A stretch of 64,000 nt of DNA from Pollenia angustigena (Eukaryota > Arthropoda > Insecta > Diptera > Polleniidae): assembly GCA_930367215.1 (NCBI GenBank), contig OV884056.1, forward strand, positions 41,106,308 to 41,170,307, read 5' to 3'. How positions within the stretch are numbered: the stretch's first letter is position 1; each line of letters begins with the position of its first letter. This document shows positions 1-64,000 of this stretch, piece after piece. The notes beneath the pieces are model-generated. The model was not told the origin of the DNA and did no database searches. It was given only the letters and a program-made list of their open reading frames with translations. The position numbers and the translations under genes are program-made.

Positions 1-84
1 AGCAGACTTCCAAACAGAATTCAAACAATCAGCAATGCGAATATTTTCAAAAATGAAATTATTAAACTGTTTTCTCAATCTTAA
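1..84 (+). pseudogene. LINE reverse transcriptase, extreme C-terminus
   Basis: Frame 1 reads SRLPNRIQTISNANIFKNE and ends FSQS-stop at 84. It matches in position and sense the C-terminal tail of the LINE protein at 957-2105 (LPPQIQIVSNASQFKSAIF), so it is the last 27 codons of a related jockey-like non-LTR retrotransposon that enters from the left edge. It lies on the opposite strand to that neighbour. The T-rich and A-rich sequence that follows is probably its 3' UTR. The assignment rests on the tail similarity only. Confidence 0.6.
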
Positions 85-956
85 TAATTTTTCAATCATT
101 CTATGTTTTAAAATTTTCGTTTTTGCATGTTTCTAAATTATTCATAAATGTTATTGTAATTCATTTATTATTATTCATTTTTTTAATTTTTTTTTTTATT
201 ATTATTATTATTTTTTTTTTTCCCCCAACACTTTTTTACTTTTTTATATAAAATAATAAGATCCATGTTATAAACATTTTTTTGTATACCTACCTGTTAT
301 CCCTACTATAATCTAAAAGATTTTGTATATCTTGTTGTATGGGTAAAACAATAATAAATATCAAATAAATATTAATATATGTACATTTTCTGCATAGCCG
401 GGCAAAATTGATCCCTTCTATGGTGTAACAGACACCGGCTTCACCAACTAAATTCTCTAAATTTGGGATTTTATATTGGGATTGTTGATTTACATCAATG
501 TTAAATAAGTTTCCATTTATGTGGTCTAAGTTCATTTTTTTATATTTTTGGGACTTGTTTCATTTTCATGTTTTAGAATTGAATTCATAATGAACTAATT
601 CCCTAAGTTAAGGGAATTAGTTCACAATTAATGGAAATTTGTAAACTTTAAAAATTATTAATATTTAAAAACATTATTTTCGCATAATTTTCTTCGTGTA
701 CTCATTATTTATTTATTTTTATTTATTTATTTATTATTTATGTTATTACAATACAACAAGAACAAGTCTTATATTAAAGTATTGCTTAGTTATTTGGCAT
801 ATTTATAGATATGTAAATATTATCGTAGATTTAAACAATAATAATAATTATAAAAAAAAAAACAAAATAATAACTAACAATTTTAATTTATTTATAATTA
901 ACATAAAAAAAAAGATAAAAATTAAGGTAAAAGTGCTTATTTAGAAAGTAAAATAA
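85..956. other. AT-rich spacer between two LINE 3' ends
   Basis: No supported gene. It contains a T-rich block (about 178-240) and a TTTA/TTAT simple repeat (about 701-740). These probably derive from the 3' tails of the convergent LINE fragments on either side. Two short open frames here are low-complexity. Confidence 0.5.
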
Positions 957-2105
957 TTACGTAAAGTGCCTAAATATGGCAGACTTGAATTGGCTTGCAT
1001 TGCTAACAATTTGTATTTGAGGGGGTAATTGGCTCCAAAGACGAATTGAATTAATGAAAAAGTGTTGCTCAGATATCGCTTTTGTATACTTAATGTTATT
1101 TATCTTGTTACCTCTATTCGACCTTGAGAATGTAATTTTTTCATAGAGATATGGTGGTTGTCGGTTGTATATTATTTTATGCAAGAAGATAAGTGTTCGG
1201 CACTTTAATAAATTATCAAAGGTGACATTATAAATTTTATATGCAAATCGTGAAATGCTTTCGTATCTTCTAACACCAAAAATATATCTTGCAATATTGT
1301 TGTATGTTATATTCAGCCTTCGTCTACATTCAGAATTACAACTAGCAAATAGCTCGCAACCATACATTAGAGTTGGCAGTAAATACGTTTTGGCAAGTAG
1401 CATTCGGATGTGTGTCGGTGTAAAATGTTGCGACATCCATAGATTTCTTAACATAGAGAAAGTTTTTCCACAGTTTATTTTAATATGATCTGACTTAATA
1501 TGATCTGACCAATTAAGTTCATTATTAAAAGTTACACCAAGATTTTTTGCAGTGTCTACATAATTTATAGTTGTGTTATTAATCTGCATTGGCGGAATAT
1601 ACGTTGTAAGGTGTCTTGACGATTTAATCACTAAAGCAACAGATTTCCGTGGGTTTAAACTCAAGCCATTTGCAGATGCCCATAGATAAATTTGATGTAG
1701 ATCTTGGTTTATTAGTTGTACACAATTAGATGCGTCTGATACATTACAACTTATATACAGTTGTACATCATCAGCGTACATTTGTGTTTGACAATGTTTT
1801 ATTTGCAAAGGTAGATCATAAGCGTATATAGAGTATAACAGTGGCCCAAGTATCGATCCCTGGGGTACTCCTCTTGGCATCATACAACTTGTGGAGACAG
1901 TTTTTTTGTAGTATACGCTTTGACTTCTATCACTTAGGTATGAGGATATGAGTTTTAATGCTGTTGACGAGAAATTGCACACTTGTTTTAGCTTAAGGCC
2001 AAGAATGGAATGGTGCACAGTATCAAATGCTTTCGAATGGTCAAGCAAAACAAGAAATGACATAATTTGGCGTTTATCAATATGGCACCTTATTTCTTCA
2101 GACAC
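957..2105 (-). CDS. Non-LTR retrotransposon (jockey-like LINE) reverse transcriptase, 5'-truncated
   Basis: A 382-residue open frame. Motif A is LLDHSKAFDTV (residues 20-30, D22 and D28), the QG motif is GVPQGSILGPLLY (79-91), and the catalytic YADD is at 110-113. The thumb/connection region (NLGVTFNNELNWSDHI) and the usual C-terminal tail follow. The protein is only the RT half of a LINE ORF2: the endonuclease and fingers are missing, so the ATG is not the native start. The 5' side is cut off near 2140, where a dispersed repeat begins. A small in-frame duplication (SDHIK twice, about 1484-1513) marks a tandem slip. With no in-frame stop in 382 codons it is younger than the other LINE pieces here, but the copy cannot be autonomous. 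Confidence 0.88.
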   Translation of the reverse strand: MSEEIRCHIDKRQIMSFLVLLDHSKAFDTVHHSILGLKLKQVCNFSSTALKLISSYLSDRSQSVYYKKTVSTSCMMPRGVPQGSILGPLLYSIYAYDLPLQIKHCQTQMYADDVQLYISCNVSDASNCVQLINQDLHQIYLWASANGLSLNPRKSVALVIKSSRHLTTYIPPMQINNTTINYVDTAKNLGVTFNNELNWSDHIKSDHIKINCGKTFSMLRNLWMSQHFTPTHIRMLLAKTYLLPTLMYGCELFASCNSECRRRLNITYNNIARYIFGVRRYESISRFAYKIYNVTFDNLLKCRTLIFLHKIIYNRQPPYLYEKITFSRSNRGNKINNIKYTKAISEQHFFINSIRLWSQLPPQIQIVSNASQFKSAIFRHFT

Positions 2106-2139
2106 GTCAATTAGTTAGTAGTTCCCTTTCTGCACTTAG

Positions 2140-2255
2140 CGATTCATATATGTACATTCTGGCTCCTTGAGTAGTTCTAAGTCGACTTAGCCATGTCCGT
2201 CTGTCTGGTCGTCCGTCCGTCTATTAAAAGCACCGACTTTAACTTTTTTCTGAAA
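2140..2255 (+). repeat. Dispersed repeat family B fragment (INE-1/DINE-1-like)
   Basis: Contains the block TTCTGGCTCCTTGAGTAGTT, then TAGCCATGTCCGTCTGTC and iterated CCGTCCGT. The same order of blocks occurs at 29290-29390 (same strand) and 14700-14800 (opposite strand). The layout resembles the Drosophila INE-1/DINE-1 class of Helitron-related short elements; that link is from memory of the family. Confidence 0.55.
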
Positions 2256-4120
2256 TTAGTTGTGGAATTGTACTTTTTTATTTAACCAGAAATGAGCACT
2301 TAACAAGACTTTCCTGCAAAAAAAAGTGAATCTGATAAATGTTCCATGTGGTGTAGGACGAAGAGTTAGTGTTTATTTGAGATATTATGTATATTGGAAC
2401 TTGGTTTAATCGGGCTAGATTTTTTAAAAAGTTTCTCCGGACTTAAGTGCAATAACGCTGACACTCAAATAAGAAAGCTCTTAATGTATTAAAAAATGAT
2501 TCCAATCATTTTTAAAAAATGCAGTTATTCACTAAGAAAGACTCGGTTTAAGTTGTCCCTATTAATTTTTGCAAGTAAATTTTCATTTTTCCCCAAATTA
2601 AAATTTAAAATATTAAACCAAAACTTAAGTTTTATAAAACTTTAGATTGAATGTTTGCTATGATTTTTTAACATTATATTGTTGTTTAAACTTAAAGGCT
2701 AAGCAAGTGGCTCTTCTGTTTGACACTGTCTTATTTAAACAGAGTTCTTTAGGTATGTCAAAGATTTTGCATTGTGTATTGTATAATTTAAAAAAAAATA
2801 ATAATAAAAATTAATCATTCATTTTCACTTAACATGTACATATGTATATTTACATAAATTTTTAAAACATCATGAATTATAAATGTATTTTATAGTAACA
2901 TATTCATTCCTCTTGTCCTCTATTTCTAAGTATGCTGCCCCGATTTTTTCATAAATGAGCAAAAAATGGAAACATATATAAAATTTGAATTTCAACAAAA
3001 CAATTTAACTGAAAATGTAAAAGTTTTATGTAAAATGAATAAATATGTTTGTATTTTACACAGACATATTTATGAAAATCTATTTGAATTTACGAATTGT
3101 ATAAATATTTTTCTTGCAAATGGTAAACATAAGTACTATGTATGTATATATGTAAGTATATGTGTAATGGTATTTGTTCCTTTGTATTACAGTTTGCATA
3201 ATATCGTGTTTCGTTGTAGTAAATGTTTTCAGTTGTTTTCTTTTCATATAAAAACCACATTTACGCGCATGCTGTATCCATTTAAAACTACATTAAACCG
3301 TCATAATTTACTACTTTAGAATAAAACACCATGTGTAACATGTATTTTATTTTCTTATTTTTATTCAAATATCCAATGTTCTGTTTAAAATATGTGTATA
3401 GGAACATATTTTCCTCTTGTGTTTCTTTTTTTTTTTTTTTTTTTGTGTTTTACTTTTACATATTTGCAAGCATAATTTAAAAGAAATAAAATTTTCCTTT
3501 TCTTCTTTTGAAGAACAAAAAATAAAGGAATATAAGAAAGAATACACAAAGGAAAGAAATTATAATACAATGTTACCACATCACGGTCGCCATTATTACC
3601 AGTGGTACCGCTGCCATGCCTACTGCAACCGACATATTAAGTAACAAGAACAAAAGAACCAGCCGCTACAACAATAATAACATTAGGCTCATTTTTTTTA
3701 ACAAATGAAAAATTCATTTTAGTTTTTAATATGAAATTTTTTTCAAATCTTAAATTATATGAAAAAAGTCTACAATTCTCGTCCCTGTTATATTTAAATG
3801 TTAGCGGTAGAATTAATTTTCCCACAACACAACAAGTATATACACAGAAGGAGACACACAATTTTACAGCCTTGCACACATTGATTCAATCAACTCATTC
3901 TTGGGTGAGATACAGTGGGATCGTAGAGAAATTTGCTAGATGAAAAATCAGTACCTGCCATTTAGGCGTACGTCATGATGCTTTCGGCGAAAAACAGTTC
4001 AAGACCTATTAAGTCTTTAGAGGAATAGTAATTTCCACAAAAACTAGTTTCCTCCTTCCCACATAAGGCTTAACTCAACTCCACTTTATTGTAAAACTAA
4101 TAGTTTTAAGCCCTTGCTAA
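2256..4120. other. No supported gene
   Basis: AT-rich sequence with poly-T at about 3425-3443. Open frames at 2966-3319 and 3637-3943 have low-complexity composition and no motif I recognise. The right end (4081-4120) is the left flank of the piggyBac-like element. Confidence 0.4.
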
Positions 4121-4514
4121 TTAACCCATTAGATGCCACTGTACTCAAATGAGTACAGCTACCATTTTACAAGCTTCCAAGTAAAAACAAAGACTTTTTA
4201 TTCGTTGTACTGACAGTACACAGAAAAAATTATTTTTCCAATTCAAACAAAAAATTTGTAGAATCAAACAATTTTTTGTCTGAAATCGGTCCTATAAACA
4301 AATTTGCATATTCAAACAACTTATTTGCATTTTGTTTACTGACAAAAAACACTGATTTTTTCAAACAAATAATTTAACTGAATCAAACAAAAAGTTTACT
4401 GCAATTCATATACTAAATTTCAAAATCAAAAAAAAACAAGCAATGACGCGCACACCAGTAAGCACTGTCTGAGAAGATGAAGGTAGAGCAGAGCCGCCGA
4501 CTGGCTTTGAGACA

Positions 4515-4516
<2 letters not shown>

Positions 4517-4553
<37 letters not shown>
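4517..4553. repeat. Poly(T) tract, 37 bp
   Basis: Uninterrupted T run inside the MITE. Read on the minus strand it could be the poly(A) tail of a small retroposed sequence to its right, but no body or target duplication is evident. Confidence 0.8.
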
Positions 4554-4554
<1 letters not shown>

Positions 4555-4983
4555 TTGGAATATTTTGTGAACGAAGTCTTATTTATACACACAACACAGT
4601 GTTTTTCTTCATCACTCACTGTTGCTGTATCCTTTCCTTTGCTAAAGGAGAAGAAATGTAACCAAAAACGGCGGCAGACCGACTCGATATGTTTTTCGTC
4701 ATCATTCTATTTTTGTATTTGATGTCTTTAACTAAACAGTTTTAAAAAATTGAATACGGGATTTTGTTTCTTATAATATTGTTTCTGTTGGTTAAAAAGA
4801 GTGAAACGTTTTTTACCTGCTTTTGTTTTTCTTATAGTTGCACTTTTTTAAAACGTCCAAAAATAGACTGTATGTGTTTTTTGTTGTTGTTCTTATATTT
4901 CACATAAAGAAGTGTTGCTTACGATCAAATAAAAAAATGCAAAAGACGACAACATTAAAGAGCGTTAAATATTTAATACAAAA

Positions 4984-5510
4984 CAAGTAAGAAAGTATAG
5001 TCGGCCAAGCCCGACCATCAGATACCCTGCACCACAGTGTTAAAAAACACATCATGCTTATATGTCCATATAAATATGGATTTATCTATGTTTATAAAAG
5101 TCATTAAAATCGGTTTTAAAGTGATGAGAGGCAGAAACCGCCCTCTACCTCTATCTGTGTTTTAAATTTCATTAAAATCGGTTTGATAGTTTTTAAGAGT
5201 AAGAAATTTCCCCCTCTCTTCCCTCGTGGTCCTACAATTTGGCCCATTTTCAATAGGCTTGGTCCTTTAGCCAATAAGAACCCATGTCCCAAATTTTATC
5301 TCAAAAATTGTGACCTGTACTTTGCGCAGAAGGTTACATGGATAGCCAGCCAGCCAGCCTGCCAACCGGACGGACATCGTTAGTTCGACTCAGAAAGTGG
5401 TTCTGAGCCGATCGGTATACTTTACGGTGGGTCAAGGAACAATATTTTAAGGCGTTACACACATCAGCACAAATGCATAATACCCTCTCCACTATTGTGG
5501 TGTGGGTATA
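4984..5510 (+). repeat. Dispersed repeat family A, near-complete copy
   Basis: Starts AAGTAAGAAAGTATAGTCGG and ends TGTGGTGTGGGTATA. Internal landmarks are AAGCCCGACCAT, TTAAAATCGG, a CCAGCCAGCC/GGACGGACATCG box, GACTCAGAAAGTGG and ACACATCAGCACAAATGC. Other long copies are at 27197-27717 and 51915-52580 (both reversed); fragments lie near 19868, 24540, 55060 and 61060. No terminal inverted repeats or target duplication could be fixed. Confidence 0.75.
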
Positions 5511-5992
5511 ATTATGAAAACTTGACACCAATAACGCGTTTATTATATTTTTGAAGAGTTGTCCACATTTTTGTTGGTTAAATAAGAATCAAACAAGACT
5601 ATTGATTGAATCAGTAAACAAATTAAAGATATTAAAAAAAAATTTCCAACAAACGTTTGTTTGGAAATAATTCGGCAATAATTTTTTCTGTGTTGCTAAA
5701 AAATAATTTGTGTTTCTTTTTTATTTTTGGGTGCAAAATTATTAGTCTGATTTGTGTCACGAAAACAGTGTGAAGGTATCAACATTATTTTGATAATATT
5801 GACGACAATGTTGAATTTTTTTTTTTTTGTATAATTCTTAATTTTTATAATTAAAATCGTATCAGAATGACTTACAGACAAAAACAAATTACAAACATTA
5901 AAAGTAGAACAGTATAAAATTGACTGTACTCGTTTGAGTACACTGACAATATGCATAGGTAAAAAAAAAAGTTTTTTTGTTTGATTTTAACA

Positions 5993-6740
5993 ATGAGTAG
6001 AGAACATTTTACTGCCCAAAAATTACCAAAAGCATTCAAGTAGCCGTTGATAGCATAACATGTGAGGAAGAAGGAGGTGTTTAGGAACATACAACGATTT
6101 TAAGCCAAACCTGATATCGTAAATCTTGAAATCACTGACAACGACGTCAGTGACGATAGTGATTATGAGCCGTTGGAACCAAAGAAAACTCGGCAAGACT
6201 TCGCAAAGCAAATAAACCCTCAGCAGAACTCTGAAGTTTGGGAAAGATTAAATAGTGTACGTAAAGAAATATTTCAAAAATCTTTGAATACATTTTCTTT
6301 GACCTTATAGCCCCCAGTTCATTAATAATATTCCTTACGACGAGTCAGTGGTAAAACATTTTGACTACCATCCCGCTCAGCAATTCATTTGAAGAAATCC
6401 ATTTCGATTCGGTTTCAAAAACTAGGTAGCGGCTATTGCTGCCAGTTAGATTTGTACTCCAAAAAATCGCCTGTGGAATCTTCTAAACCATTTGTTTCAC
6501 GTGTTGTAAAAAATTTGTTCGCGTTGTTGAACTGTAGAACACGAAATTATCGTGTGTTTTAAAACTTTTTTTAGATACAATCTGAGTAACGTCTGGGTCA
6601 ATGTTTGCAGATTAATCTCAAGATGGGGCTGGACACTATTCAACTAAACTACAAAACCATCTGCATTCTATTTTTGCTATAAATGAGCTCGTTGGCAGTA
6701 TAAGAAGTGCTTAAAAAACTTTGCATTAAAAAACAATGTT
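5993..6740 (+). pseudogene. Degraded piggyBac-like transposase
   Basis: An ATG at 5993 opens MSREHFTAQKLPKAFK, then frames shift. A second piece reads DIVNLEITDNDVSDDSDYEP, an acidic N-terminal segment like those of piggyBac transposases, and continues to about 6310. Around 6400-6480 the sequence ISIRFQKLGSGYCCQLDLYS resembles the family's conserved GYC-FxLY region. Stops and frameshifts are numerous, and none of the catalytic aspartates can be placed with confidence. Recognition depends mainly on the TTAA-flanked element that encloses it. Confidence 0.5.
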
Positions 6741-6772
6741 CTGAAAATTTTCATAAAAAAGAGGTCAGTGTA

Positions 6773-8081
6773 CACAGAAAAAATTATTGGCAGTTTTTTT
6801 TTTCAATTAGTAGTGATTTTTAAATTTTAAAATAAATTTGATTACGTTCTTAATTGATTGAATTAAAAAAAAATATAAGTAAAATAAATTTTACTTGATT
6901 TTAAGCTTAATTTTAATTATAAGTTTAATTGAAACAATCAACTCGGTTGTTTGAATTGAACACTTTATTGCTTTCCTCCCTCATCAACAGTATGCGAAAA
7001 ATATTACAAGTGCAACCAACATCTTTATAAATTTATTGTCTTTGCCCTTACATGTACATACACACAAACACACGTGTTTTTGTCATCAAAAAGAACAGTA
7101 AGCGTCGCGTGCAAAAAAAAATCAACAAGTAAAAAATGAACTGAGACTTGTTATAGACTAATTACAATTATGACCACCACCAATGTCAATAATAAGCCTA
7201 CATACATATGTATATTATGCGTAAAATAAAAAATCGCCTTGTGGCTGACCACATTGTTGACGGTGGTTATGGTCGCAATCGAAATTTGGTGTTTATTTTC
7301 TTTGTTTGTTAATTCTTGAATTATTTTTGGCGTCATTTCATGTTGTGAGTTTAAATTGAATAGGTGAAAAAAAGTACAGACAAATTACACAACAAAAACT
7401 GTTTTTTATTTTCCATCTTGAAAACCCTGAAGTTGTTCTACAATTTTATACAAATTTGTATTTATGAAATTCCTTTGTCAAAGAAATCTTCCAAAATGTG
7501 TACAATTAAGCATGAGCTATTAAAATTAAACAAATAAAACAAGTTATTTTAAAACCATATTTAAATAAAACATATATTTTAAATATTATAATTTTGCTTC
7601 ATTTAACCATCAACTGAATGGATTTAATAAACTTATTCAATTAACAATTTGTTTGATTGAAAAATTTGCGTAATTGAATTTAGATTGTATTTCAAATACA
7701 CTGTTTAATTTATTCAATTAAAAATTTAATCGATTTAATGCAAAAATTCAATCACTGTTTTAATCAATACAATTAATAAAATAATTAATTTTCTGTTTTG
7801 TAATCAATTACGTTAGTAATTCATTCAATTAAAATATTGATTTTTTTTAAATTAATTTGTTTATTCATTTAATTAAAATATTGTTTAATATTAATAATTT
7901 TTTCAATTATTTTTGTAATTAAAATGTTTAAACTTTTTAATTGGAAAAAGATCCTTGTTTTGCAATTTTTGCAAATTTGAGTAATTGGTATAATCATTTC
8001 GGTGATAGGTGCAAAATTAAACAATTTTTTACTTGTTTTAATTATTTTGGTGATCAAAAACTTTTTTTACTTTTTTCTGTG
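6773..8081. mobile_element. MITE, TIR CACAGAAAAAATTA, second nested copy
   Basis: Left end TA then CACAGAAAAAATTATT; right end ACTTTTTTCTGTG then TT. The interior is an AT-rich run of AATTAAA/TTTAATT motifs with no coding capacity. It shares termini, and part of its interior, with 13372-13862. Confidence 0.6.
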
Positions 8082-8448
8082 TTGTTAGTTGAGTACACCC
8101 CAAAAACTCAGTTAAAAGAGAAATTTTTTTTTTAAATTTTTTCGATTTTATGTTTTTTTTAATACTTATTTTAATCAATAAATAAAGTTGAACTGAAAAA
8201 ATTGTGGCCAGTTTTTGTTTGACCTCTAATGGGTTAAGAAGCAGTGGTTCGACAATATACTCTGCAAGTGCAACTCCAGAATTTAGTCACAACTCCCCAG
8301 TGAATATAAGATCAAAAAAAAAACTCGTTAAAATAAACCTGATGTGTCTAACTAAACTGTGAACCGTATTGACCCTGTTACTTTACCTGAGGATCTTTGT
8401 CATCCTACAATTCAATCTAATAATAATGCGCATAGGAATAGCTTATCC

Positions 8449-8516
8449 CCTCAACAATAAACTTGAGTTTGTCAATAGTATGAAATGGGAATTTAGCACG
8501 TTATAACGAAACCTTG
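8449..8516 (+). repeat. Partial copy of the 112-bp repeat
   Basis: CCCTCAACAATAAACTTGAG, then GGGAATTTAGCACGT and CTTGATAA, match the 112-bp repeat seen alone at 52011-52122 and as terminal repeats at 60103-60687. It lies inside the LINE pseudogene and is diverged and shortened. Confidence 0.5.
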
Positions 8517-8941
8517 ATAAAAAGTTTTCTGTTTTAATCGAGCAAATTACATGGGACTTAACAATCGTCTATTTAACACTAACTGGCTTCAATTGCTGAC
8601 TGCTCCGAATAGCTTGTCGTATTCTGTTGACGATTTGACCAATGCTAAGATATATGGAGGAATGCATTCCTAAGCACTTACCACGCAACAAATCTGGCCC
8701 ACCATGGAATACTAAACAACTTTCATCTCTTAAGAATTTGAAAAACAAATACTTTAAAAAATATAAAACCGCAAGAGCAATTTTTTACTATGAAATATGA
8801 ATATAGAACTGTATAAAATTTATCTCCGTAATGTTAAGCGAAACTTTGTTCACGTTCCCAAGCCGTTCTAAAAGTTTGTTAATACCAAAAGAAAATCCAC
8901 AGGGTTTCCAAATGTCATGAAATTCCTACGTTTCGAGTCTA

Positions 8942-9493
8942 CACGCAGAGAAAAAATATGTTTAAATATGGTCACCTCCAACAAAACTATTTTTAAAGAA
9001 AATTTTAAACATATTTTGGTTAAAACAACCATATAATTGTTAGCAACATCCATATTGTGGTTAAATTAGTCCTCCATCAAGAACCCACAACCATATTATG
9101 GTTGCCTCTTAAAATATTATGGTTAAATATGACAATAATTTGTTTTTAAATTTACAATAGTATTTTCCTCTTTGGCCCTTTGTGGCCCTTCGTTCCTTAT
9201 AGGAACCACAGGACATAATAATAAAAATAATAATTTTCCTCTTTCCCAAGAGCAGCATACTATGGTTGAAAACAAACCATGCTATTGTAAGTGTTTAACA
9301 AAGATTAGTTATTATTGCTCAACATGTTTAGAGGCAACAATAATATGATAAGGGCTTCCTGATGGAGGACTAATTGAACCATAATATGGTTGTCGGTGAC
9401 AATAATATGGTTAAAATAAACATAATATGTTTAAAATTTTCCTTAAAAATAGTTTGGTTGGAGGTGACCATATTTAAACATGTTTTTTCTCTG
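8942..9493. mobile_element. MITE family CACGCAGAGAAAAA, copy 1
   Basis: Left TIR TA then CACGCAGAGAAAAAATATG and GGTCACCTCCAACA; right end is the reverse (TGTTGGAGGTGACC then CATGTTTTTTCTCTG), with the last few bases lost. Inserted in the LINE, whose sense resumes at FADFF just after 9494. The interior repeats short palindromes such as ACCATATTATGGT. Confidence 0.8.
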
Positions 9494-9795
9494 TTTTTGC
9501 CGACTTCTTTGCAACTACATATTCCGAAGCTCTGTATGATGCTAGTAATGTCTACATTTACAAGATAATTTTTTACTATCACTACCTCTCACATTGTTTA
9601 AAAAACGCTAAGTCATCATCTTTTAGTGGTCCAGATGATATAACAAGTTGTGTTTTAAAAAATTGCGCAACTGCTTTCACGACACCTTTGTCTATCATAT
9701 TTAATGCTTCTTTTAATTTTGGTTACTTTCCGAAAGTTTGGAAAGATTGATATACCATTGTTAAAATCAGGAAATAAATCGGATATATGCAACTT

Positions 9796-10296
9796 CACCC
9801 AGAGAAAAACATGCTTTAATATGGTCACCTCCAACAAAACTATGTTTAAAGAAAATGTTTAACATATTATTGTTTAATTTAATCATATTATTGTCACCGA
9901 CAACCATATTATGGTTAAATTAGTCCATCATCAAGAAGCTGCAACCATTTTATGGTTGCCTCGGAACAAGTTATGGTCAGTAATAACTTAAATATGTTTA
10001 ACACTTATAATAGCATGGTTGGTTTTCAACCAAAGCATGTTGCTCTTCGAAAAGAGAAAAATACTATTGAGAAACAAACTATTGTCATATTTAGCCATAA
10101 CATGTTAATAGGCAACCAGAACATGGTTGTAGCTTCTTGACTGAGGATTAATTTAACAATAATATGGTTGTAAGGGTCAAAAATATGGTTAAATGAAACA
10201 ATATTATGTTAAATGAAACAATATTATGTTTAAAATTTTCTTTAAAAATAGTTTTGTTGGAGGTGACCATATTAAATCACGTTTTTTCTCTGCGTG
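9796..10296. mobile_element. MITE family CACGCAGAGAAAAA, copy 2
   Basis: Starts CACCCAGAGAAAAACATG and ends TTTTTTCTCTGCGTG followed by TA; the left flank is TT. Inserted within the LINE codons for ICNY, which read through when the 501-bp element is removed. The same interior palindromes as the other copies are present. Confidence 0.82.
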
Positions 10297-10950
10297 TACA
10301 GCGGTATAGCCAAACTAAGTGAGATTCCAAAACTTTTTGAAAAATGCTTAATGGATTGCCTCACTCATCAAGTTTCTGACTTATTTTCACCACGTCAACA
10401 TGGCCTTCGAAAAGGATTCTCTACTACGAATATCATTCTCCATTTAACAACTTTAGTTAATAGAGATTTTGCCAATGGACACCACACTGACGTTATTTAC
10501 ACTGATTTCAGTAAGACTTTCGACAAAGTATATCATACGCTATTGTTATAAAAACTGGGCGTAATGGGTTTCAATAGTACCTTCCTGAGCTGGATCAAAT
10601 CATATTTGTCATGTAGAACTCAATCTGTAAAATTTAATACTGCAGTTTCGGAAAAAATCAATGTAAAATCTGGAAAACCTCGGGGTAGCCAATTTTGTTC
10701 CTTCTTTTTATTAATGATTTGCCTGAAGCAATTCAACATTGAAATGTATATTTGACTGTTAAACTTCCCTGCGATCAACAACATCTACAAAATGACCTGG
10801 ATGGTTCTAACGAATAATGTAAACTTAACTTGATGAAACAAAATTTAAATAAATGCAAACATATGCAATTTTCTAGATTATTATGCAGCTGTTTCAATGA
10901 AATGTATAACTTTATCGACTATTCTCTGAACATTTATAACACAACAAGCT

Positions 10951-13370
10951 AAATCATATTATATTTTAATCAAAGGAGATCATCCAGCTGTCCAAACTTC
11001 CCCATAAGTGGTGGAAAATCAGCGATTTAAGCTAAAAAAAATTGAAGGTTAATTTACCCGAGAACTCTCACAAACCTTTTGAAAGTTACTCCTACGCCAA
11101 TTTACGCTGGAGCCTGACAAGAAGGACCCTCTATTATACTTTATATATGTATACTCTGGACACGCCAACAAACACCCACACGCAAACTTTAACACAAAAA
11201 CACAATGAGCAAAAATGTGTTCATAATACATTCACTTTTCTTAGGGACACACCATTTCTGCAACATATATTGCTACATTTGCATGTAAAATATTTCGTTA
11301 TAGATCTAGATTGACGTTTAAAATGGAAATATCATGTAGAGGCAAAATTAGCTCAAATCAAACTAACAAAAATTCAAATTAATTGGCTTATTGGAAGAAA
11401 TTCGGCCCTTAATCTAGATTGTTAACTCTTACTTTACAACAGTGTTCGAATATAAACACTGTTAACAACGTTTCACTTATTAGCAATAATTATCAATACA
11501 TCGTTAAATACACTAATGTAAAATTTGTAATTTCGTTTTACTGTGATGTTGATTTAGCCTTTATATTTAACCGCCACCCTAATCTTTTACGTTTTGTTAT
11601 TTAAAATTAACAGTAAAATAAAATGAGACATTTCAATACATTATATAGTTGATACACAGTTAAATCATACGAGGCATTTCAACACGCAATATGTGTACTC
11701 ATATAGTGTGTTGTTGTAGGGAAAAATATTATCTCATGTTCTCTTTAAACTATGTATGTACCCATGTATTTGTATTTGCATTTGCATTAAATTAATTCTC
11801 TTGTACGCACAAATGACTTGATCATCTCATAAAATATAAAATAAAGTTCAGTTTGATACCAACGGTTGACCACCAAACAACAAAGACTTTTATTCAAAAC
11901 AAACACTAAATATCGTTCCTTAGTGTTCGGTTCGGTAGATTTGTGGAAAACACAAACGCTAATAGTAGCAAATAATTAAAAGAATGTTTTTATTTTAAAG
12001 TTGTTTTTCAAAAGAACAGACCTTAGCGTTTGACTTTGATTATGCGCCATTGCTTTTTCATTAAAAAAAATTGTAAAGAGCCACAAAATAAAAAATCAAT
12101 TCAAAAAAAAATTTCAGTCATAACATGATTCAATAATAATCGTAATATGTTCACTACAATCATGAATCTTATCATAATATGTTGCTCCTAGAATATGTTT
12201 ATCACAATTATGTTTTTTTCTTTACGTGTATAAGTAAAACTTCCGCAAAGACAATCTTCCTGAAACACAGAAAGCATTTCCCGCAAGTAGCATATCTACG
12301 AAAGCCTAAACTTAAAGTCAGTCCGTTGACGTTTCACTGAGGGCTGCTGACTCCCCTGGTACCAGAAGGGAAATCTGTTCAGCTGCGATTGCAATAGATC
12401 GTTTAGATTTCCTGAGATATATCAATCTTTCATTTTTGCCCAGGTACTGACTGCACTGGGTGTTACACCCCCAAAAAAGGGAAAAATTCAAAAGAAGATC
12501 CCTGCCATCCCCTGTGGGACTGGGTGAGCTAGCGAAACGAAGTTCAATAATATACTTTCTATTTCTAGTTTTTTAGTTGAAAATGGTTCAAATGGGAATT
12601 GTTGTTTTACTTAGCCTGCATAATTTTGGCATATAAACGCCGCAAAAAGAACTAATTCTCCAAAAAAAGCAAAAACACTTTTTTCAAAATGGTTTATTTG
12701 GCAGTCAAAATCGTAAATAAAATAGGTCTTGAACATTCGTCATTTAATTAAAACTAGTTGCGGCTATAAAAAGTTTTGCGAAACTAAAAATTTTTTTTAT
12801 ATGTTTTTTACTTTTAGCTTCACTGTGCCATTAAAATGTATTTCAAAAGAAATACAAAGTAACATTCTTTGTCATTACAAAGGATATGTTGCAAGATAAA
12901 TTTGAATTAAGCGTATGAGTATACGTCTCATACTTGTGTGTCTCTCATGCCACCCCCACTAGATGGCTGACTGCCTTAACTCTTTATTTAATTTTGTACT
13001 GGCATGTGTGTTTTTGTGATGTTGTGGTATGTGTGTGCATTGAATCGTACTCTTGTGTTTTATCTTTTTGTAATTTCTTTCGTCGTCTTTTTGTAGAAAC
13101 AAACAAATAAAAACTAAATGCGGAAATAATAATCCAAATTCAACAATTTTATAACAAAAGTGACAACATTGTTGTCAGTTGCAAAAAAAAAATGAAATGA
13201 AAAATTGTCATACTTTTTTGCTACATTTTGTTATTTAAAATAAATTATTGTATAAAACTGAACGAATTAAATGTGCGTTTTTCTTTTTTCTACTTTCTTC
13301 CAATGTTATGAATACAGGGTTGTGCAAAAATGAAAATAAATTTAAATTTAAGTTTCCTCCAGAAATCACT
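10951..13370. other. No supported gene
   Basis: AT-rich sequence apart from a more GC-balanced stretch at about 12290-12550 that I cannot identify. Contains the MITE fragment 12104-12228. Frames at 11042-11314 and 11419-11604 have no recognisable motif. Confidence 0.4.
12104..12228. mobile_element. MITE end fragment (subfamily of 22402-23473)
   Basis: The segment ATAATATGTTGCTCCTAGAA to TTTCTTTACGTG followed by TA matches the right end of the element ending at 23473 (ATAATATGTTGCTCTTAGAA to CCTTTGCGTG). It is a truncated copy retaining one terminus. Confidence 0.6.
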
Positions 13371-13371
13371 A

Positions 13372-13862
13372 CACAGAAAAAATTATTAGTAGTTTTTTAT
13401 CAATTACAAAAATTATTGTAAAAGTATTAAAACTTAATTAATGTGATAATTGAATCAATTATTTTTTTTTTTTTTTTTTGTTGAACGAAAATTAAAAATA
13501 TAATTTGGATTTAATTAACATTTGCGTTGTTTTGAAATAAATTTTTAATTAAAATAATAATCAAATAACAAAAAATTATTTCGTTTAAAATAAAATAATT
13601 TAAACTTGTGTAATTGTTGTTGGAAATTGTCAAAATCAACCAACACATTGTTTGGAACGGCAAAGTTTTTTGATCATTTTTTTAATTAAAATTAAAAATA
13701 TCATTTATTGAAAAAAAAATCTTCAATATAAAAAATTTTTACAATTTTTAGTAATCAATATAATCATTCTGGTAGTAGGTGCAAAATCAACAAACGGGTT
13801 GCTTGATTCTATGAATTTGGTATAAAATTGGTGATTAGAGAAAATTTTTAATTTTTTCTGTG
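13372..13862. mobile_element. MITE, TIR CACAGAAAAAATTA, intact copy
   Basis: TA then CACAGAAAAAATTA at the left, TAATTTTTTCTGTG then TA at the right. A 14-bp perfect TIR with TA duplication points to Tc1/mariner-type transposition. 491 bp, no coding potential. Best-preserved member in the window. Confidence 0.82.
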
Positions 13863-14213
13863 TACGAATAGAACATTTAAGCTGAACAAAAATTTTTTGT
13901 TTTAAATTTTCCGTATTTTCTAATGTATGAATTATTTATAAGATAATCTTAATTACATGTGCATATCTTACGCTTCATACATTTGAGTATAGTCTATTAC
14001 ATGTTTACGCTGATCGACTTAGTATTTCTATTTTTCCATTTTTTCCATGCTAACTTTTAATGTAAAAGAAAATACACAACGTTATCTTTAAAATAAATTA
14101 TAATACGTTTAACATGAAACATCGTCCGAACAAAGTAAGCAAGTTTCACTACTTTTTCATATGCCTTTCATTTAAAATTAAAAACTGTTTTGCGTCTACT
14201 GAAAATTTTCGCA

Positions 14214-14872
14214 TTATTTTTAACGGTTTTAGGCGTACTAAACTCTTTTCCGGTAGAAGGGTTTATATGGGGCCTAAGGTAAATTATGAACCGATCGTCA
14301 CGAAATTTCACAGTATTATTTCTAGTCCTAAAAAACTGTGACGTACCAAATTTTGTTACGCTAGCGTTATCTTTTACGGTTTTAGGCGTACTAAACTGTC
14401 TTCCGGGAGTAGTGTTTATATGGGGCTTAGGGTAAATTATGGACCGATCGTCACGAAATTTAACAGCGTGATTTCCAGTCAAATAAAACAAATTTTTGCA
14501 AAATCTTATCTCATTCCGTGCCTCGTTCCAGCATTTATGTTATTTTGTGTAACAAAATTACCAATTTTTTTAGGTGGTGGTTCCACATTTTGATTCATAG
14601 CTCTGGTCCTACTGAACAGATTTTACTGGATTTCAATCCCAAACTACAAGCAATTTGGCACCAAGTTTGTTCATTTCTTTTGAGTTGTTCGAAAGTGAGC
14701 GTGTTTTCAACAGACGGACAGACAGACGGACATGGCTAAATCAACTTAGAATTACTCAAGGACCCAGAATATATATACTTTATGGGGTCTGAGATGAATA
14801 ATAAAAAAGTTTCACACGGAATGACATACTCAATATACCCTCTTCACAACTAATTGTGGTGGAGGGTATAAA
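14214..14872 (-). repeat. Dispersed repeat family B (INE-1/DINE-1-like), long copy
   Basis: On the minus strand it starts TATACCCTCCACCACAATTA, continues GTCATTCCGTGTGAAAC, ATCTCAGACCCCATAAAGTA, TAGCCATGTCCGTCTGTC and TGTTGAAAACACGCTC, and ends with two direct repeats of about 150 bp (about 14214-14360 and 14370-14475) carrying TTTTAGGCGTACTAAAC and GTAAATTATG-ACCGATCGTC. Pieces of the same family are at 2140, 28225-29400, 31300, 33000 and 54240. Confidence 0.65.
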
Positions 14873-14877
14873 AAGAA

Positions 14878-15395
14878 GACAACTCCCATATTATTTTAAT
14901 TAAAATTATTTAGTTAAATAGTACATCAAGTTTTCAAAGTAGAATGATGACGAAAACCATATCGGGCGATTCTGCTGATGCTTCGGTTAACAAAGAAGAA
15001 TACAAAATAAGTGAAACATCGGTTACAGGGGTAAGTGTTTTTATTATTCTTAAATAAATGGATGTGTTGACTCTGAAGATTCTTTACACTGTTATATCAC
15101 ACTCCAACCAATTTGATTCTACATGAAATTCACGTTGTTTCAACTTGAAATGACCTTCATTCAACGTGATTCGAATTGTTGTTTCAATATAAATGACATT
15201 TTGCTCTAACTTTACTGCAATGTTAAATTAACATGAATTATAGTTATTATAAACGAAAAAAATTTTGTTCGCAAGTCATTGTAAAATCTGGTTGAATTAA
15301 CATAAAAAACGTATAAAGCAAAATCACCACCGAAAAATTTTAAATCAACCTTGTTTTCGACGTTATTCACTTGATTTTTTCTGTGTGTACTTCAC
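14878..15395 (+). repeat. Diverged relative of the 43525/56783 MITE family
   Basis: CAAAGTAGAATGATGACGAA and the following block, including GGGGTAAGTG, align with 25570-25690, 43835-43960 (reversed) and 57080-57200. The right side ends in TTGATTTTTTCTGTGTGTA, so it may be a chimera with another TIR family. The left terminus is not defined. Confidence 0.4.
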
Positions 15396-15533
15396 CTTTT
15401 GGTGTTGCATCATCCGTGACATGCTTCTGATCCGAAAAGGATCCAAAATGACAGAGCCATTTGACAAGGGGGAGGTATGTTAACGCATTGTTTGTTAATT
15501 AGTGGTTAAGATCCCCCACGAGATTACGTTATA

Positions 15534-16019
15534 TGGCTGAGAAAAAACATGTTTAGATATGGTCACCTCCAACAAAACTAATTTTATAGAAAATTTTAAA
15601 AATATTATGGTTACTATAACCATATTATTGTCAGCTGTAACCATATTATGGTTGAATTATTCCTCCATCAAGAAGCCACAACCATATTATGGTTGCCTCT
15701 AAACATGTTATGGCTAAATATGACAATAATTTGTTTTAAAATTAACAATAGTATTTTCCTATTTTCCAAGAGCAACATGCTATGGTTGAAAATCAACCAT
15801 GTTATTATAAGTGTTAAACATGTTTTAGTTATTTTTGCCTATAACATGTTCGGAGACAACCATAATATGGTTTTGGCTTCTTAATGGAGGACAAATTAAA
15901 CCATAATATGGTTGTCGGTGACAATAATATTGTTAAATGAATCATAATATGTTTAAAATTTTCTTTAAAAATAGTTCTGTTGGAGGTGACCATATTTAAA
16001 CATGTTTTTTCTCTGGGAG
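15534..16019. mobile_element. MITE family CACGCAGAGAAAAA, copy 3
   Basis: TA-flanked on both sides. Left TIR degenerate (TGGCTGAGAAAAAACATG), right TIR CATGTTTTTTCTCTGGGAG. Inside each end GGTCACCTCCAACA and its complement are kept. 486 bp, noncoding. Confidence 0.8.
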
Positions 16020-18247
16020 TACATTTGTTTACTTTAAAGGATTTAGTTGGTTATCGAGGCAGATTGCTTTGCGCAAAACAATCAAGTAGAGTCAATAGGA
16101 ATGCGTATTGACATAAGAGGATGTAACTACCCTATGATTGTTTGTTGCTTCTCTGCTTCAATTTTATTTGTTCACGAAGCCTTCTAAATATATAAAAATA
16201 CTCATTATCAGATTGCGTTTAAAATCAAAATATTCCTAAATTCAAAAGTATTTCCACAAAAATTTTACTTTTTGTCACGTCACACCACCAAGTATATAAA
16301 ATTTTTTCTCAAAGAATAATTTATATATTATTGATTTTTTTTTTTTTTTTTTTTTGTATTTTGGTGTAAAGCGCAATTAAGTGAAAGAAAGGAAAACATG
16401 GTTCTTAAGTACAAAATAAATTGCTTATTGCCGTTATGTGACAATTCTGTGAAAATGTCCATATGCAATAGTAAAACTTTGGATTTTAAATTGTTCAAGT
16501 CTTCTTTACAACAACCTGAGAAAAAAAAGTAAAAGCTTTTCTTAATAATAAAGTTATAGACCATTTAAATTCCTTTATTTCTATTGGACCAGCCTGTACT
16601 ATTCAATTCGGGTCAAATAACCCTTTTTCCCAAAGCGGTATAAAGTCGCACTTTGTGCTCTTGCAATATTTTACTTTTTTTAAATAATTTGTCTAGTCTT
16701 GCCTTTTTTAAAGTTCCAATAATTTGCACACCCTGTATGCTAATTCGTGTGGATATCGTTTTACATATTGTAATTCAAATTGGTGTCCTTATTCATTTAT
16801 TTGTGTGTTACAATGAATTTATAAGAATGTATGTAAAGTTGCTTATGTATCTGTTACTTAACTTTCTTTTATCTATAAAGATAGAGATTCTTATAAGAAT
16901 CTTGAACACGCGTCGTCAAGTTGACATTTTGTTTTTTTTTTTTGATTATTTTTGTAGTTGTCACATTTACACATACAAAAACAAAAAAAAAAAAAGCCGA
17001 AATTTAAAAGCACATACATACTTATTCAAACAACAAGCGAATAAACGAACGGATTTAACTTGATTATAAAATTGTGAGTGTGTTAATGTTGTATATAAGC
17101 ATGTGTGCATATTCCTGTTGATCCAATTTTTCTTTTTTTTTATGTCTTTGTTTGTTTGTTTGTATGTATTACAAAGTGTATGGTTTGATTGATATATTAA
17201 ATGTTGAAATGTCTTTATAGTTAAGATCGTATACATAAGTCTGTATGAATATGTCTGGATTTGTGAATCCGTTGGTTCGAAAATACGTTTGCATGTGGTA
17301 TAAAAAAAAAAAAAAAATAAAATGAAGAAAGATAAAAGATAAAAACAAGCATTAATACATTCTCAACAATAAAATAGGGCATATAAATTTCACACTGATT
17401 TAGTACCATGTTTAAGTGTTAAAAAAAAAGATTTTAGTTTGAGTAAAGAAGATGTTTGAAGCTTTAACACATTTATAAATGAAAAGCAAAATTTTGACAA
17501 ATTAGTCTTATAAAGAAGATTTTTCTTCTCCATTTTAAATTGTGTTTTTGTCAAAGGATTCTTTTTTCTTTTCTGTTGATTTGCTCAAATATCTACTGTT
17601 TTTTTTTCGCTATGACAGATTTTAAAAAATAACGAAAAGATTTGACAAATTTATTAAGAGGCATAATTTATTTTCAAATGCATTGAATTGCAAAAATAAT
17701 AGGATTGCTTTACAAAATGTTGCCAAAATTTATTTGTTAAAACAGTGGGGGGTTACAATTATTAAAATTTACCCTTAAACGTTTAAGAATATATTTAAGG
17801 TTTGAAGTGTTTTTGCATATCTTAAGTTCTATTTGGATCTAAGACAAAATTGTTTTTTAGTGATTTAAACTCTTTCTGCTAATAACAATTTCAGATGCCA
17901 AATTTTGCTGTGCTACAAACAATTCTGAGCAAATTGTGCGAGCTTAAAGGCTTTTTTGGAAATAAGACCAATATGGGGCCTAAATAGAGAGACTGTCTTT
18001 CTAAACTTCTGTGTTTAAATCAAGCAATTATACTTTACAACACTGCAAATCAGAAGCATTCTATGAATGATATTTTTGTCAAGCTAATAGTGACCAAATT
18101 TCTTCAATGTTAATTAAATTAAATTTTTAATTACAATATTTTGTTTCCGACGTTTCGACGATTGTTTCTCGACTTTTTTAATGGATTGTCTTTTTAAAAA
18201 TTATAAAACAATGAAATACTTACAATAATGTTACACATAAAAAATAC
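16020..18247. other. No supported gene
   Basis: Contains poly-T and poly-A runs (about 16333-16355, 16981-16995, 17301-17320) and no recognisable protein. The 136-residue frame at 16653-17063 is low-complexity, hydrophobic and AT-driven. GACCAATATGGGGCC near 17967 hints at a fragment of repeat B. Confidence 0.4.
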
Positions 18248-18433
18248 ATTAAGGGTATTCATGTCACAAGTTGCACCCTTGCAAAAAAGCAAAAGTTCAA
18301 AAATATAACAACAATCACACAGACAATTAGTTGTGCGTAAATAATTGTCTTTGTGGTTGTTGTTATGTTTTTGCACTTTTGCTTTTTTGCTTTTTTGCAA
18401 GGGTGCAACTTGTGACGTGAATAACCTTATTGT
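18248..18433. repeat. Long hairpin (palindromic MITE-like element)
   Basis: The two arms, each about 80 bp, are near-complementary: GTCACAAGTTGCACCCTTGC on the left pairs with GCAAGGGTGCAACTTGTGAC on the right, followed inward by AAAAAAGCAAAAG and ATAACAACAA. The right arm has one extra GCTTTTTT unit. The loop is only about 12 bp. Confidence 0.8.
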
Positions 18434-18851
18434 CATTTTAAACAATGCAAAACCATTGTCAGTTTAAATAATGTTGCGATTGCATACAAATCGGCTTCGA
18501 AATAGTTTAAGTTTGCCCGGGTGCGCTTGGAAATACCTGCCATTGTTGTTATAGAAAGCAACATGCCTTAAGAGAGGCAGCCATACCCAGCAAAAACTTT
18601 ACTTACTTTGTAGCTTTATTCGCCACTTTATGGATTATTAGTTATATATTAAACAATAACTTTATTATTATATCTTAAATATACATTACAAAAAGAATTA
18701 ACTTTATTATACGATTTAATAAATAAATAAATTTTAATTCCGGTAATATTTGTTAGACATTCGGTAATACTACATAATTTTAACAATAATTTTGATGTTA
18801 AATCCATGGAAAATCTAAAAATCAATCAAATGTATGTAAATATATACATTT

Positions 18852-19116
18852 ATATCGACCCCTAACCGCGAAAATAACGTAAGCGCCAAAAATCAAATTT
18901 TACAGGAGAGAGCTTTTTTATTTTATTTCATATAAGTTTTATATGAAATTTGTCGCTTACAATAAAATTGTTTTTGCTATAAAATCGTAATGGTACCTTT
19001 TGTGACCATGACATTTTAGGAGATGATGCAAGTGTTGCCAATAAAGTCATTTATTAAAAAAAACGAATATTGAAAATCATGTCGCTTACGTTATTTTCGC
19101 GGTTAGGGCCCGATAT
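18852..19116. mobile_element. MITE with 33-bp TIR, CCCTAACCGCGAAAATAACG
   Basis: ATATCG-(2 nt)-CCCTAACCGCGAAAATAACG-TAAGCG at the left and its reverse complement at the right differ at about two positions over 33 bp. 265 bp, noncoding. No target duplication is unambiguous. The superfamily is unassigned. Confidence 0.78.
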
Positions 19117-19240
19117 GTTCCAAAATTACACCCACAGTATATTTTTGTTATTAGAACAATAGTAGTGATATCGCTCTTATGTAAACGATGTTTTTGAACA
19201 ACATAACATTTACATTACACACATTTGTATTACAATGTTA

Positions 19241-19579
19241 GTGCCGTTTCTCATTACACGATTATCTCTTTTCCCAACGAAAAACTGCACACTGAAGAAA
19301 TTTGGTTTTCTCAATATCTAATTTGCTTATATTCTGTCGCAAAGCTAACCAGCACTCATCTGCCAATTATTTATTTTCCTTTTATTTGCCTTACAGATAA
19401 ATTCAATCAGCTGACTCCCAGCTTTATCACGTATTTTGAGAGGTGTTGCCAGCTGAAAACAATATTTTTTGTCGGTATATTGAGAAATTCAAAATCATTA
19501 ACGGACAGTTTATCGCTCTAATAAATTTTTGTTGACATTAAGTAACAGCCAGTTTATCAATACATTGAGAAAATTGCCA
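19241..19579. mobile_element. MITE with 3-bp TTA duplication
   Basis: TTA at 19238-19240 and 19580-19582 flank GTGCCGTTTCTCA and TGAGAAAATTGCCA. A 340-bp relative in reverse orientation is at 37201-37540, flanked by TCA on both sides. The shared interior includes CCAACGAAAAACTGC and TCAGCTGACTCCCA. A 3-bp duplication with central variable base suggests PIF/Harbinger, but no transposase is seen. Confidence 0.72.
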
Positions 19580-19865
19580 TTAGAGTTATAAATGATTTTG
19601 TGCAGCAAAACACTCCTTATTAAATGTTTTCTTACATTTCGAAAAATTTATTATTGTGTACACTTTCATGCGTTTTATAATTTTTGAATTAAATTGCAAT
19701 AACTTATTTTTGGCCTCTTTTTGCAACTATATATTTTTATAAAAATTTTAAGTGTAAAAAAACATATTATTTTTTAGGTTATAATAGGCTCGAACAAAAA
19801 TTAGTACTTTTTCTATTAGAAAAGTAAGTAGTTAGCTCGCCAAATTCTTATTATATTCATTCATA

Positions 19866-19925
19866 TAAGTTAGAAAGTATAGTGGGCTAAGCCCGGCCAT
19901 ATAATTCCCTACACCATTATACGAA
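19866..19925 (+). repeat. Repeat A, 5' fragment
   Basis: AAGTTAGAAAGTATAGTGGG and CTAAGCCCGGCCAT match the start of repeat A (4984). The remainder is absent, and the sequence to 20555 is unassigned. Confidence 0.6.
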
Positions 19926-20559
19926 GGAGGTGTGGCAGGAACGCCATTTAATGTTACAAGTGTACCCACGTTACCAGTGTACTGATGTATTCTCTATAGC
20001 CATTTTTTAGTTTAGATAGTTGTCAGGGTTTCAGCTGTTTTGTAAGGCGTTCAGAAGAACTGCCGAATTATTTTTGAGCCTTGGAAATAATGAAGTTAAG
20101 CTACTGTCAGATTGGTTTTGTGATTTCGAACTTAAACTCTGTTTATCTATGTCAGTATTATGAGGATATCAATAATTTACTCCCTTTGAAATTGTTCTTA
20201 CCAATCAGAATGTTTTGAGATTAGAATGCACTCATTTACATTTTTCACTCAATTTAGTGCCATTCACTTACACTCTGATTGATCAGCTTTGTTCTTGTAT
20301 TTGTCGTCACTTAGTAATGCCGTTATTCGTTCTTGTAAAATTCCCTACTCTGTTTTAGTTGGTTTATGTTAATATCAGAGTGATGCAAGGGTATGCGATG
20401 GTAACTTATGAGGTACACTACAGGACCCATGGGCAAGTATGGCGAGCAAGATGCATCCAAAGTTCTTTGTGCCGACTTTTATTTAGATATCTTCATCTTT
20501 TTGAGATTTGTTTAAATAAAACAAATAATTTTTAACAAAAGTTTATATCGCATCAATAC

Positions 20560-20982
20560 CCAATAAAAAATGGAGCTTTCAACGAAACAAGTTTGTAAGG
20601 GAGAAACATTAAAGTTTCGCTTACCATTGCGCTTATGGAAGACATGAATTTTATACGGCAAGTTCCCACTTTGAAGCAATATCTTTTTGACACATAAAGC
20701 GCGTTATTTAGCGCATATAAAACCTGTCTGACGTAACGATCAGCTTTACACACTGAATGTTTTGTTACAGTTATTTTTTTAGTATTCTCCCTTACAAACC
20801 TGCTTCGTAGTAAGGGAATGTCATGTGGCACTTAAAATTTTATTTTTTTATAAAAGTTGTTGAGAGTTCTTTCACTTACTTTATTGTATCTCTGTATGTC
20901 TTATTGCGTAGCGCATAATTATGCGATTATTTTTTTAAATGTAACATTAGTGCTTCGCAAAATTATAAATTTTTTTATTGGG
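20560..20982. mobile_element. MITE, TIR CCCAATAAAAA, 423 bp
   Basis: TA-flanked; CCCAATAAAAAATGGAGC at the left and TTTTTTTATTGGG at the right. A second copy, 58239-58661, has exactly the same length and high similarity throughout. Interior blocks include TTTGTAAGGGAG and TGCTTCGTAGTAAGGGAA, which are themselves partly inverted. Confidence 0.82.
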
Positions 20983-21314
20983 TATATTTAAAAAAATATA
21001 TCGATATATATCGAATCGATATTTTTTAAGAGTATCGATTTTATTATTTCAAAAATATCGATATAACGAATGTATTTTGCTGAAACTATTACCAAATTAA
21101 AAAATTTAATTATATGCACATTTATATGCACAAATCTTATTATTATTCCAAATATATATAGGCACATATATTGCTCCAAAACCGCATAACATAAATTTTT
21201 TCAAGTTCGTTTGACTTTGTTTATTATAAATCTGCAATGTGAAAACCCCGCTTTTTTCTTAATTCTTCTTCTTATAAATGTCAATCACTTTAGATCTTCA
21301 TATAAGTTTAAAAA
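20983..21314. other. TATCGATA-rich flank
   Basis: AT-rich sequence with TATCGATA at 20998-21005 and near 21057. With the similar tract at 22040-22165 it may be the outer arms of a second, enclosing hAT-like element whose right tip reads GAATGGGC on the minus strand. Confidence 0.4.
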
Positions 21315-22027
21315 AACATATCGATATTATTGATAGTCTTAAAATATCGAAAATATCGATAGGAAAAATATACATATCGATATTATTATTATTTAAAATA
21401 CAGCTATGAATACATCTAACAGCAGCTATACACACGCGGTTTTTTGCCTCAAATTTTTACTTGCTATTATTAATTCGCGCTGAATTGCAGCAATGAATAC
21501 GAACAACAAGAATGGCAAGTGTTATGGATTGCTTAGCTGTGCTTTTTACTGCTAATTATAGGCATTTATGTGGAAATTTATATATGTTCACATAGGGACT
21601 GAAATGTCAAATATTTTTGTAATGTTGTAAAAAAAATGCAAATCCAAATGCAACTGCAAGCATAGGACAAAACAATGAACGACCATTAGAGGATAAGTCC
21701 GCTAGATTGATTACCTTTTTGGGTTTAGAATTAAGAAAATTTTTTAAAGTTGCAATGGAATATCTTATAGTCCCTGTTACTTCGATTCCTTCGGAAAGGT
21801 TCTTATCAATTTTTAAAAAACTGCCATCTAAAATAACATACGTCTCATTCATTCAATAAAGTGATAAAAACAACGGACTGTAGCCTTATAAAAATATAAT
21901 TAAAGTTTTCCTGCACAAGTACAAACATTCAGTCGATAGTAATATCGATATATCAAGAGTGAAATCTGAACTATCGATATATATCGATAAATATCGATAG
22001 TAGAAAATTTCGATAGTATCCCAGCAC
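21315..22027 (+). mobile_element. hAT-like element with TATCGATA-rich ends, copy 1
   Basis: The right end is GATAGTATCCCAGCAC, matching the termini of the second copy at 46587-47326 (GTGCGGGGATACTATCGATA on its left). Both ends carry several TATCGATA octamers. The centre encodes a relic of a hAT C-terminal dimerisation domain (21660-21855). The left tip is eroded. The two copies are in opposite orientation in the window. Confidence 0.62.
21660..21855 (+). pseudogene. hAT transposase C-terminal (hATC) fragment
   Basis: One open frame reads NNERPLEDKSARLITF, a linker, then YLIVPVTSIPSERFLSIF and ends FIQ-stop at about 21856. The YL-x-P-x(3)-PSER-x-FS pattern is the signature of the hAT dimerisation domain at the C-terminus of hAT transposases. 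The DDE core and BED finger upstream are absent, so this is the tail end only. A more decayed copy, reversed, lies at about 46780-46960. Confidence 0.72.
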
Positions 22028-22401
22028 TTGAAGACTGACTTTAAAAAATATCGAATTCGATAGTCGTATTTCAATATCGATATATCGGTATTTTAAATAT
22101 CGGCGATATATATCAATTTTTTTTTAAAAATCGATATTTTGATGTATCGATATTTTTTGCCCATTCCTAATTAACAAAATATATTTAAGCGCTATTATTC
22201 ATTATGAACATGGATTAAAATTAATGGATATAAATAAATAAACAACTTACTTTTTATTTTGATGTTGGTGGGCAAAAGTCTTTTAAATATTTCACTGGGT
22301 TACTTGATCTCTCTCCTTCAGTGTATTTACTAAAAAAAAAAACAAATTGTTGTATATTTAATAATTTCTTTGCAGACAAATGCATTTGTGTGAAAGGGCT
22401 G
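22028..22401. other. TATCGATA-rich tract and AT-rich spacer
   Basis: 22060-22165 repeats ATATCGATATAT-like motifs (see the flank at 20983). The rest has no feature. Confidence 0.4.
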
Positions 22402-23473
22402 CACGCAGAGAAAAAATATGGTTGGGCATGGTTACGGCAACAACACTATGTTTAATGTAACAATATATTGTTGTCGTACACAAATAATTGTTTTTTTTAT
22501 TTAATATCAACAATATTATAGTTACTGTAAACATATCAATGTTTATCGCAATTATGAATTTGAGTATTGTTGACCGAAAAATAATTATTTTTCTAACAAC
22601 TTAATTATGATAACTTTCTAAACATATTATATTTCTCACAACCATATCATGATATTTAATAGCCATAACATGATAACTTTCTATACATTTATCATATTAT
22701 GTTAAAGATGCAATCAAACTATTTGTACTCTAATCATATTATGTTAGCGCCATTTGTAAAATAATTTTGAAGCAGTGGTGTCATTTTTTTTGTGAGCGGT
22801 TAAACTATTAAAATATAACATTCCATTAAAAAAAATAAGTTTAAAGAAATTAAAAAATTAAAATATTAGCGGAGTTCATTCAAGTATTAGTGATGCAATA
22901 GTGCAAATGCAAAATATAATAGTTTTTTTGTAAAATCCAACAACAAAACACACAGAGATTTCGTTATATTTTATAAAAGTGCTACGATATTTCATCAACA
23001 TCTTAAAATCGAAGAAATGGACACACGCGGTTGCCCATGAAAACCACAGATTTTTCATTTGCTCTTTTGAACTCCGCTATTTGATTAACATTAAGTCAAA
23101 TTGTAAAAAGCCACAAAATAAAAAATCGATGCAAAAATATTTTAATTTATTTTGTATTTTTATGACAGCTATGAAAGGTGCTGTATCATAATATGATTGC
23201 TTCTAAATTTATTATGATTAACATGACAATAATATGATTAATTTCTTAGCTTATTATGATTAACATGACAATAATTTGATTACTTCTTAACTTAGTATGA
23301 TTAACAGAATAATAATATGATTAAGGGAAAAATATTATGATGACATATTACGAGTATATTTAGTCATAATATGAGTCAATAATAATCTTAATATGGTGAC
23401 TACAATCATAATTCTTATCATAATATGTTGCTCTTAGAATATGTTTGCCACAACAATGTTTTTCCTTTGCGTG
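22402..23473. mobile_element. MITE, diverged CACGCAGAGAAAAA subfamily, with nested MITE
   Basis: CACGCAGAGAAAAAATATGG at the left; CTTTGCGTG at the right; both flanks are TG. The interior repeats ATAATATGATTA and CATAATATG palindromes. A separate TIR element (22867-23083) is inserted within it. A truncated relative is at 12104-12228. Confidence 0.68.
22867..23083. mobile_element. Nested MITE, TIR TAGCGGAGTTCA
   Basis: TTAGCGGAGTTCATTC on the left; TTTGAACTCCGCTAT on the right. A further terminus of this family (AATAGCGGAGTTCA, then AAAAGAGCAAATAC) lies at 59889-59950. Confidence 0.65.
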
Positions 23474-23699
23474 TGGTTGCTCAAATATAAAATAATTTAT
23501 GAAGGATGATAATCTATGAATTTATTTTTCATTACAAACGCACAAATTATGTGTACACATTAGGGTTCTGCCAAAAAAAAATAGCCGCCAAAAAAGCGGG
23601 AAGTTTTTTAATTAGATTCCCGTAATTTTTTGACGAAAAACTCTTTCAAATGTCTTCGACAAAGATTTAAACATTTTTGACAAAAAAAAGACTTAACAG

Positions 23700-23938
23700 C
23701 CAGGGGGCAAATCATGGCAGTCGTAATCAAATAATTTTTTGATTCGCAAGCTTTTTTATTTCAGGCGATACTGAACGAATCGTTATTTTTTTTCAGTGTT
23801 GTGAGAACTCAAATAAATGCTTTACAACACTAAAAAAAATAATTTCGATTCGTTCGGTATGGACAGAAAGAATTAGAAACAAAATTGCTTTCGAATCCAA
23901 AAAGTATTCGATCACGACTGCCATAATTTGCCACCAGA
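23700..23938. mobile_element. MITE with long TIR (GGCAAATNATGGCAGTCGT)
   Basis: GGGGCAAATCATGGCAGTCG at the left pairs with CACGACTGCCATAATTTGCC at the right, and pairing continues inward (AATAATTTTTTGATTCG and its complement), giving arms of about 45 bp and further inner pairing around AACGAATCG. Noncoding. Confidence 0.72.
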
Positions 23939-25239
23939 TTATTTAAAAGTTTTTTAAGGAAAAAATATTACAATTATTTCAGTTTTGTTTACACTCAACG
24001 AATACAATGGCTAAAGTCATCATCAGCGAAAACAGAAATATGCTCTAAAAAAGCGTTTTATGCCCATTAAATTTGCTGTAAAACAGGAAAATATGGCCTG
24101 AAAAATTTTAAAAATATTCACTGAAAAATTTCAAAAATATGCTCTAAAAAACAACAATTTAATAACAAAATTTAAAAAATTAACCTAAAAATAGTATCGC
24201 TTAAGCCCATTTTAGGTTTAAACTCATATAAGAGATGTCTGCGCAGAATATTATCTAGATATTAACATCCATATAGATTTTGTCTTAAAGGAATTTTAGA
24301 TACGCTAACTTAATTGTTAACAAATGCTTAAATTTAAAAATAAAAGCTTTTTAAAGATGGTAGCTTTGGGCAAATGTGAAACGATTCGAAGATACTTTAA
24401 TTTGCAGTAAAGAATTTTTGTGGCGAATTAAATCTTAATACCAACATAATTAGATGTTTAACAAAGAGTCTTATTTGGAAAGAAGTTTTTATGGTGAATA
24501 TGTGAAATTTTAGATAGATTCTCAACGTTTACATAGACTTCGCGCATATTTGGCGCACAAGGCAAACATGGACAGACAACCAACCAGGCGGACGGATAGA
24601 CATCGTTAGATCACTTTAAAAAGGGATTCTAAATCGATTGGTATTCTTAAAAATTGGTCTAGATTTCTATGTATTATACACATCGCATAACATTTATACT
24701 TAAAGACAACCTGCTTTGTCTAACAATTAAGAGTAAAAATTAAATGTAGATGGCGAAATTGAAGTAACAGAATTTGGAAAAAAATTGTTATTTGCTGCGA
24801 AAGCTCTTGTAGGCATCTAAAAAAATTAAACATGTATAAAAATATGCCTTAAAAAGGTAAAATATACGCTACAAACTTAAAAAGTGTTGCAAGAATGATC
24901 GTTTAACTAAATCAGTGATAACCAAGCCCCGAACGCACGCACACAAAGATATTAGGTGCTTGTATGCGGTCGAAGAGACTGATGATAGTCTGATGTTTTG
25001 AAACGAATAAAGTTTTTGTATACATGTGAATTGCCGACCGTGTCTGTGTGAAAAAAAAGATTATTGACTGCCTCGCGAGACTATGGAGTGGCTACCACTA
25101 AACTAAATTATGCACAAAAATGCTGCAAACAGTAAAATATGCACTAAAAAATCGATGCTTAAATTTAAAAATGGCTCTCAAATGGATAAAAATATTGTTT
25201 GTGCCTTCAATGGTCGCACAAGGAAAAACATGCAATTGC
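23939..25239. other. No supported gene; fragment of repeat A
   Basis: Contains iterated AAAATATGC-TAAAAA motifs near 24040, 24140, 24835 and 25110, and a piece of repeat A at about 24540-24700 (GGCGGACGGATAGACATCGT). No coding evidence. Confidence 0.4.
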
Positions 25240-26019
25240 ATATTTATGGTTCCCCTGGTCATCATAATATTTTGTCATATTTTATGCGTTATCTATGCAA
25301 CGACTACAGTGACATCAATTCGATGCCAAATTTGTGTGTTAATAATATTATCTTCATGTTTAAAAAGTAAAATAAGAAGCAAAATTCCCATGTTCTATTT
25401 ACTTATGTGGTATTTATAGAACACGAGAGCCTTACTCGTCCGTTCAACTTACATTTAAAACAAAAACAATATTTCGAAATTTGTTTATGTTTTAAATGTA
25501 AGTTGAACGGACGAGTAGGGCGCTCGTGTTCTATAAACTACACATTAAATTATTCAGTTAAACACATCAAATTTCCAAAGTAGAATGATTACGAAAACTA
25601 TATCGGGCATTCAGCTGGTGTCTTATAATTGACAGTTATTCTGTAAACAAGAGTCGGAATACAACAAAAGTGAAACCAACATGTCTAACGGGTAAGTAAA
25701 TAAGAATTTTCTCTCACTTTGACTTTATTCAATCTCAATGACTCAATTCAATGGATGTTTGTCACTAAGTTAAGCCCAATGAGCCCAATGTTACTGTGTT
25801 AGTGAAGACAAATTGTTACTAAACTGATTCCGATTCGTCATTTCTCTGATGCCGACGTGTCATCCCATTAATGACATAATATCAATTTTTGAACCTGTTG
25901 AAAACTTGATCAAGGCTGACATCACAATGAAGAAAAGTGTCATGGGATCAAAAACGTAGACACTTGTCACAGTACTGCTGTCAAAATACATCAGCGTTAT
26001 GACGACTTTTCTATCTGTG
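25240..26019. mobile_element. MITE, CACTGATAGAAAA family, copy with palindrome insert
   Basis: The right end GACTTTTCTATCTGTG is followed by TA and matches the right end of 56783-57506. Internal blocks GTGACATCAATTCGATGCCA and GTAGAATGATTACGAAAA align with the other copies. A 125-bp palindrome (25413-25537) interrupts it. The left end is not clearly preserved. Confidence 0.55.
25413..25537. repeat. Near-perfect palindrome sharing a core with 29774-29910
   Basis: Arms of about 60 bp: TATAGAACACGAGAGCC with ACTCGTCCGTTC on the left; GAACGGACGAGT with GGGCGCTCGTGTTCTATA on the right; about four mismatches. The central part AACTTACATTTAAAAC with AAAAACAATATTT is shared with the hairpin at 29774-29910, but the outer arms are different sequence. 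Confidence 0.85.
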
Positions 26020-26894
26020 TAGACGAAGAAGTGATGGCTGTCTTAATGTTCGAAAAACATAGATCTTATCTCAAATAAACTGATAATTTTTTTTACGCTG
26101 ACTAGGAACATTTTATCATTTAAAATGAAAATTAATTGTAAATTTTTTTCAATAATTCAAATCTTTATACCCATGAAATTCTAGGTAAAAACAAAAAATT
26201 CTTTGCGATTCCGGTAATTGAAAAGTTCTTAAAAAATAGAAACCCTTGTACACATGCATGCGTCTTTATACCGTAGTTTGCAAAACTGAACAAATTAACC
26301 ATACATACTTTAAACAGTACTTTATATATAAAACCATTATATTATCATTTATCCTCACATATTTACTTACACGTGTAAATTCAAATACACGCGCCAAGAG
26401 AAGGTTACAAAAATAATTGTTATTTCAAATTTATGGAGATCTTAAAAAAAATTAAATAAATAAAGAGAATTTTAAATCAAAACTTTTTTCATCAGTGTTT
26501 TGCATATCAAACAATTTGATTCAAATTGTATAAATATTTAGTTAATTTGATTAAAATTTTGTTAAAAAAAAAAAAAAAAAACAATTAAGAATTCTGTATT
26601 GGGCTGTTTAAAGTCGTTTGAATTATGCAAAATCCCAAGAATAAAAATCTTTCTAAAGTGGACTTTATATTTTCGTGTGAGTTATAATATAAAGTATATA
26701 TATAAACTCGTCTTCAAAAAAACGCAGGGTACAAATTTTAGTCATAGAAAAATTATTTGTACAAAAATTCAATATTATTTTGCTTAAAAGTTTTATGCAT
26801 CGAATAATGAGCGATGAATCCCATTTTTACCTTAATAGTCACCTCATTAATAATATGGGGAACCAGCCCAAAATCCAAGAATAATCAGTGTTTA
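26020..26894. other. No supported gene
   Basis: AT-rich; poly-A at about 26564-26581. The short open frame at 26599-26787 has no recognisable motif. Confidence 0.4.
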
Positions 26895-27785
26895 AAAAAC
26901 TGCAGGTGAAATAGTAAAAGTCATAAAATTGTACTTTTTCTTCGACTTTTTCATTGGACAAAAACAAATTGTTGCATTTACTTCTGAATCATTAAATGTA
27001 AACAGCAGCAGCCAAGTCAAAAGCAAAAAACAAAAATTTATACACAGAAGAGACACAACATCTCTTCTGCTTTCACTTGGACTGGGAATTTTTAGAAAGT
27101 TTCAGGCGGTTAAACCAAAAACTTCCGAACATGTCGACGGCCGAAGAACTGTATTCCCAAAAATTACTTTGACAGTTGTGTATAATTTTTTGTTTTTATA
27201 CCCACACCACAATAGTGGAGAGGGTATTATGCATTTGTGCTGATGTGTGTAACACCTTCAAATATTGGTCCTACCCCATCTTAAAGTATACCGATCGACT
27301 CAGACTCACTTTCTGAGTCGAACTTACGATGTCCGTTCGGCTGGCTGGCTGTCCATGTAACCCTGTGCAGGTAGCAATTTTGGAGATAATTTGATAAAGT
27401 TTAGGACATAGGTTCTTATTGGCACAAGGACCAAGCCTGCAATCGTAGGACGACGAGGGAAGATAAGGGGAAATTTCTTCCTCTCAGAAACTATCAAATA
27501 AGCTATGCAGTTTTTCAAAAACAGGACCACAAGGAGAGGTAGGGACCAATTTCTGCCTCTCACAAACTTTCAACCTAATTTTTATGAAGTGTATAAACAT
27601 AGATAAATCCATATTTATATGGACCCATAAACATGATGTGTTTTTAAATGCTGTGGTGCAGGGTATCATATGGTCGGGCTTGACCGACTATACTTTCTTA
27701 CTTATTTGCTTTTGACTTAAAAAATAAAAAAGTCGAAGAAAAAGCAATTTTTTGTTTTGACTGCAGTTATTTAACGCTGAAAATA
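26895..27785. mobile_element. TIR element with nested repeat A
   Basis: Ends are inverted: ACTGCAGGTGAAATAG and CTTTTTCTTCGACTTTTT at the left pair with AAAAAGTCGAAGAAAAAGC and ACTGCAGTTATTTAA at the right. A truncated relative in reverse orientation is at 37544-37770. Repeat A (27197-27717) is inserted on the right side. Confidence 0.55.
27197..27717 (-). repeat. Dispersed repeat family A, near-complete copy
   Basis: TATACCCACACCACAATAGT at the left and GGTCGGGCTTGACCGACTAT, CTTTCTTACTT at the right: the reverse complement of 4984-5510, with all the main blocks in order. Confidence 0.75.
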
Positions 27786-28224
27786 ATTGTTGAACATCAA
27801 ATGCAGTCACTTATGTATATGCACAGTATGTTTTGAATAACTTCAGAAAAGATCATTGGATCCCATTTTTCAATAAACGACGAACGAGTTGCGGTTAATG
27901 TGAATGGCATTCACAACCAGGCAATGATTGAATATTTTTTAAGCGGCCCAAGCTAAAAAAACAATCTAGAATTGTAGTTCCAAAACAATGGAGCCAATGT
28001 TCACACAGCTCGTTCAAATATATCTCCTTATTTCCGATTATAACATTACTTATACGCCACCGTACATAACGAATTGATATGAATTTTTATAACAATATCT
28101 GAATTCCGCCAATTATTTTTTATGCTAATTGCTTAAACTTCTCGCGTCTAAGAAAACGAGTCGAAAATAGGTAACTTTGTAAATAAAACACAGGTTGTTT
28201 AATATAACATCATTACATATTATA

Positions 28225-29400
28225 CACCACCACTAGTTGTGAATAGGGGTGCACTAACAGCCTTGCCAACGACGTCTACCCCTATCGTTCGCATGCATTT
28301 ACAACGACAATGCAAGCGACCGATAACGCAATAGTTTTCATACAAACTTGCGCCCCACTAAGAAATATGATGCGACCACAAATGTCAAAATCATTCACTT
28401 GTGTTGTAGCTGTCGACAGAGGCTTTTATTAAATGAAATTTTTTTTTACACATCAACACTCAATATTTTGTTCATACACTCAAAATATTATGTAGTTAAA
28501 TTCAAACGAAAATTCATTTGAAACAAATTAAAATTCATTTAAAAAACGGATCATTTACATTTCATTTAAAACAAATGATTTTTTCAGTAATTTCTAAGTT
28601 TTTTATTTATTGAACATCATATTCGTTAAAATTGAATAATTTTTACTTTTAAAAAATATATTTTAACCGATAAAAATCAAACAAATTAACAAAAAAAAAT
28701 ACGGAAAACATTATTTTTTGGTAGTTTGTTTTTTTAATAACAAACATAAATGTTGAAAAATAAATTTATTCGTAAAATAACTATATTTTTATTCAATTTT
28801 AACAGTACCGAAAACGAATTTAATAACCTACAATCAGTTACTGTAATAATTTTATGAGTGTACTAATGTATGTTTTTAAAACACCACCTCTAAAGAGATC
28901 ATATAGTTTTTTAAAATATTTTCAGAAACTTTTATTCCTTGTTTTTTGTTTACTACTTTGATTTGTTTTCTGCTTTGTTTGTACCACAGAGTTGTACTTT
29001 TATGATTCAATTTATATGTTTTGCCGCATTTTATTATTATATTTCAAACTATTGTTTTATTAATCGTATTGTTGATGTGGCAATACAGTCATTTGACAAT
29101 AAATATATGGATTACGTTAAAACTGTACAACTAATCGACCGACAAGTCGATAGTAAGTGGGACGCTTAAGAGAATGATAATGAGTGACTTGTTGTCGCTC
29201 GCTTAAATGTCGATCGATAACGGGGGCCTGGCTGTAAGTTTGTCATTCCGTGTAAAACTTTCTTATTATTCATCTCAGACCCCATAAAATATTTATATTC
29301 TGGCTTTTTGAGTATTTCTAAGTCGATTTAGCCAAGTCCCTATGTATGTCCGTCTGTCTGTCCATCCGCCCGTTGAAAACACGCTCTCTTTCGAAAAACT
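28225..29400 (+). repeat. Dispersed repeat family B, split by an insertion
   Basis: ACACCACCACTAGTTGTGAA lies before 28257, and GTCATTCCGTGTAAAAC, CATCTCAGACCCCATAAA and TGTCCGTCTGTCTGTCC follow after 29235. Joined, these give the order seen in the copy at 14214-14872 (reversed). The 977-bp insertion at 28258-29234 explains the gap. Confidence 0.65.
28258..29234. mobile_element. DNA transposon remnant with TAA duplication
   Basis: TAA at 28255-28257 and 29235-29237 flank CAGCCTTGCC and GGCCTGGCTG. Subterminal sequences are also partly inverted (GCGACCGATAAC near 28315, TCGATCGATAACG near 29210). No transposase. The superfamily is uncertain: a 3-bp duplication suggests PIF/Harbinger. Confidence 0.5.
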
Positions 29401-29773
29401 CGAAAGCGCCTTGAAGGCATTTTAGAGGCGAGTTGGCAATAAAATATTGCATAACTTATAAAATAACTTCTAGTTAGCAATAACTTTATAATAAAAAACA
29501 GAGAAAAAAAATTAAAATCAAAAGAAGCAAAAAAAAATGACATTTTAACGTTCCTCAATATTTTGAAGCAAAAAATTTTTTAAACTAGTTTGGAATAAAG
29601 AAATGCTATTTATATTTTTCAAATTGTTAGTAAACCATTGTACTCAATACGTTGATTCGTAGTTTCAAGCCTACACCATGCTACTGCCAAGTTCATATTA
29701 TTCCATGTATTTAGTGAGTGCTGATAACTCGAAAAATATATGGTATGATGTCCAACGCTGTTTAAACACGTAT

Positions 29774-29910
29774 GGCCTGTTTGTCGATAGCGAATGAAGA
29801 CTTCGTTCGCATAACTTACATGTAAAACAAAAACAATATTTTATAATTTGTTTTTGTTTTAAATGTAATTTATGCGAACGAAGTCTTCATTCGCTATCGA
29901 CGAACAGGCC
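29774..29910. repeat. Near-perfect 137-bp palindrome
   Basis: GGCCTGTTTGTCGATAGCG and AATGAAGACTTCGTTCGCAT on the left are mirrored on the right by ATGCGAACGAAGTCTTCATT and CGCTATCGACGAACAGGCC, with three or four mismatches in about 66 bp per arm. The core (ACTTACATGTAAAACAAAAA) matches the palindrome at 25413-25537. Confidence 0.88.
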
Positions 29911-30342
29911 TTTAAAAACATACATTAGTAATTGCATTTTGTAAGTGCCATAAATAGGTAATACAGTTTTAAAAAAGTCGGTGTATAATGATAGAGGTTT
30001 TTTTAATTCAGAACTTTTCTTATGTCCATATAAAATGGCTTTGAACTAGTGCATTATAAATTAATAATTTCTTTTTTTTTTATTAAATTTTTTCTTTAAT
30101 TTGTATAAAAAACCAACAGCCTGGGCTGTTTTAGTCTTCAGACTATGGATATGTTGACTCCAAGCAAGATTGCTCTGCAGTTGTAAACCTAAGTACTTAA
30201 AAGAACTGACTTCCATGATTTCTTTTCCATCTACAAAAACACTAAAGTTGTTACGATCCTAATATGACTTTAATCTCATCAATCGAGTTTTGTTAGCATT
30301 TAAGAAAATTTATTTATTCTCATAATGGCTGCGAGTGTAAGA

Positions 30343-30403
30343 CGGCAAATCCATCTGAGGAGATCGAGTGGTTGCGATCGAAACATGTCATGGTAACCTG
30401 CCG
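30343..30403 (+). ncRNA. Type I hammerhead ribozyme, copy 1
   Basis: Order of parts: CGGC (30343-30346), CCAT (30351-30354), core CTGAGGA (30355-30361), stem II GATCG/CGATC (30362-30366 and 30375-30379) with loop AGTGGTTG, core GAAA (30380-30383), two-pair stem III (AC/GT with loop AT), cleavage triplet GTC (30387-30389), then ATGG (30390-30393) pairing with CCAT and GCCG (30400-30403) pairing with CGGC. Every invariant core position (C3 U4 G5 A6 G8 A9, G12 A13 A14, A15.1-U16.1, C17) is present. Predicted cleavage is after C30389. Confidence 0.85.
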
Positions 30404-30409
30404 GCCGGG

Positions 30410-30428
30410 GTTCGAGCCCCAGCCACGT
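30410..30428 (+). promoter_or_regulatory. tRNA-like T-arm / Pol III B box in the ribozyme element
   Basis: GGTTCGAGCCC sits inside GGGGTTCGAGCCCC, a perfect T-arm hairpin, and recurs at about 30979-30991 and 34332-34346. A box-like GAGTGGTT overlaps the loop of stem II about 45 bp upstream, a spacing possible for a Ser/Leu-type tRNA promoter. Whether RNA polymerase III uses it is inference. Confidence 0.5.
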
Positions 30429-30916
30429 CAAGAATGAAAGATTATCAATAACAATTTTAATTGATTTTCAAGTTTGTAAAATTCCTTTCTCCATCAAAAT
30501 AATTTAATGAAAATAAAATTTGATGAACTTAAGCCTAATTATAAAAATTTGGATTAAAAACCATAAATAGTTCAACAAAATAACCACAATACTGATTATT
30601 GTATAAGCTAAGGCACGAGCTCTATGTATTAATTTGTCCTTCAAGTTGTGCTGAAAAAGGTCAACAGAAAAAAGAACGACAAAAATTAAAAAACAAAACA
30701 AATGTACTTTCGACTTCAAGAAGAATTCTTGACAAAAGTACAAGAAAACAGAAGTAAAGGAAAAAGAAAAAAAAAACACGTAAAATCAATTAAAAATGGA
30801 TAATCATTCAGAAAAAAAAGCAAATGTCGATCGACCAAAGGTTAAAATACAATTTGGTTTAAGGATTGATGTTTGACTATTGCCGTCAGCGGTCGTCGAT
30901 GGCTGCGAGTGTAAGA

Positions 30917-30977
30917 CGGCAAATCCATCTGAGGAGATCGAGTGGTTGCGATCGAAACATGTCATGTTAACCTGCCG
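30917..30977 (+). ncRNA. Type I hammerhead ribozyme, copy 2
   Basis: Same architecture as the copy 574 bp upstream: CTGAGGA (30929-30935), stem II GATCG/CGATC, GAAA (30954-30957), GTC (30961-30963). Stem I has one change (ATGT in place of ATGG), which weakens its fourth pair. Predicted cleavage after 30963 would release a 574-nt monomer between the two ribozymes. Confidence 0.83.
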
Positions 30978-31299
30978 GGGTTCGAGCCCCAGCCACGTCA
31001 AGAATGAAAGATTATCAATAACAATTTTAATTGATTTCCATGTTTGTAAAATTCCTTTCTTCATAAAAATAATTTAATGAAAATTAAATTTGATGAATTT
31101 AAGCCTAATTATAAAAATTTGGATTAATTCTCATAAACTCTGATATTAATGCCGCATCTCGCTCAATATGAACTTTAGCTACCGTTTCATGCTTGTAAGC
31201 GTAAAATAAACTGATGTCGTCTGCATATATAAACATTTTGCCAGTAAGTTCAAGATTTTTCAAGTCATTAAAATAAATAATAAACAATAAAGTACGACT

Positions 31300-31406
31300 A
31301 AAACCGTAATAAATAATGCTACTGTAATAAAATTTCGTACATCAAAGTCTTATAGGACTAGAAATTACACTTACAAATTTGTGAAGATCGGTCCATAATT
31401 TACCAT
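31300..31406 (+). repeat. Repeat B interior, left half of LINE target
   Basis: GCTACTGTAATAAAATTTCG and GATCGGTCCATAATTTACCA match the interior of repeat B (14280-14360, reversed). A second direct copy of the internal block is at 33050-33145. The LINE at 31407-32986 inserted here; TTTACCAT at 31399-31406 is one copy of its target duplication. Confidence 0.55.
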
Positions 31407-32986
31407 TTTTTTTTTTTTTTCCTTTACTTATTCCTCGAGGGAACATAGGGATTCAACAAGATATTTCTAACTTAATCTATTGTTCGCAATTATTTTTGCC
31501 TCTTCCCATGATTTATTGATGTCCGCAAGTTCTCTCCTTACAGACCTACGCCAGGGATTTTTGGGTCGACCTCTTTGTCCGCTTCCATGTGGATTCCATT
31601 CAAGTGCCATCCTGGTTACATTATGTACTGGCTTTCTTAAGGTGTGTCCTATCCATTTCCACTTTCTGCGTTTTATCTGTATGTGTATAGGCTCTTCTTT
31701 GGCTAAACTCCAGAGGTTTTCATTTGTTATTGTGTTTGGCCAGTATATACCACATATAATCCGAAGGCTTTTATTTATAAAAATTTGTTACCGCTGCCTG
31801 ATCGATTCATTAGCCAGCCATGTTTCACTCCCGTATAAAACAGTCGACTTGACACAAGCGTTGAAAATGCGGATCTTTGTTGTTCTCGTGATTTGTAGTG
31901 CTCGTCATATATTTTTTAGTCTTCCAAATTCACTCCTTGCTTTATTGAGCATATTGGAAATGTCCTCATTAATGCCACCGCTTGTAGACATTCTGCTCCC
32001 TAAGTAGCAGAAGCAGTCAACGTATTCTATTCGGTGGTTATTGATGGTGATATGACCGTTGCTTCTATTATGTAGACGCATGGCTTACGTCTTTTTTATA
32101 TTTATTTCCAAGCCAACTTTTCTGGCTAACTTCACAAGATCGTTTGTCTTATCTTGCATGTCCGAAAGTTTGTGTGAAAGAAGGCAAATATCATCTGCAT
32201 ATTCTAAATCCTCCAGATGTCTTTGAAAACTCCACACAATACCTCTTTTCTTCTTGCACAGTTCCTCCATAAAACAGTCCATTACCATTGCAAAGAGTAG
32301 TGGCGATAGAGGGCAGCCCTGTCGTACTCCCATGTTGGTCGTGAACGGATCGCTTGCTGTCCCGTTGTGTAGAACCTGCAGTTCCGCGTTGGTGTACATA
32401 GCTTTGATGACTTGTATTATTTTGTTTGGCACTGCTTTCTTTTTTAGAGCTAGCCATATAGCGTTTCTATTGACTGCATCGAACGCTTTTTTAAAGTCAA
32501 CGAATAGCAGATACAGAGGCGACTTCCATTCGATCGACTGTTCAATAATTATTCGAAGTGTATTAGCCTGATCGAAGCAGCTACGATGTGGACGAAACCC
32601 AGCCTGTTCGTCTCTAAGTCCAGCCTCTACAGTTTCCAACCTTTTAAGTATTATTGTGGCTAGTACCTTGTATATTGTATTGAGCAACGTGATACCCCTC
32701 CAGTTGTCACAATCTCTGAGGTTATCTTTTTTGGGTAATTTTACTTCATTACCTCTAGTCCACGAACAATTTATGGTTTCTGTTCTCCAAGCTTGTGCAA
32801 TATGCGGTTGTATGATGTTAGCTGCAATTTCAGTGTCTATTAAGAAGAGTTCTGGTGGAACTCCATCTGCACCGCAAGCTTTGTTGCGTTTAAGTTTGCT
32901 TATTGCAGTTGCTGTCTCTGTGATAGTAGGCGGGTCACATGCGATTGTTCTGTTTTGTTCTTGTGCGGTACAGGGTAGTCCGAGTG
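31407..32986 (-). mobile_element. 5'-truncated LINE with poly(A) and 8-bp target duplication
   Basis: TTTACCAT occurs at 31399-31406 and again at 32987-32994. Inside the left copy is a T run (31407-31420), the poly(A) tail of a minus-strand LINE. The host repeat B reads continuously if the 1,580 bp are removed. These three features define a target-primed LINE insertion, 5'-truncated within the RT fingers. Confidence 0.82.
31428..32980 (-). pseudogene. LINE ORF2 (RT and C-terminal domain), inactivated by point stops
   Basis: Fingers: KLPKKDNLRDCDNWRGITLL (split between frames near 32700). The intact 200-residue stretch 32085-32687 has DEQAGFRPHRSCFDQ, motif A LLFVDFKKAFDAV, GVRQGCPLSPLLF and LEYADDICLLSH. 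Downstream, after a stop at 32085, the sequence continues YVDCFCYLGSRMS, LYGSETWLANES, RKWKWIGHTLRKP, RGRPKNPWRRS and ends SLCSLEE-stop at 31428. About three or four single-base stops are present. It is a different LINE lineage from the jockey-like pieces; I cannot assign the clade firmly. Confidence 0.85.
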
Positions 32987-33344
32987 TTTACCATAGGCTA
33001 CATATAAAGGCTTCACTCGGTAAAATGTTTAGTACACCTTAGCCCGTAACAAATGATGCTACTGTAATAAAATTTTGTACGTCACAGTTCTAAAGGACGA
33101 GCAAATATACTGTAAAATTTCGTGAAGGTCGCTCCATAATTTACCATACTCTCATACAATGCCCACTCTGGGAAGTTATTTAAATACGCCTCAAGCCGTA
33201 GCAGATATTGATATTCTGCCAAATATAGCACTCCTACTTATTTAATGAAATTTGATTTCTGATAAGTTTACAAAATTTTTTATTAATTTCGCCATGCGCT
33301 GGATATTACATACTACTAGGAAGCAGCCGAAAAGCGAATACCAT
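32987..33344 (+). repeat. Repeat B interior, right half, and spacer
   Basis: CCATAGGCTACATATAAAGG, TTTAGTACACCTTAGCCCG, GCTACTGTAATAAAATTTTG and GCTCCATAATTTACCATA continue repeat B interior blocks. 33150-33344 is unassigned. Confidence 0.5.
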
Positions 33345-33808
33345 CCCAGTAAAAAAAATTTGTTTATTTTGAAGCTCTACAGAGAAAAAGCGCATAATCA
33401 AGCGCTTCAATTAGAGAGCTGTTATAAAGCAGTGAATGACAAAAAATAAAACATACAAAAAAGCTGATATTTTAGTGCGGACAAGGAAGAAGGGTTTAAA
33501 GCGACAAAAATAAAAATATATTATGGTTTACGAAAATGATTGAAAAATGGCATTTAAGCCAGGGACCGTAACAGTTATGCCTTTTTTCATAAAAGTCAGA
33601 TGAAAACAGTTATTTTTTGATTTTATTTTTTTGAACAAAAAGAACAGTTATTTTTTGATTTTTATTTTTTTGAGCAAAAATAACTGTTATTTTTTTATTT
33701 TTATTTTTTCGATCAAAAATAACAGTTAATTTTTGATTTTTATTTTTTCGAGCAAAAATAAAAGTGATTCTCTAAATAAATGTACGTGTTTTAATAATTT
33801 AGATTAAT

Positions 33809-34528
33809 AATAACAATTTTAATTAATTTTCATGTTGTAAAATTCCTTTCTTCACAAAAATAATTTAATAAAAATTAAATTTCATGAACTTAAGCCTAAT
33901 TAAAAATATTAAAAAATTTGGATTAAAAACCATAAATAGTTCAACAAAATAACCACAATACTAATTATTGTTAAAGCTAAGGCACGAGCTCTATGTGTAC
34001 ATTTGTCCTTCAAGTTGTGCTGAGAAAGGTCAACAGAAAAGAGAAAGACAAAGTGAAAAAACAAAAAATGTACTTGGACTTCAAGAAAAATTCTTGACGA
34101 AAGTACGAAAAAACAGAAGTAAAGGAAAAAAGCATGTAAAATCAATTAAAATGGATAATCATTCAGGAAAGCAAATTTCGATCTACCAAATGTTAAAATA
34201 CAATTTGGTTTAAGGATTGATGTTTGACTAGTGACGTCAGCAGTCGTCGATGGCTGCGAGTGTAAGACGGCAAATCCATCTGAGGAGATCGAGTGGTTGC
34301 GATCGAAACATGTCATGGTAACCTGCCGGCCAGGGTTCGAGCCCGAGCCACGTCAAGAATGAAAGATTATCAATAACAATTTTAATTAATTTTCATGTTG
34401 TAAAATTCCTTTCTTCACAAAAATAATTTAATAAAAATTAAATTTCATGAACTTAAGCCTAATTAAAAATATTAAAAAATTTGGATTAAAAACCATAAAT
34501 AGTTCAACAAAATAACCACAATACTAAT
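33809..34528 (+). mobile_element. Retrozyme-like insertion 2, 1.25 units, different phase
   Basis: Flanked by a 14-bp duplication TAATTTAGATTAAT (33795-33808 and 34529-34542) inside the foldback element. It begins in the tail (AATAACAATTTTAATT), runs through the interior, then the ribozyme and B-box region (34251-34350), the tail again and the first bases of the interior again (ACCATAAATAGTTCAACAAA). Its start and end points therefore differ from those of the copy at 30326-31126: the two insertions are circular permutations of one unit. Confidence 0.75.
34268..34328 (+). ncRNA. Type I hammerhead ribozyme, copy 3
   Basis: CGGC (34268-34271), CCAT, CTGAGGA (34280-34286), GATCG/CGATC around loop AGTGGTTG, GAAA (34305-34308), GTC (34312-34314), ATGG and GCCG (34325-34328). 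The core and all stems are identical to copy 1. Predicted cleavage after C34314. Confidence 0.85.
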
Positions 34529-35220
34529 TAATTTAGATTAATTTAATAATTATTTTAATGTGCATAAAGAATTCAAATGATAATTACACACTAAAATAAA
34601 AATTAAAAGTCAACTAAATTATTAAATAACGTACATTTATTTAGAGAATAACTTTTATTTTTTCTCGAAAAAATAAAAATCAAAAAATAACTGTTATTTT
34701 TGTTCAAAAAAAAAAATCAAAAAATAACTGTTATTTTTGATCGAAAAAATAAAAATCAAAAAATAACAGTTATTTTTGTTCAAAATAATAAAAATCAACA
34801 AATAACTGTTAAGTTTGATGTAAAATATAAAAATCAAAATTATAAAAATCAATATATTTTATCATTGACAAGTGCATGAGGAACAATATGGGATACTTGA
34901 ATCTGTTTTTCGACATTTAATTCTATATGCTTTTTTTTGTTTTAAAATTCCAATATAACTGTTATTTTCGGTCCCTGATTTAAACAAGTAAAAGCAAAAC
35001 ATTAATGAATATGTTAATATAGTTAGCCCTTAAAAAAGCACTTTAGGAGCGCTTTGTTTGCATGTTAAAAGAAGCGCTTATTGTCAGCAGAAAATAGTCC
35101 TCCAAACCGGGAACACCCCATACAAAAATCAGGCATCCCATCAGCAGGTTTAAAGCGCTTTGAGGTATGTATGAATTCATACAAAAAACCTGCTCCTTTT
35201 GGAGCACATTTTTTACTGGG

Positions 35221-36604
35221 ATTGAAGTGAATTTTTAATTTAAGTAAATAAACATGATTGTATGTATAACTTCGCATTATCCCTTATAAGTTAGCAGGTT
35301 GTAAGTGAATAATTAAAATTATTATTTCAAAGAAAAAATTCACGAACAATGTTCCAAGTGCTTCTGCAATTCCCTTACATGGAAGCAGGTTGTATTGCAA
35401 TGATTTTAAAATGTGTTTACGATCATTCCCGAAATATTACTAAACATAGAAATGACTGTTTTTTAGAACGCAATCAGTCAAATGATTTTTTAGCAGAGAG
35501 GAAAAATTAGTGCTTTCAAGTAAGAATTCGCGATATAAAATGCATGCCTCTTGTAAGCAGGTTTGTAAGGGGTTATTGTGCTTCTCTGCTTTACAAAGCT
35601 GTTTACCAGTAAGCTCTATTTTTTACTGGTTACCTTCTTTTCCTATGTAAAGATATGTAAATAATGACTTACTTTTTAAATAACATTTAGTTAAATGTGA
35701 AGGCGTTCATTTTGGGGCATCCCTTGTAAAATTCATTGGTTCTATAGGAAGAATTCTAAATAGTATTTTTGTTTTTTTTTTCTTATTACTCAACACATTA
35801 TTTTGTAAGCGAAGCTTTTATTGGGAATTCTCACTAAACAAGTACATATGAAAAAAAACATCTCCCGATACAATACACTTTTTATACATAACAATGTAAA
35901 TTATTAAACTACAATTATTCGAAAATTTATTATTGTTATTGAGACAAATTACAAATTATTAAACTACAGTTTTTCATATGAAATCACGCAGACACATACA
36001 CACACACCCGTATTTATTATTTTATTGTGTTTGTAAGTTATTTGTATTAATAAAGCGAAAACATCGAAATTGGAAAAGCCAATTTAAATATATTCAATAT
36101 GTATTGCGTTTGAGCGTGTGTGTGTGTGTGTAAATGTATACTCTGATTAAATATGTAATTTGTATTAAAATTGTAATGAGCAACAAACAAACAAACAGCT
36201 AAAGATAACAAAATTTACAAAAGAAAAAAATTATATTCATCGAAATAATATAAATTACAATGAAAAACTATGAAATGCATACATCATACATAATTGAAAT
36301 TTAATTTATAAAAAAGGATATATTTTATTTTATTTTTTTAATGCTAAATTAACTAGTTGATTATCAAAATGTTTTTTTCCTTTTCAGTATTTTATTTAAT
36401 AAAACAGTTTTAAAATTAAGTAAATATTTTCCTTTTATAAAAAAAAAAAAAAAAACAGTTTATTAGTAAACACTTTATTATTTTGGGTTAATCAGGCAAA
36501 CACGTTTAATATAAACGACTCTAAGTTGGGAATAGGATAATTCACTTACTTATAATCTGCTTGAATCAAGTTTAACTCTAACAAATGATATTATTGGGTC
36601 ATGT
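35221..36604. other. No supported gene; simple repeats
   Basis: CA-rich (about 35993-36008) and GT-rich (about 36115-36132) short microsatellites, AT-rich sequence. TTTTTACTGGTTACC near 35620 is another tip of the CCCAGTAAAAAA type. Confidence 0.4.
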
Positions 36605-36815
36605 CACAGAGTACAATTCCGTTCGGAATTGAAAAAAACATATTTGTTTGTTGATGGAAAGTGTATTTTGATAGTTTTATGGCCTTTCAGATACAGAGAA
36701 CTCCCATACCGTTCATGAAAACAAAAATGGTTTCATTCCGAAACATTTTTTCGTCATTTTCTGAAGCAACAAAATACGGAATGAATTCCGTTTCCGAACG
36801 GAATTGTACTCTGTG
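36605..36815. mobile_element. MITE, TIR CACAGAGTACAATTCCGTTC
   Basis: The left CACAGAGTACAATTCCGTTC plus GGAA is matched perfectly by the reverse complement at the right (36792-36815). A secondary inverted pair GGAATGAATTCCG lies inside. 211 bp, noncoding. No clear target duplication. Confidence 0.8.
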
Positions 36816-37200
36816 AAATGGCTGATTATAAAACCTCTTATTTAAATCAATAAAAACAGGTTCATTAAACAAATTCATAAGATGTTTTTAATATACCTGT
36901 GACCAAATCGTCGCATTCAGCATCAAATAAGATGTCGTATTGACTTAAATTTTGTGACGTTTTGAAATGGGGATTCAAAATTTTTTTTTTTTTAAATCAA
37001 TTCAATTTTATTTTTAACTAGCTTAACCCGGTGCGCTTCGCTGCACTGCTTTAACCAGTTCTTCAAACAACAGTTTCTTTTTTTCTTCCAACAAGTGATT
37101 AAAGACATAATAGGAAAACGCACTTAAAATTGCAAAATCAAAACAAAATAAAAACACAACATCCCATCTTCGTTAACTACGGGATTTTTTAAAAGTTTCA

Positions 37201-37540
37201 TGGCCATTTTCTCAATGTATCGACAAACTGCCTGTTACTTAATGTCAACAAAAATTTATTGGACCGATAAACTGTCCGTTAACGATTTTGGGTTTCTCAA
37301 TATACTGACAAAAAACATTGTTTTCAGCTGGCAACGCCACTCAAAATACATGTAAAAGTTGGGAGTCAGCTGATTGAATTTTTCTGTACGGCAAATAAAA
37401 GGAAAATAAATAATTGGCAGATGAGTGCCGGTTAGCTTTGCAATAAAATTGAAGCAAATGAGACATTGAGAAAACCAAATTTCTTTAATGCGCAGTTTTT
37501 CGTTGGGAAAAAAGATAATTGCCTAATGAGAAAATGGCCA
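37201..37540. mobile_element. MITE with 3-bp TCA duplication
   Basis: TCA at 37198-37200 and 37541-37543 flank TGGCCATTTTCTCA and TGAGAAAATGGCCA (14-bp perfect TIR). Reverse-orientation relative of 19241-19579, almost equal in length (340 and 339 bp). Confidence 0.78.
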
Positions 37541-37543
37541 TCA

Positions 37544-37770
37544 GTCTGTCAAACCAAACACTTCCGAACATGTCGACTGTCGTTGTTCTTTGTTGTGTAC
37601 AACTTTTGGTTTTTTGCTTTTGCCTTGACTGCGACTGTTTGCATTTAATGAATCAGAGGTAAAGGTTACGGGTTATTTTTGTCCAATGACAAATGAAGAA
37701 GTCGAAGTTACAGCAAATTCTTATGACTTCTACTATCTCAACTGCAGCTTTTTAAACCAGCGGTCAGTGC
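37544..37770 (-). repeat. Partial copy of the 26895-27785 element
   Basis: Reverse complement of the left part of that element: AGCTGCAGTTGAGATAGTAG, CTTCGACTTCTTCATTTG, CATTGGACAAAAATAAC and CACTTCCGAACATGTCGAC in order. Confidence 0.55.
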
Positions 37771-37806
37771 AAAGAGAGGAAAATAAATTTACTCGTTTGA
37801 GACATT

Positions 37807-38598
37807 AGGTGCGTTTGAGTACTTTTACAGTAAAATGCAGTAAATGAGTAAAGTAAAAAATTTTCTCTCACAAAAAGCTGTTGTCCAAAAAAGTACGCGA
37901 ACGCAAAATTTGTAAAAATTCGTAAAATAAAGGCAACAGCTGATGGCAAATTATTGAAGTGTGGAAAATTATTGACACTTTTGACTACTTAACTCGTTTT
38001 CTTATCGGTACTCGATTAAATACTTTTTATAACACGAACATTTTTGGGAAATACAAACAAACTATTTTATGTAATCTTTTCATATTTGTTTGTTTTTTAT
38101 TTTATTTGATTTTATTAATTTGTAGCGGGTTAAATTATTTAAAAGAACATGAATAATTTTTTTGCTATTGATTACTTAAGTACCACACTTTTACAACTCT
38201 AAAAAATTAACATAACAAAAAAAATTTCAAAAGTTTGTATTTAGACAAATAAATGCTTTACAAACAAGTTTAATTAATTAATATTTATTCACTTTTTGTT
38301 TTGGTTTAATTTTTATTTCAACTTTTATTTTATTTAACAATTTTTTTCACAATTTGTATGCTTTTTATTTGTTACTTTTGTTTGTTTACCTTTTGAAACA
38401 TCTGTTTTTTTGACTTACAAAATTTTACTGCAAAATTTTCTGCAGTAAAAATTTGTTAATACTCAGACAAGAACTGTCACTTTTCGCTCTCAATTTATGT
38501 TCTCATTTACTGCACTGTGTGTACTCGAACGCAATTTCGTAAAATGCAGTAAAGTTTAGTAAAAAATAGTAAAAACTTTTGTGTTCTCGAACGCAACT
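37807..38598. mobile_element. MITE, TIR AGKTGCGTTYGAGWAC
   Basis: AGGTGCGTTTGAGTAC at the left; GTTCTCGAACGCAACT at the right; ATT on both flanks. A second inner copy GTACTCGAACGCAA lies near 38522, and GTAAAATGCAGTAAA recurs at both ends, so the termini are internally repetitive. 792 bp. Confidence 0.65.
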
Positions 38599-38711
38599 AT
38601 TAACTATGTGTTTTGGTCTTGTTTTTTAAAATTATTGCTTTTTACAATTGTTTCGTTAACCTTCGTGTTGTGTGTGTGTGAAATTCACGAAAAGTGCTCG
38701 GCCCCCGGGGG

Positions 38712-39779
38712 CAGGGCTGCCAGATAAATTTATGAGAAAATCGTCAGTGTCCAGAGAAAAAATCGTCTTTATCGTTTCGAAAAATCGTCAAAAAATCGGC
38801 CAACTTAAAATTTAGTTGTTTTTTAACAATTTTTGTTCAACTTTTATAAAAAAAAAAAAAACATTCAAACAAAAACATTCAAAATAGAAAAACTCGGAGG
38901 GCGTGCGCAAGTTGTATCGAACATTCAATTCACAGTCCTCTGCGTGAATCCTCCTTCCAAGGATCTCAGTACACAATTTTTTTTTTTTTTTTTTTTTGTT
39001 TTTTCTGATTTGTTCTATAGTGAAGTGTATATAATTTCTATTTTTTGTGCTTTCTTCAAGCCTTTTGTTTGAATAAACAATATAAACGAAATATGTATAT
39101 GTACAAAATAACTAACACTGTCTGTTTATTTTTAAATTTTAAATTTTCATTCATGTGAAAAGTAAAAAAATATTCCAGTTTATTCAATTCAACATGCTTT
39201 TAAGCTGATATTTGTTACAATAAATTAAATTATACTAAAAAATAAATGTTATTTTAAATATTTTCGTTAAGGTACCCGTTAAGGGTGCAAAATTTAAATT
39301 GACCCACAGAACCCTTTCAAATTAAGAAACTAAGCTAATGTTTAATTAAATATATTTAAAACATAATAATAAGAGTTTTCAAGAGGTTCCACTCCCTTAA
39401 GAAACTTCAAACAAACAAAAAATGCAATTAAAGATTAAAAACTTACCCGGGTACCCTGTCACTCACATAAGGGTTAAACAAGAAAGCTATCACTACTGTT
39501 CGTGACACAACGTTGACGCTCTCGCTTTGGTATGGCATATCAGCGTAAAAGCTAAGCGAAAGAAAACGTTCCGCCTTCCGCTCTTATTAAGGTACGGCTG
39601 TTGAACATTTCATGAATAAAAAAACGAAATTGTCAGAAAATGTAATGAATGATTTATTCAGACTTTGGAGACTGAAAAAATCGTCACTTTTTAGACAAAA
39701 ATCAGCATATCGGCACTTTGCTAATTTCGGAACAAAAAATCGTTAAAATGACGATAAATTGTCAAATCTGGCAGCCCTG
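38712..39779. mobile_element. Nonautonomous hAT-like element with GC-rich 8-bp duplication
   Basis: CAGGGCTGCCAGAT at the left and ATCTGGCAGCCCTG at the right (14-bp perfect TIR), flanked by CCCGGGGG and TCCGGGGG. CAGGG tips plus an 8-bp duplication identify hAT. Subterminal AAAATCGTC motifs recur at both ends. No transposase. Confidence 0.8.
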
Positions 39780-39842
39780 TCCGGGGGCATAGCGTGATGA
39801 TCGTTGTTTTAAACTCTGGAAATGCATAAATAATAATTTGTA

Positions 39843-40534
39843 CTTTTCGCTTACAGTCCACTGCTATAGTTGCACAACTTTCGTGGACTATAAGCGAATT
39901 CGGACTATAACTGATTTTTTTATAAGCCATTTCATGGATAATAAGTGAAACCTATTATCCATTTTGGACTACATAAAAATTATTTTCTTCAATAAAACCA
40001 CTCGGTTTAAACAAAAGAAAAGTTAATTAAAAACATAACCAAATATTGATTTAATTTAAATAAATAGTTAAAACAAAAATCTTTTTTATTAATTAATTCA
40101 AATGCTTTTAAAGCTTACAATAAAAACAATAATGTAAATAATTTAATAAATGAGATTCATTTTGATTCTTTGGATGACGAAATCAAACACAAAATAAATA
40201 TCAATTTCATTGGTTTTTATAAAATTGTAAATAAATTGCGAAATTTGGGATTTATATTAGTTGGCAGAAAGGTAAATAAAAACATGTTGCCAGTTGATTA
40301 AAACTATAGAAAAAACATAGTCGACTGTAAGAGAACATAATTGCATTAGGAATAATTATATACGCATGCTATGCTTAAAAAAAAATTTGGCTTTTAAACG
40401 AAAAAGGACTACAAGCGAATTGGACCTTAGAACAAATAATATGCATGAAATTCGAAAAAAACTGCAAGTGAATATGACAGTTTCGGCTTAAATCCGTTTT
40501 TGGCCTTTTTTCGGAATGGACTATAAGCGAAAAG
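39843..40534. mobile_element. pogo-like MITE, TIR CTTTTCGCTTAYAGTCCA
   Basis: TA then CTTTTCGCTTACAGTCCA at the left; TGGACTATAAGCGAAAAG then TA at the right (one mismatch in 18). Near both ends the motif GGACTATAAGCGAATT is iterated in variants (39893, 39900, 40417), giving multiple candidate transposase sites. 692 bp, noncoding. Confidence 0.78.
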
Positions 40535-41504
40535 TACTTTATTGGTTATTATCAGAACCTGAGCTTATATATTGAAAATTATTTTGAATACAATAATACT
40601 GGTAAAACTTTACGATTAAAGTTTTTAATTCTTAAAAATAGAACGGTAGTACCATTGAACTTAATTATACATAGTGCATCTAAAATAAACCGTTAAAAAA
40701 AATATCATGATTCATTTTTGTTTTACGTACGTATATGAACCCTTGTGTTAATAACCGGGTAGCATGGTATATTTACATGAACAAAATGTATTAAGAATTA
40801 AAATGTTTAAACAAGCTTCTGGGTCGTCGTTATTTAACTTAAAAGAAAGCGAATTCAGATTCTAGATTTGAGAAATATATTATATTTCTCATTTACATAT
40901 CATGTATGACCAAAAATGTTCAATTGTTATATTAAAAAATACTGTCCTGAATACAAAAATTTAAAATTTTAGCCGTTATGCAATACAAAGTTAAAAAATC
41001 ATATTTTTACATAAATATAATTTAATACGCATTAAAAAAGATTAAAAATCAAATTTTATTTCATAAAAATATTGATTATTAATATATTATAGTATGAATA
41101 TGAGTATCCCGGGTGCTAAGCAATGTGGACAAAGTTGGGTTTTAACACAAGGGTTATAGTGCTTTTCGGAATGCGGTTTTCAGTGAATCAACTATCACAA
41201 AAGCTTTTAAGTGTAATTTATAGTCTCAGAAAGCTAAATTAGGCCAAATTTCACCACAACATCTAGACGTGTTAACGTGTTTTGCAAGAGTTGGCGTTGT
41301 AATGGTTTTGTGGTAAAATATGGACCAATCATCCATCACAAAATTATTATTTCTCGGTATACATTTCTAAATTAATTAATTTTTGATCCAAATTTTATAT
41401 GTAGATTTTGATTTATTCACTAAAAATTTTAATTGAATTTAAGAAATATAATTTGAATACTATATTGCTCAATTCAATTACATTTAGAAAGATAAAAAAT
41501 AGAG
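40535..41504. other. No supported gene
   Basis: AT-rich. The stretch at about 41180-41360 (AAAATATGGACCAATCATCC) may be a decayed interior of repeat B. No motif-bearing frame. Confidence 0.35.
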
Positions 41505-41874
41505 TAGGAGAAAAAAACGGAGCCTTGCGGCATCCCTGAATGAATCTTGAACTCGTTTCGACAAAACCCCATCTATAACAAGTCATGTACTGCGATATTT
41601 GAGAAAGCTTGATATAACTCGAGAGAAATTATCGCCGAAACCAAATGCAACAAGATTTGACAAGAGCATGCCAGACTCTGTCGAACGCTTTGAAAATATT
41701 TAAAGCAGTTAATTTACTTTTATTTCAAGCTCGAGCCCAGTATTGGAAATAAATTTTATTTGAACAACAGTCCGTTGAACAACAGACGCTGCAAAGAAAT
41801 GAACAGTAATGTTTCGTGGTGGATATAAATAATTATTTATTACGGCAACTATTAAAATAAAATTTATTTTCAAT

Positions 41875-42707
41875 GGCGCTGCGCAAAATGACCCCAGGAA
41901 ATATGGTCCCAAAAGTAAAATGAAAAACGGCCCCAAAATTTTACATGAGACACAACAACACGCAATTTTGGCGCAATTTTTTTGATTCTTTTTTTTTTGG
42001 TTATTTTTCATCAAAAAAATATTAAGAAAAACTTTACTGAGCGAAGCCAGAGTTCGTTATACCATAGAAAAGAAAATCCTTGCGCCCGGCCGAAGGCCGG
42101 CTATGTAGTGAAGCTTTGGTGAGCGTAGCCAGTGTTCGTTATACCAAAGAAAAGAAAAAAATCCTTTCACCCGGCCGAAGGCCGGCTACATAGAGAAGTT
42201 TTAGCTAGCGAAGCCAGTATTCGTTATAACATAGAAGAGAAAATCCTTGCGCCAGGCCGCAGGCCGTCTATAACGTGAAGCTTTAGTAAGCAAAGCCAGT
42301 TTTCGTTTTACCATAGAGAAAAAAATCCTTGCGCATGGCTGAAAGCCCAACCATGCTATCAATCGAACGATTTTTAAAACCAAAACTGTATAATTATCCG
42401 GATTTTGAAATCGGGATTCTAAATTTGTGATTTTAGCTTCGGGCATATGAACTCCACCGAAAATGTTTAATGTAACTTTCTTTGTGTTCTTTTTCGGGGT
42501 TAAAATTCATTATAAATTTTGAGGTGATTTTTCATAATGAAGAATAACTCCAAATTTAGGGTCATATTTCATTTTATTTTAAGGGTTATTTATCATTTTT
42601 TTTGGGTAATTTTTCATTAAAAAAAAGGGGCGATATTGCATTATGAAAAATAGCCCCAAATTTGGGCTCAATTGTCATTTATTTTTTGGGGCCATATTTC
42701 GCAGCGC
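41875..42707. mobile_element. MULE-like MITE with perfect 10-bp duplication
   Basis: TATTTTCAAT occurs at 41865-41874 and 42708-42717. The termini read GCGCTGCGCAAAATGACCCC at the left (from 41876) and GCGCTGCGAAATATGGCCCC as reverse complement of the right end. Subterminal GGCCCCAAAA/TTTTGGGGCC motifs extend the inverted structure. Duplications of 9-11 bp with such TIRs are typical of Mutator-like elements. The interior is mostly the tandem repeat 42038-42355. Confidence 0.78.
42038..42355. repeat. Minisatellite, four units of 82-85 bp
   Basis: Units start at GAGCGAAGCCAG (42039), GAGCGTAGCCAG (42121), TAGCGAAGCCAG (42206) and AAGCAAAGCCAG (42288). Each contains TTCGTTATACCATAGA and the palindrome-like GGCCGAAGGCCGGC (decayed in the last unit). 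Inside the MULE-like element. Confidence 0.88.
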
Positions 42708-43524
42708 TATTTTCAATACTGACCTCGAGCTTGGGGTCGAATAAAAACAACTTGCAGCAATTAATTTACTTTCATCAAAATAGTGAATAAAACCGATAAC
42801 AGGGCCAGTAAGTATTCAGTAGAACGACCCTGCGGAAGCCATATAGGCGGTCTCTTTGTAAGTAGTGTGACTCTAAAAGTTTGAAAAGTTGGTGTTTTCC
42901 ATAACATTGGAAAGTGCCAAGCAAATAGGAATTGGGCAGTAATATTCAGGGTTAACAGACACTTCTTTTTTAAGGAATTGGCGTTGCAATATCAACTTCC
43001 AACAAACAGGAAATTCCCAGGTATGGCAGGTGCACTATGTCGGAAGTAACGCCGCTGTAATTTATAAGCCTAAAGTGTAGTTCGATCTTCTTGCGGCTGT
43101 TAAATGCCACTTTAAGAAGAGCAAACCTGTTGCTATGGTTGCTATCGTTTTAAATATAAAGACCATTTACCAAGTAGTGCTACCGCCTAACAGCAATAAA
43201 ATCTCATTTAATAATCCTTGTGAAATTCCTAGTCCGCCTACCTCTCATGTCCGTAATTTCAACAAAAAAAAAGCTGGTCTTGTTCGTACCTAACAGTTAA
43301 ATTTACCTATTTTAACAAACGTGTGGCCAACGTGTTTTAACCTTCAGTTTTCTTTTAAAATATGGCAGCTTTTACACCATAGACTTCTACACACAGCTTG
43401 ATTTATTTTTGTAGAAATTACGGGCATCAATCTACCATTTAATAGTATTTTCGTTAAGGTGTTTGTTGAAAATAAGATAACTTCTGAAAATAACATATTT
43501 TACAACCTCCAACGAAAATCAATA

Positions 43525-44233
43525 CGCTGATAGAAAAGGCGTCATAACGCAGATGTATTTTTACATCAGTACTATGACAATTGTCTTCGTTTTTGACCCC
43601 ATGACACTTTTCATCATGGTTATGTCAACCTTAACATCACTTGGCCAAAGTGTCATCAGGGTCAAAATGAAATTATGTCATCAATTGGATGACACACCGG
43701 CATCACATAAATGACGAATATGTAACATCGGAGAAAGGACACATTAGCATCAATTTAATGACAGTTTGTCATTAAGTCAAAGTCATTGGAATTGACTTAA
43801 GTCAAAGTGAGGGAATATTATTATTTACTTACCAGTTACATATGTTTGTTTCACGTTTGTTGAGCTGCAACCTTTGTTTACAGCAGAACTCTCAATAACA
43901 AGACACCAGCACCATGCCCCATATGGTTTTCGTAATCATTCTACTTTAAAAATTTGATGTATTTAACTAAATAATTTAAAAAAATAGAATATAGGAATTT
44001 TTGCTTCTTATAATACATTGTAATAATGTTAATAATATACAAAATGTGACATCGAATTGATGTCACAATAGTCATAAAATAGATGACACGTAAAAAATGA
44101 CAAAATTGTACGAAGACGTTAGTCATTGAATTGATGTTACTTTTTGCATCATTGATGCCATTTGTAGTAACATTGATGTAACAATTCTGATGTTAGGGCA
44201 TCATCAATATGAAGATGCATTTTTCTATCAGTG
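43525..44233. mobile_element. MITE, CACTGATAGAAAA family, copy 2
   Basis: TA then CGCTGATAGAAAAGGCGTC at the left; GATGCATTTTTCTATCAGTG then TA at the right. It is the reverse orientation of 56783-57506 with nearly the same length (709 and 724 bp). Many TGATGACAC/GTGTCATCA repeats occur in the interior. Confidence 0.82.
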
Positions 44234-44303
44234 TAGAGGAACTTTAGTTAATATTGTCATCAAATTGGCAATTATTTTATTAACGTGGCAAATATTAACA
44301 CTA

Positions 44304-44790
44304 CACGCAGAGAAAAAACATGTTTAAATATGGTCACCTCCAACAGTACTATTTTTAAAGAAAATGTTCACCATATAATGTTTAATTTAACCATATTTTT
44401 GTCACCGACAACCATATTATGTTTAAAGTAGTCCCCTATCAAGAAGCCACAAGCATATTATGGTTGCCTCTAAACATGTTATGGTAAAATATGACAATTA
44501 TTTGTTTTTAAATTAATAATAGTATTTTCCTCTTTTTCAAGAGAAACATGCTATGCTGGAAAACCAACCATGCTATTTTAAGTGTTCAACATATTTTAGT
44601 TCTTATCACCCATAATAAGTTTGGAGGCAACCATACTATGGTTGTGGCTTCTTGATGGAGGATTATTTTAACTATAATATGGTTGTCGTTGACAATAACA
44701 TGGTTATATTAAACATAATATGGTTAAAATTTTCTTTTAACATAGTATTGTTGGAGGTGACCATATTTAAACATGTTTATTCTCTGGGTG
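44304..44790. mobile_element. MITE family CACGCAGAGAAAAA, most intact copy
   Basis: TA-flanked; CACGCAGAGAAAAAACATG and then TTTAAATATGGTCACCTCC at the left, fully mirrored at the right (tip CTCTGGGTG). A TIR of about 42 bp with few mismatches. 487 bp, noncoding. Internal ACCATATTATGGT and CCATAATATGG palindromes. Confidence 0.88.
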
Positions 44791-46586
44791 TAGTTTCCTT
44801 AAAAAACTCACTCCCAAAAAATCCTTTGATACACCTCAAATAGCAACGAACAAATTGTCAGTTTTGGAAAAAAAATGAGTTTTTTATCAAAGCTGAGCAC
44901 GTGAGGAATTTCCGACACACAATCACGCACGGTCGCAAGAAAAGGAAATGTAATCACGTACGGACACGCACGAGGGATTAAAAGATTTTCAGCCTCCTGA
45001 TGGAGGGAATAAGAGATAATAAACAGCGAATTTTAGCAAAAGTTTTACCCTAGATGCCATATAAGGCCAACTTCCGGAAACGTCCTTTGACATACCTAAA
45101 AACACAATAAGAACGTTATATGTTGAATTTTTGAAAATATTGCTGCAATTAATGCATTGAATATCGTGAACTTTGTTTCATAAAAGTTTCTTTGTCCCAT
45201 ATCCAGATTGCTTACGAAAACCACTTTAATACCCAAACTTCCCTGTATACAAAAACACACAAGTAACAAAAAAAAATTAAAGAATTAGGCAAACAAAAAA
45301 ACCGTAACAATGACTAAAAAAATCCGTAACAAGTACTTAAAATTCAAATCAATGTTTATACAATAGCTATTACATTATTTCGAACAACAATACCTTCAGA
45401 AGGCATAACAAGATACTACAACAACATTAAAATGTTAACATTAATACAATGTTACCAAATAAACACGAACTTTAAGGAAAAAACAAAACCAAGACAAAAA
45501 AGGAAACTTCTGGTTGAATGCGAAATAACAAGAAGTGAATTACGACCCTTTTGTTCATTATGAGTCTGTAAGTGCGTAAGTACGATACGTGATCATTAAA
45601 ATTATAATTTTGTTTTTTAAGGAGCACCTGTACTCTGACTCGTTTGAACTTCCGACCTTCAAGTGTGATTTTTTTTAATGTACGTGTGCAAATTGGTTAC
45701 ACATACATACACATGTTATTTGATAAAGTGCACACTGAACTTGAAGAAATTAATATTTATTTATACCCATTACAAAAATTAAAAGGGTTATATTGATTTT
45801 GTCATTTTGTGTATAACAATTATCACCAAATCGGTGTTTTTTTTTTCATTAACGTAGCAAAATCGAATGTTTGTTTTACTTACCCGCAAATATTACACGA
45901 ATTTTGTACTTCACTTATTCTCAATTCAAATAAACCTTTTAAAACTATTGTTTTCAGTGTGAGCTATCGGTATCATAGAATATTAAGCTTTTTGCCGATA
46001 TTAATCTGGCAAGTCTACCTCCATACGATGACGACCTATGGCTTTAAACAATGGGTAATGACTGAAACATGAATCTTCGTGAACTTTTGTTTATTTTACA
46101 GCCACTATTTTGTGTTTTGTTAATATTATTAATAACCAAATCAAGCAATTTGTTTGTCTGCTCGCGGGAAACATTTGCAGGATATTTAAATTTTCGATTA
46201 TTTTCTTTGAAAATGTTGCTTTTAATTTGCATAAAAAAAAGAAAGAAACTTAAACTTTACTGATCCTGCATCATAAGCTGCTAAAAACCAAAATCAGAAT
46301 ATAACAGGAATACTTCAAGGGCAACAATTGATCTGCTAAAAAGTACACATTATCATGTTTCTAATCGTTATATCTCTGATAATTTCATCATTAATCGCGC
46401 ACATAAGCATTTCATCAGTGAAAAGTATAAGGATACATATATTTTCACTATTTTCTATGAGGAAAAAACGGAACAATTCCACTTTTACAATTTTCGGATA
46501 AATGAACAAAAATTAATTAATTTGACCCGATTAAAAGTAAATAAATTCGTTAAAACAATGACTATAAGGATTTTAGTATGTACAGT
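44791..46586. other. No supported gene
   Basis: Includes a more GC-balanced piece at 44880-45100. Two adjacent hydrophobic frames (45809-46072 and 46069-46263) look membrane-like but lack any motif I can defend. Confidence 0.35.
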
Positions 46587-47326
46587 AGTGCGGGGATACT
46601 ATCGATATTTTCTACTATCGATATTTATCGAAAGTTCACATTTCACTATCGATATTTATCGATATTACTATCGACTGAATGTTTGTACTCAAGTAGCAAA
46701 ACTTTAACTAGTTTTTTATCAGGCTAAAGTTCGTTATTTTTATCACTTTATTGAACGTATGAGACGTATGTATGTACGCACGTTGTTTTAGATGACAATT
46801 TTTAAAAATTGTGATTGTGAACCAAAGTAACAAGGACTATCAGATATTTAATTGCAACTTTAGATAATATTCTAAATTGGATTTGATTCTCAACCCAAAA
46901 GGTAATCAATCTAGCGGACTTTTCCTCTAATGATCGTTCATTGTTTTATCCTAAGCTCGCAATTGCGATTGCATTTTTATTTGATTTTTTTTTACATTAT
47001 AAAAATATCTGACATTTTAGTCCGTATATAAACATTTAAAAATTTCCTCATAAAGGCCTTAAGTTAGTAGTAAAAAAGCACAGCTAAGCAATCCATGCCA
47101 CCTGCCATTCTTGTTGTTTGTTTTCATTGCTGTAATTCTGCGCGAATTAACAGTAGCAAGTAAAAACTTGCGGCAAAAAACTGTGTGTGTATAGCTGCTG
47201 TAACATGTCTTCATAGCTATATTCTAAATAATAATAATATCGATATTGATATTTTTCCTATCGATATTTTCGATAGTTTAAGATTATCGATAGTATCGAT
47301 AGTACTATCGATAGTTTCCCAGCAGT
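46587..47326 (-). mobile_element. hAT-like element with TATCGATA-rich ends, copy 2
   Basis: Ends GTGCGGGGATACTATCGATA and, as reverse complement of the right, CTGCTGGGAAACTATCGATA. I count nine exact TATCGATA octamers, in two clusters next to the ends. The centre (46780-46960, minus) keeps remnants of the hAT C-terminal region found in copy 1 (ERPLEDKSARLITF-like and EYLIV-like segments). 740 bp. Confidence 0.68.
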
Positions 47327-47639
47327 AATGTACAGTATTATTTAGAAAAAAACATTAAATTTAAAAAGTGGAATTGTTGCGTTTTGTTGTGGGCCTCTTC
47401 AAGCGTGCTTAGGTTAACATGTATTATGGTCGTGCTGCGTATAGGGCACCAAGTCTCGAATGGCCAGTGGGTGAGGTTGACAGTTGGAAAATATTGGCTA
47501 TGTTTTTAAATGTATCACTTGTATTCGCTTCCTTTTCCCAGTATTAAACAATAGTTAGGCATTCGAAAAAAAACAGAATCAAACTAGGGAAGTTACGATA
47601 CGATACCGATACTCAAAATAAAATTTTTTTTATTACACA

Positions 47640-48725
47640 AAATTACAGTGAAAAGCTTCGTTCACAATGGAAGAAACGATGTTATTTTTTCTTCTATCTT
47701 CTTTCTCCCAAAGTATTTCATATACAGTAGAGTCCCGATAATCGTAATCGCAAGGGACCGGCCATTTCTTACGAATTATAGGGGTTTTCGATTTAACGGG
47801 GTTAAAATAAAATAAATACGAATTAACGGGGTTTTTCAATTTATTTACCAAAATGATATAAAAAAAAACATAAAAAACAATTGTTGTAAATAAAATATAT
47901 AAAAATTATTTATGTAACAAACTGATCTTAAGAAAATGAACCCACACACAAGCAAAAGCAAAAACCCACGCAAAAAAATAGCGGTAAGCAAAAAATCATT
48001 CTTTCAATGTTTATGTTGTTTTTATTACGAATTATCAGTAGTAGTTAGCAAAAAATTACGATTTATAAGAGGAAAAGAAGATTTTATTTGAAAAAAAAAA
48101 TTACGAATTAGCGAGGGGACCAAAATGTTTGGAAATTTTACGAATTAACGAGATTTTTTCAAGGGACCGACAGTTTATTACGAATTATCGGGAATTACGA
48201 TTTATCGGGGTACGAATTATCGGGATTTGACTGTATTTTCCTTTAATTTTTTGAACAAAAATGTAACTAAAATTTTTTAAAAAAATTAAGTCAACTTCTA
48301 CTTCAGCAAGAATTTGTATGAAATTGAAAACACGTTTATATTGATTTGATTTAGTTTTGAACGAACATTTTAGCAAAATGTTTTAAAAAATAATAATAAA
48401 TAAGTTTTATTGCTGTGGGCAAAATTTGCAAATGGTTTCATAATGCAAAATGTGACAGTTTGTGAAAAAAACTGTTGCTGTATTTTGAAAACCAGTGAAA
48501 ATGTTGCATTTTGTTAAAACTTTCATTCAAAACTAAATAAAATTATTAAAAACGTCATTTTCAATTTTAAACAAATTGTTGCTGAAGTAGAAGCTGACTC
48601 AAGTTTTTTCAAAAACTTAAGCAACAATTTTGTTCGAAAAATTAAAGGCAAATATATCAAATACTTTGGGAAAAAGAAGATAGAAGAAAAAGAAATAGTT
48701 TCTCCCACTGTGAACAAAGCTTTAG
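47640..48725. repeat. 1.1-kb imperfect palindrome (long TIR element)
   Basis: Left arm (AAAGCTTCGTTCACAATGG, TCTTCTATCTTCTTTCTCCC, TCAACTTCTACTTCAGCAA, TTAGTTTTGAACGAA) is mirrored by the right arm at 48490-48725 (CACTGTGAACAAAGCTTTAG, GGGAAAAAGAAGATAGAAGA, GAAGTAGAAGCTGACTC, TTCAAAACTAAATAAA). Removing the pogo-like MITE 47723-48233 makes the arms contiguous, about 235 bp each. Origin unknown. Confidence 0.72.
47723..48233. mobile_element. pogo/Tigger-like MITE with internal TIR-like iterations
   Basis: TA then CAGTAGAGTCCCGATAATCG at the left; CGAATTATCGGGATTTGACTG then TA at the right. A CAGT tip with a TA duplication fits pogo-type elements. The interior repeats TTACGAATTA-(A/T)CGGGG about eight times in both orientations, close variants of the TIR. 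511 bp. Confidence 0.78.
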
Positions 48726-49925
48726 AGATTATTAATAAAATTTAATATTTAATATGATTTAAAAAACAAAGAATTTACTTTGAATTCATAATAGATAATT
48801 TAACAAAAAATTAAAAAAAAAATTTTATCAAACTCAACAAAAGATGAGAATTCCGTTCGGTTTTTTTTAACACAAACTTCATTGTGTTCGGTTAAGCTCA
48901 TTAATGTTCGTCCTTTTTGGCTGGAAAAAAAAACCAAACATTTTTTAACAAAAACAAAATACACATTCGCAAAAAAAACAAAGAGCCAGCAAAATAATTT
49001 TACACAAACACAACAAACACATAAGCTGTTCGGTGCTGCGGTCGTTGCTAAAATTTTTTCTTTGTTCGTTTTTTTATCAATGTAAAAAAAGAAACATTTA
49101 AGAACATTAAAATATAATGTTTGTCTACAGTATCACTACAATTTTCTGTTTTTTTAACGAAGAACAGAACAATAATTAAAATGTTCGGCTCTTTCTTCAA
49201 ATTAGTTACGAACGGTATTAAGGGCTGTGTTCTTCTACACAATCACTAAAAAAAATTGGGTATGTCAGCCGAACGCTAAATAATGTACTGTTTATTTTCG
49301 AACACTGGTTTAAACCAGACCTGCAGTGAAAAATAGTTTCTTAGGTGCGACATTTTCTTCAAGTTTGGGAATAACATGGTATTGCGGCCGTAAACAATCG
49401 GATCTGCGTCTCTAGTAATATTAGAAGATCTAAGGTATATCTCGACTTTTTCTTCAGGAGAATTAAAGAAAAGAACGGAAAGAGACTCATCCGTTTCGGA
49501 TTTTCTTATAATTTTTCACAAACGCTCCAAGGGCCAGTTCTTTCAGACTAATCACGAATTGAACTACCTGTAGAGGTAAAATTAAATGTAGCTCAAGTTT
49601 TGACAATTCCCAACAACTACTATACAAGTTTTAAATATTTTATTCTAAACGAAAAAATCAGTTGAAATTTTATTGTTATTTAATTAATACTTTAATTAAA
49701 AATTTATTTTAAAACAACTAAAATGTTTATTAAGTCTAAATTATATTTTTAATTTTCTTTCAACAAAAAAAAAATTATTCAATTATCACATTGATTAAAT
49801 AGAAATATTATTTTTCATGCACAGCTTGCCATTAAGCAAGGCTTTTCTTAAAAAAAACTTTAAATACTTTTTAAAAAATTTAGAACATTCAGGTATTGCT
49901 GGAACCCAACACCTAATAAAGCTTA
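48726..49925. other. No supported gene; MITE fragment
   Basis: 49650-49810 matches the interior of the 13372-13862 MITE in reverse (TTTAATTAAAAATTTATTTT and ATTCAATTATCACATTGATT). The stretch 49320-49600 is more GC-balanced and unidentified. Confidence 0.4.
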
Positions 49926-50682
49926 AACAAGGTGACAAAAAGTTGTTACCCGGTGTTCTTGCACGGTTATTTCTTTAATGTCCAATTTCAATCATGAGAT
50001 GATAACGAACTTTTTATGGCCCGAATTGGAAGGTATGGATGTGGACGATATTTGGTTTCAACAGGACGGTACCACTTGCCACACAGCTAGCGAAACAATA
50101 TTTCATTTTTGCGACAAATTCAATGGCCGTGTTATCTCACGTGGTGGTGATGTCAATTGGCCGCCAAGATTATGTGAGTTGACACCGTTGGACTTCTTTC
50201 TTTGTGGTTTTTTGAAAGAAAAGGTGTACGTGGATAAGCCAGCAACAATTCAAGAGCTTAAGGATGAGATAATTCGGCACATTAACGGCATAGAACCTCA
50301 ATTGTGCCTCAGCGTCATCGACAATTTGGACCATCGGATGGAGGTGTGCTGCCGAGGTTGCGGCAGCCATTTGGCCTATATCTTGTTCCATCCATAGTTG
50401 AACCATATCAATATTAACATAATAAAAACAAATGACAATAATTTTTTAAATAATTTGTGTCTTATTCAAAATCAACATCGGCCCTTAAAATTTAGTATCA
50501 GTAAATGAAAAACTTTAGTTTTGCCTTGGATTGTGTTTATTTGATGTCTAAAAAGTCCATTTCTTATTCACGTGTATTTTATATCTGTTAACTTCACAAA
50601 TGTTAAAGCAAAACTGGCATTTACCACCTTTGCAAGAATTATAGCATCTTCCTATTTGTGATGGCTTTTGCGCCACCTTGTA
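49926..50682 (+). mobile_element. DD41D mariner-type element, internally deleted
   Basis: TA at 49924-49925 and 50683-50684 flank AACAAGGTGACAAAAAG at the left and, as reverse complement of the right end, TACAAGGTGGCGCAAAAG. It contains the C-terminal transposase half. The N-terminal DNA-binding half and first catalytic aspartate are deleted. Confidence 0.72.
49978..50397 (+). CDS. DD41D mariner-type transposase, C-terminal half
   Basis: 139 residues. NFNHEMITNFLWPELE leads into DIWFQQDGTTCHTA, whose D is the second catalytic acid. WPPRLCELTPLDFFLCG carries the third. Exactly 41 residues separate the two aspartates, which defines the DD41D branch of the IS630-Tc1-mariner superfamily. The usual terminal region (YVDKPATIQELKDEI, CCRGCGSHLAYILFH) is intact to a proper stop. 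The first aspartate and the helix-turn-helix domain are missing, so the protein is not active by itself; the ATG at 49978 is not the native start. Confidence 0.85.
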   Translation: MSNFNHEMITNFLWPELEGMDVDDIWFQQDGTTCHTASETIFHFCDKFNGRVISRGGDVNWPPRLCELTPLDFFLCGFLKEKVYVDKPATIQELKDEIIRHINGIEPQLCLSVIDNLDHRMEVCCRGCGSHLAYILFHP

Positions 50683-51914
50683 TATTCGAGCACAACCTAC
50701 TCACCTCAACTACCACAGCATGTTAAAAGCTTCATTATCTTTCAACTTTTATAACCTGCAAAGTTTTCCTTTATTGATGGGAACTGTCGATAGTCGCCTA
50801 AAAAGTATAAAGATAGATAAAAAGAATGAAACGCAAAAATGGCGAAAAAAAAAAGTAAACATCTTACACACCTCCATACATTTTCGTACAAACGGTAAAA
50901 AAGAAGGAAATATCTATACATTAATATTGAAGAAAAAGGAATTCCAATGATTATTTTGCTTGCATTGCTACAATTCTATCTTTGGGTTATTTTTTTTTTT
51001 TATTTCTTTTCAAGGCAAAGGATATTCCCACACGTACGAATACTTATCAGTAGGTTATAATATATATTTTGTTCAATATCAAAAAAAAAAAAAAATTACA
51101 ATAACAAATACAGCCACATGTACATATTATTAAACATGTATAGGTTCGTAAATTTACATCTCCTTACGTGTTACTAATGCGCGGAAACATGGCAGTTAAA
51201 TGACAATAACAAGTTAAGGCTGATTTGGTTTTATTTTTTTAAATTGTCTCTTTTTTCGTATGTCACTTTTTTCGCGAAAGCTATAAAAAGGGCTTTTTAG
51301 AGTTAAATACTTGTTTAAGTTTCAAATACAAGTCCTTTTGTAAGGATTACATTTGCACACTAACACACACACATATACCCAGCCATACAAACACATACAC
51401 TTGAAATTCTCTCACACACACAAAATAAGTATGCTTTAACAAGCATTGAAAATGCTACAACAAAAGGGTGTCTTCATATTTCGAGTAACGAAATAGCAAC
51501 AACTGCAAAAAAATAAGAACGATACGAATTATTAGGAATATAAAAAGAACGAACAAAGAATAAGAAGAAGAAATGAATGAAAAAGAAACCGTTTTGTGTA
51601 CAAATGTGATTTAAAGGCGACATTTGTGTTAGATTCAAGCACCTGATGTCACATTATTATCATTTTGTCTTCGTTTTTTTTTTGCATGAGTATTGTTGTG
51701 GGTGGGGTGCATTAGAGGGAGGAGATCTAAAAAGATGTGTAAGTAAATGTCTTCGTTTTTAACTATTAAAGACAAAGTTAACAATCATTAATCATTTATA
51801 GCCAATTTCACCATCAATTCATATTTAAATTTGGTTTTGATAAAATTTTATTATCAAGTAATTTTTGGGAATACAAAATGTTAACTTTTGTTTGTCGTGC
51901 TTAATTCCCAATTT
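50683..51914. other. No supported gene
   Basis: AT-rich, with poly-T near 50990-51002, poly-A near 51081-51096 and CA-rich short repeats near 51360-51420. The frame at 50678-50950 has no motif. Confidence 0.4.
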
Positions 51915-52580
51915 TTATAACCACACCACAATAGTGGAGAGGGTATTATGAATTTGTGCTGATGTGTGTAACGCCTTAAAATATTGGTCCTAGACCCACC
52001 TTAAAGTATTCCCTCAACAATAAATTTCAGTGTATTTATTAAATATGAAAAATTGGGAATAAAGCACGTCATACGGATATCGTATTGATAATAAACTTTG
52101 TATTCCCGAAAATAACTTTGATGACTCAGAATCACTTTCTGAGTCGCACTAACGATGTCCGTCCGACTGGCAGGCTGGCTGGCTGTCCATGTAACCTTGT
52201 GCGCAACGTACAGGTCGCAATTTTAGAGATAATTTGATAAAATTTGGGACATAGATTCTTATTGGCACAAGTACTATTGAAAATGGGCGGAATCGTAGGA
52301 CCACGAGGGAAGATAAGGGAAAATTTCTTTCTCTCAGAAACTTAAAAACCGATTTAAATGAAATTTAAAATCTATATGGACGCAAAAGGTATGCATTTTT
52401 TTTTAAATATGACCACGAGGGGAGATAGAGGCAATTTCTGCCTCTCAAACCGATTTTAATGAAATTTAAAACATAGATAGAACCATATCTATGTGGACAC
52501 ATTAGCATGATGTGTTTTTAAATACTGTGGTGTAGGGTATCATATGGTCGGGCTTGGCCGACAATACTTTCTTACTTGTT
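51915..52580 (-). repeat. Dispersed repeat family A, interrupted copy
   Basis: TATAACCACACCACAATAGT at the left; CATATGGTCGGGCTTGGCCG and CTTTCTTACTTG at the right. Collinear with 27197-27717 except for the 112-bp repeat inserted at 52011-52122 and a short duplication near 52380-52440. Confidence 0.75.
52011..52122 (+). repeat. Solo 112-bp repeat inserted in repeat A
   Basis: CCCTCAACAATAAATTTCAG to TATTCCCGAAAATAACTTTG-AT. It breaks repeat A between TTAAAGTAT and GACTCAG. Its length and sequence equal the terminal direct repeat at 60576-60687. It has no inverted ends, so it behaves like a solo terminal repeat. Confidence 0.7.
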
Positions 52581-53391
52581 ATTCTTGATAAAAACACTAT
52601 TTTTATTATTAAATAAATTGGTGAAATCGGCAACTAATCAATAAAATATTATATCCAGCTTTTTGTTAACCGTTAGTTAACCCATCAAATGTTATTGTTC
52701 AACTTACAAAGCAAGAAAACGTTTTTTGGTAGTGAAGTGGCAATGTGTAAAAACAGGCCGCTACTATCAACACAAATTGCATGAGCAAAACAAAAAATGC
52801 AAAAAGGGCAGCTTTCGAAGAAAAAGACAGAAATATTTTCTGTCTCGTGACGCCTCTGTGTGCTCTGTGGTTCAACTACTACTTAGACAACAACTGCTCC
52901 GTTGAACATTATTATTAACTCTTGGTTTTATTTTATAAATTTTATACAGACGCTGTGACGCATCTTCTTTTTGTTTAGCAGTAACACCGTCACTTTTTTA
53001 TTTTTTGGTGTTTTTCATCTTTGGAAATAAAAAAAAACTGTAAAGAAGAATACTGCTACCAACATAGAAATTTCGTATTTCGATAGAGCTTTCATTTTTT
53101 GCTCCGACAACAATTTTAAGTGAGCCAATATACTGTTAATATGAAATACTAGTTAACAAATAATTATCAGTTTAGTTTACTAAAAATTAGCTAATGACTG
53201 TAAATTTGGGCCTAAGGGTTACAAATACAATTACAAATATATTTAAACTTAACCCAGCTAGCATTTAGGCGATCATTTTTGGTAAAATTCCTCCGCATTG
53301 GGTCTTCTCAGATCAATTTTGATGATGAAAAAATAATTTATCACTTGAATGATTGAAAAAGGAGTCATTTATGATTCATTCTTATGCTCAA
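52581..53391. other. No supported gene
   Basis: Unassigned AT-rich sequence with a few GC-balanced patches (52740-52880). No motif-bearing frame. Confidence 0.4.
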
Positions 53392-53654
53392 CACAGAAAA
53401 AATGGTGCACCAATAAAAGCATTAATTAAAAATAAAATCAGTTTTAATTAAAAATGTAATCAAGTGAATTAAACATTTAATCAAGTGAATTAAACTTTTA
53501 ATCAAGTGTTTTAAACGTTTAATTGGCAATATTAATTTGCACCAGTTAACAAATAAATACTATCAATTAAACGTTAAATTCACTTGATTAAACGCTTAAT
53601 TCACTTGATTACATTTTTAATTAAAACTGATTTTATTTTTGATTAATGCTTTTA
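53392..53654. mobile_element. Palindromic MITE with iterated ATCAAGTGAATTAAAC
   Basis: Starts TA-less CACAGAAAAAATGG (same tip as the 13372 family). Arms of about 95 bp are mirrored: AATAAAATCAGTTTTAATTA and GTAATCAAGTGAATTAAAC on the left; the complements on the right. The left arm holds three copies of TTAATCAAGTG(A/T). The right tip is replaced by the fragment 53655-53812. Confidence 0.6.
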
Positions 53655-53812
53655 CTCGTGCAACCATAATATGGTTGTAGCTTCTTGATGGACGTCTAAT
53701 TTAACCATAATAAAGTTGTCGGAGACAATAATATGGTTAAAGTAAACATCATATGCTAAAAATTTTCTGTAAAAATAGTTTTGTTAGAGGTGACCAAATT
53801 TAAACAACTGGG
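53655..53812. mobile_element. Truncated MITE, CACGCAGAGAAAAA family
   Basis: AACCATAATATGGTTGTAGC, TTAACCATAATAAAGTTGTC and TTTTGTTAGAGGTGACCA follow the order of the right half of 44304-44790. The outer tip is lost. Confidence 0.6.
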
Positions 53813-54239
53813 TTTACAATCTACATTGTACATATTTATCTAGATAATATTCGGCGTAAATAATTCTTTTATTAATCTAAACCTTATAACATAATTTTTT
53901 GTCGGGTCCAACACTAGTGTTACTTTTCTTGTAAAAGTTTTTCTTACAGAATTAAACGTTAATTTTATATCAGGTGTAATTTCATCTCAATCGGTTAATT
54001 TGGCTTCATCTCAAGTGTAATTTTACATTTTGCCGGTGGCAACACTGGTCTGTGGTATAATTTCTAGTCATATAGAAAGATTTTAGGCCAACGTCTATCT
54101 AAGAAAACAAATGTGTAAATAGAATAATTTAAGGGATGGTGGTCCACTTTTGAATCTGTATATCTTTTTCTACCACATCAATTGTTTTAGATTTGAATCC
54201 CAATTTTTTTTTACAATTTCAACCCAAAATAAATTTTTC

Positions 54240-54355
54240 ATATTGAGGCGTTCCGAAATAAGCGTGTTTTCAATAGACGGTCACAAGGGCGAAGTATAAA
54301 TATTCTGAATGTGGTTTTGGTGTTACACAAGGAATGACAAACTTAAAGTACCCAC
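54240..54355 (-). repeat. Repeat B fragment
   Basis: AGCGTGTTTTCAATAGACGG, AGTATAAATATTCTGAATG and ACACAAGGAATGACAAACTT correspond to the middle and end of repeat B at 14698-14830, diverged. Confidence 0.5.
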
Positions 54356-54420
54356 ATTCAGTACTCGTATAAATTTCAGAAAACTACCAGTATCGAAACG
54401 GAAATAGTATCGATAATGAT

Positions 54421-54567
54421 AGTCTGGATTCGCACTACGAAAGTTTTCTTTCAGAAAGTAATAGTTTATTAGTGAGAAGAGGGCTAATAGTAGCAATTTC
54501 TCTTCCCCTCTCACCAATAAACTCAGACTTTATAAAAAAAAAAACTTTCGTAGTGTGAACCCAGACT
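54421..54567. mobile_element. Short hairpin MITE, 147 bp
   Basis: AGTCTGGATTCGCACTACG and AAAGTTTT at the left; AAAACTTTCGTAGTGTGAAC and CCAGACT at the right. Inner parts also pair (GTTTATTAGTGAGAAGAG with CTCTCACCAATAAAC). Confidence 0.78.
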
Positions 54568-55795
54568 TAACATAAATCTGTAATATGTATATCACTAATT
54601 TGTTGTCATATGGCCATATATTCGATATAATCATTCTCAAAACTTTTTTTCCCTTTAAAAATTAAATATTTTGATAACACAAAATTCAGCCCAAATAACA
54701 TTTAATATTCTTTCTGCACTAAGGTGATGTAGGATATCATTTGCAAGGGCTTCACTGACTATAATTTATTTACTTGTTAATTGGATCTTATGTAAAACAC
54801 CTCTTTATATGGAACCCTCTACAACGATTACGTTTAACTAGGTTTGTTTTATAATGTTTTGTTTGTTTTTTCATACCCTCCAACGCGAGCGTTAAATCAC
54901 GGTATACTTAGTTTGTCAATCCGCGTGCAAATCTTGATATCAAGATAATATTCGGCACAATAAACTCTGAAATGATTGTTAATTCCTAAACATAATTTTG
55001 CTTTGCCGGGTCTATGAATGACTACCGGCCCTTAATATGGTATATTCTCAAAAATGTTTAATGTAGGGAACCATATGGTCGGACTTGAATAACAATACTT
55101 TCTTACTTGTTTTATTTAAAGATTGTTTTTTTTTTTTTTTTTAACGTTACACAGGAGATTTTTTCAACCTAACGAGCCAAAAGTAGCGAAAGCTGAATAC
55201 AAAAGGAATTGTCATCATCATGTCAGATTACATTTAAATGATTTTTGCATTTTTTTCTTTCCCGTTTTTGATTTTGTTGTTTTTGCTGTTAACAAAATAT
55301 AAAAAAAAATATTGTTTAAGGTTATAATTTCTGGTGTGTCTAATAAAGACAGCTTTGCAGGTATTTAAAACGGGCCCTTATTAAGATTTGACGTCTTTGG
55401 TAAATATTTAGATTCTAAATATGTATGTATGCACATATTTGTTTGTTTGGGTGTGGGTGTGTGCGTGTGTGTTTGTTTGTATTTGTTTAAGTATGAATCG
55501 TTTTCGTTAACAATAAAATTTGGATTAGTAGAGAAACGAACATGTACTCCAAGTGCTGTGTACGTAGTTGGCATTATATATTTTAAGGAGTTTATTTAAG
55601 CTTTAGCACAACCGTGTAACAAAAAAGCCGATATGTTTTAAGGACTTTTAAGCACAACACAAATTTTAATGAGTTTAAAATCTTTGAAAACGTGAAAAGA
55701 TTTATAAAATCTAGTACAAAGAATTTGTAGCTATTAAATGGATGAATTTAAGTATTAATTAAAAAAAAATAATACTGGAAAAAAATTGATTTATA
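54568..55795. other. No supported gene; repeat A fragments
   Basis: ATGTAGGATATCATTTGC (54730) and TAGGGAACCATATGGTCGG (55065) are ends of repeat A. A GT-rich stretch is at 55450-55485. The rest is unassigned. Confidence 0.4.
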
Positions 55796-56673
55796 ATGGG
55801 TAAGTTTTTAGCTATTATCTTTTTGGCAACACTGGTTTAAACAGCTGGTGCACGTTTCGTGTTTTGTTTCACTGTCAAAAATCTTCAGTTTGGTCTATAA
55901 TTTAACCATGAATCGTCTTACAAACGAACAACGGTTGCAAATTATTGAATTTTATTATCAAAGTGCGTGCTCTGTTAAGAAAGTTCATCGCGCGCTTCTT
56001 CCATTTTATGGTCAGTTTAATCGAACCACTGAAGCGACTATTCGGGCTATTGTGACTAAATTTCGCACCAAATTTACATTGTTGGACATTAAACCACCAA
56101 CACGCTTACGTAGAATGCGAAGTGCAGAAAATATCGCAGCTGTATCGGCCAGTGTTATTGATGACCATCAATTATCGATTTGTCGCCGTTCGCAGCAATT
56201 GGGCCTCTGTTACTCAACAACGTGAGATGAAATCCAACTTTTTTTTGCCCAAAATGCAAGAGCTTGACTTGCATGAAATGTGGTTTCAACAAGATGGTGC
56301 CCCATGCCACACAGCACGCTTAACAATGGACTTATTGAGAGGCGAGTTCGGTGAACATTTTATTTCACGTTTGTGACCGGTCAATTGGCCGCCTAGATCG
56401 TGCGATTTAACGCCTTTACACTATTTTTTGTAGGGCTATGATAAAGCTCATGTCTATACACAAATGCCCGCTTCAATTGACGCATTGGAAAACAACATTA
56501 ATATAAGCGGATAGACCATTTGAGGCGCAGTCACGGTCAACATTTGCATGAAATAATCCTCAAACATTAAATTATATGGACCGTACTATCGATTCAAATA
56601 AAGATTTCATGCATTTTTCTGAATTTTATGTGTTTTTTTTTAACTTTCCTATAGCTCTTAAAAAATCACCCAT
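55796..56673 (+). mobile_element. DD41D mariner-type element, second family
   Basis: TA at 55794-55795 and 56674-56675 flank ATGGGTAAGTTTTTAGC at the left and ATGGGTGATTTTTTAAG as reverse complement of the right. The TIR differs from the element at 49926, so this is another DD41D lineage. 878 bp: shorter than a full element because of an internal deletion. Confidence 0.75.
55907..56580 (+). pseudogene. DD41D transposase, internally deleted and mutated
   Basis: The N-terminal domain is intact from MNRLTNEQRLQIIEFYYQ (ATG at 55907) through TEATIRAIVTKFRTKF and SICRRSQQLGLCYST, a typical two-helix-turn-helix paired-like region. The frame then jumps by a deletion that removes the first catalytic D. 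A second frame gives EMWFQQDGAPCHTA (second D), SCDLTPLHYFL and AHVYTQMPASIDALE. The spacing between D and the third catalytic position is again 41, but that residue is H and stops precede and follow it. Inactive. Confidence 0.85.
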
Positions 56674-56782
56674 TATTATATAACGAGCTGCTTGGTGCCG
56701 GCGCTGCTCAGGATTTTCTAAATAAAAATAAAAAATTTAATATTGGAGAATTTTTTCAATAACTTGACCCCAGCGCTATCTA

Positions 56783-57506
56783 CACCGATAGAAAAATGCA
56801 TCTTCATACTGATGATGCCCTAACATCAGAATTGTGACATCAATGTTACTACAAATGGCATCAATGATGCAAAAAGTAACATCAATCCAATGACCAGCTT
56901 CTTCGTACAATTCTGTCATTTTTTACGTGTCATCTATTTTATGACTATAGTGACATCAATTCGGTGCCACATTTTGTATATTATTAACATTATTTTCATG
57001 ATTACAATGTATTATAAAAAGCAAAAATTCCTATATTCTATTTTTTTAAATTTTTCAGTTAAATACATCAAATTTTTAAAGTAGAATGATTACGAAAACC
57101 ATATGAGGCATGGTGCTGGTGTCTTGTTATTGAGAGTTCTGCTGTAAACAAAGGTCGTTTTTCAACAAGCGTGAAACAAACATATGTAACGGGTAAGTAA
57201 ATAATAATATTCTCTCACTTTGACTTAAGTCAATTTCAATGACAAACTGGCATTAAATTGATGCTAATATGTCCTTTCTCTGATGTTACTGCGTCATCGC
57301 ACTGAGGACATGTTCGTTATTTCTGTGATGCCGATGTGTCATCCCATTGATGACATAATTTCATTTTTACCCTGATGACACTTGGGCCGAGTGATGTTAA
57401 GGTTGACATCATGATGATGAAAAGTGTCATGGGGTCAAAAACAAAGACACTTGTCATAGAACTGATGTCACAATACGTCAGCGTTATGACGCCTTTTCTA
57501 TCAGTG
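56783..57506. mobile_element. MITE, CACTGATAGAAAA family, copy 3
   Basis: TA then CACCGATAGAAAAATGCATC at the left; GACGCCTTTTCTATCAGTG then TA at the right. Interior blocks AGTGACATCAATTCGGTGCC and AGTAGAATGATTACGAAAAC match the relatives at 25240-26019 and 43525-44233. Confidence 0.85.
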
Positions 57507-57702
57507 TACAGGGTCAAACTCAGGAAACTTATTTTTGCTTATTAAATAAATTTGGCCAAATCGTACCATAAAATAATTAACTTAAGAGAAACCTGGCTGC
57601 CATCAAAAATAATTTATTGTCCAAGTTTGGGGTCAATAGGTCCAGCGGTTCTTCAGTTTTAGGAACACATACATGGCACAAACGTTTGTATACATATAGA
57701 TT

Positions 57703-57968
57703 ATATTGAGCCTTTGCTGCAATAGAGTCATAACTCAAAAAACCAGATTTTTGAGCTAATAAATTTAATTCTTTAATTCCCAGTGGAACAAAGGGCCGCC
57801 TACTAACTTATAATGTGGAGTTGATCGTCATGTCGTTTCTTCATATTGTGTTAAAATATCATACAAATATTTTATATACTCAACTCTAGAGATTAAAAAG
57901 AATTAAATTTTAAGGTGCTAGAAAATTCAAGTTTGAGTTATGACTCTATTGCAGCAAAGGCTCGATAT
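57703..57968. mobile_element. MITE with 38-bp TIR (CCTTTGCTGCAATAGAGTC)
   Basis: ATATTGAGCCTTTGCTGCAA and TAGAGTCATAACTCAAA at the left; TTTGAGTTATGACTCTA and TTGCAGCAAAGGCTCGATAT at the right. Near-perfect. 266 bp, noncoding. Confidence 0.82.
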
Positions 57969-58238
57969 ATTTATGTACTAAGTGGGCAAAAAGACACCAT
58001 GGGGTTGAAATTTAACTACAATATTGAGCAATTGGCAATTGGTAAATTGACACATATATGTATATGTTTGTGACAAGGGCGAACCCTATCGAAAATGATG
58101 ACAGTCGGTCTATAATTTATTACATACAAGCTTTTTGCAGGAATGGAGTTTTTTGTGATGATAAACATCTTCGTATAATGGTATAAAGATTTACATAATT
58201 TAATCTACACTTATTCAAAAGCAATCTTATTAATCTTA

Positions 58239-58661
58239 CCCAATAAAAAATGGAGCTTCCAACGGAGCAGGTTTGTAAGGGAGAAACAGAAGGGTTTCGC
58301 TTACCATTGCGCTTACGGAAGACATGAATTTTATATGGCGAGTTCCCACTTTGAAGCAATACATTTTTGACACATAAAGCGCATTATTCAGCGCACATAA
58401 ATATTGTTGGATGTAACGATCATCTTTACACACTGAATGTGTTGATACAGTTATTTTTTAGTATTCTCCCTTACAAACCTGCTTCGTAGTAAGGGAATGC
58501 CGTAGCACTTGAAATGTTATTTTTTTTTATAAAAGTTGTTGAGCGTTCTTTCACTTACTTTACTGCATTTCTGTATGTCTTATTGCGTAGCGCATAATTG
58601 TGCGCTTATTTTTTTAAATGTACCTTTAGTGCTTCGCAAAATGGTAAAAATTTTTATTGGG
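58239..58661. mobile_element. MITE, TIR CCCAATAAAAA, second copy, 423 bp
   Basis: CCCAATAAAAAATGGAGC at the left; TTTTTATTGGG at the right; flanked by TTA on both sides. Same length and orientation as 20560-20982. Confidence 0.82.
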
Positions 58662-59753
58662 TTAACAAATTTCTTTGGAATGGGTTCATATTTTGCCAAA
58701 GTTCTCATACAAATACTCATGATCAGGGATGATAAATGAGAAAACTAATATCGTACTAACGAACTTATAAAATTTGGCCCCAATACTACTAAATCATTTT
58801 TTATAAATTTTTTTATTTTATTTTTAAAAACAAAACATGTAATACAACACAAACAAAAAGTACTTAAAATTAATTTGTACATGTAAAGTATAGATAGCAA
58901 AAAATACATGATCAGTAATTATACATAGTAATAGGGTGGGTAAAATTTTTTTGGAGTCAAAAGTACATCGCGATTCTTGTTCTATAAGTTATTCCAAGAA
59001 ACTTTGACAAAGAAACCGTAGGTCAAAAATGAATTTCGAGCCCCGGATTTTCAAAAATAAGAAGAATAATAAGAACAGAGACAAACAAATTGTATTTGGT
59101 CTAGCCAGACCTGCATCATGCGGTTTTTAGGGTTGGGAATTCCATTTATTTTTGATTGCCGCCAGAGAACGTTTTCGTACACTTTTTATGGCTAATAAAT
59201 TAGTGAATGTTTAAACGCTGGTTTAGTTGAAACAATTCTCTGCGTTTAAAGATTGTTTATATGTTTACTGATATATAGATTTGTTCGTTTAAACACATTT
59301 TAAACCAAAAAGAGAGTTTAACTTGCTCTGATTTATTAGCCCTTAGAATTTATCGTCTTTTTTGTGGAAAATGTATGAATATATTTTAAAATGCAATCTC
59401 TAATTTTAAACGAAAATAAAATTTTTAAGCGTTCTAAAAATATGTGCATACGAGAATTTTCGGATTGCATTTCCAAATTTATTGTATTTACAATGTAAAT
59501 TTGTACTGCAGAAACAGGAAAGGAGTAGCAGTCCAAATATAAAATAAAATTTAATTTAGCGCTTGAACAATCTCCTTTAAGCTAGTTCGGAGTAAAATAA
59601 TAATGGAGTGGGCTCCCACTGTTCCAAAATTCTGTTGATTACTTCTTGACGTGACAACCATCTTGTTGACGAATATTTGAAAATATTATGAGTTCGTTCC
59701 AAAATAATCTTGCATTTTCCTCGTCTCTTCTACTAAGTATGTATAACTTTTGC
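58662..59753. other. No supported gene
   Basis: AT-rich, unassigned. Ends in a pyrimidine-rich tract and TTTTGCAG that could be a 3' splice site for the segment at 59754. Confidence 0.35.
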
Positions 59754-59950
59754 AGAAGTGGTTTCCTATATCTTTTAAAAACTTGCCAATATCTTCAGAA
59801 AATGCTCGCTTATATGCTGAAGCTGATACTAAATTTAGAATGTGGAATAAGCAATCGTTCAATGAGCAAGTGCAAAAATCTATTCATAATAGCGGAGTTC
59901 AGTGTTTGCTGCAAATGGTCTTGCAAAAGAGCAAATACAAAATTTCATAG
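59754..59950 (+). CDS. Possible exon or fossil coding fragment, unknown protein
   Basis: After CCTCGTCTCTTCTACTAAG and TTTTGCAG (a plausible branch/acceptor), the frame reads KWFPISFKNLPISSENARL, then YAEADTKFRMWNKQSFNEQV and QKSIHNSG and continues to a stop at 59948-59950. Composition is less biased than the neighbouring frames and looks protein-like. However, the last 60 bp match a MITE end (AATAGCGGAGTTCA, AAAAGAGCAAATAC; see 22867), so the 3' part may be transposon-derived. I do not recognise the family. Confidence 0.35.
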
Positions 59951-60102
59951 CTGTTAAATTAAATCCAACAACAAAAATATGAGTTTCCCTTAGATTTCTT
60001 AAAAAAAGCAACGACATTTTGCATTTTCAAAAGAATATTTGCACCAAACACTTAACCCCGCATATATTCATTGGTCAGTAAATATGAGTTGCCATTTTAA
60101 TC
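59951..60102. other. Spacer, probably continuing MITE sequence
   Basis: AAATCCAACAACAAAAATATG resembles 22936-22955 inside the nested MITE. Otherwise unassigned. Confidence 0.35.
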
Positions 60103-60687
60103 AATTATAAATAAATTTCAGTGTATTTATTAAATATGAAAAACTGGGAATTTAGCACGTCATACGGAGATCGTGTTAATTATAAACTTTGTATTCCCGA
60201 AAATAACTTTGATAATATAATTGCATGTGCCCGTGCATAAAACTGAATTGGCAAATTGGTTTTTTCGTTGTTTTCTTACGAAGACAATAGAATGAAGCGG
60301 TTTGTTTTTTCTTTTAACCCACTTACAACTACAATTCGAGTCGGAAAGAACCCAACCAATTGTAGGGGGATGTAGGAAAAAATAAACTCACTGTTTATTG
60401 TTGGTGTTTTGTTTAAGCTTTGATATTGTTACAAGTAAGACTTAGAGTGTTTATAACTCTTATTCGCTTTAGGGTTTTATTTGTTTAATATTTTTGGCTT
60501 TTCTAAAATCTTTGGAAAAGGTTTCCTGGTGAGCTGGTCTAAGCAACCGGCGAAATGCGCATAGAAGCTAGCTTTCCCTCAACAATAAATTTCACTGTAT
60601 TTATCAAATATGAAAAACTGGGAATTTAGCACGTCATACGGAGATCGTATTAAAAATAAACTTTGTATTCCCGAAAATAACTTTGAT
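60103..60687 (+). mobile_element. Miniature element with 112-bp terminal direct repeats, copy 1
   Basis: Left repeat 60103-60213, right repeat 60576-60687 (from CCCTCAACAATAAATTTC to AATAACTTTGAT). Between them are 362 bp of noncoding sequence (GCATGTGCCCGTGCATAAAA to ATGCGCATAGAAGCTAGC). Direct terminal repeats around a short noncoding interior, plus solo repeats elsewhere, resemble a TRIM-type LTR element, although the repeats lack TG...CA ends. Confidence 0.6.
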
Positions 60688-61230
60688 AAATATGTTGGTT
60701 TGAAAAATTTTAAAATAGTACCAAATGAGTCACGGGGGTACCAGCGTACTTTTTAGTTTTAAATTGTACCAAAAAAAGTACAATTGTACCAACTTTATCA
60801 ACCCTGCTTATGATGAATATAGCTTTTAATGCCATAACTTCCATATAAATGCAGATTTTGTCCTTTGACTTTGTCGGACAATATTTCCTACATAAACCCC
60901 CTTCCTAAAATCCCTTAAAGGCAGAAACATATCATAAAGATACAGTTATCTAAATTTTATTCTGCATAAAGAACTTTAACATGAATCTTATTCTCGAAAC
61001 ATAAATTTGTTCTAGCGGATTTATTCATTATTGCCCATGTGCCACAAATAGGATGGATACAATCTCGATAATTTGTCTCTAAATTCTGTGCTGTAGGGTA
61101 TCATAAAGTCGGGCTTGACTGACTATAATTTCTTACTTGTTTAGTAGACTTAGCAGAAAACAAATAGTTAGCTGAAATGGAAAACTACGTAAATAAAATT
61201 TTAAATATTTTACAGTAGAAACAAAATATG
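60688..61230. other. Spacer with a repeat A fragment
   Basis: GTAGGGTATCATAAAGTCGG and TTTCTTACTTGTTTAG near 61091-61143 are the end of repeat A (minus). The upstream ATATAAATGCAGATTTTGTCC is probably also repeat A, diverged. Confidence 0.45.
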
Positions 61231-61488
61231 TAACATCGTCGGCTTAATATGCAAACCTGTTAACTCCCTTTTAGCACATTTAAAAGGAGATACAATAAAC
61301 TTTTTATATGTCATATTTGGAGCTTGAGAGGAAAACATAAAATATAGTTGGTTTTACACACTTCAAGACTCAAACTGAAGACAATCTGCATGCTGGTTGA
61401 CGAGGCGTATCTTTCTCTACCAAACGACATCAAAATCTCAATTTATTAAAAAGTGGATTAAGCAGGTTTGCATATTAAGCCGATGTTA
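61231..61488. mobile_element. MITE, TIR GGCTTAATATGCAAACCTG
   Basis: TAACATCGTC and GGCTTAATATGCAAACCTG at the left; CAGGTTTGCATATTAAGCC and GATGTTA at the right; the left has a 3-bp insertion (TCG). 258 bp. Confidence 0.75.
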
Positions 61489-61686
61489 TATTGAAAAATA
61501 GTTTAAATTTTGGTAATCGAATGTCGCAGATTTACTGAATAAAGAATGATTTATTCCCTTCTGTTATAAAAAATAATATGGGGTATTCACAAGGTGTGCT
61601 ATCATGTTATATTGTCATAATGTTCTAACATTTTACAATGGTTTAAAAATATTGTTGTTGCTTTGTAAACAAAAAGTGTCTTAAAT

Positions 61687-62255
61687 AAATAAAACTTTAT
61701 TATTAAGATTTTTGTATGACGTGCTAAATTCCCAATTTTTCATATTTGATAAATACACCGAAATTTATTGTTGAGGGAAAGCTAGCTTCTTATGCGCATT
61801 TCATTGGTAGCTTAGGCCAGATCATCAGGAAACCTTTTCCAAAGATTTTGGAAAAGCTAAAAATATTATACAAATAAAACCCTAAAGCGAATAAGAATTT
61901 TAAACACTCAAATTCTTACTTGTAACAATATCAAAACTTAAACAAAACACCAACAATGAGTTTTTCTTTTCTTACATCCCCCTACAATTGGTTGGGTTCT
62001 TTCCGACTCGAATTGTAGTTGTAAGTGGGTAAAAAGAAAAAACAAAATTAAAAAACAAATTGTTCCATTCTATTGTCTTCGCAAGAAAACAACAAAAAAA
62101 ACCAATTTGGCAATTCAGTTTTCTGCACGGGCACATGCAAGTATATTATCAAAGTTATTTACGGGAATGCAAAATTTATTATTAAGATTTTTGTATGACG
62201 TGCTAAATTCCCAATTTTTCATATTTGATAAATACACTGAAATTTATTATTGAAG
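61687..62255 (-). mobile_element. Miniature element with 112-bp terminal repeats, copy 2
   Basis: Reverse complement of 60103-60687. Terminal repeats at 61687-61777 and 62148-62255 share a private variant (ACAAAAATCTTAATAATAAA replaces CGGAGATCG-type sequence), so the two repeats of this copy resemble each other more than those of copy 1. Interior blocks CCTACAATTGGTTGGGTTC and GTGGGTAAAAAG match copy 1. Confidence 0.6.
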
Positions 62256-62559
62256 AAAATAAAACTTTGCTTGCTATGTTTATTCTGCTGTCGTAATTAA
62301 TCCGAAGAGACATGCGCTGAATGGCTGAGCAGAGCCGCATTAGTTTTTGTAGCCGTCGCCGTTGATGGCATAGTTTTATCCGGCTAATATCCGAATTTGA
62401 CCTGCGCGCAGTGTGAGGTTTTAACATTCTAGCTGATCAAAATTGCATATTTCTTTAACAAATAAAGGTACAGTCATTATACATTACCCATGCATATCTC
62501 GTTACCTTAAATGCAAACGCACCAATTAACAAAAAAATTTTATAGGCCGACAATATCTA
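62256..62559. other. Unassigned spacer beside the Transib-like relic
   Basis: The minus-strand frame 62203-62427 (arginine-rich, HTARRSNSDISRIKLCHQ) lies just downstream of the transposase relic and could be its decayed continuation, but I see no motif that supports this. Confidence 0.3.
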
Positions 62560-63250
62560 TCTAGTTGACGATGGTGCAGCATTTTTCCAAATTATTGTTT
62601 TATGGTTGTAACCAATTTTTTCTAAAGACATTTCAAGTGGGACCATAGATATGCTAAACAAACTCTCGTCAGAAATATTTTCTTGAGAAAATGATTGCTT
62701 GTAACGATTATGGTCAGCACCGTCACAACCCCATTTGATCTTAAAAGTCACCTCATTAAAATCATCTTCTATCAAAAGAAATGTATCCTTCAAGGCCAAA
62801 CAAAGTCTTAAGACTGTATGGTCAATAAGTGATTGGAGGCTGACATTCGCGAATGATTCTGTTACAGTTATTCCATTTGGATAACATCCACGCTAGGAAA
62901 TTTTTATAGAATCATAACAGGGAAACATTTCAGAGTTAATAGACGATGTATGTTGTCTCAAGAATTGGTAGCCATGTGTTGATAAACCGATATCTATTAT
63001 CAGCAGAAAGGCTCATGGGCTTATCTGAAACAATTCCACTTTTTTGTAAAAGTGTTCCCGTTTTTGGAGCAGCAGTTGTAAGCTCACGAACAATTGAGGC
63101 CGAAGTTCGTTTGCCATCTAAGTGCATTTTCATTTCGGCTGCCATAAATAACTGATTATTATCAACGGTATTCAAAAGTTCTCTTGCTTTCCTTTTTCTT
63201 GTTACTTCTGAGCCCTCATGGAAGAAATGGTTTTATCACAAATAAATTGT
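62557..63250 (-). pseudogene. Transib/RAG1-like transposase fragment
   Basis: Minus strand, in two or three frames. First piece (about 63250-62936): EGSEVTRKRKARELLNTV, QLFMAAEMKMHLDGKR, SASIVRELTTAAPKTG, resembling the pre-catalytic region of Transib proteins. After frameshifts (62936-62800; SLQSLIDHTVLRLCLAL-like), the second piece (62799-62557) has TFKIKWGCDGADHNRYKQSF, SDESLFSISMVPLEM and IIWKNAAPSSTR followed by RYCRPIKF. The WGCDG block with a conserved D, followed by S-LF-S-MVPLE and W-N-P-SSTRYCRP, is the pattern shared by Transib transposases and RAG1 (the first catalytic aspartate of the DDE triad). The remaining catalytic residues and the C-terminus are absent. Confidence 0.72.
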
Positions 63251-64000
63251 GATAAATCAATCTCTAGAGTCAACCAACCAGTATTTGTTTTCAAAAATCG
63301 AAGTTTTGTTCTTTTCGATATTTGTCATTTTGAGTTTATTTGTGCGCAAATTTTTTGAGAAAAAAGTTTTATTTCTTGCAAATTAAGAGTTTGTTTTGAA
63401 CCAGTACTAATATTTCCTAAAATAAATTCAAATACACGCAGACATTTTTAATTTTTTTTTGCAAGCAGCCAAACATCAAAAATTTGTTGGCGCGAAATAC
63501 AAGAATTCATGATCAGTTTTTGGATCGGGAATAGTGGGGGGGCAAGTTGGGGCAGATTTTTTTGGTTGATTCAGAAAGAAGACAAAATAGGTAATATGAT
63601 GCAAATAATGCGACTACTTGTGCTTGCTTGTATATATATTTTTATGTCCAATGAAAAAAAAAATATTTTTCAAAATAACTTCTAAAAAGAGATATATTTA
63701 AAAACCTTCAAACTTTTATTCTGATCACGTGATTTACAATTGATTAATTCTGTTAATAAAAAATATACAAAACTACAAAATAAAAAAAAAATCATAAAGA
63801 TATTACATTTAATAAAAAAGTTACAACCATTCAAAGTTGGGCTAGGCGCCTTAAATTGCTTATGTCTAGCAATATTCTGCAATTACAGTGAAGTTTAAGG
63901 TGCTGTTACTTCATAACGCTGTTAATTTTTTTTAATTCCAAATGCAATTAAATGTAGTTGGGATTGTTATTAATCAATTCTAGTAAAAATTATTTAAAAA
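63251..64000. other. No supported gene
   Basis: AT-rich. 63251-63420 could contain further N-terminal sequence of the Transib-like relic on the minus strand but is not recognisable. Poly-A at about 63653-63662 and 63782-63791. Confidence 0.35.

Follow-up and report, generated by a model that had tools for sequence, protein, structure and literature searches.

Introduction

Hammerhead repeats are known in the mosquito Aedes, where a dimer form of the ribozyme was proposed (PMC3088659), and retrozyme-like repeats have already been reported in insects generally (PMC7229834). Penelope-like elements have been named as a strong candidate for the mobiliser of retrozymes (PMC7229834). The repeats of animal retrozymes show no motif that betrays the mobilising enzyme (PMC7761336), and in 2024 LINEs and Penelope-like elements were both still listed as candidate mobilisers (PMC11722881). 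Insertion by Penelope-like elements has hallmarks of its own, namely extension of both target strands, two adjacent start sites and a tail at one end (PMC11167929, PMC3846280).

The genome of the fly Pollenia angustigena holds many thousands of copies of a small, gene-less mobile element that carries a predicted self-cutting RNA and probably multiplies through RNA circles. The Penelope-type marks left by its insertions point to machinery that may move animal retrozymes.

Three hammerheads in two insertions

The ‘window’ is the whole stretch of DNA analysed, 64,000 nt from assembly GCA_930367215.1 (OV884056.1, 41,106,308-41,170,307, forward strand). A preliminary description had claimed three type I hammerhead motifs in it; sequence inspection located all three where claimed (Table 1) and confirmed them as genuine. 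Each reads, in order, CTGAGGA, a stem II of GATCG/CGATC with an 8-nt loop, GAAA, stem III, GTC and stem I, and the core CTGANGA/GAAA/UH with three stems, stem I being the open one, is that of a type I hammerhead. The makeup originally given holds for the core and stem II of all three copies and breaks down in stem I of copy 2, which has ATGT, not ATGG; there, one stem I pair is mismatched and 4 nt are missing near the outer stem. A full-motif scan with a 4-bp stem I gave two matches in the window, copy 2 failing it, and one match in 100 dinucleotide shuffles of the window scanned on both strands. Stem III has two pairs (A-T and C-G) and a two-nucleotide loop, and its ACATGT is palindromic, which would fit a dimer form of the hammerhead.

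The Rfam search suggested at the outset as a check was not passed, since Hammerhead_1 scored 15.3 bits (E 0.21) on a 78-nt query of copy 1 against a cut-off of 34. The alignment agrees with the structure first described, and the Rfam hammerhead model expects a longer stem III. At the gathering threshold the window had no Rfam match, and a search of 29800-35000 that admitted E values up to 10 gave seven matches, none of them a hammerhead. An alternative fold is predicted to be favoured by the lone ribozyme (-17.3 versus -12.0 kcal/mol for the hammerhead), and in the predicted circle the hammerhead stems are masked, forming with a probability of about 0.01. The Rfam outcome and both predictions count against the explanation preferred below.

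Judged by their sequence, the three hammerheads lie in two insertions of one non-LTR retrozyme family. Element 1 ends 3' at unit 238, the ‘short site’; element 2 is circularly permuted relative to element 1 and ends 3' at unit 279, the ‘tail site’.

Table 1. Features of the two insertions, in window positions
Feature	Position	Strand	Basis or remark
Left target-site duplication ATTCTCATAA, element 1	30316..30325	.	sequence, duplication analysis
Element 1, one-arm retrozyme insertion, 1.4 units	30326..31126	+	unit 574 nt here
Hammerhead copy 1	30343..30403	+	predicted cut after 30389; family model 96.2 bits
B-box-like GGTTCGAGCCC	30409..30419	+	adjoins ribozyme; perfect B box
Hammerhead copy 2	30917..30977	+	predicted cut after 30963; one stem I mismatch; family model 90.8 bits
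Right target-site duplication ATTCTCATAA, element 1	31127..31136	.	sequence, duplication analysis
Left target-site duplication TAATTTAGATTAAT, element 2	33795..33808	.	sequence, duplication analysis
Element 2, one-arm retrozyme insertion, 1.3 units	about 33809..34528	+	unit 563 nt; limits uncertain by a few bases
Hammerhead copy 3	34268..34328	+	predicted cut after 34314; family model 96.2 bits
Right target-site duplication TAATTTAGATTAAT, element 2	34529..34542	.	sequence, duplication analysis

On one side of the ribozyme stands GGTTCGAGCCC, a perfect B-box-like motif, and on the other, at 30326, a start TGGCTGCGAGTG that is weakly A-box-like. With introns permitted and the threshold set at 80%, ARAGORN predicts a tRNA-like gene spanning unit -7 to 105. 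A tRNA-derived SINE that resembles a hammerhead by chance would account for these features. However, ARAGORN at default settings finds no tRNA (0 genes), its relaxed runs also yield unrelated matches, the first TTTT comes about 36 nt beyond the B box, and the B-box columns are no less variable than the unit (3.7% versus 3.1%). Stems I and II moreover covary, and multi-unit permuted arms are not a known trait of SINEs, leaving this origin extremely improbable. With a weak A box, an early TTTT and B-box columns as variable as the unit, a pol III promoter is likewise not established as the source of multimers.

A covarying ribozyme throughout the genome

The core with stem II, searched for as CTGAGGAGATCGN{6,10}CGATCGAAA, has 17,249 matches (8671 + 8578) in the 1.37-Gb genome; the reversed control pattern has none genome-wide, and the exact ribozyme pattern none in viral contigs or in bacterial and archaeal genome contigs. 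Genome-wide, one stem II pair is C-G in 17,249 cases and T-A in 7,828, as against 92 C.A and 84 T.G. Because the swap of both sides from C-G to T-A far outnumbers the one-sided changes, it is taken as compensatory change in an RNA helix. In stem I, pair 28/66 is AT in 59 sequences, CG in 9, AG in one and gapped in one, and pair 27/67 is CG in 67, TA in two and CA in one. The covariation score was reached by none of 500 shuffles. Two of the 23 ribozyme variants were excluded, one being gapped in stem I and the other having its last outer pair broken. The covariation in stems I and II establishes the predicted ribozyme fold. Together with the target-site duplications and multi-unit arrays, it supports the preliminary description, by which the element is retrozyme-like, dispersed and noncoding and its hammerhead is of type I.

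Since the loci were selected by the same core, the low variation of core columns (0.002) was discarded as evidence. Core changes affect the free position N7 at 386 sites and G5 at 67. Whether the two differ in how often neighbours have a variant in common depends on the counting rule for neighbours: with one-unit spacing or opposite arms the counts are 15 of 100 for N7 and two of 67 for G5 (Fisher p 0.017), and with all neighbours within 1300 bp they are 15 of 100 and eight of 67, no clear difference. The N7 test took the first 100 listed sites and the G5 test took 67; the G5 pairs added by the wider rule are spaced 1120-1125 bp apart. A few dead-core or mismatched variants recur in adjacent units, which counts against the explanation preferred below.

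Arms, ends and target sites

The units are noncoding, tandem and without LTR, and carry a type I hammerhead, as in retrozymes. Genome-wide, units of 561 nt are the most frequent, the 574-nt unit being that of element 1; unit length is uniform in multi-unit arrays, and the longest arms hold 4.7 units of about 561 nt. After five of 41 elements had been dropped (three because they were shorter than 250 bp, one because its arms were less than 80% identical and one because the locus end truncated it), 36 were measured, and 21 of these have head-to-head double arms. Median divergence is 0.63% within an arm (61 pairs) and 0.52% between the arms of an element (57 pairs), compared with 3.52% between elements (5,148 pairs). 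Spacing between units agrees in 18 of 21 within-cluster pairs, compared with 60 of 540 pairs between clusters. The sequences establish a single template for each insertion. It would be an RNA circle made by the ribozyme, of 574 nt if derived from element 1.

The outer ends fall at unit 266-292 in 26 of 55 cases and at 218-241 in 16, as opposed to three and one of 55 inner ends; two of the 36 elements (L020 and L034) are absent from these ends. A double arm with precisely one outer end at unit 266-292 is the rule (19 of 21), and the partner of that end falls at 183-263 in 15 of the 19. The insertions are dispersed, with duplications longer than 4 bp, as expected of retrozymes, and their targets are AT-rich (77.9% AT in flanks versus 69.9% in loci). 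Duplications of at least 10 bp were found in 16 of 36 elements, as against 2.0% of mismatched flank pairs; their absence from the other 20 counts against the preferred explanation. Insertion, preferred 3' ends and head-to-head arms are all established in the sequences.

Movement by a LINE, with the head-to-head copies arising from twin priming on RNA, is quite unlikely. LINE reverse transcriptase frames are present in the window, and twin priming does yield divergent arms. However, 21 double arms in 36 elements exceed the frequency familiar from LINE inversions, the second end too has a preferred place, and the template continues through start sites that lie within it.

A Penelope-like enzyme may instead have mobilised a multimeric RNA that was transcribed from an older array and never cut, the ribozyme being a passenger or trimming the RNA elsewhere. 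For the lizard Penelope in vitro, the ribozyme is dispensable for insertion and uncut RNA is the main substrate (PMC11167929). The inner ends do not cluster at the cut site (one of 55 at unit 60-70), an observation also compatible with a circle. Against this origin, which seems unlikely, unit length is uniform, all units and both arms are near-identical, and the covariation and scarce G5 changes indicate that the ribozyme matters.

Alternatively, the cDNA may prime itself or snap back, a route suggested for the Penelope elements of rotifers (PMC3846280), and so produce the double arms without priming on both target strands. This would give head-to-head copies of one template, and the junctions are indeed tight (overlap or gap of -12 to +34 nt in the 21 double arms, 16 within 5 nt). 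It does not predict a preferred second outer end (the site at unit 218-241), and is very unlikely.

Proposed mobilisation by a Penelope-like enzyme

The double arms, whose 3' ends favour two sites, match the Penelope insertion signature, and, as expected of Penelope mobilisation, the head-to-head inverted copies have a tail at one of two 3' ends. GIY-YIG frames are resident in the fly genome, and one resident Penelope-like family has two end sites 42 nt apart (seven copies of that family). Homology of the retrozyme tail with that of one Penelope-like family is not established, as 36 of 1000 and 225 of 2000 shuffles reach the real score. The Penelope-like copy at C1:202300863 was rejected as owner of the hammerhead, a retrozyme having inserted into it.

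The explanation that we prefer, and consider likely, is a metazoan non-LTR retrozyme whose ribozyme-cut units are ligated into circles by the host and copied by a Penelope-like enzyme from both nicks. Self-cleavage, the circle and the mobiliser are here inferred. The type I hammerhead with its minimal stem III would release units of about 561 nt from multimeric transcripts, for a host RNA ligase to circularise. The reverse transcriptase and GIY-YIG endonuclease of a Penelope-like element would nick both strands of an AT-rich target, and both nicked ends would serve as primers. Copying would begin at two adjacent places inside the RNA, near unit 218-241 and near unit 276-287, with one of them generally serving each target strand, and would go round the circle, often more than once, to leave head-to-head tandem arms between target-site duplications. 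We also lean, with more reserve, towards the stricter proposition that each insertion derives from one ribozyme-made circle by two-strand priming, with a different start site per strand and a head-to-head, rolling-circle double array as the product.

If true, the circle and two-strand priming would identify what mobilises animal retrozymes, and the double arrays would preserve in the genome the trace of two-sided priming on circular RNA. With thousands of insertions whose ends are mapped, a single protein and a single RNA would suffice to test the mechanism in vitro, and thousands of copies permit natural-variant genetics of the ribozyme in a single genome.

Comparison with known systems

The minimal hammerheads of Penelope-like elements described by Lunse et al. 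reportedly cleave as dimers. The present ribozyme shares their very short palindromic stem III and differs in having an additional outer stem I and an internal loop. Likened by description, the Schistosoma SM-alpha SINE-like elements and the Aedes repeats are also dispersed repeats with a type I hammerhead (PMC8490949, PMC3088659). The type III hammerheads of house fly, fruit fly and soldier fly (PMC7936874) are dipteran too, but have another topology, the open stem of the present family being stem I.

Penelope-like elements share with the family a minimal type I hammerhead, partial tandems, a head-to-head inverted part, a tail at one end and AT-rich targets (PMC11167929, PMC3846280). In contrast to them, it has no open reading frame and builds multi-unit arms from a 561-nt template. 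Work on the lizard Penelope saw no difference in start site between the strands (PMC11167929), whereas the retrozyme follows a rule of one strand per site; this too counts against the preferred explanation.

The metazoan non-LTR retrozymes of PMC7229834 are, like the present family, noncoding tandem units with a type I hammerhead and without LTR, with duplications over 4 bp and a low GC content. Their units of about 170-400 nt are smaller than the 561 nt found here; the discussion of the same paper gives 150 to over 1000 nt as the range for circles, and unit size is therefore taken as descriptive, not defining. The ribozyme of the present family, unlike theirs, is predicted to be masked in the circle, and double arms that lie head to head and have two end sites are undescribed for them as far as the account in PMC7229834 goes. 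The family is classed among the metazoan non-LTR retrozymes, with a larger size than those described and a new insertion architecture.

A hammerhead retrozyme family in a fly

The retrozyme-like reading of the preliminary description holds: the window carries members of a real hammerhead retrozyme family in a fly. Judged from sequence, the family is abundant, includes young copies and bears the Penelope signature in its insertions; self-cleavage, circles and a Penelope-like enzyme are putative.

All three hammerhead motifs lie where they had been placed, although stem I of copy 2, described as ATGG, reads ATGT, a single mismatch, and a 4-nt gap lies near its outer stem. The full motif rules give two matches in the window against one in 100 dinucleotide shuffles. 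The proposed Rfam search found no hammerhead reaching threshold in the window (Hammerhead_1 on copy 1, 15.3 bits; threshold 34). The core plus stem II pattern has 17,249 matches in the 1.37-Gb genome, and a reversed control pattern has none. A family model, trained on sequences from the very loci on which it was then run, scores copies 1 to 3 at 96.2, 90.8 and 96.2 bits and makes 76 matches across the 40 sources searched, with none in the genomic loci L042-L044 or L046.

Features of the window
Feature	Position	Strand	Remarks
Hammerhead, copy 1	30343-30403
Hammerhead, copy 2	30917-30977
Hammerhead, copy 3	34268-34328
Reverse transcriptase frame, LINE-like	32085-32987	minus	RVT_1, 123.6 bits; between both retrozyme elements
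Reverse transcriptase frame, LINE-like	957-2114	minus	RVT_1, 65.2 bits
Hairpin	29774-29910		63-nt arms, 95% complementary, 11 nt apart; miRNA-family matches weak, below threshold
Frame with DUF4817 helix-turn-helix	55812-56225
Frame, mariner-like by eye	49936-50397		Pfam: no match

Helices and core

Among 132 unit rows from fetched loci, stem I pair 28/66 is AT in 59, CG in nine, AG in one and gapped in one; pair 27/67 is CG in 67, TA in two and CA in one; and stem II pair 40/51 is CG in 70, TA in one and CA in one. The covariation score, computed on 21 of 23 distinct ribozyme variants, was reached by none of 500 shuffles and was lost when the structure was slid; stem III shows no covariation. 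One two-sided change in outer stem I, tallied by the covariation count, is given no weight because the pair count aligns the same row as A.C. Genome-wide, the stem II pair is C-G at 17,249 sites (loop length 6-10 nt), T-A at 7,828, C.A at 92 and T.G, a wobble pair, at 84, so that paired states are abundant and intermediates scarce, though a few of the latter are common to adjacent units. The change from C-G to T-A may have been a single amplified event. At C1:1092534-1099286 the T-A variant forms a long array of at least 13 units, in one direction and spaced by ~567 bp.

A survey accepting any core between fixed anchors (15,179 sites) found the free position N7 altered at 386 and G5 at 67, counts that are only indicative because the copies are related by descent; CTGAGGA stands in 92 of the first 100 sites. 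Core changes common to neighbouring units favour N7 under a strict rule but not under a loose one. Dead-core G5 variants recur 1120-1125 bp, or two units, apart (C1:328574929, C2:173780098, C6:1853220), as if arrays also grew by two-unit duplication.

The lone ribozyme is predicted to prefer an alternative fold (-17.3 versus -12.0 kcal/mol for the hammerhead), and in the predicted 561-nt circle the core-adjacent stems I and II form with a probability of ~0.01. PMC7229834 describes the ribozyme as hidden in plant retrozymes but not in most animal ones. In a dimer, ACATGT could pair with itself. The ribozyme is flanked by B-box-like and weak A-box-like stretches, with TTTT soon after the former; ARAGORN at default settings found no tRNA. 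Retrozymes seem to lack promoters, according to PMC7761336.

Insertion anatomy

Ends were analysed in 36 of 41 elements, from the window and 33 loci of contig C1 (0.18-5.14 and 10.5-12.4 Mb) picked among the first 100 pattern matches. Twenty-one are two-arm and divergent, with 3' ends on both outer sides, 13 are one-arm and two are irregular. Outer ends gather at unit 266-292, the tail site (26 of 55), and at 218-241, the short site (16), where only three and one of 55 inner ends fall. Exactly one outer end lies at 266-292 in 19 of the 21 two-arm elements (all but L024 and L032, which have none there), when about half would be expected if both ends were independent (p 9e-5). The partner end lies at unit 183-263 in 15 of these and at 133, 153, 369 or 468 in four. 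Duplications of at least 10 bp flank 16 of the 36 elements, against 2.0% of mismatched flank pairs, and AT content is 77.9% in flanks and 69.9% in loci. Opposite-strand neighbours within 1300 bp run minus then plus in 11 of 11 cases among the first 100 matches; the core-survey list holds one plus-then-minus pair (C1:12686000/12686437). Element 2, which holds hammerhead copy 3, is inserted between arms of a different repeat; these inverted arms (33574-34842), 137 nt long and 88% complementary, repeat internally every 39 bp.

One template per insertion

Median divergence is 0.63% between units of the same arm (maximum 9.2%, 61 pairs) and 0.52% between opposite arms of one element (maximum 12.5%, 57 pairs), compared with 3.52% between different elements (5,148 pairs). 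Within clusters 18 of 21 pairs have equal unit spacings; between clusters 60 of 540 do. The arms of L011, of 2.96 and 2.30 units, are 100% alike after rounding to the reference unit, itself taken from L011, and at C1:152699327-152701678 one rare core variant occupies all five units listed, in both arms. Linear cut monomers could not give arms longer than one unit, and no cluster of inner ends is seen at the cut (unit 60-70; 1 of 55). A circular template would explain both features; an uncut multimer transcribed from a uniform array is a possible alternative template.

Likeness to Penelope elements

Scoring of 150 candidates, out of 493 in the genome, gave 19 matches for GIY-YIG frames; the top one may be a host nuclease. 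Frames in L042 and L044 match GIY-YIG; that of L043 scores 24.7 bits against RVT_1, below the 29.6 cut-off. Among 48 sequences related to the L042 frame, most carry RVT_1 or PF26215 and one carries GIY-YIG; those named come from the flies Haematobia, Rhagoletis, Eurosta, Calliphora, Stomoxys, Episyrphus and Musca, and one beetle, in support of a fly origin.

Seven copies of one Penelope-like family, read by eye, end at one or other of two sites 42 nt apart. L044 and L046 have the long end; L042, L047, L050, the L048/L051/L052 copy and L045, which stops a few nt earlier, have the short one. Each of the seven has a minimal hammerhead of its own or the place for it; L043 and L049 are members of other families. 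This hammerhead (L042, L044-L047, L050) sits 3' of the frame; its stem III contains the palindrome ACGT, and its stem II has an unpaired T at the base. The L048 copy is interrupted by a two-arm retrozyme ending at unit 280 and 230; the corresponding empty site is seen in L044, the overlap being 7 bp. Homology between the retrozyme tail and that of the one family compared is not established, so that this or another Penelope-like family may supply the enzyme.

The open literature, searched by title and abstract start and largely outside subscription papers, gave no recognised description of head-to-head retrozymes or of Penelope start sites in retrozymes. A Penelope protein from a lizard acts on both strands of the DNA, cutting and extending each, with a preference for AT-rich DNA; it begins reverse transcription internally on the RNA, at two neighbouring sites that delimit the known tail and showed no difference between strands, and the ribozyme is dispensable in vitro (PMC11167929). 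For rotifer Penelope copies, PMC3846280 describes head-to-head inverted pLTRs with an optional 31-bp tail on one pLTR and duplications of 8-10 bp, and suggests self-priming as the origin of inverted copies. The retrozyme insertions bear these same marks.
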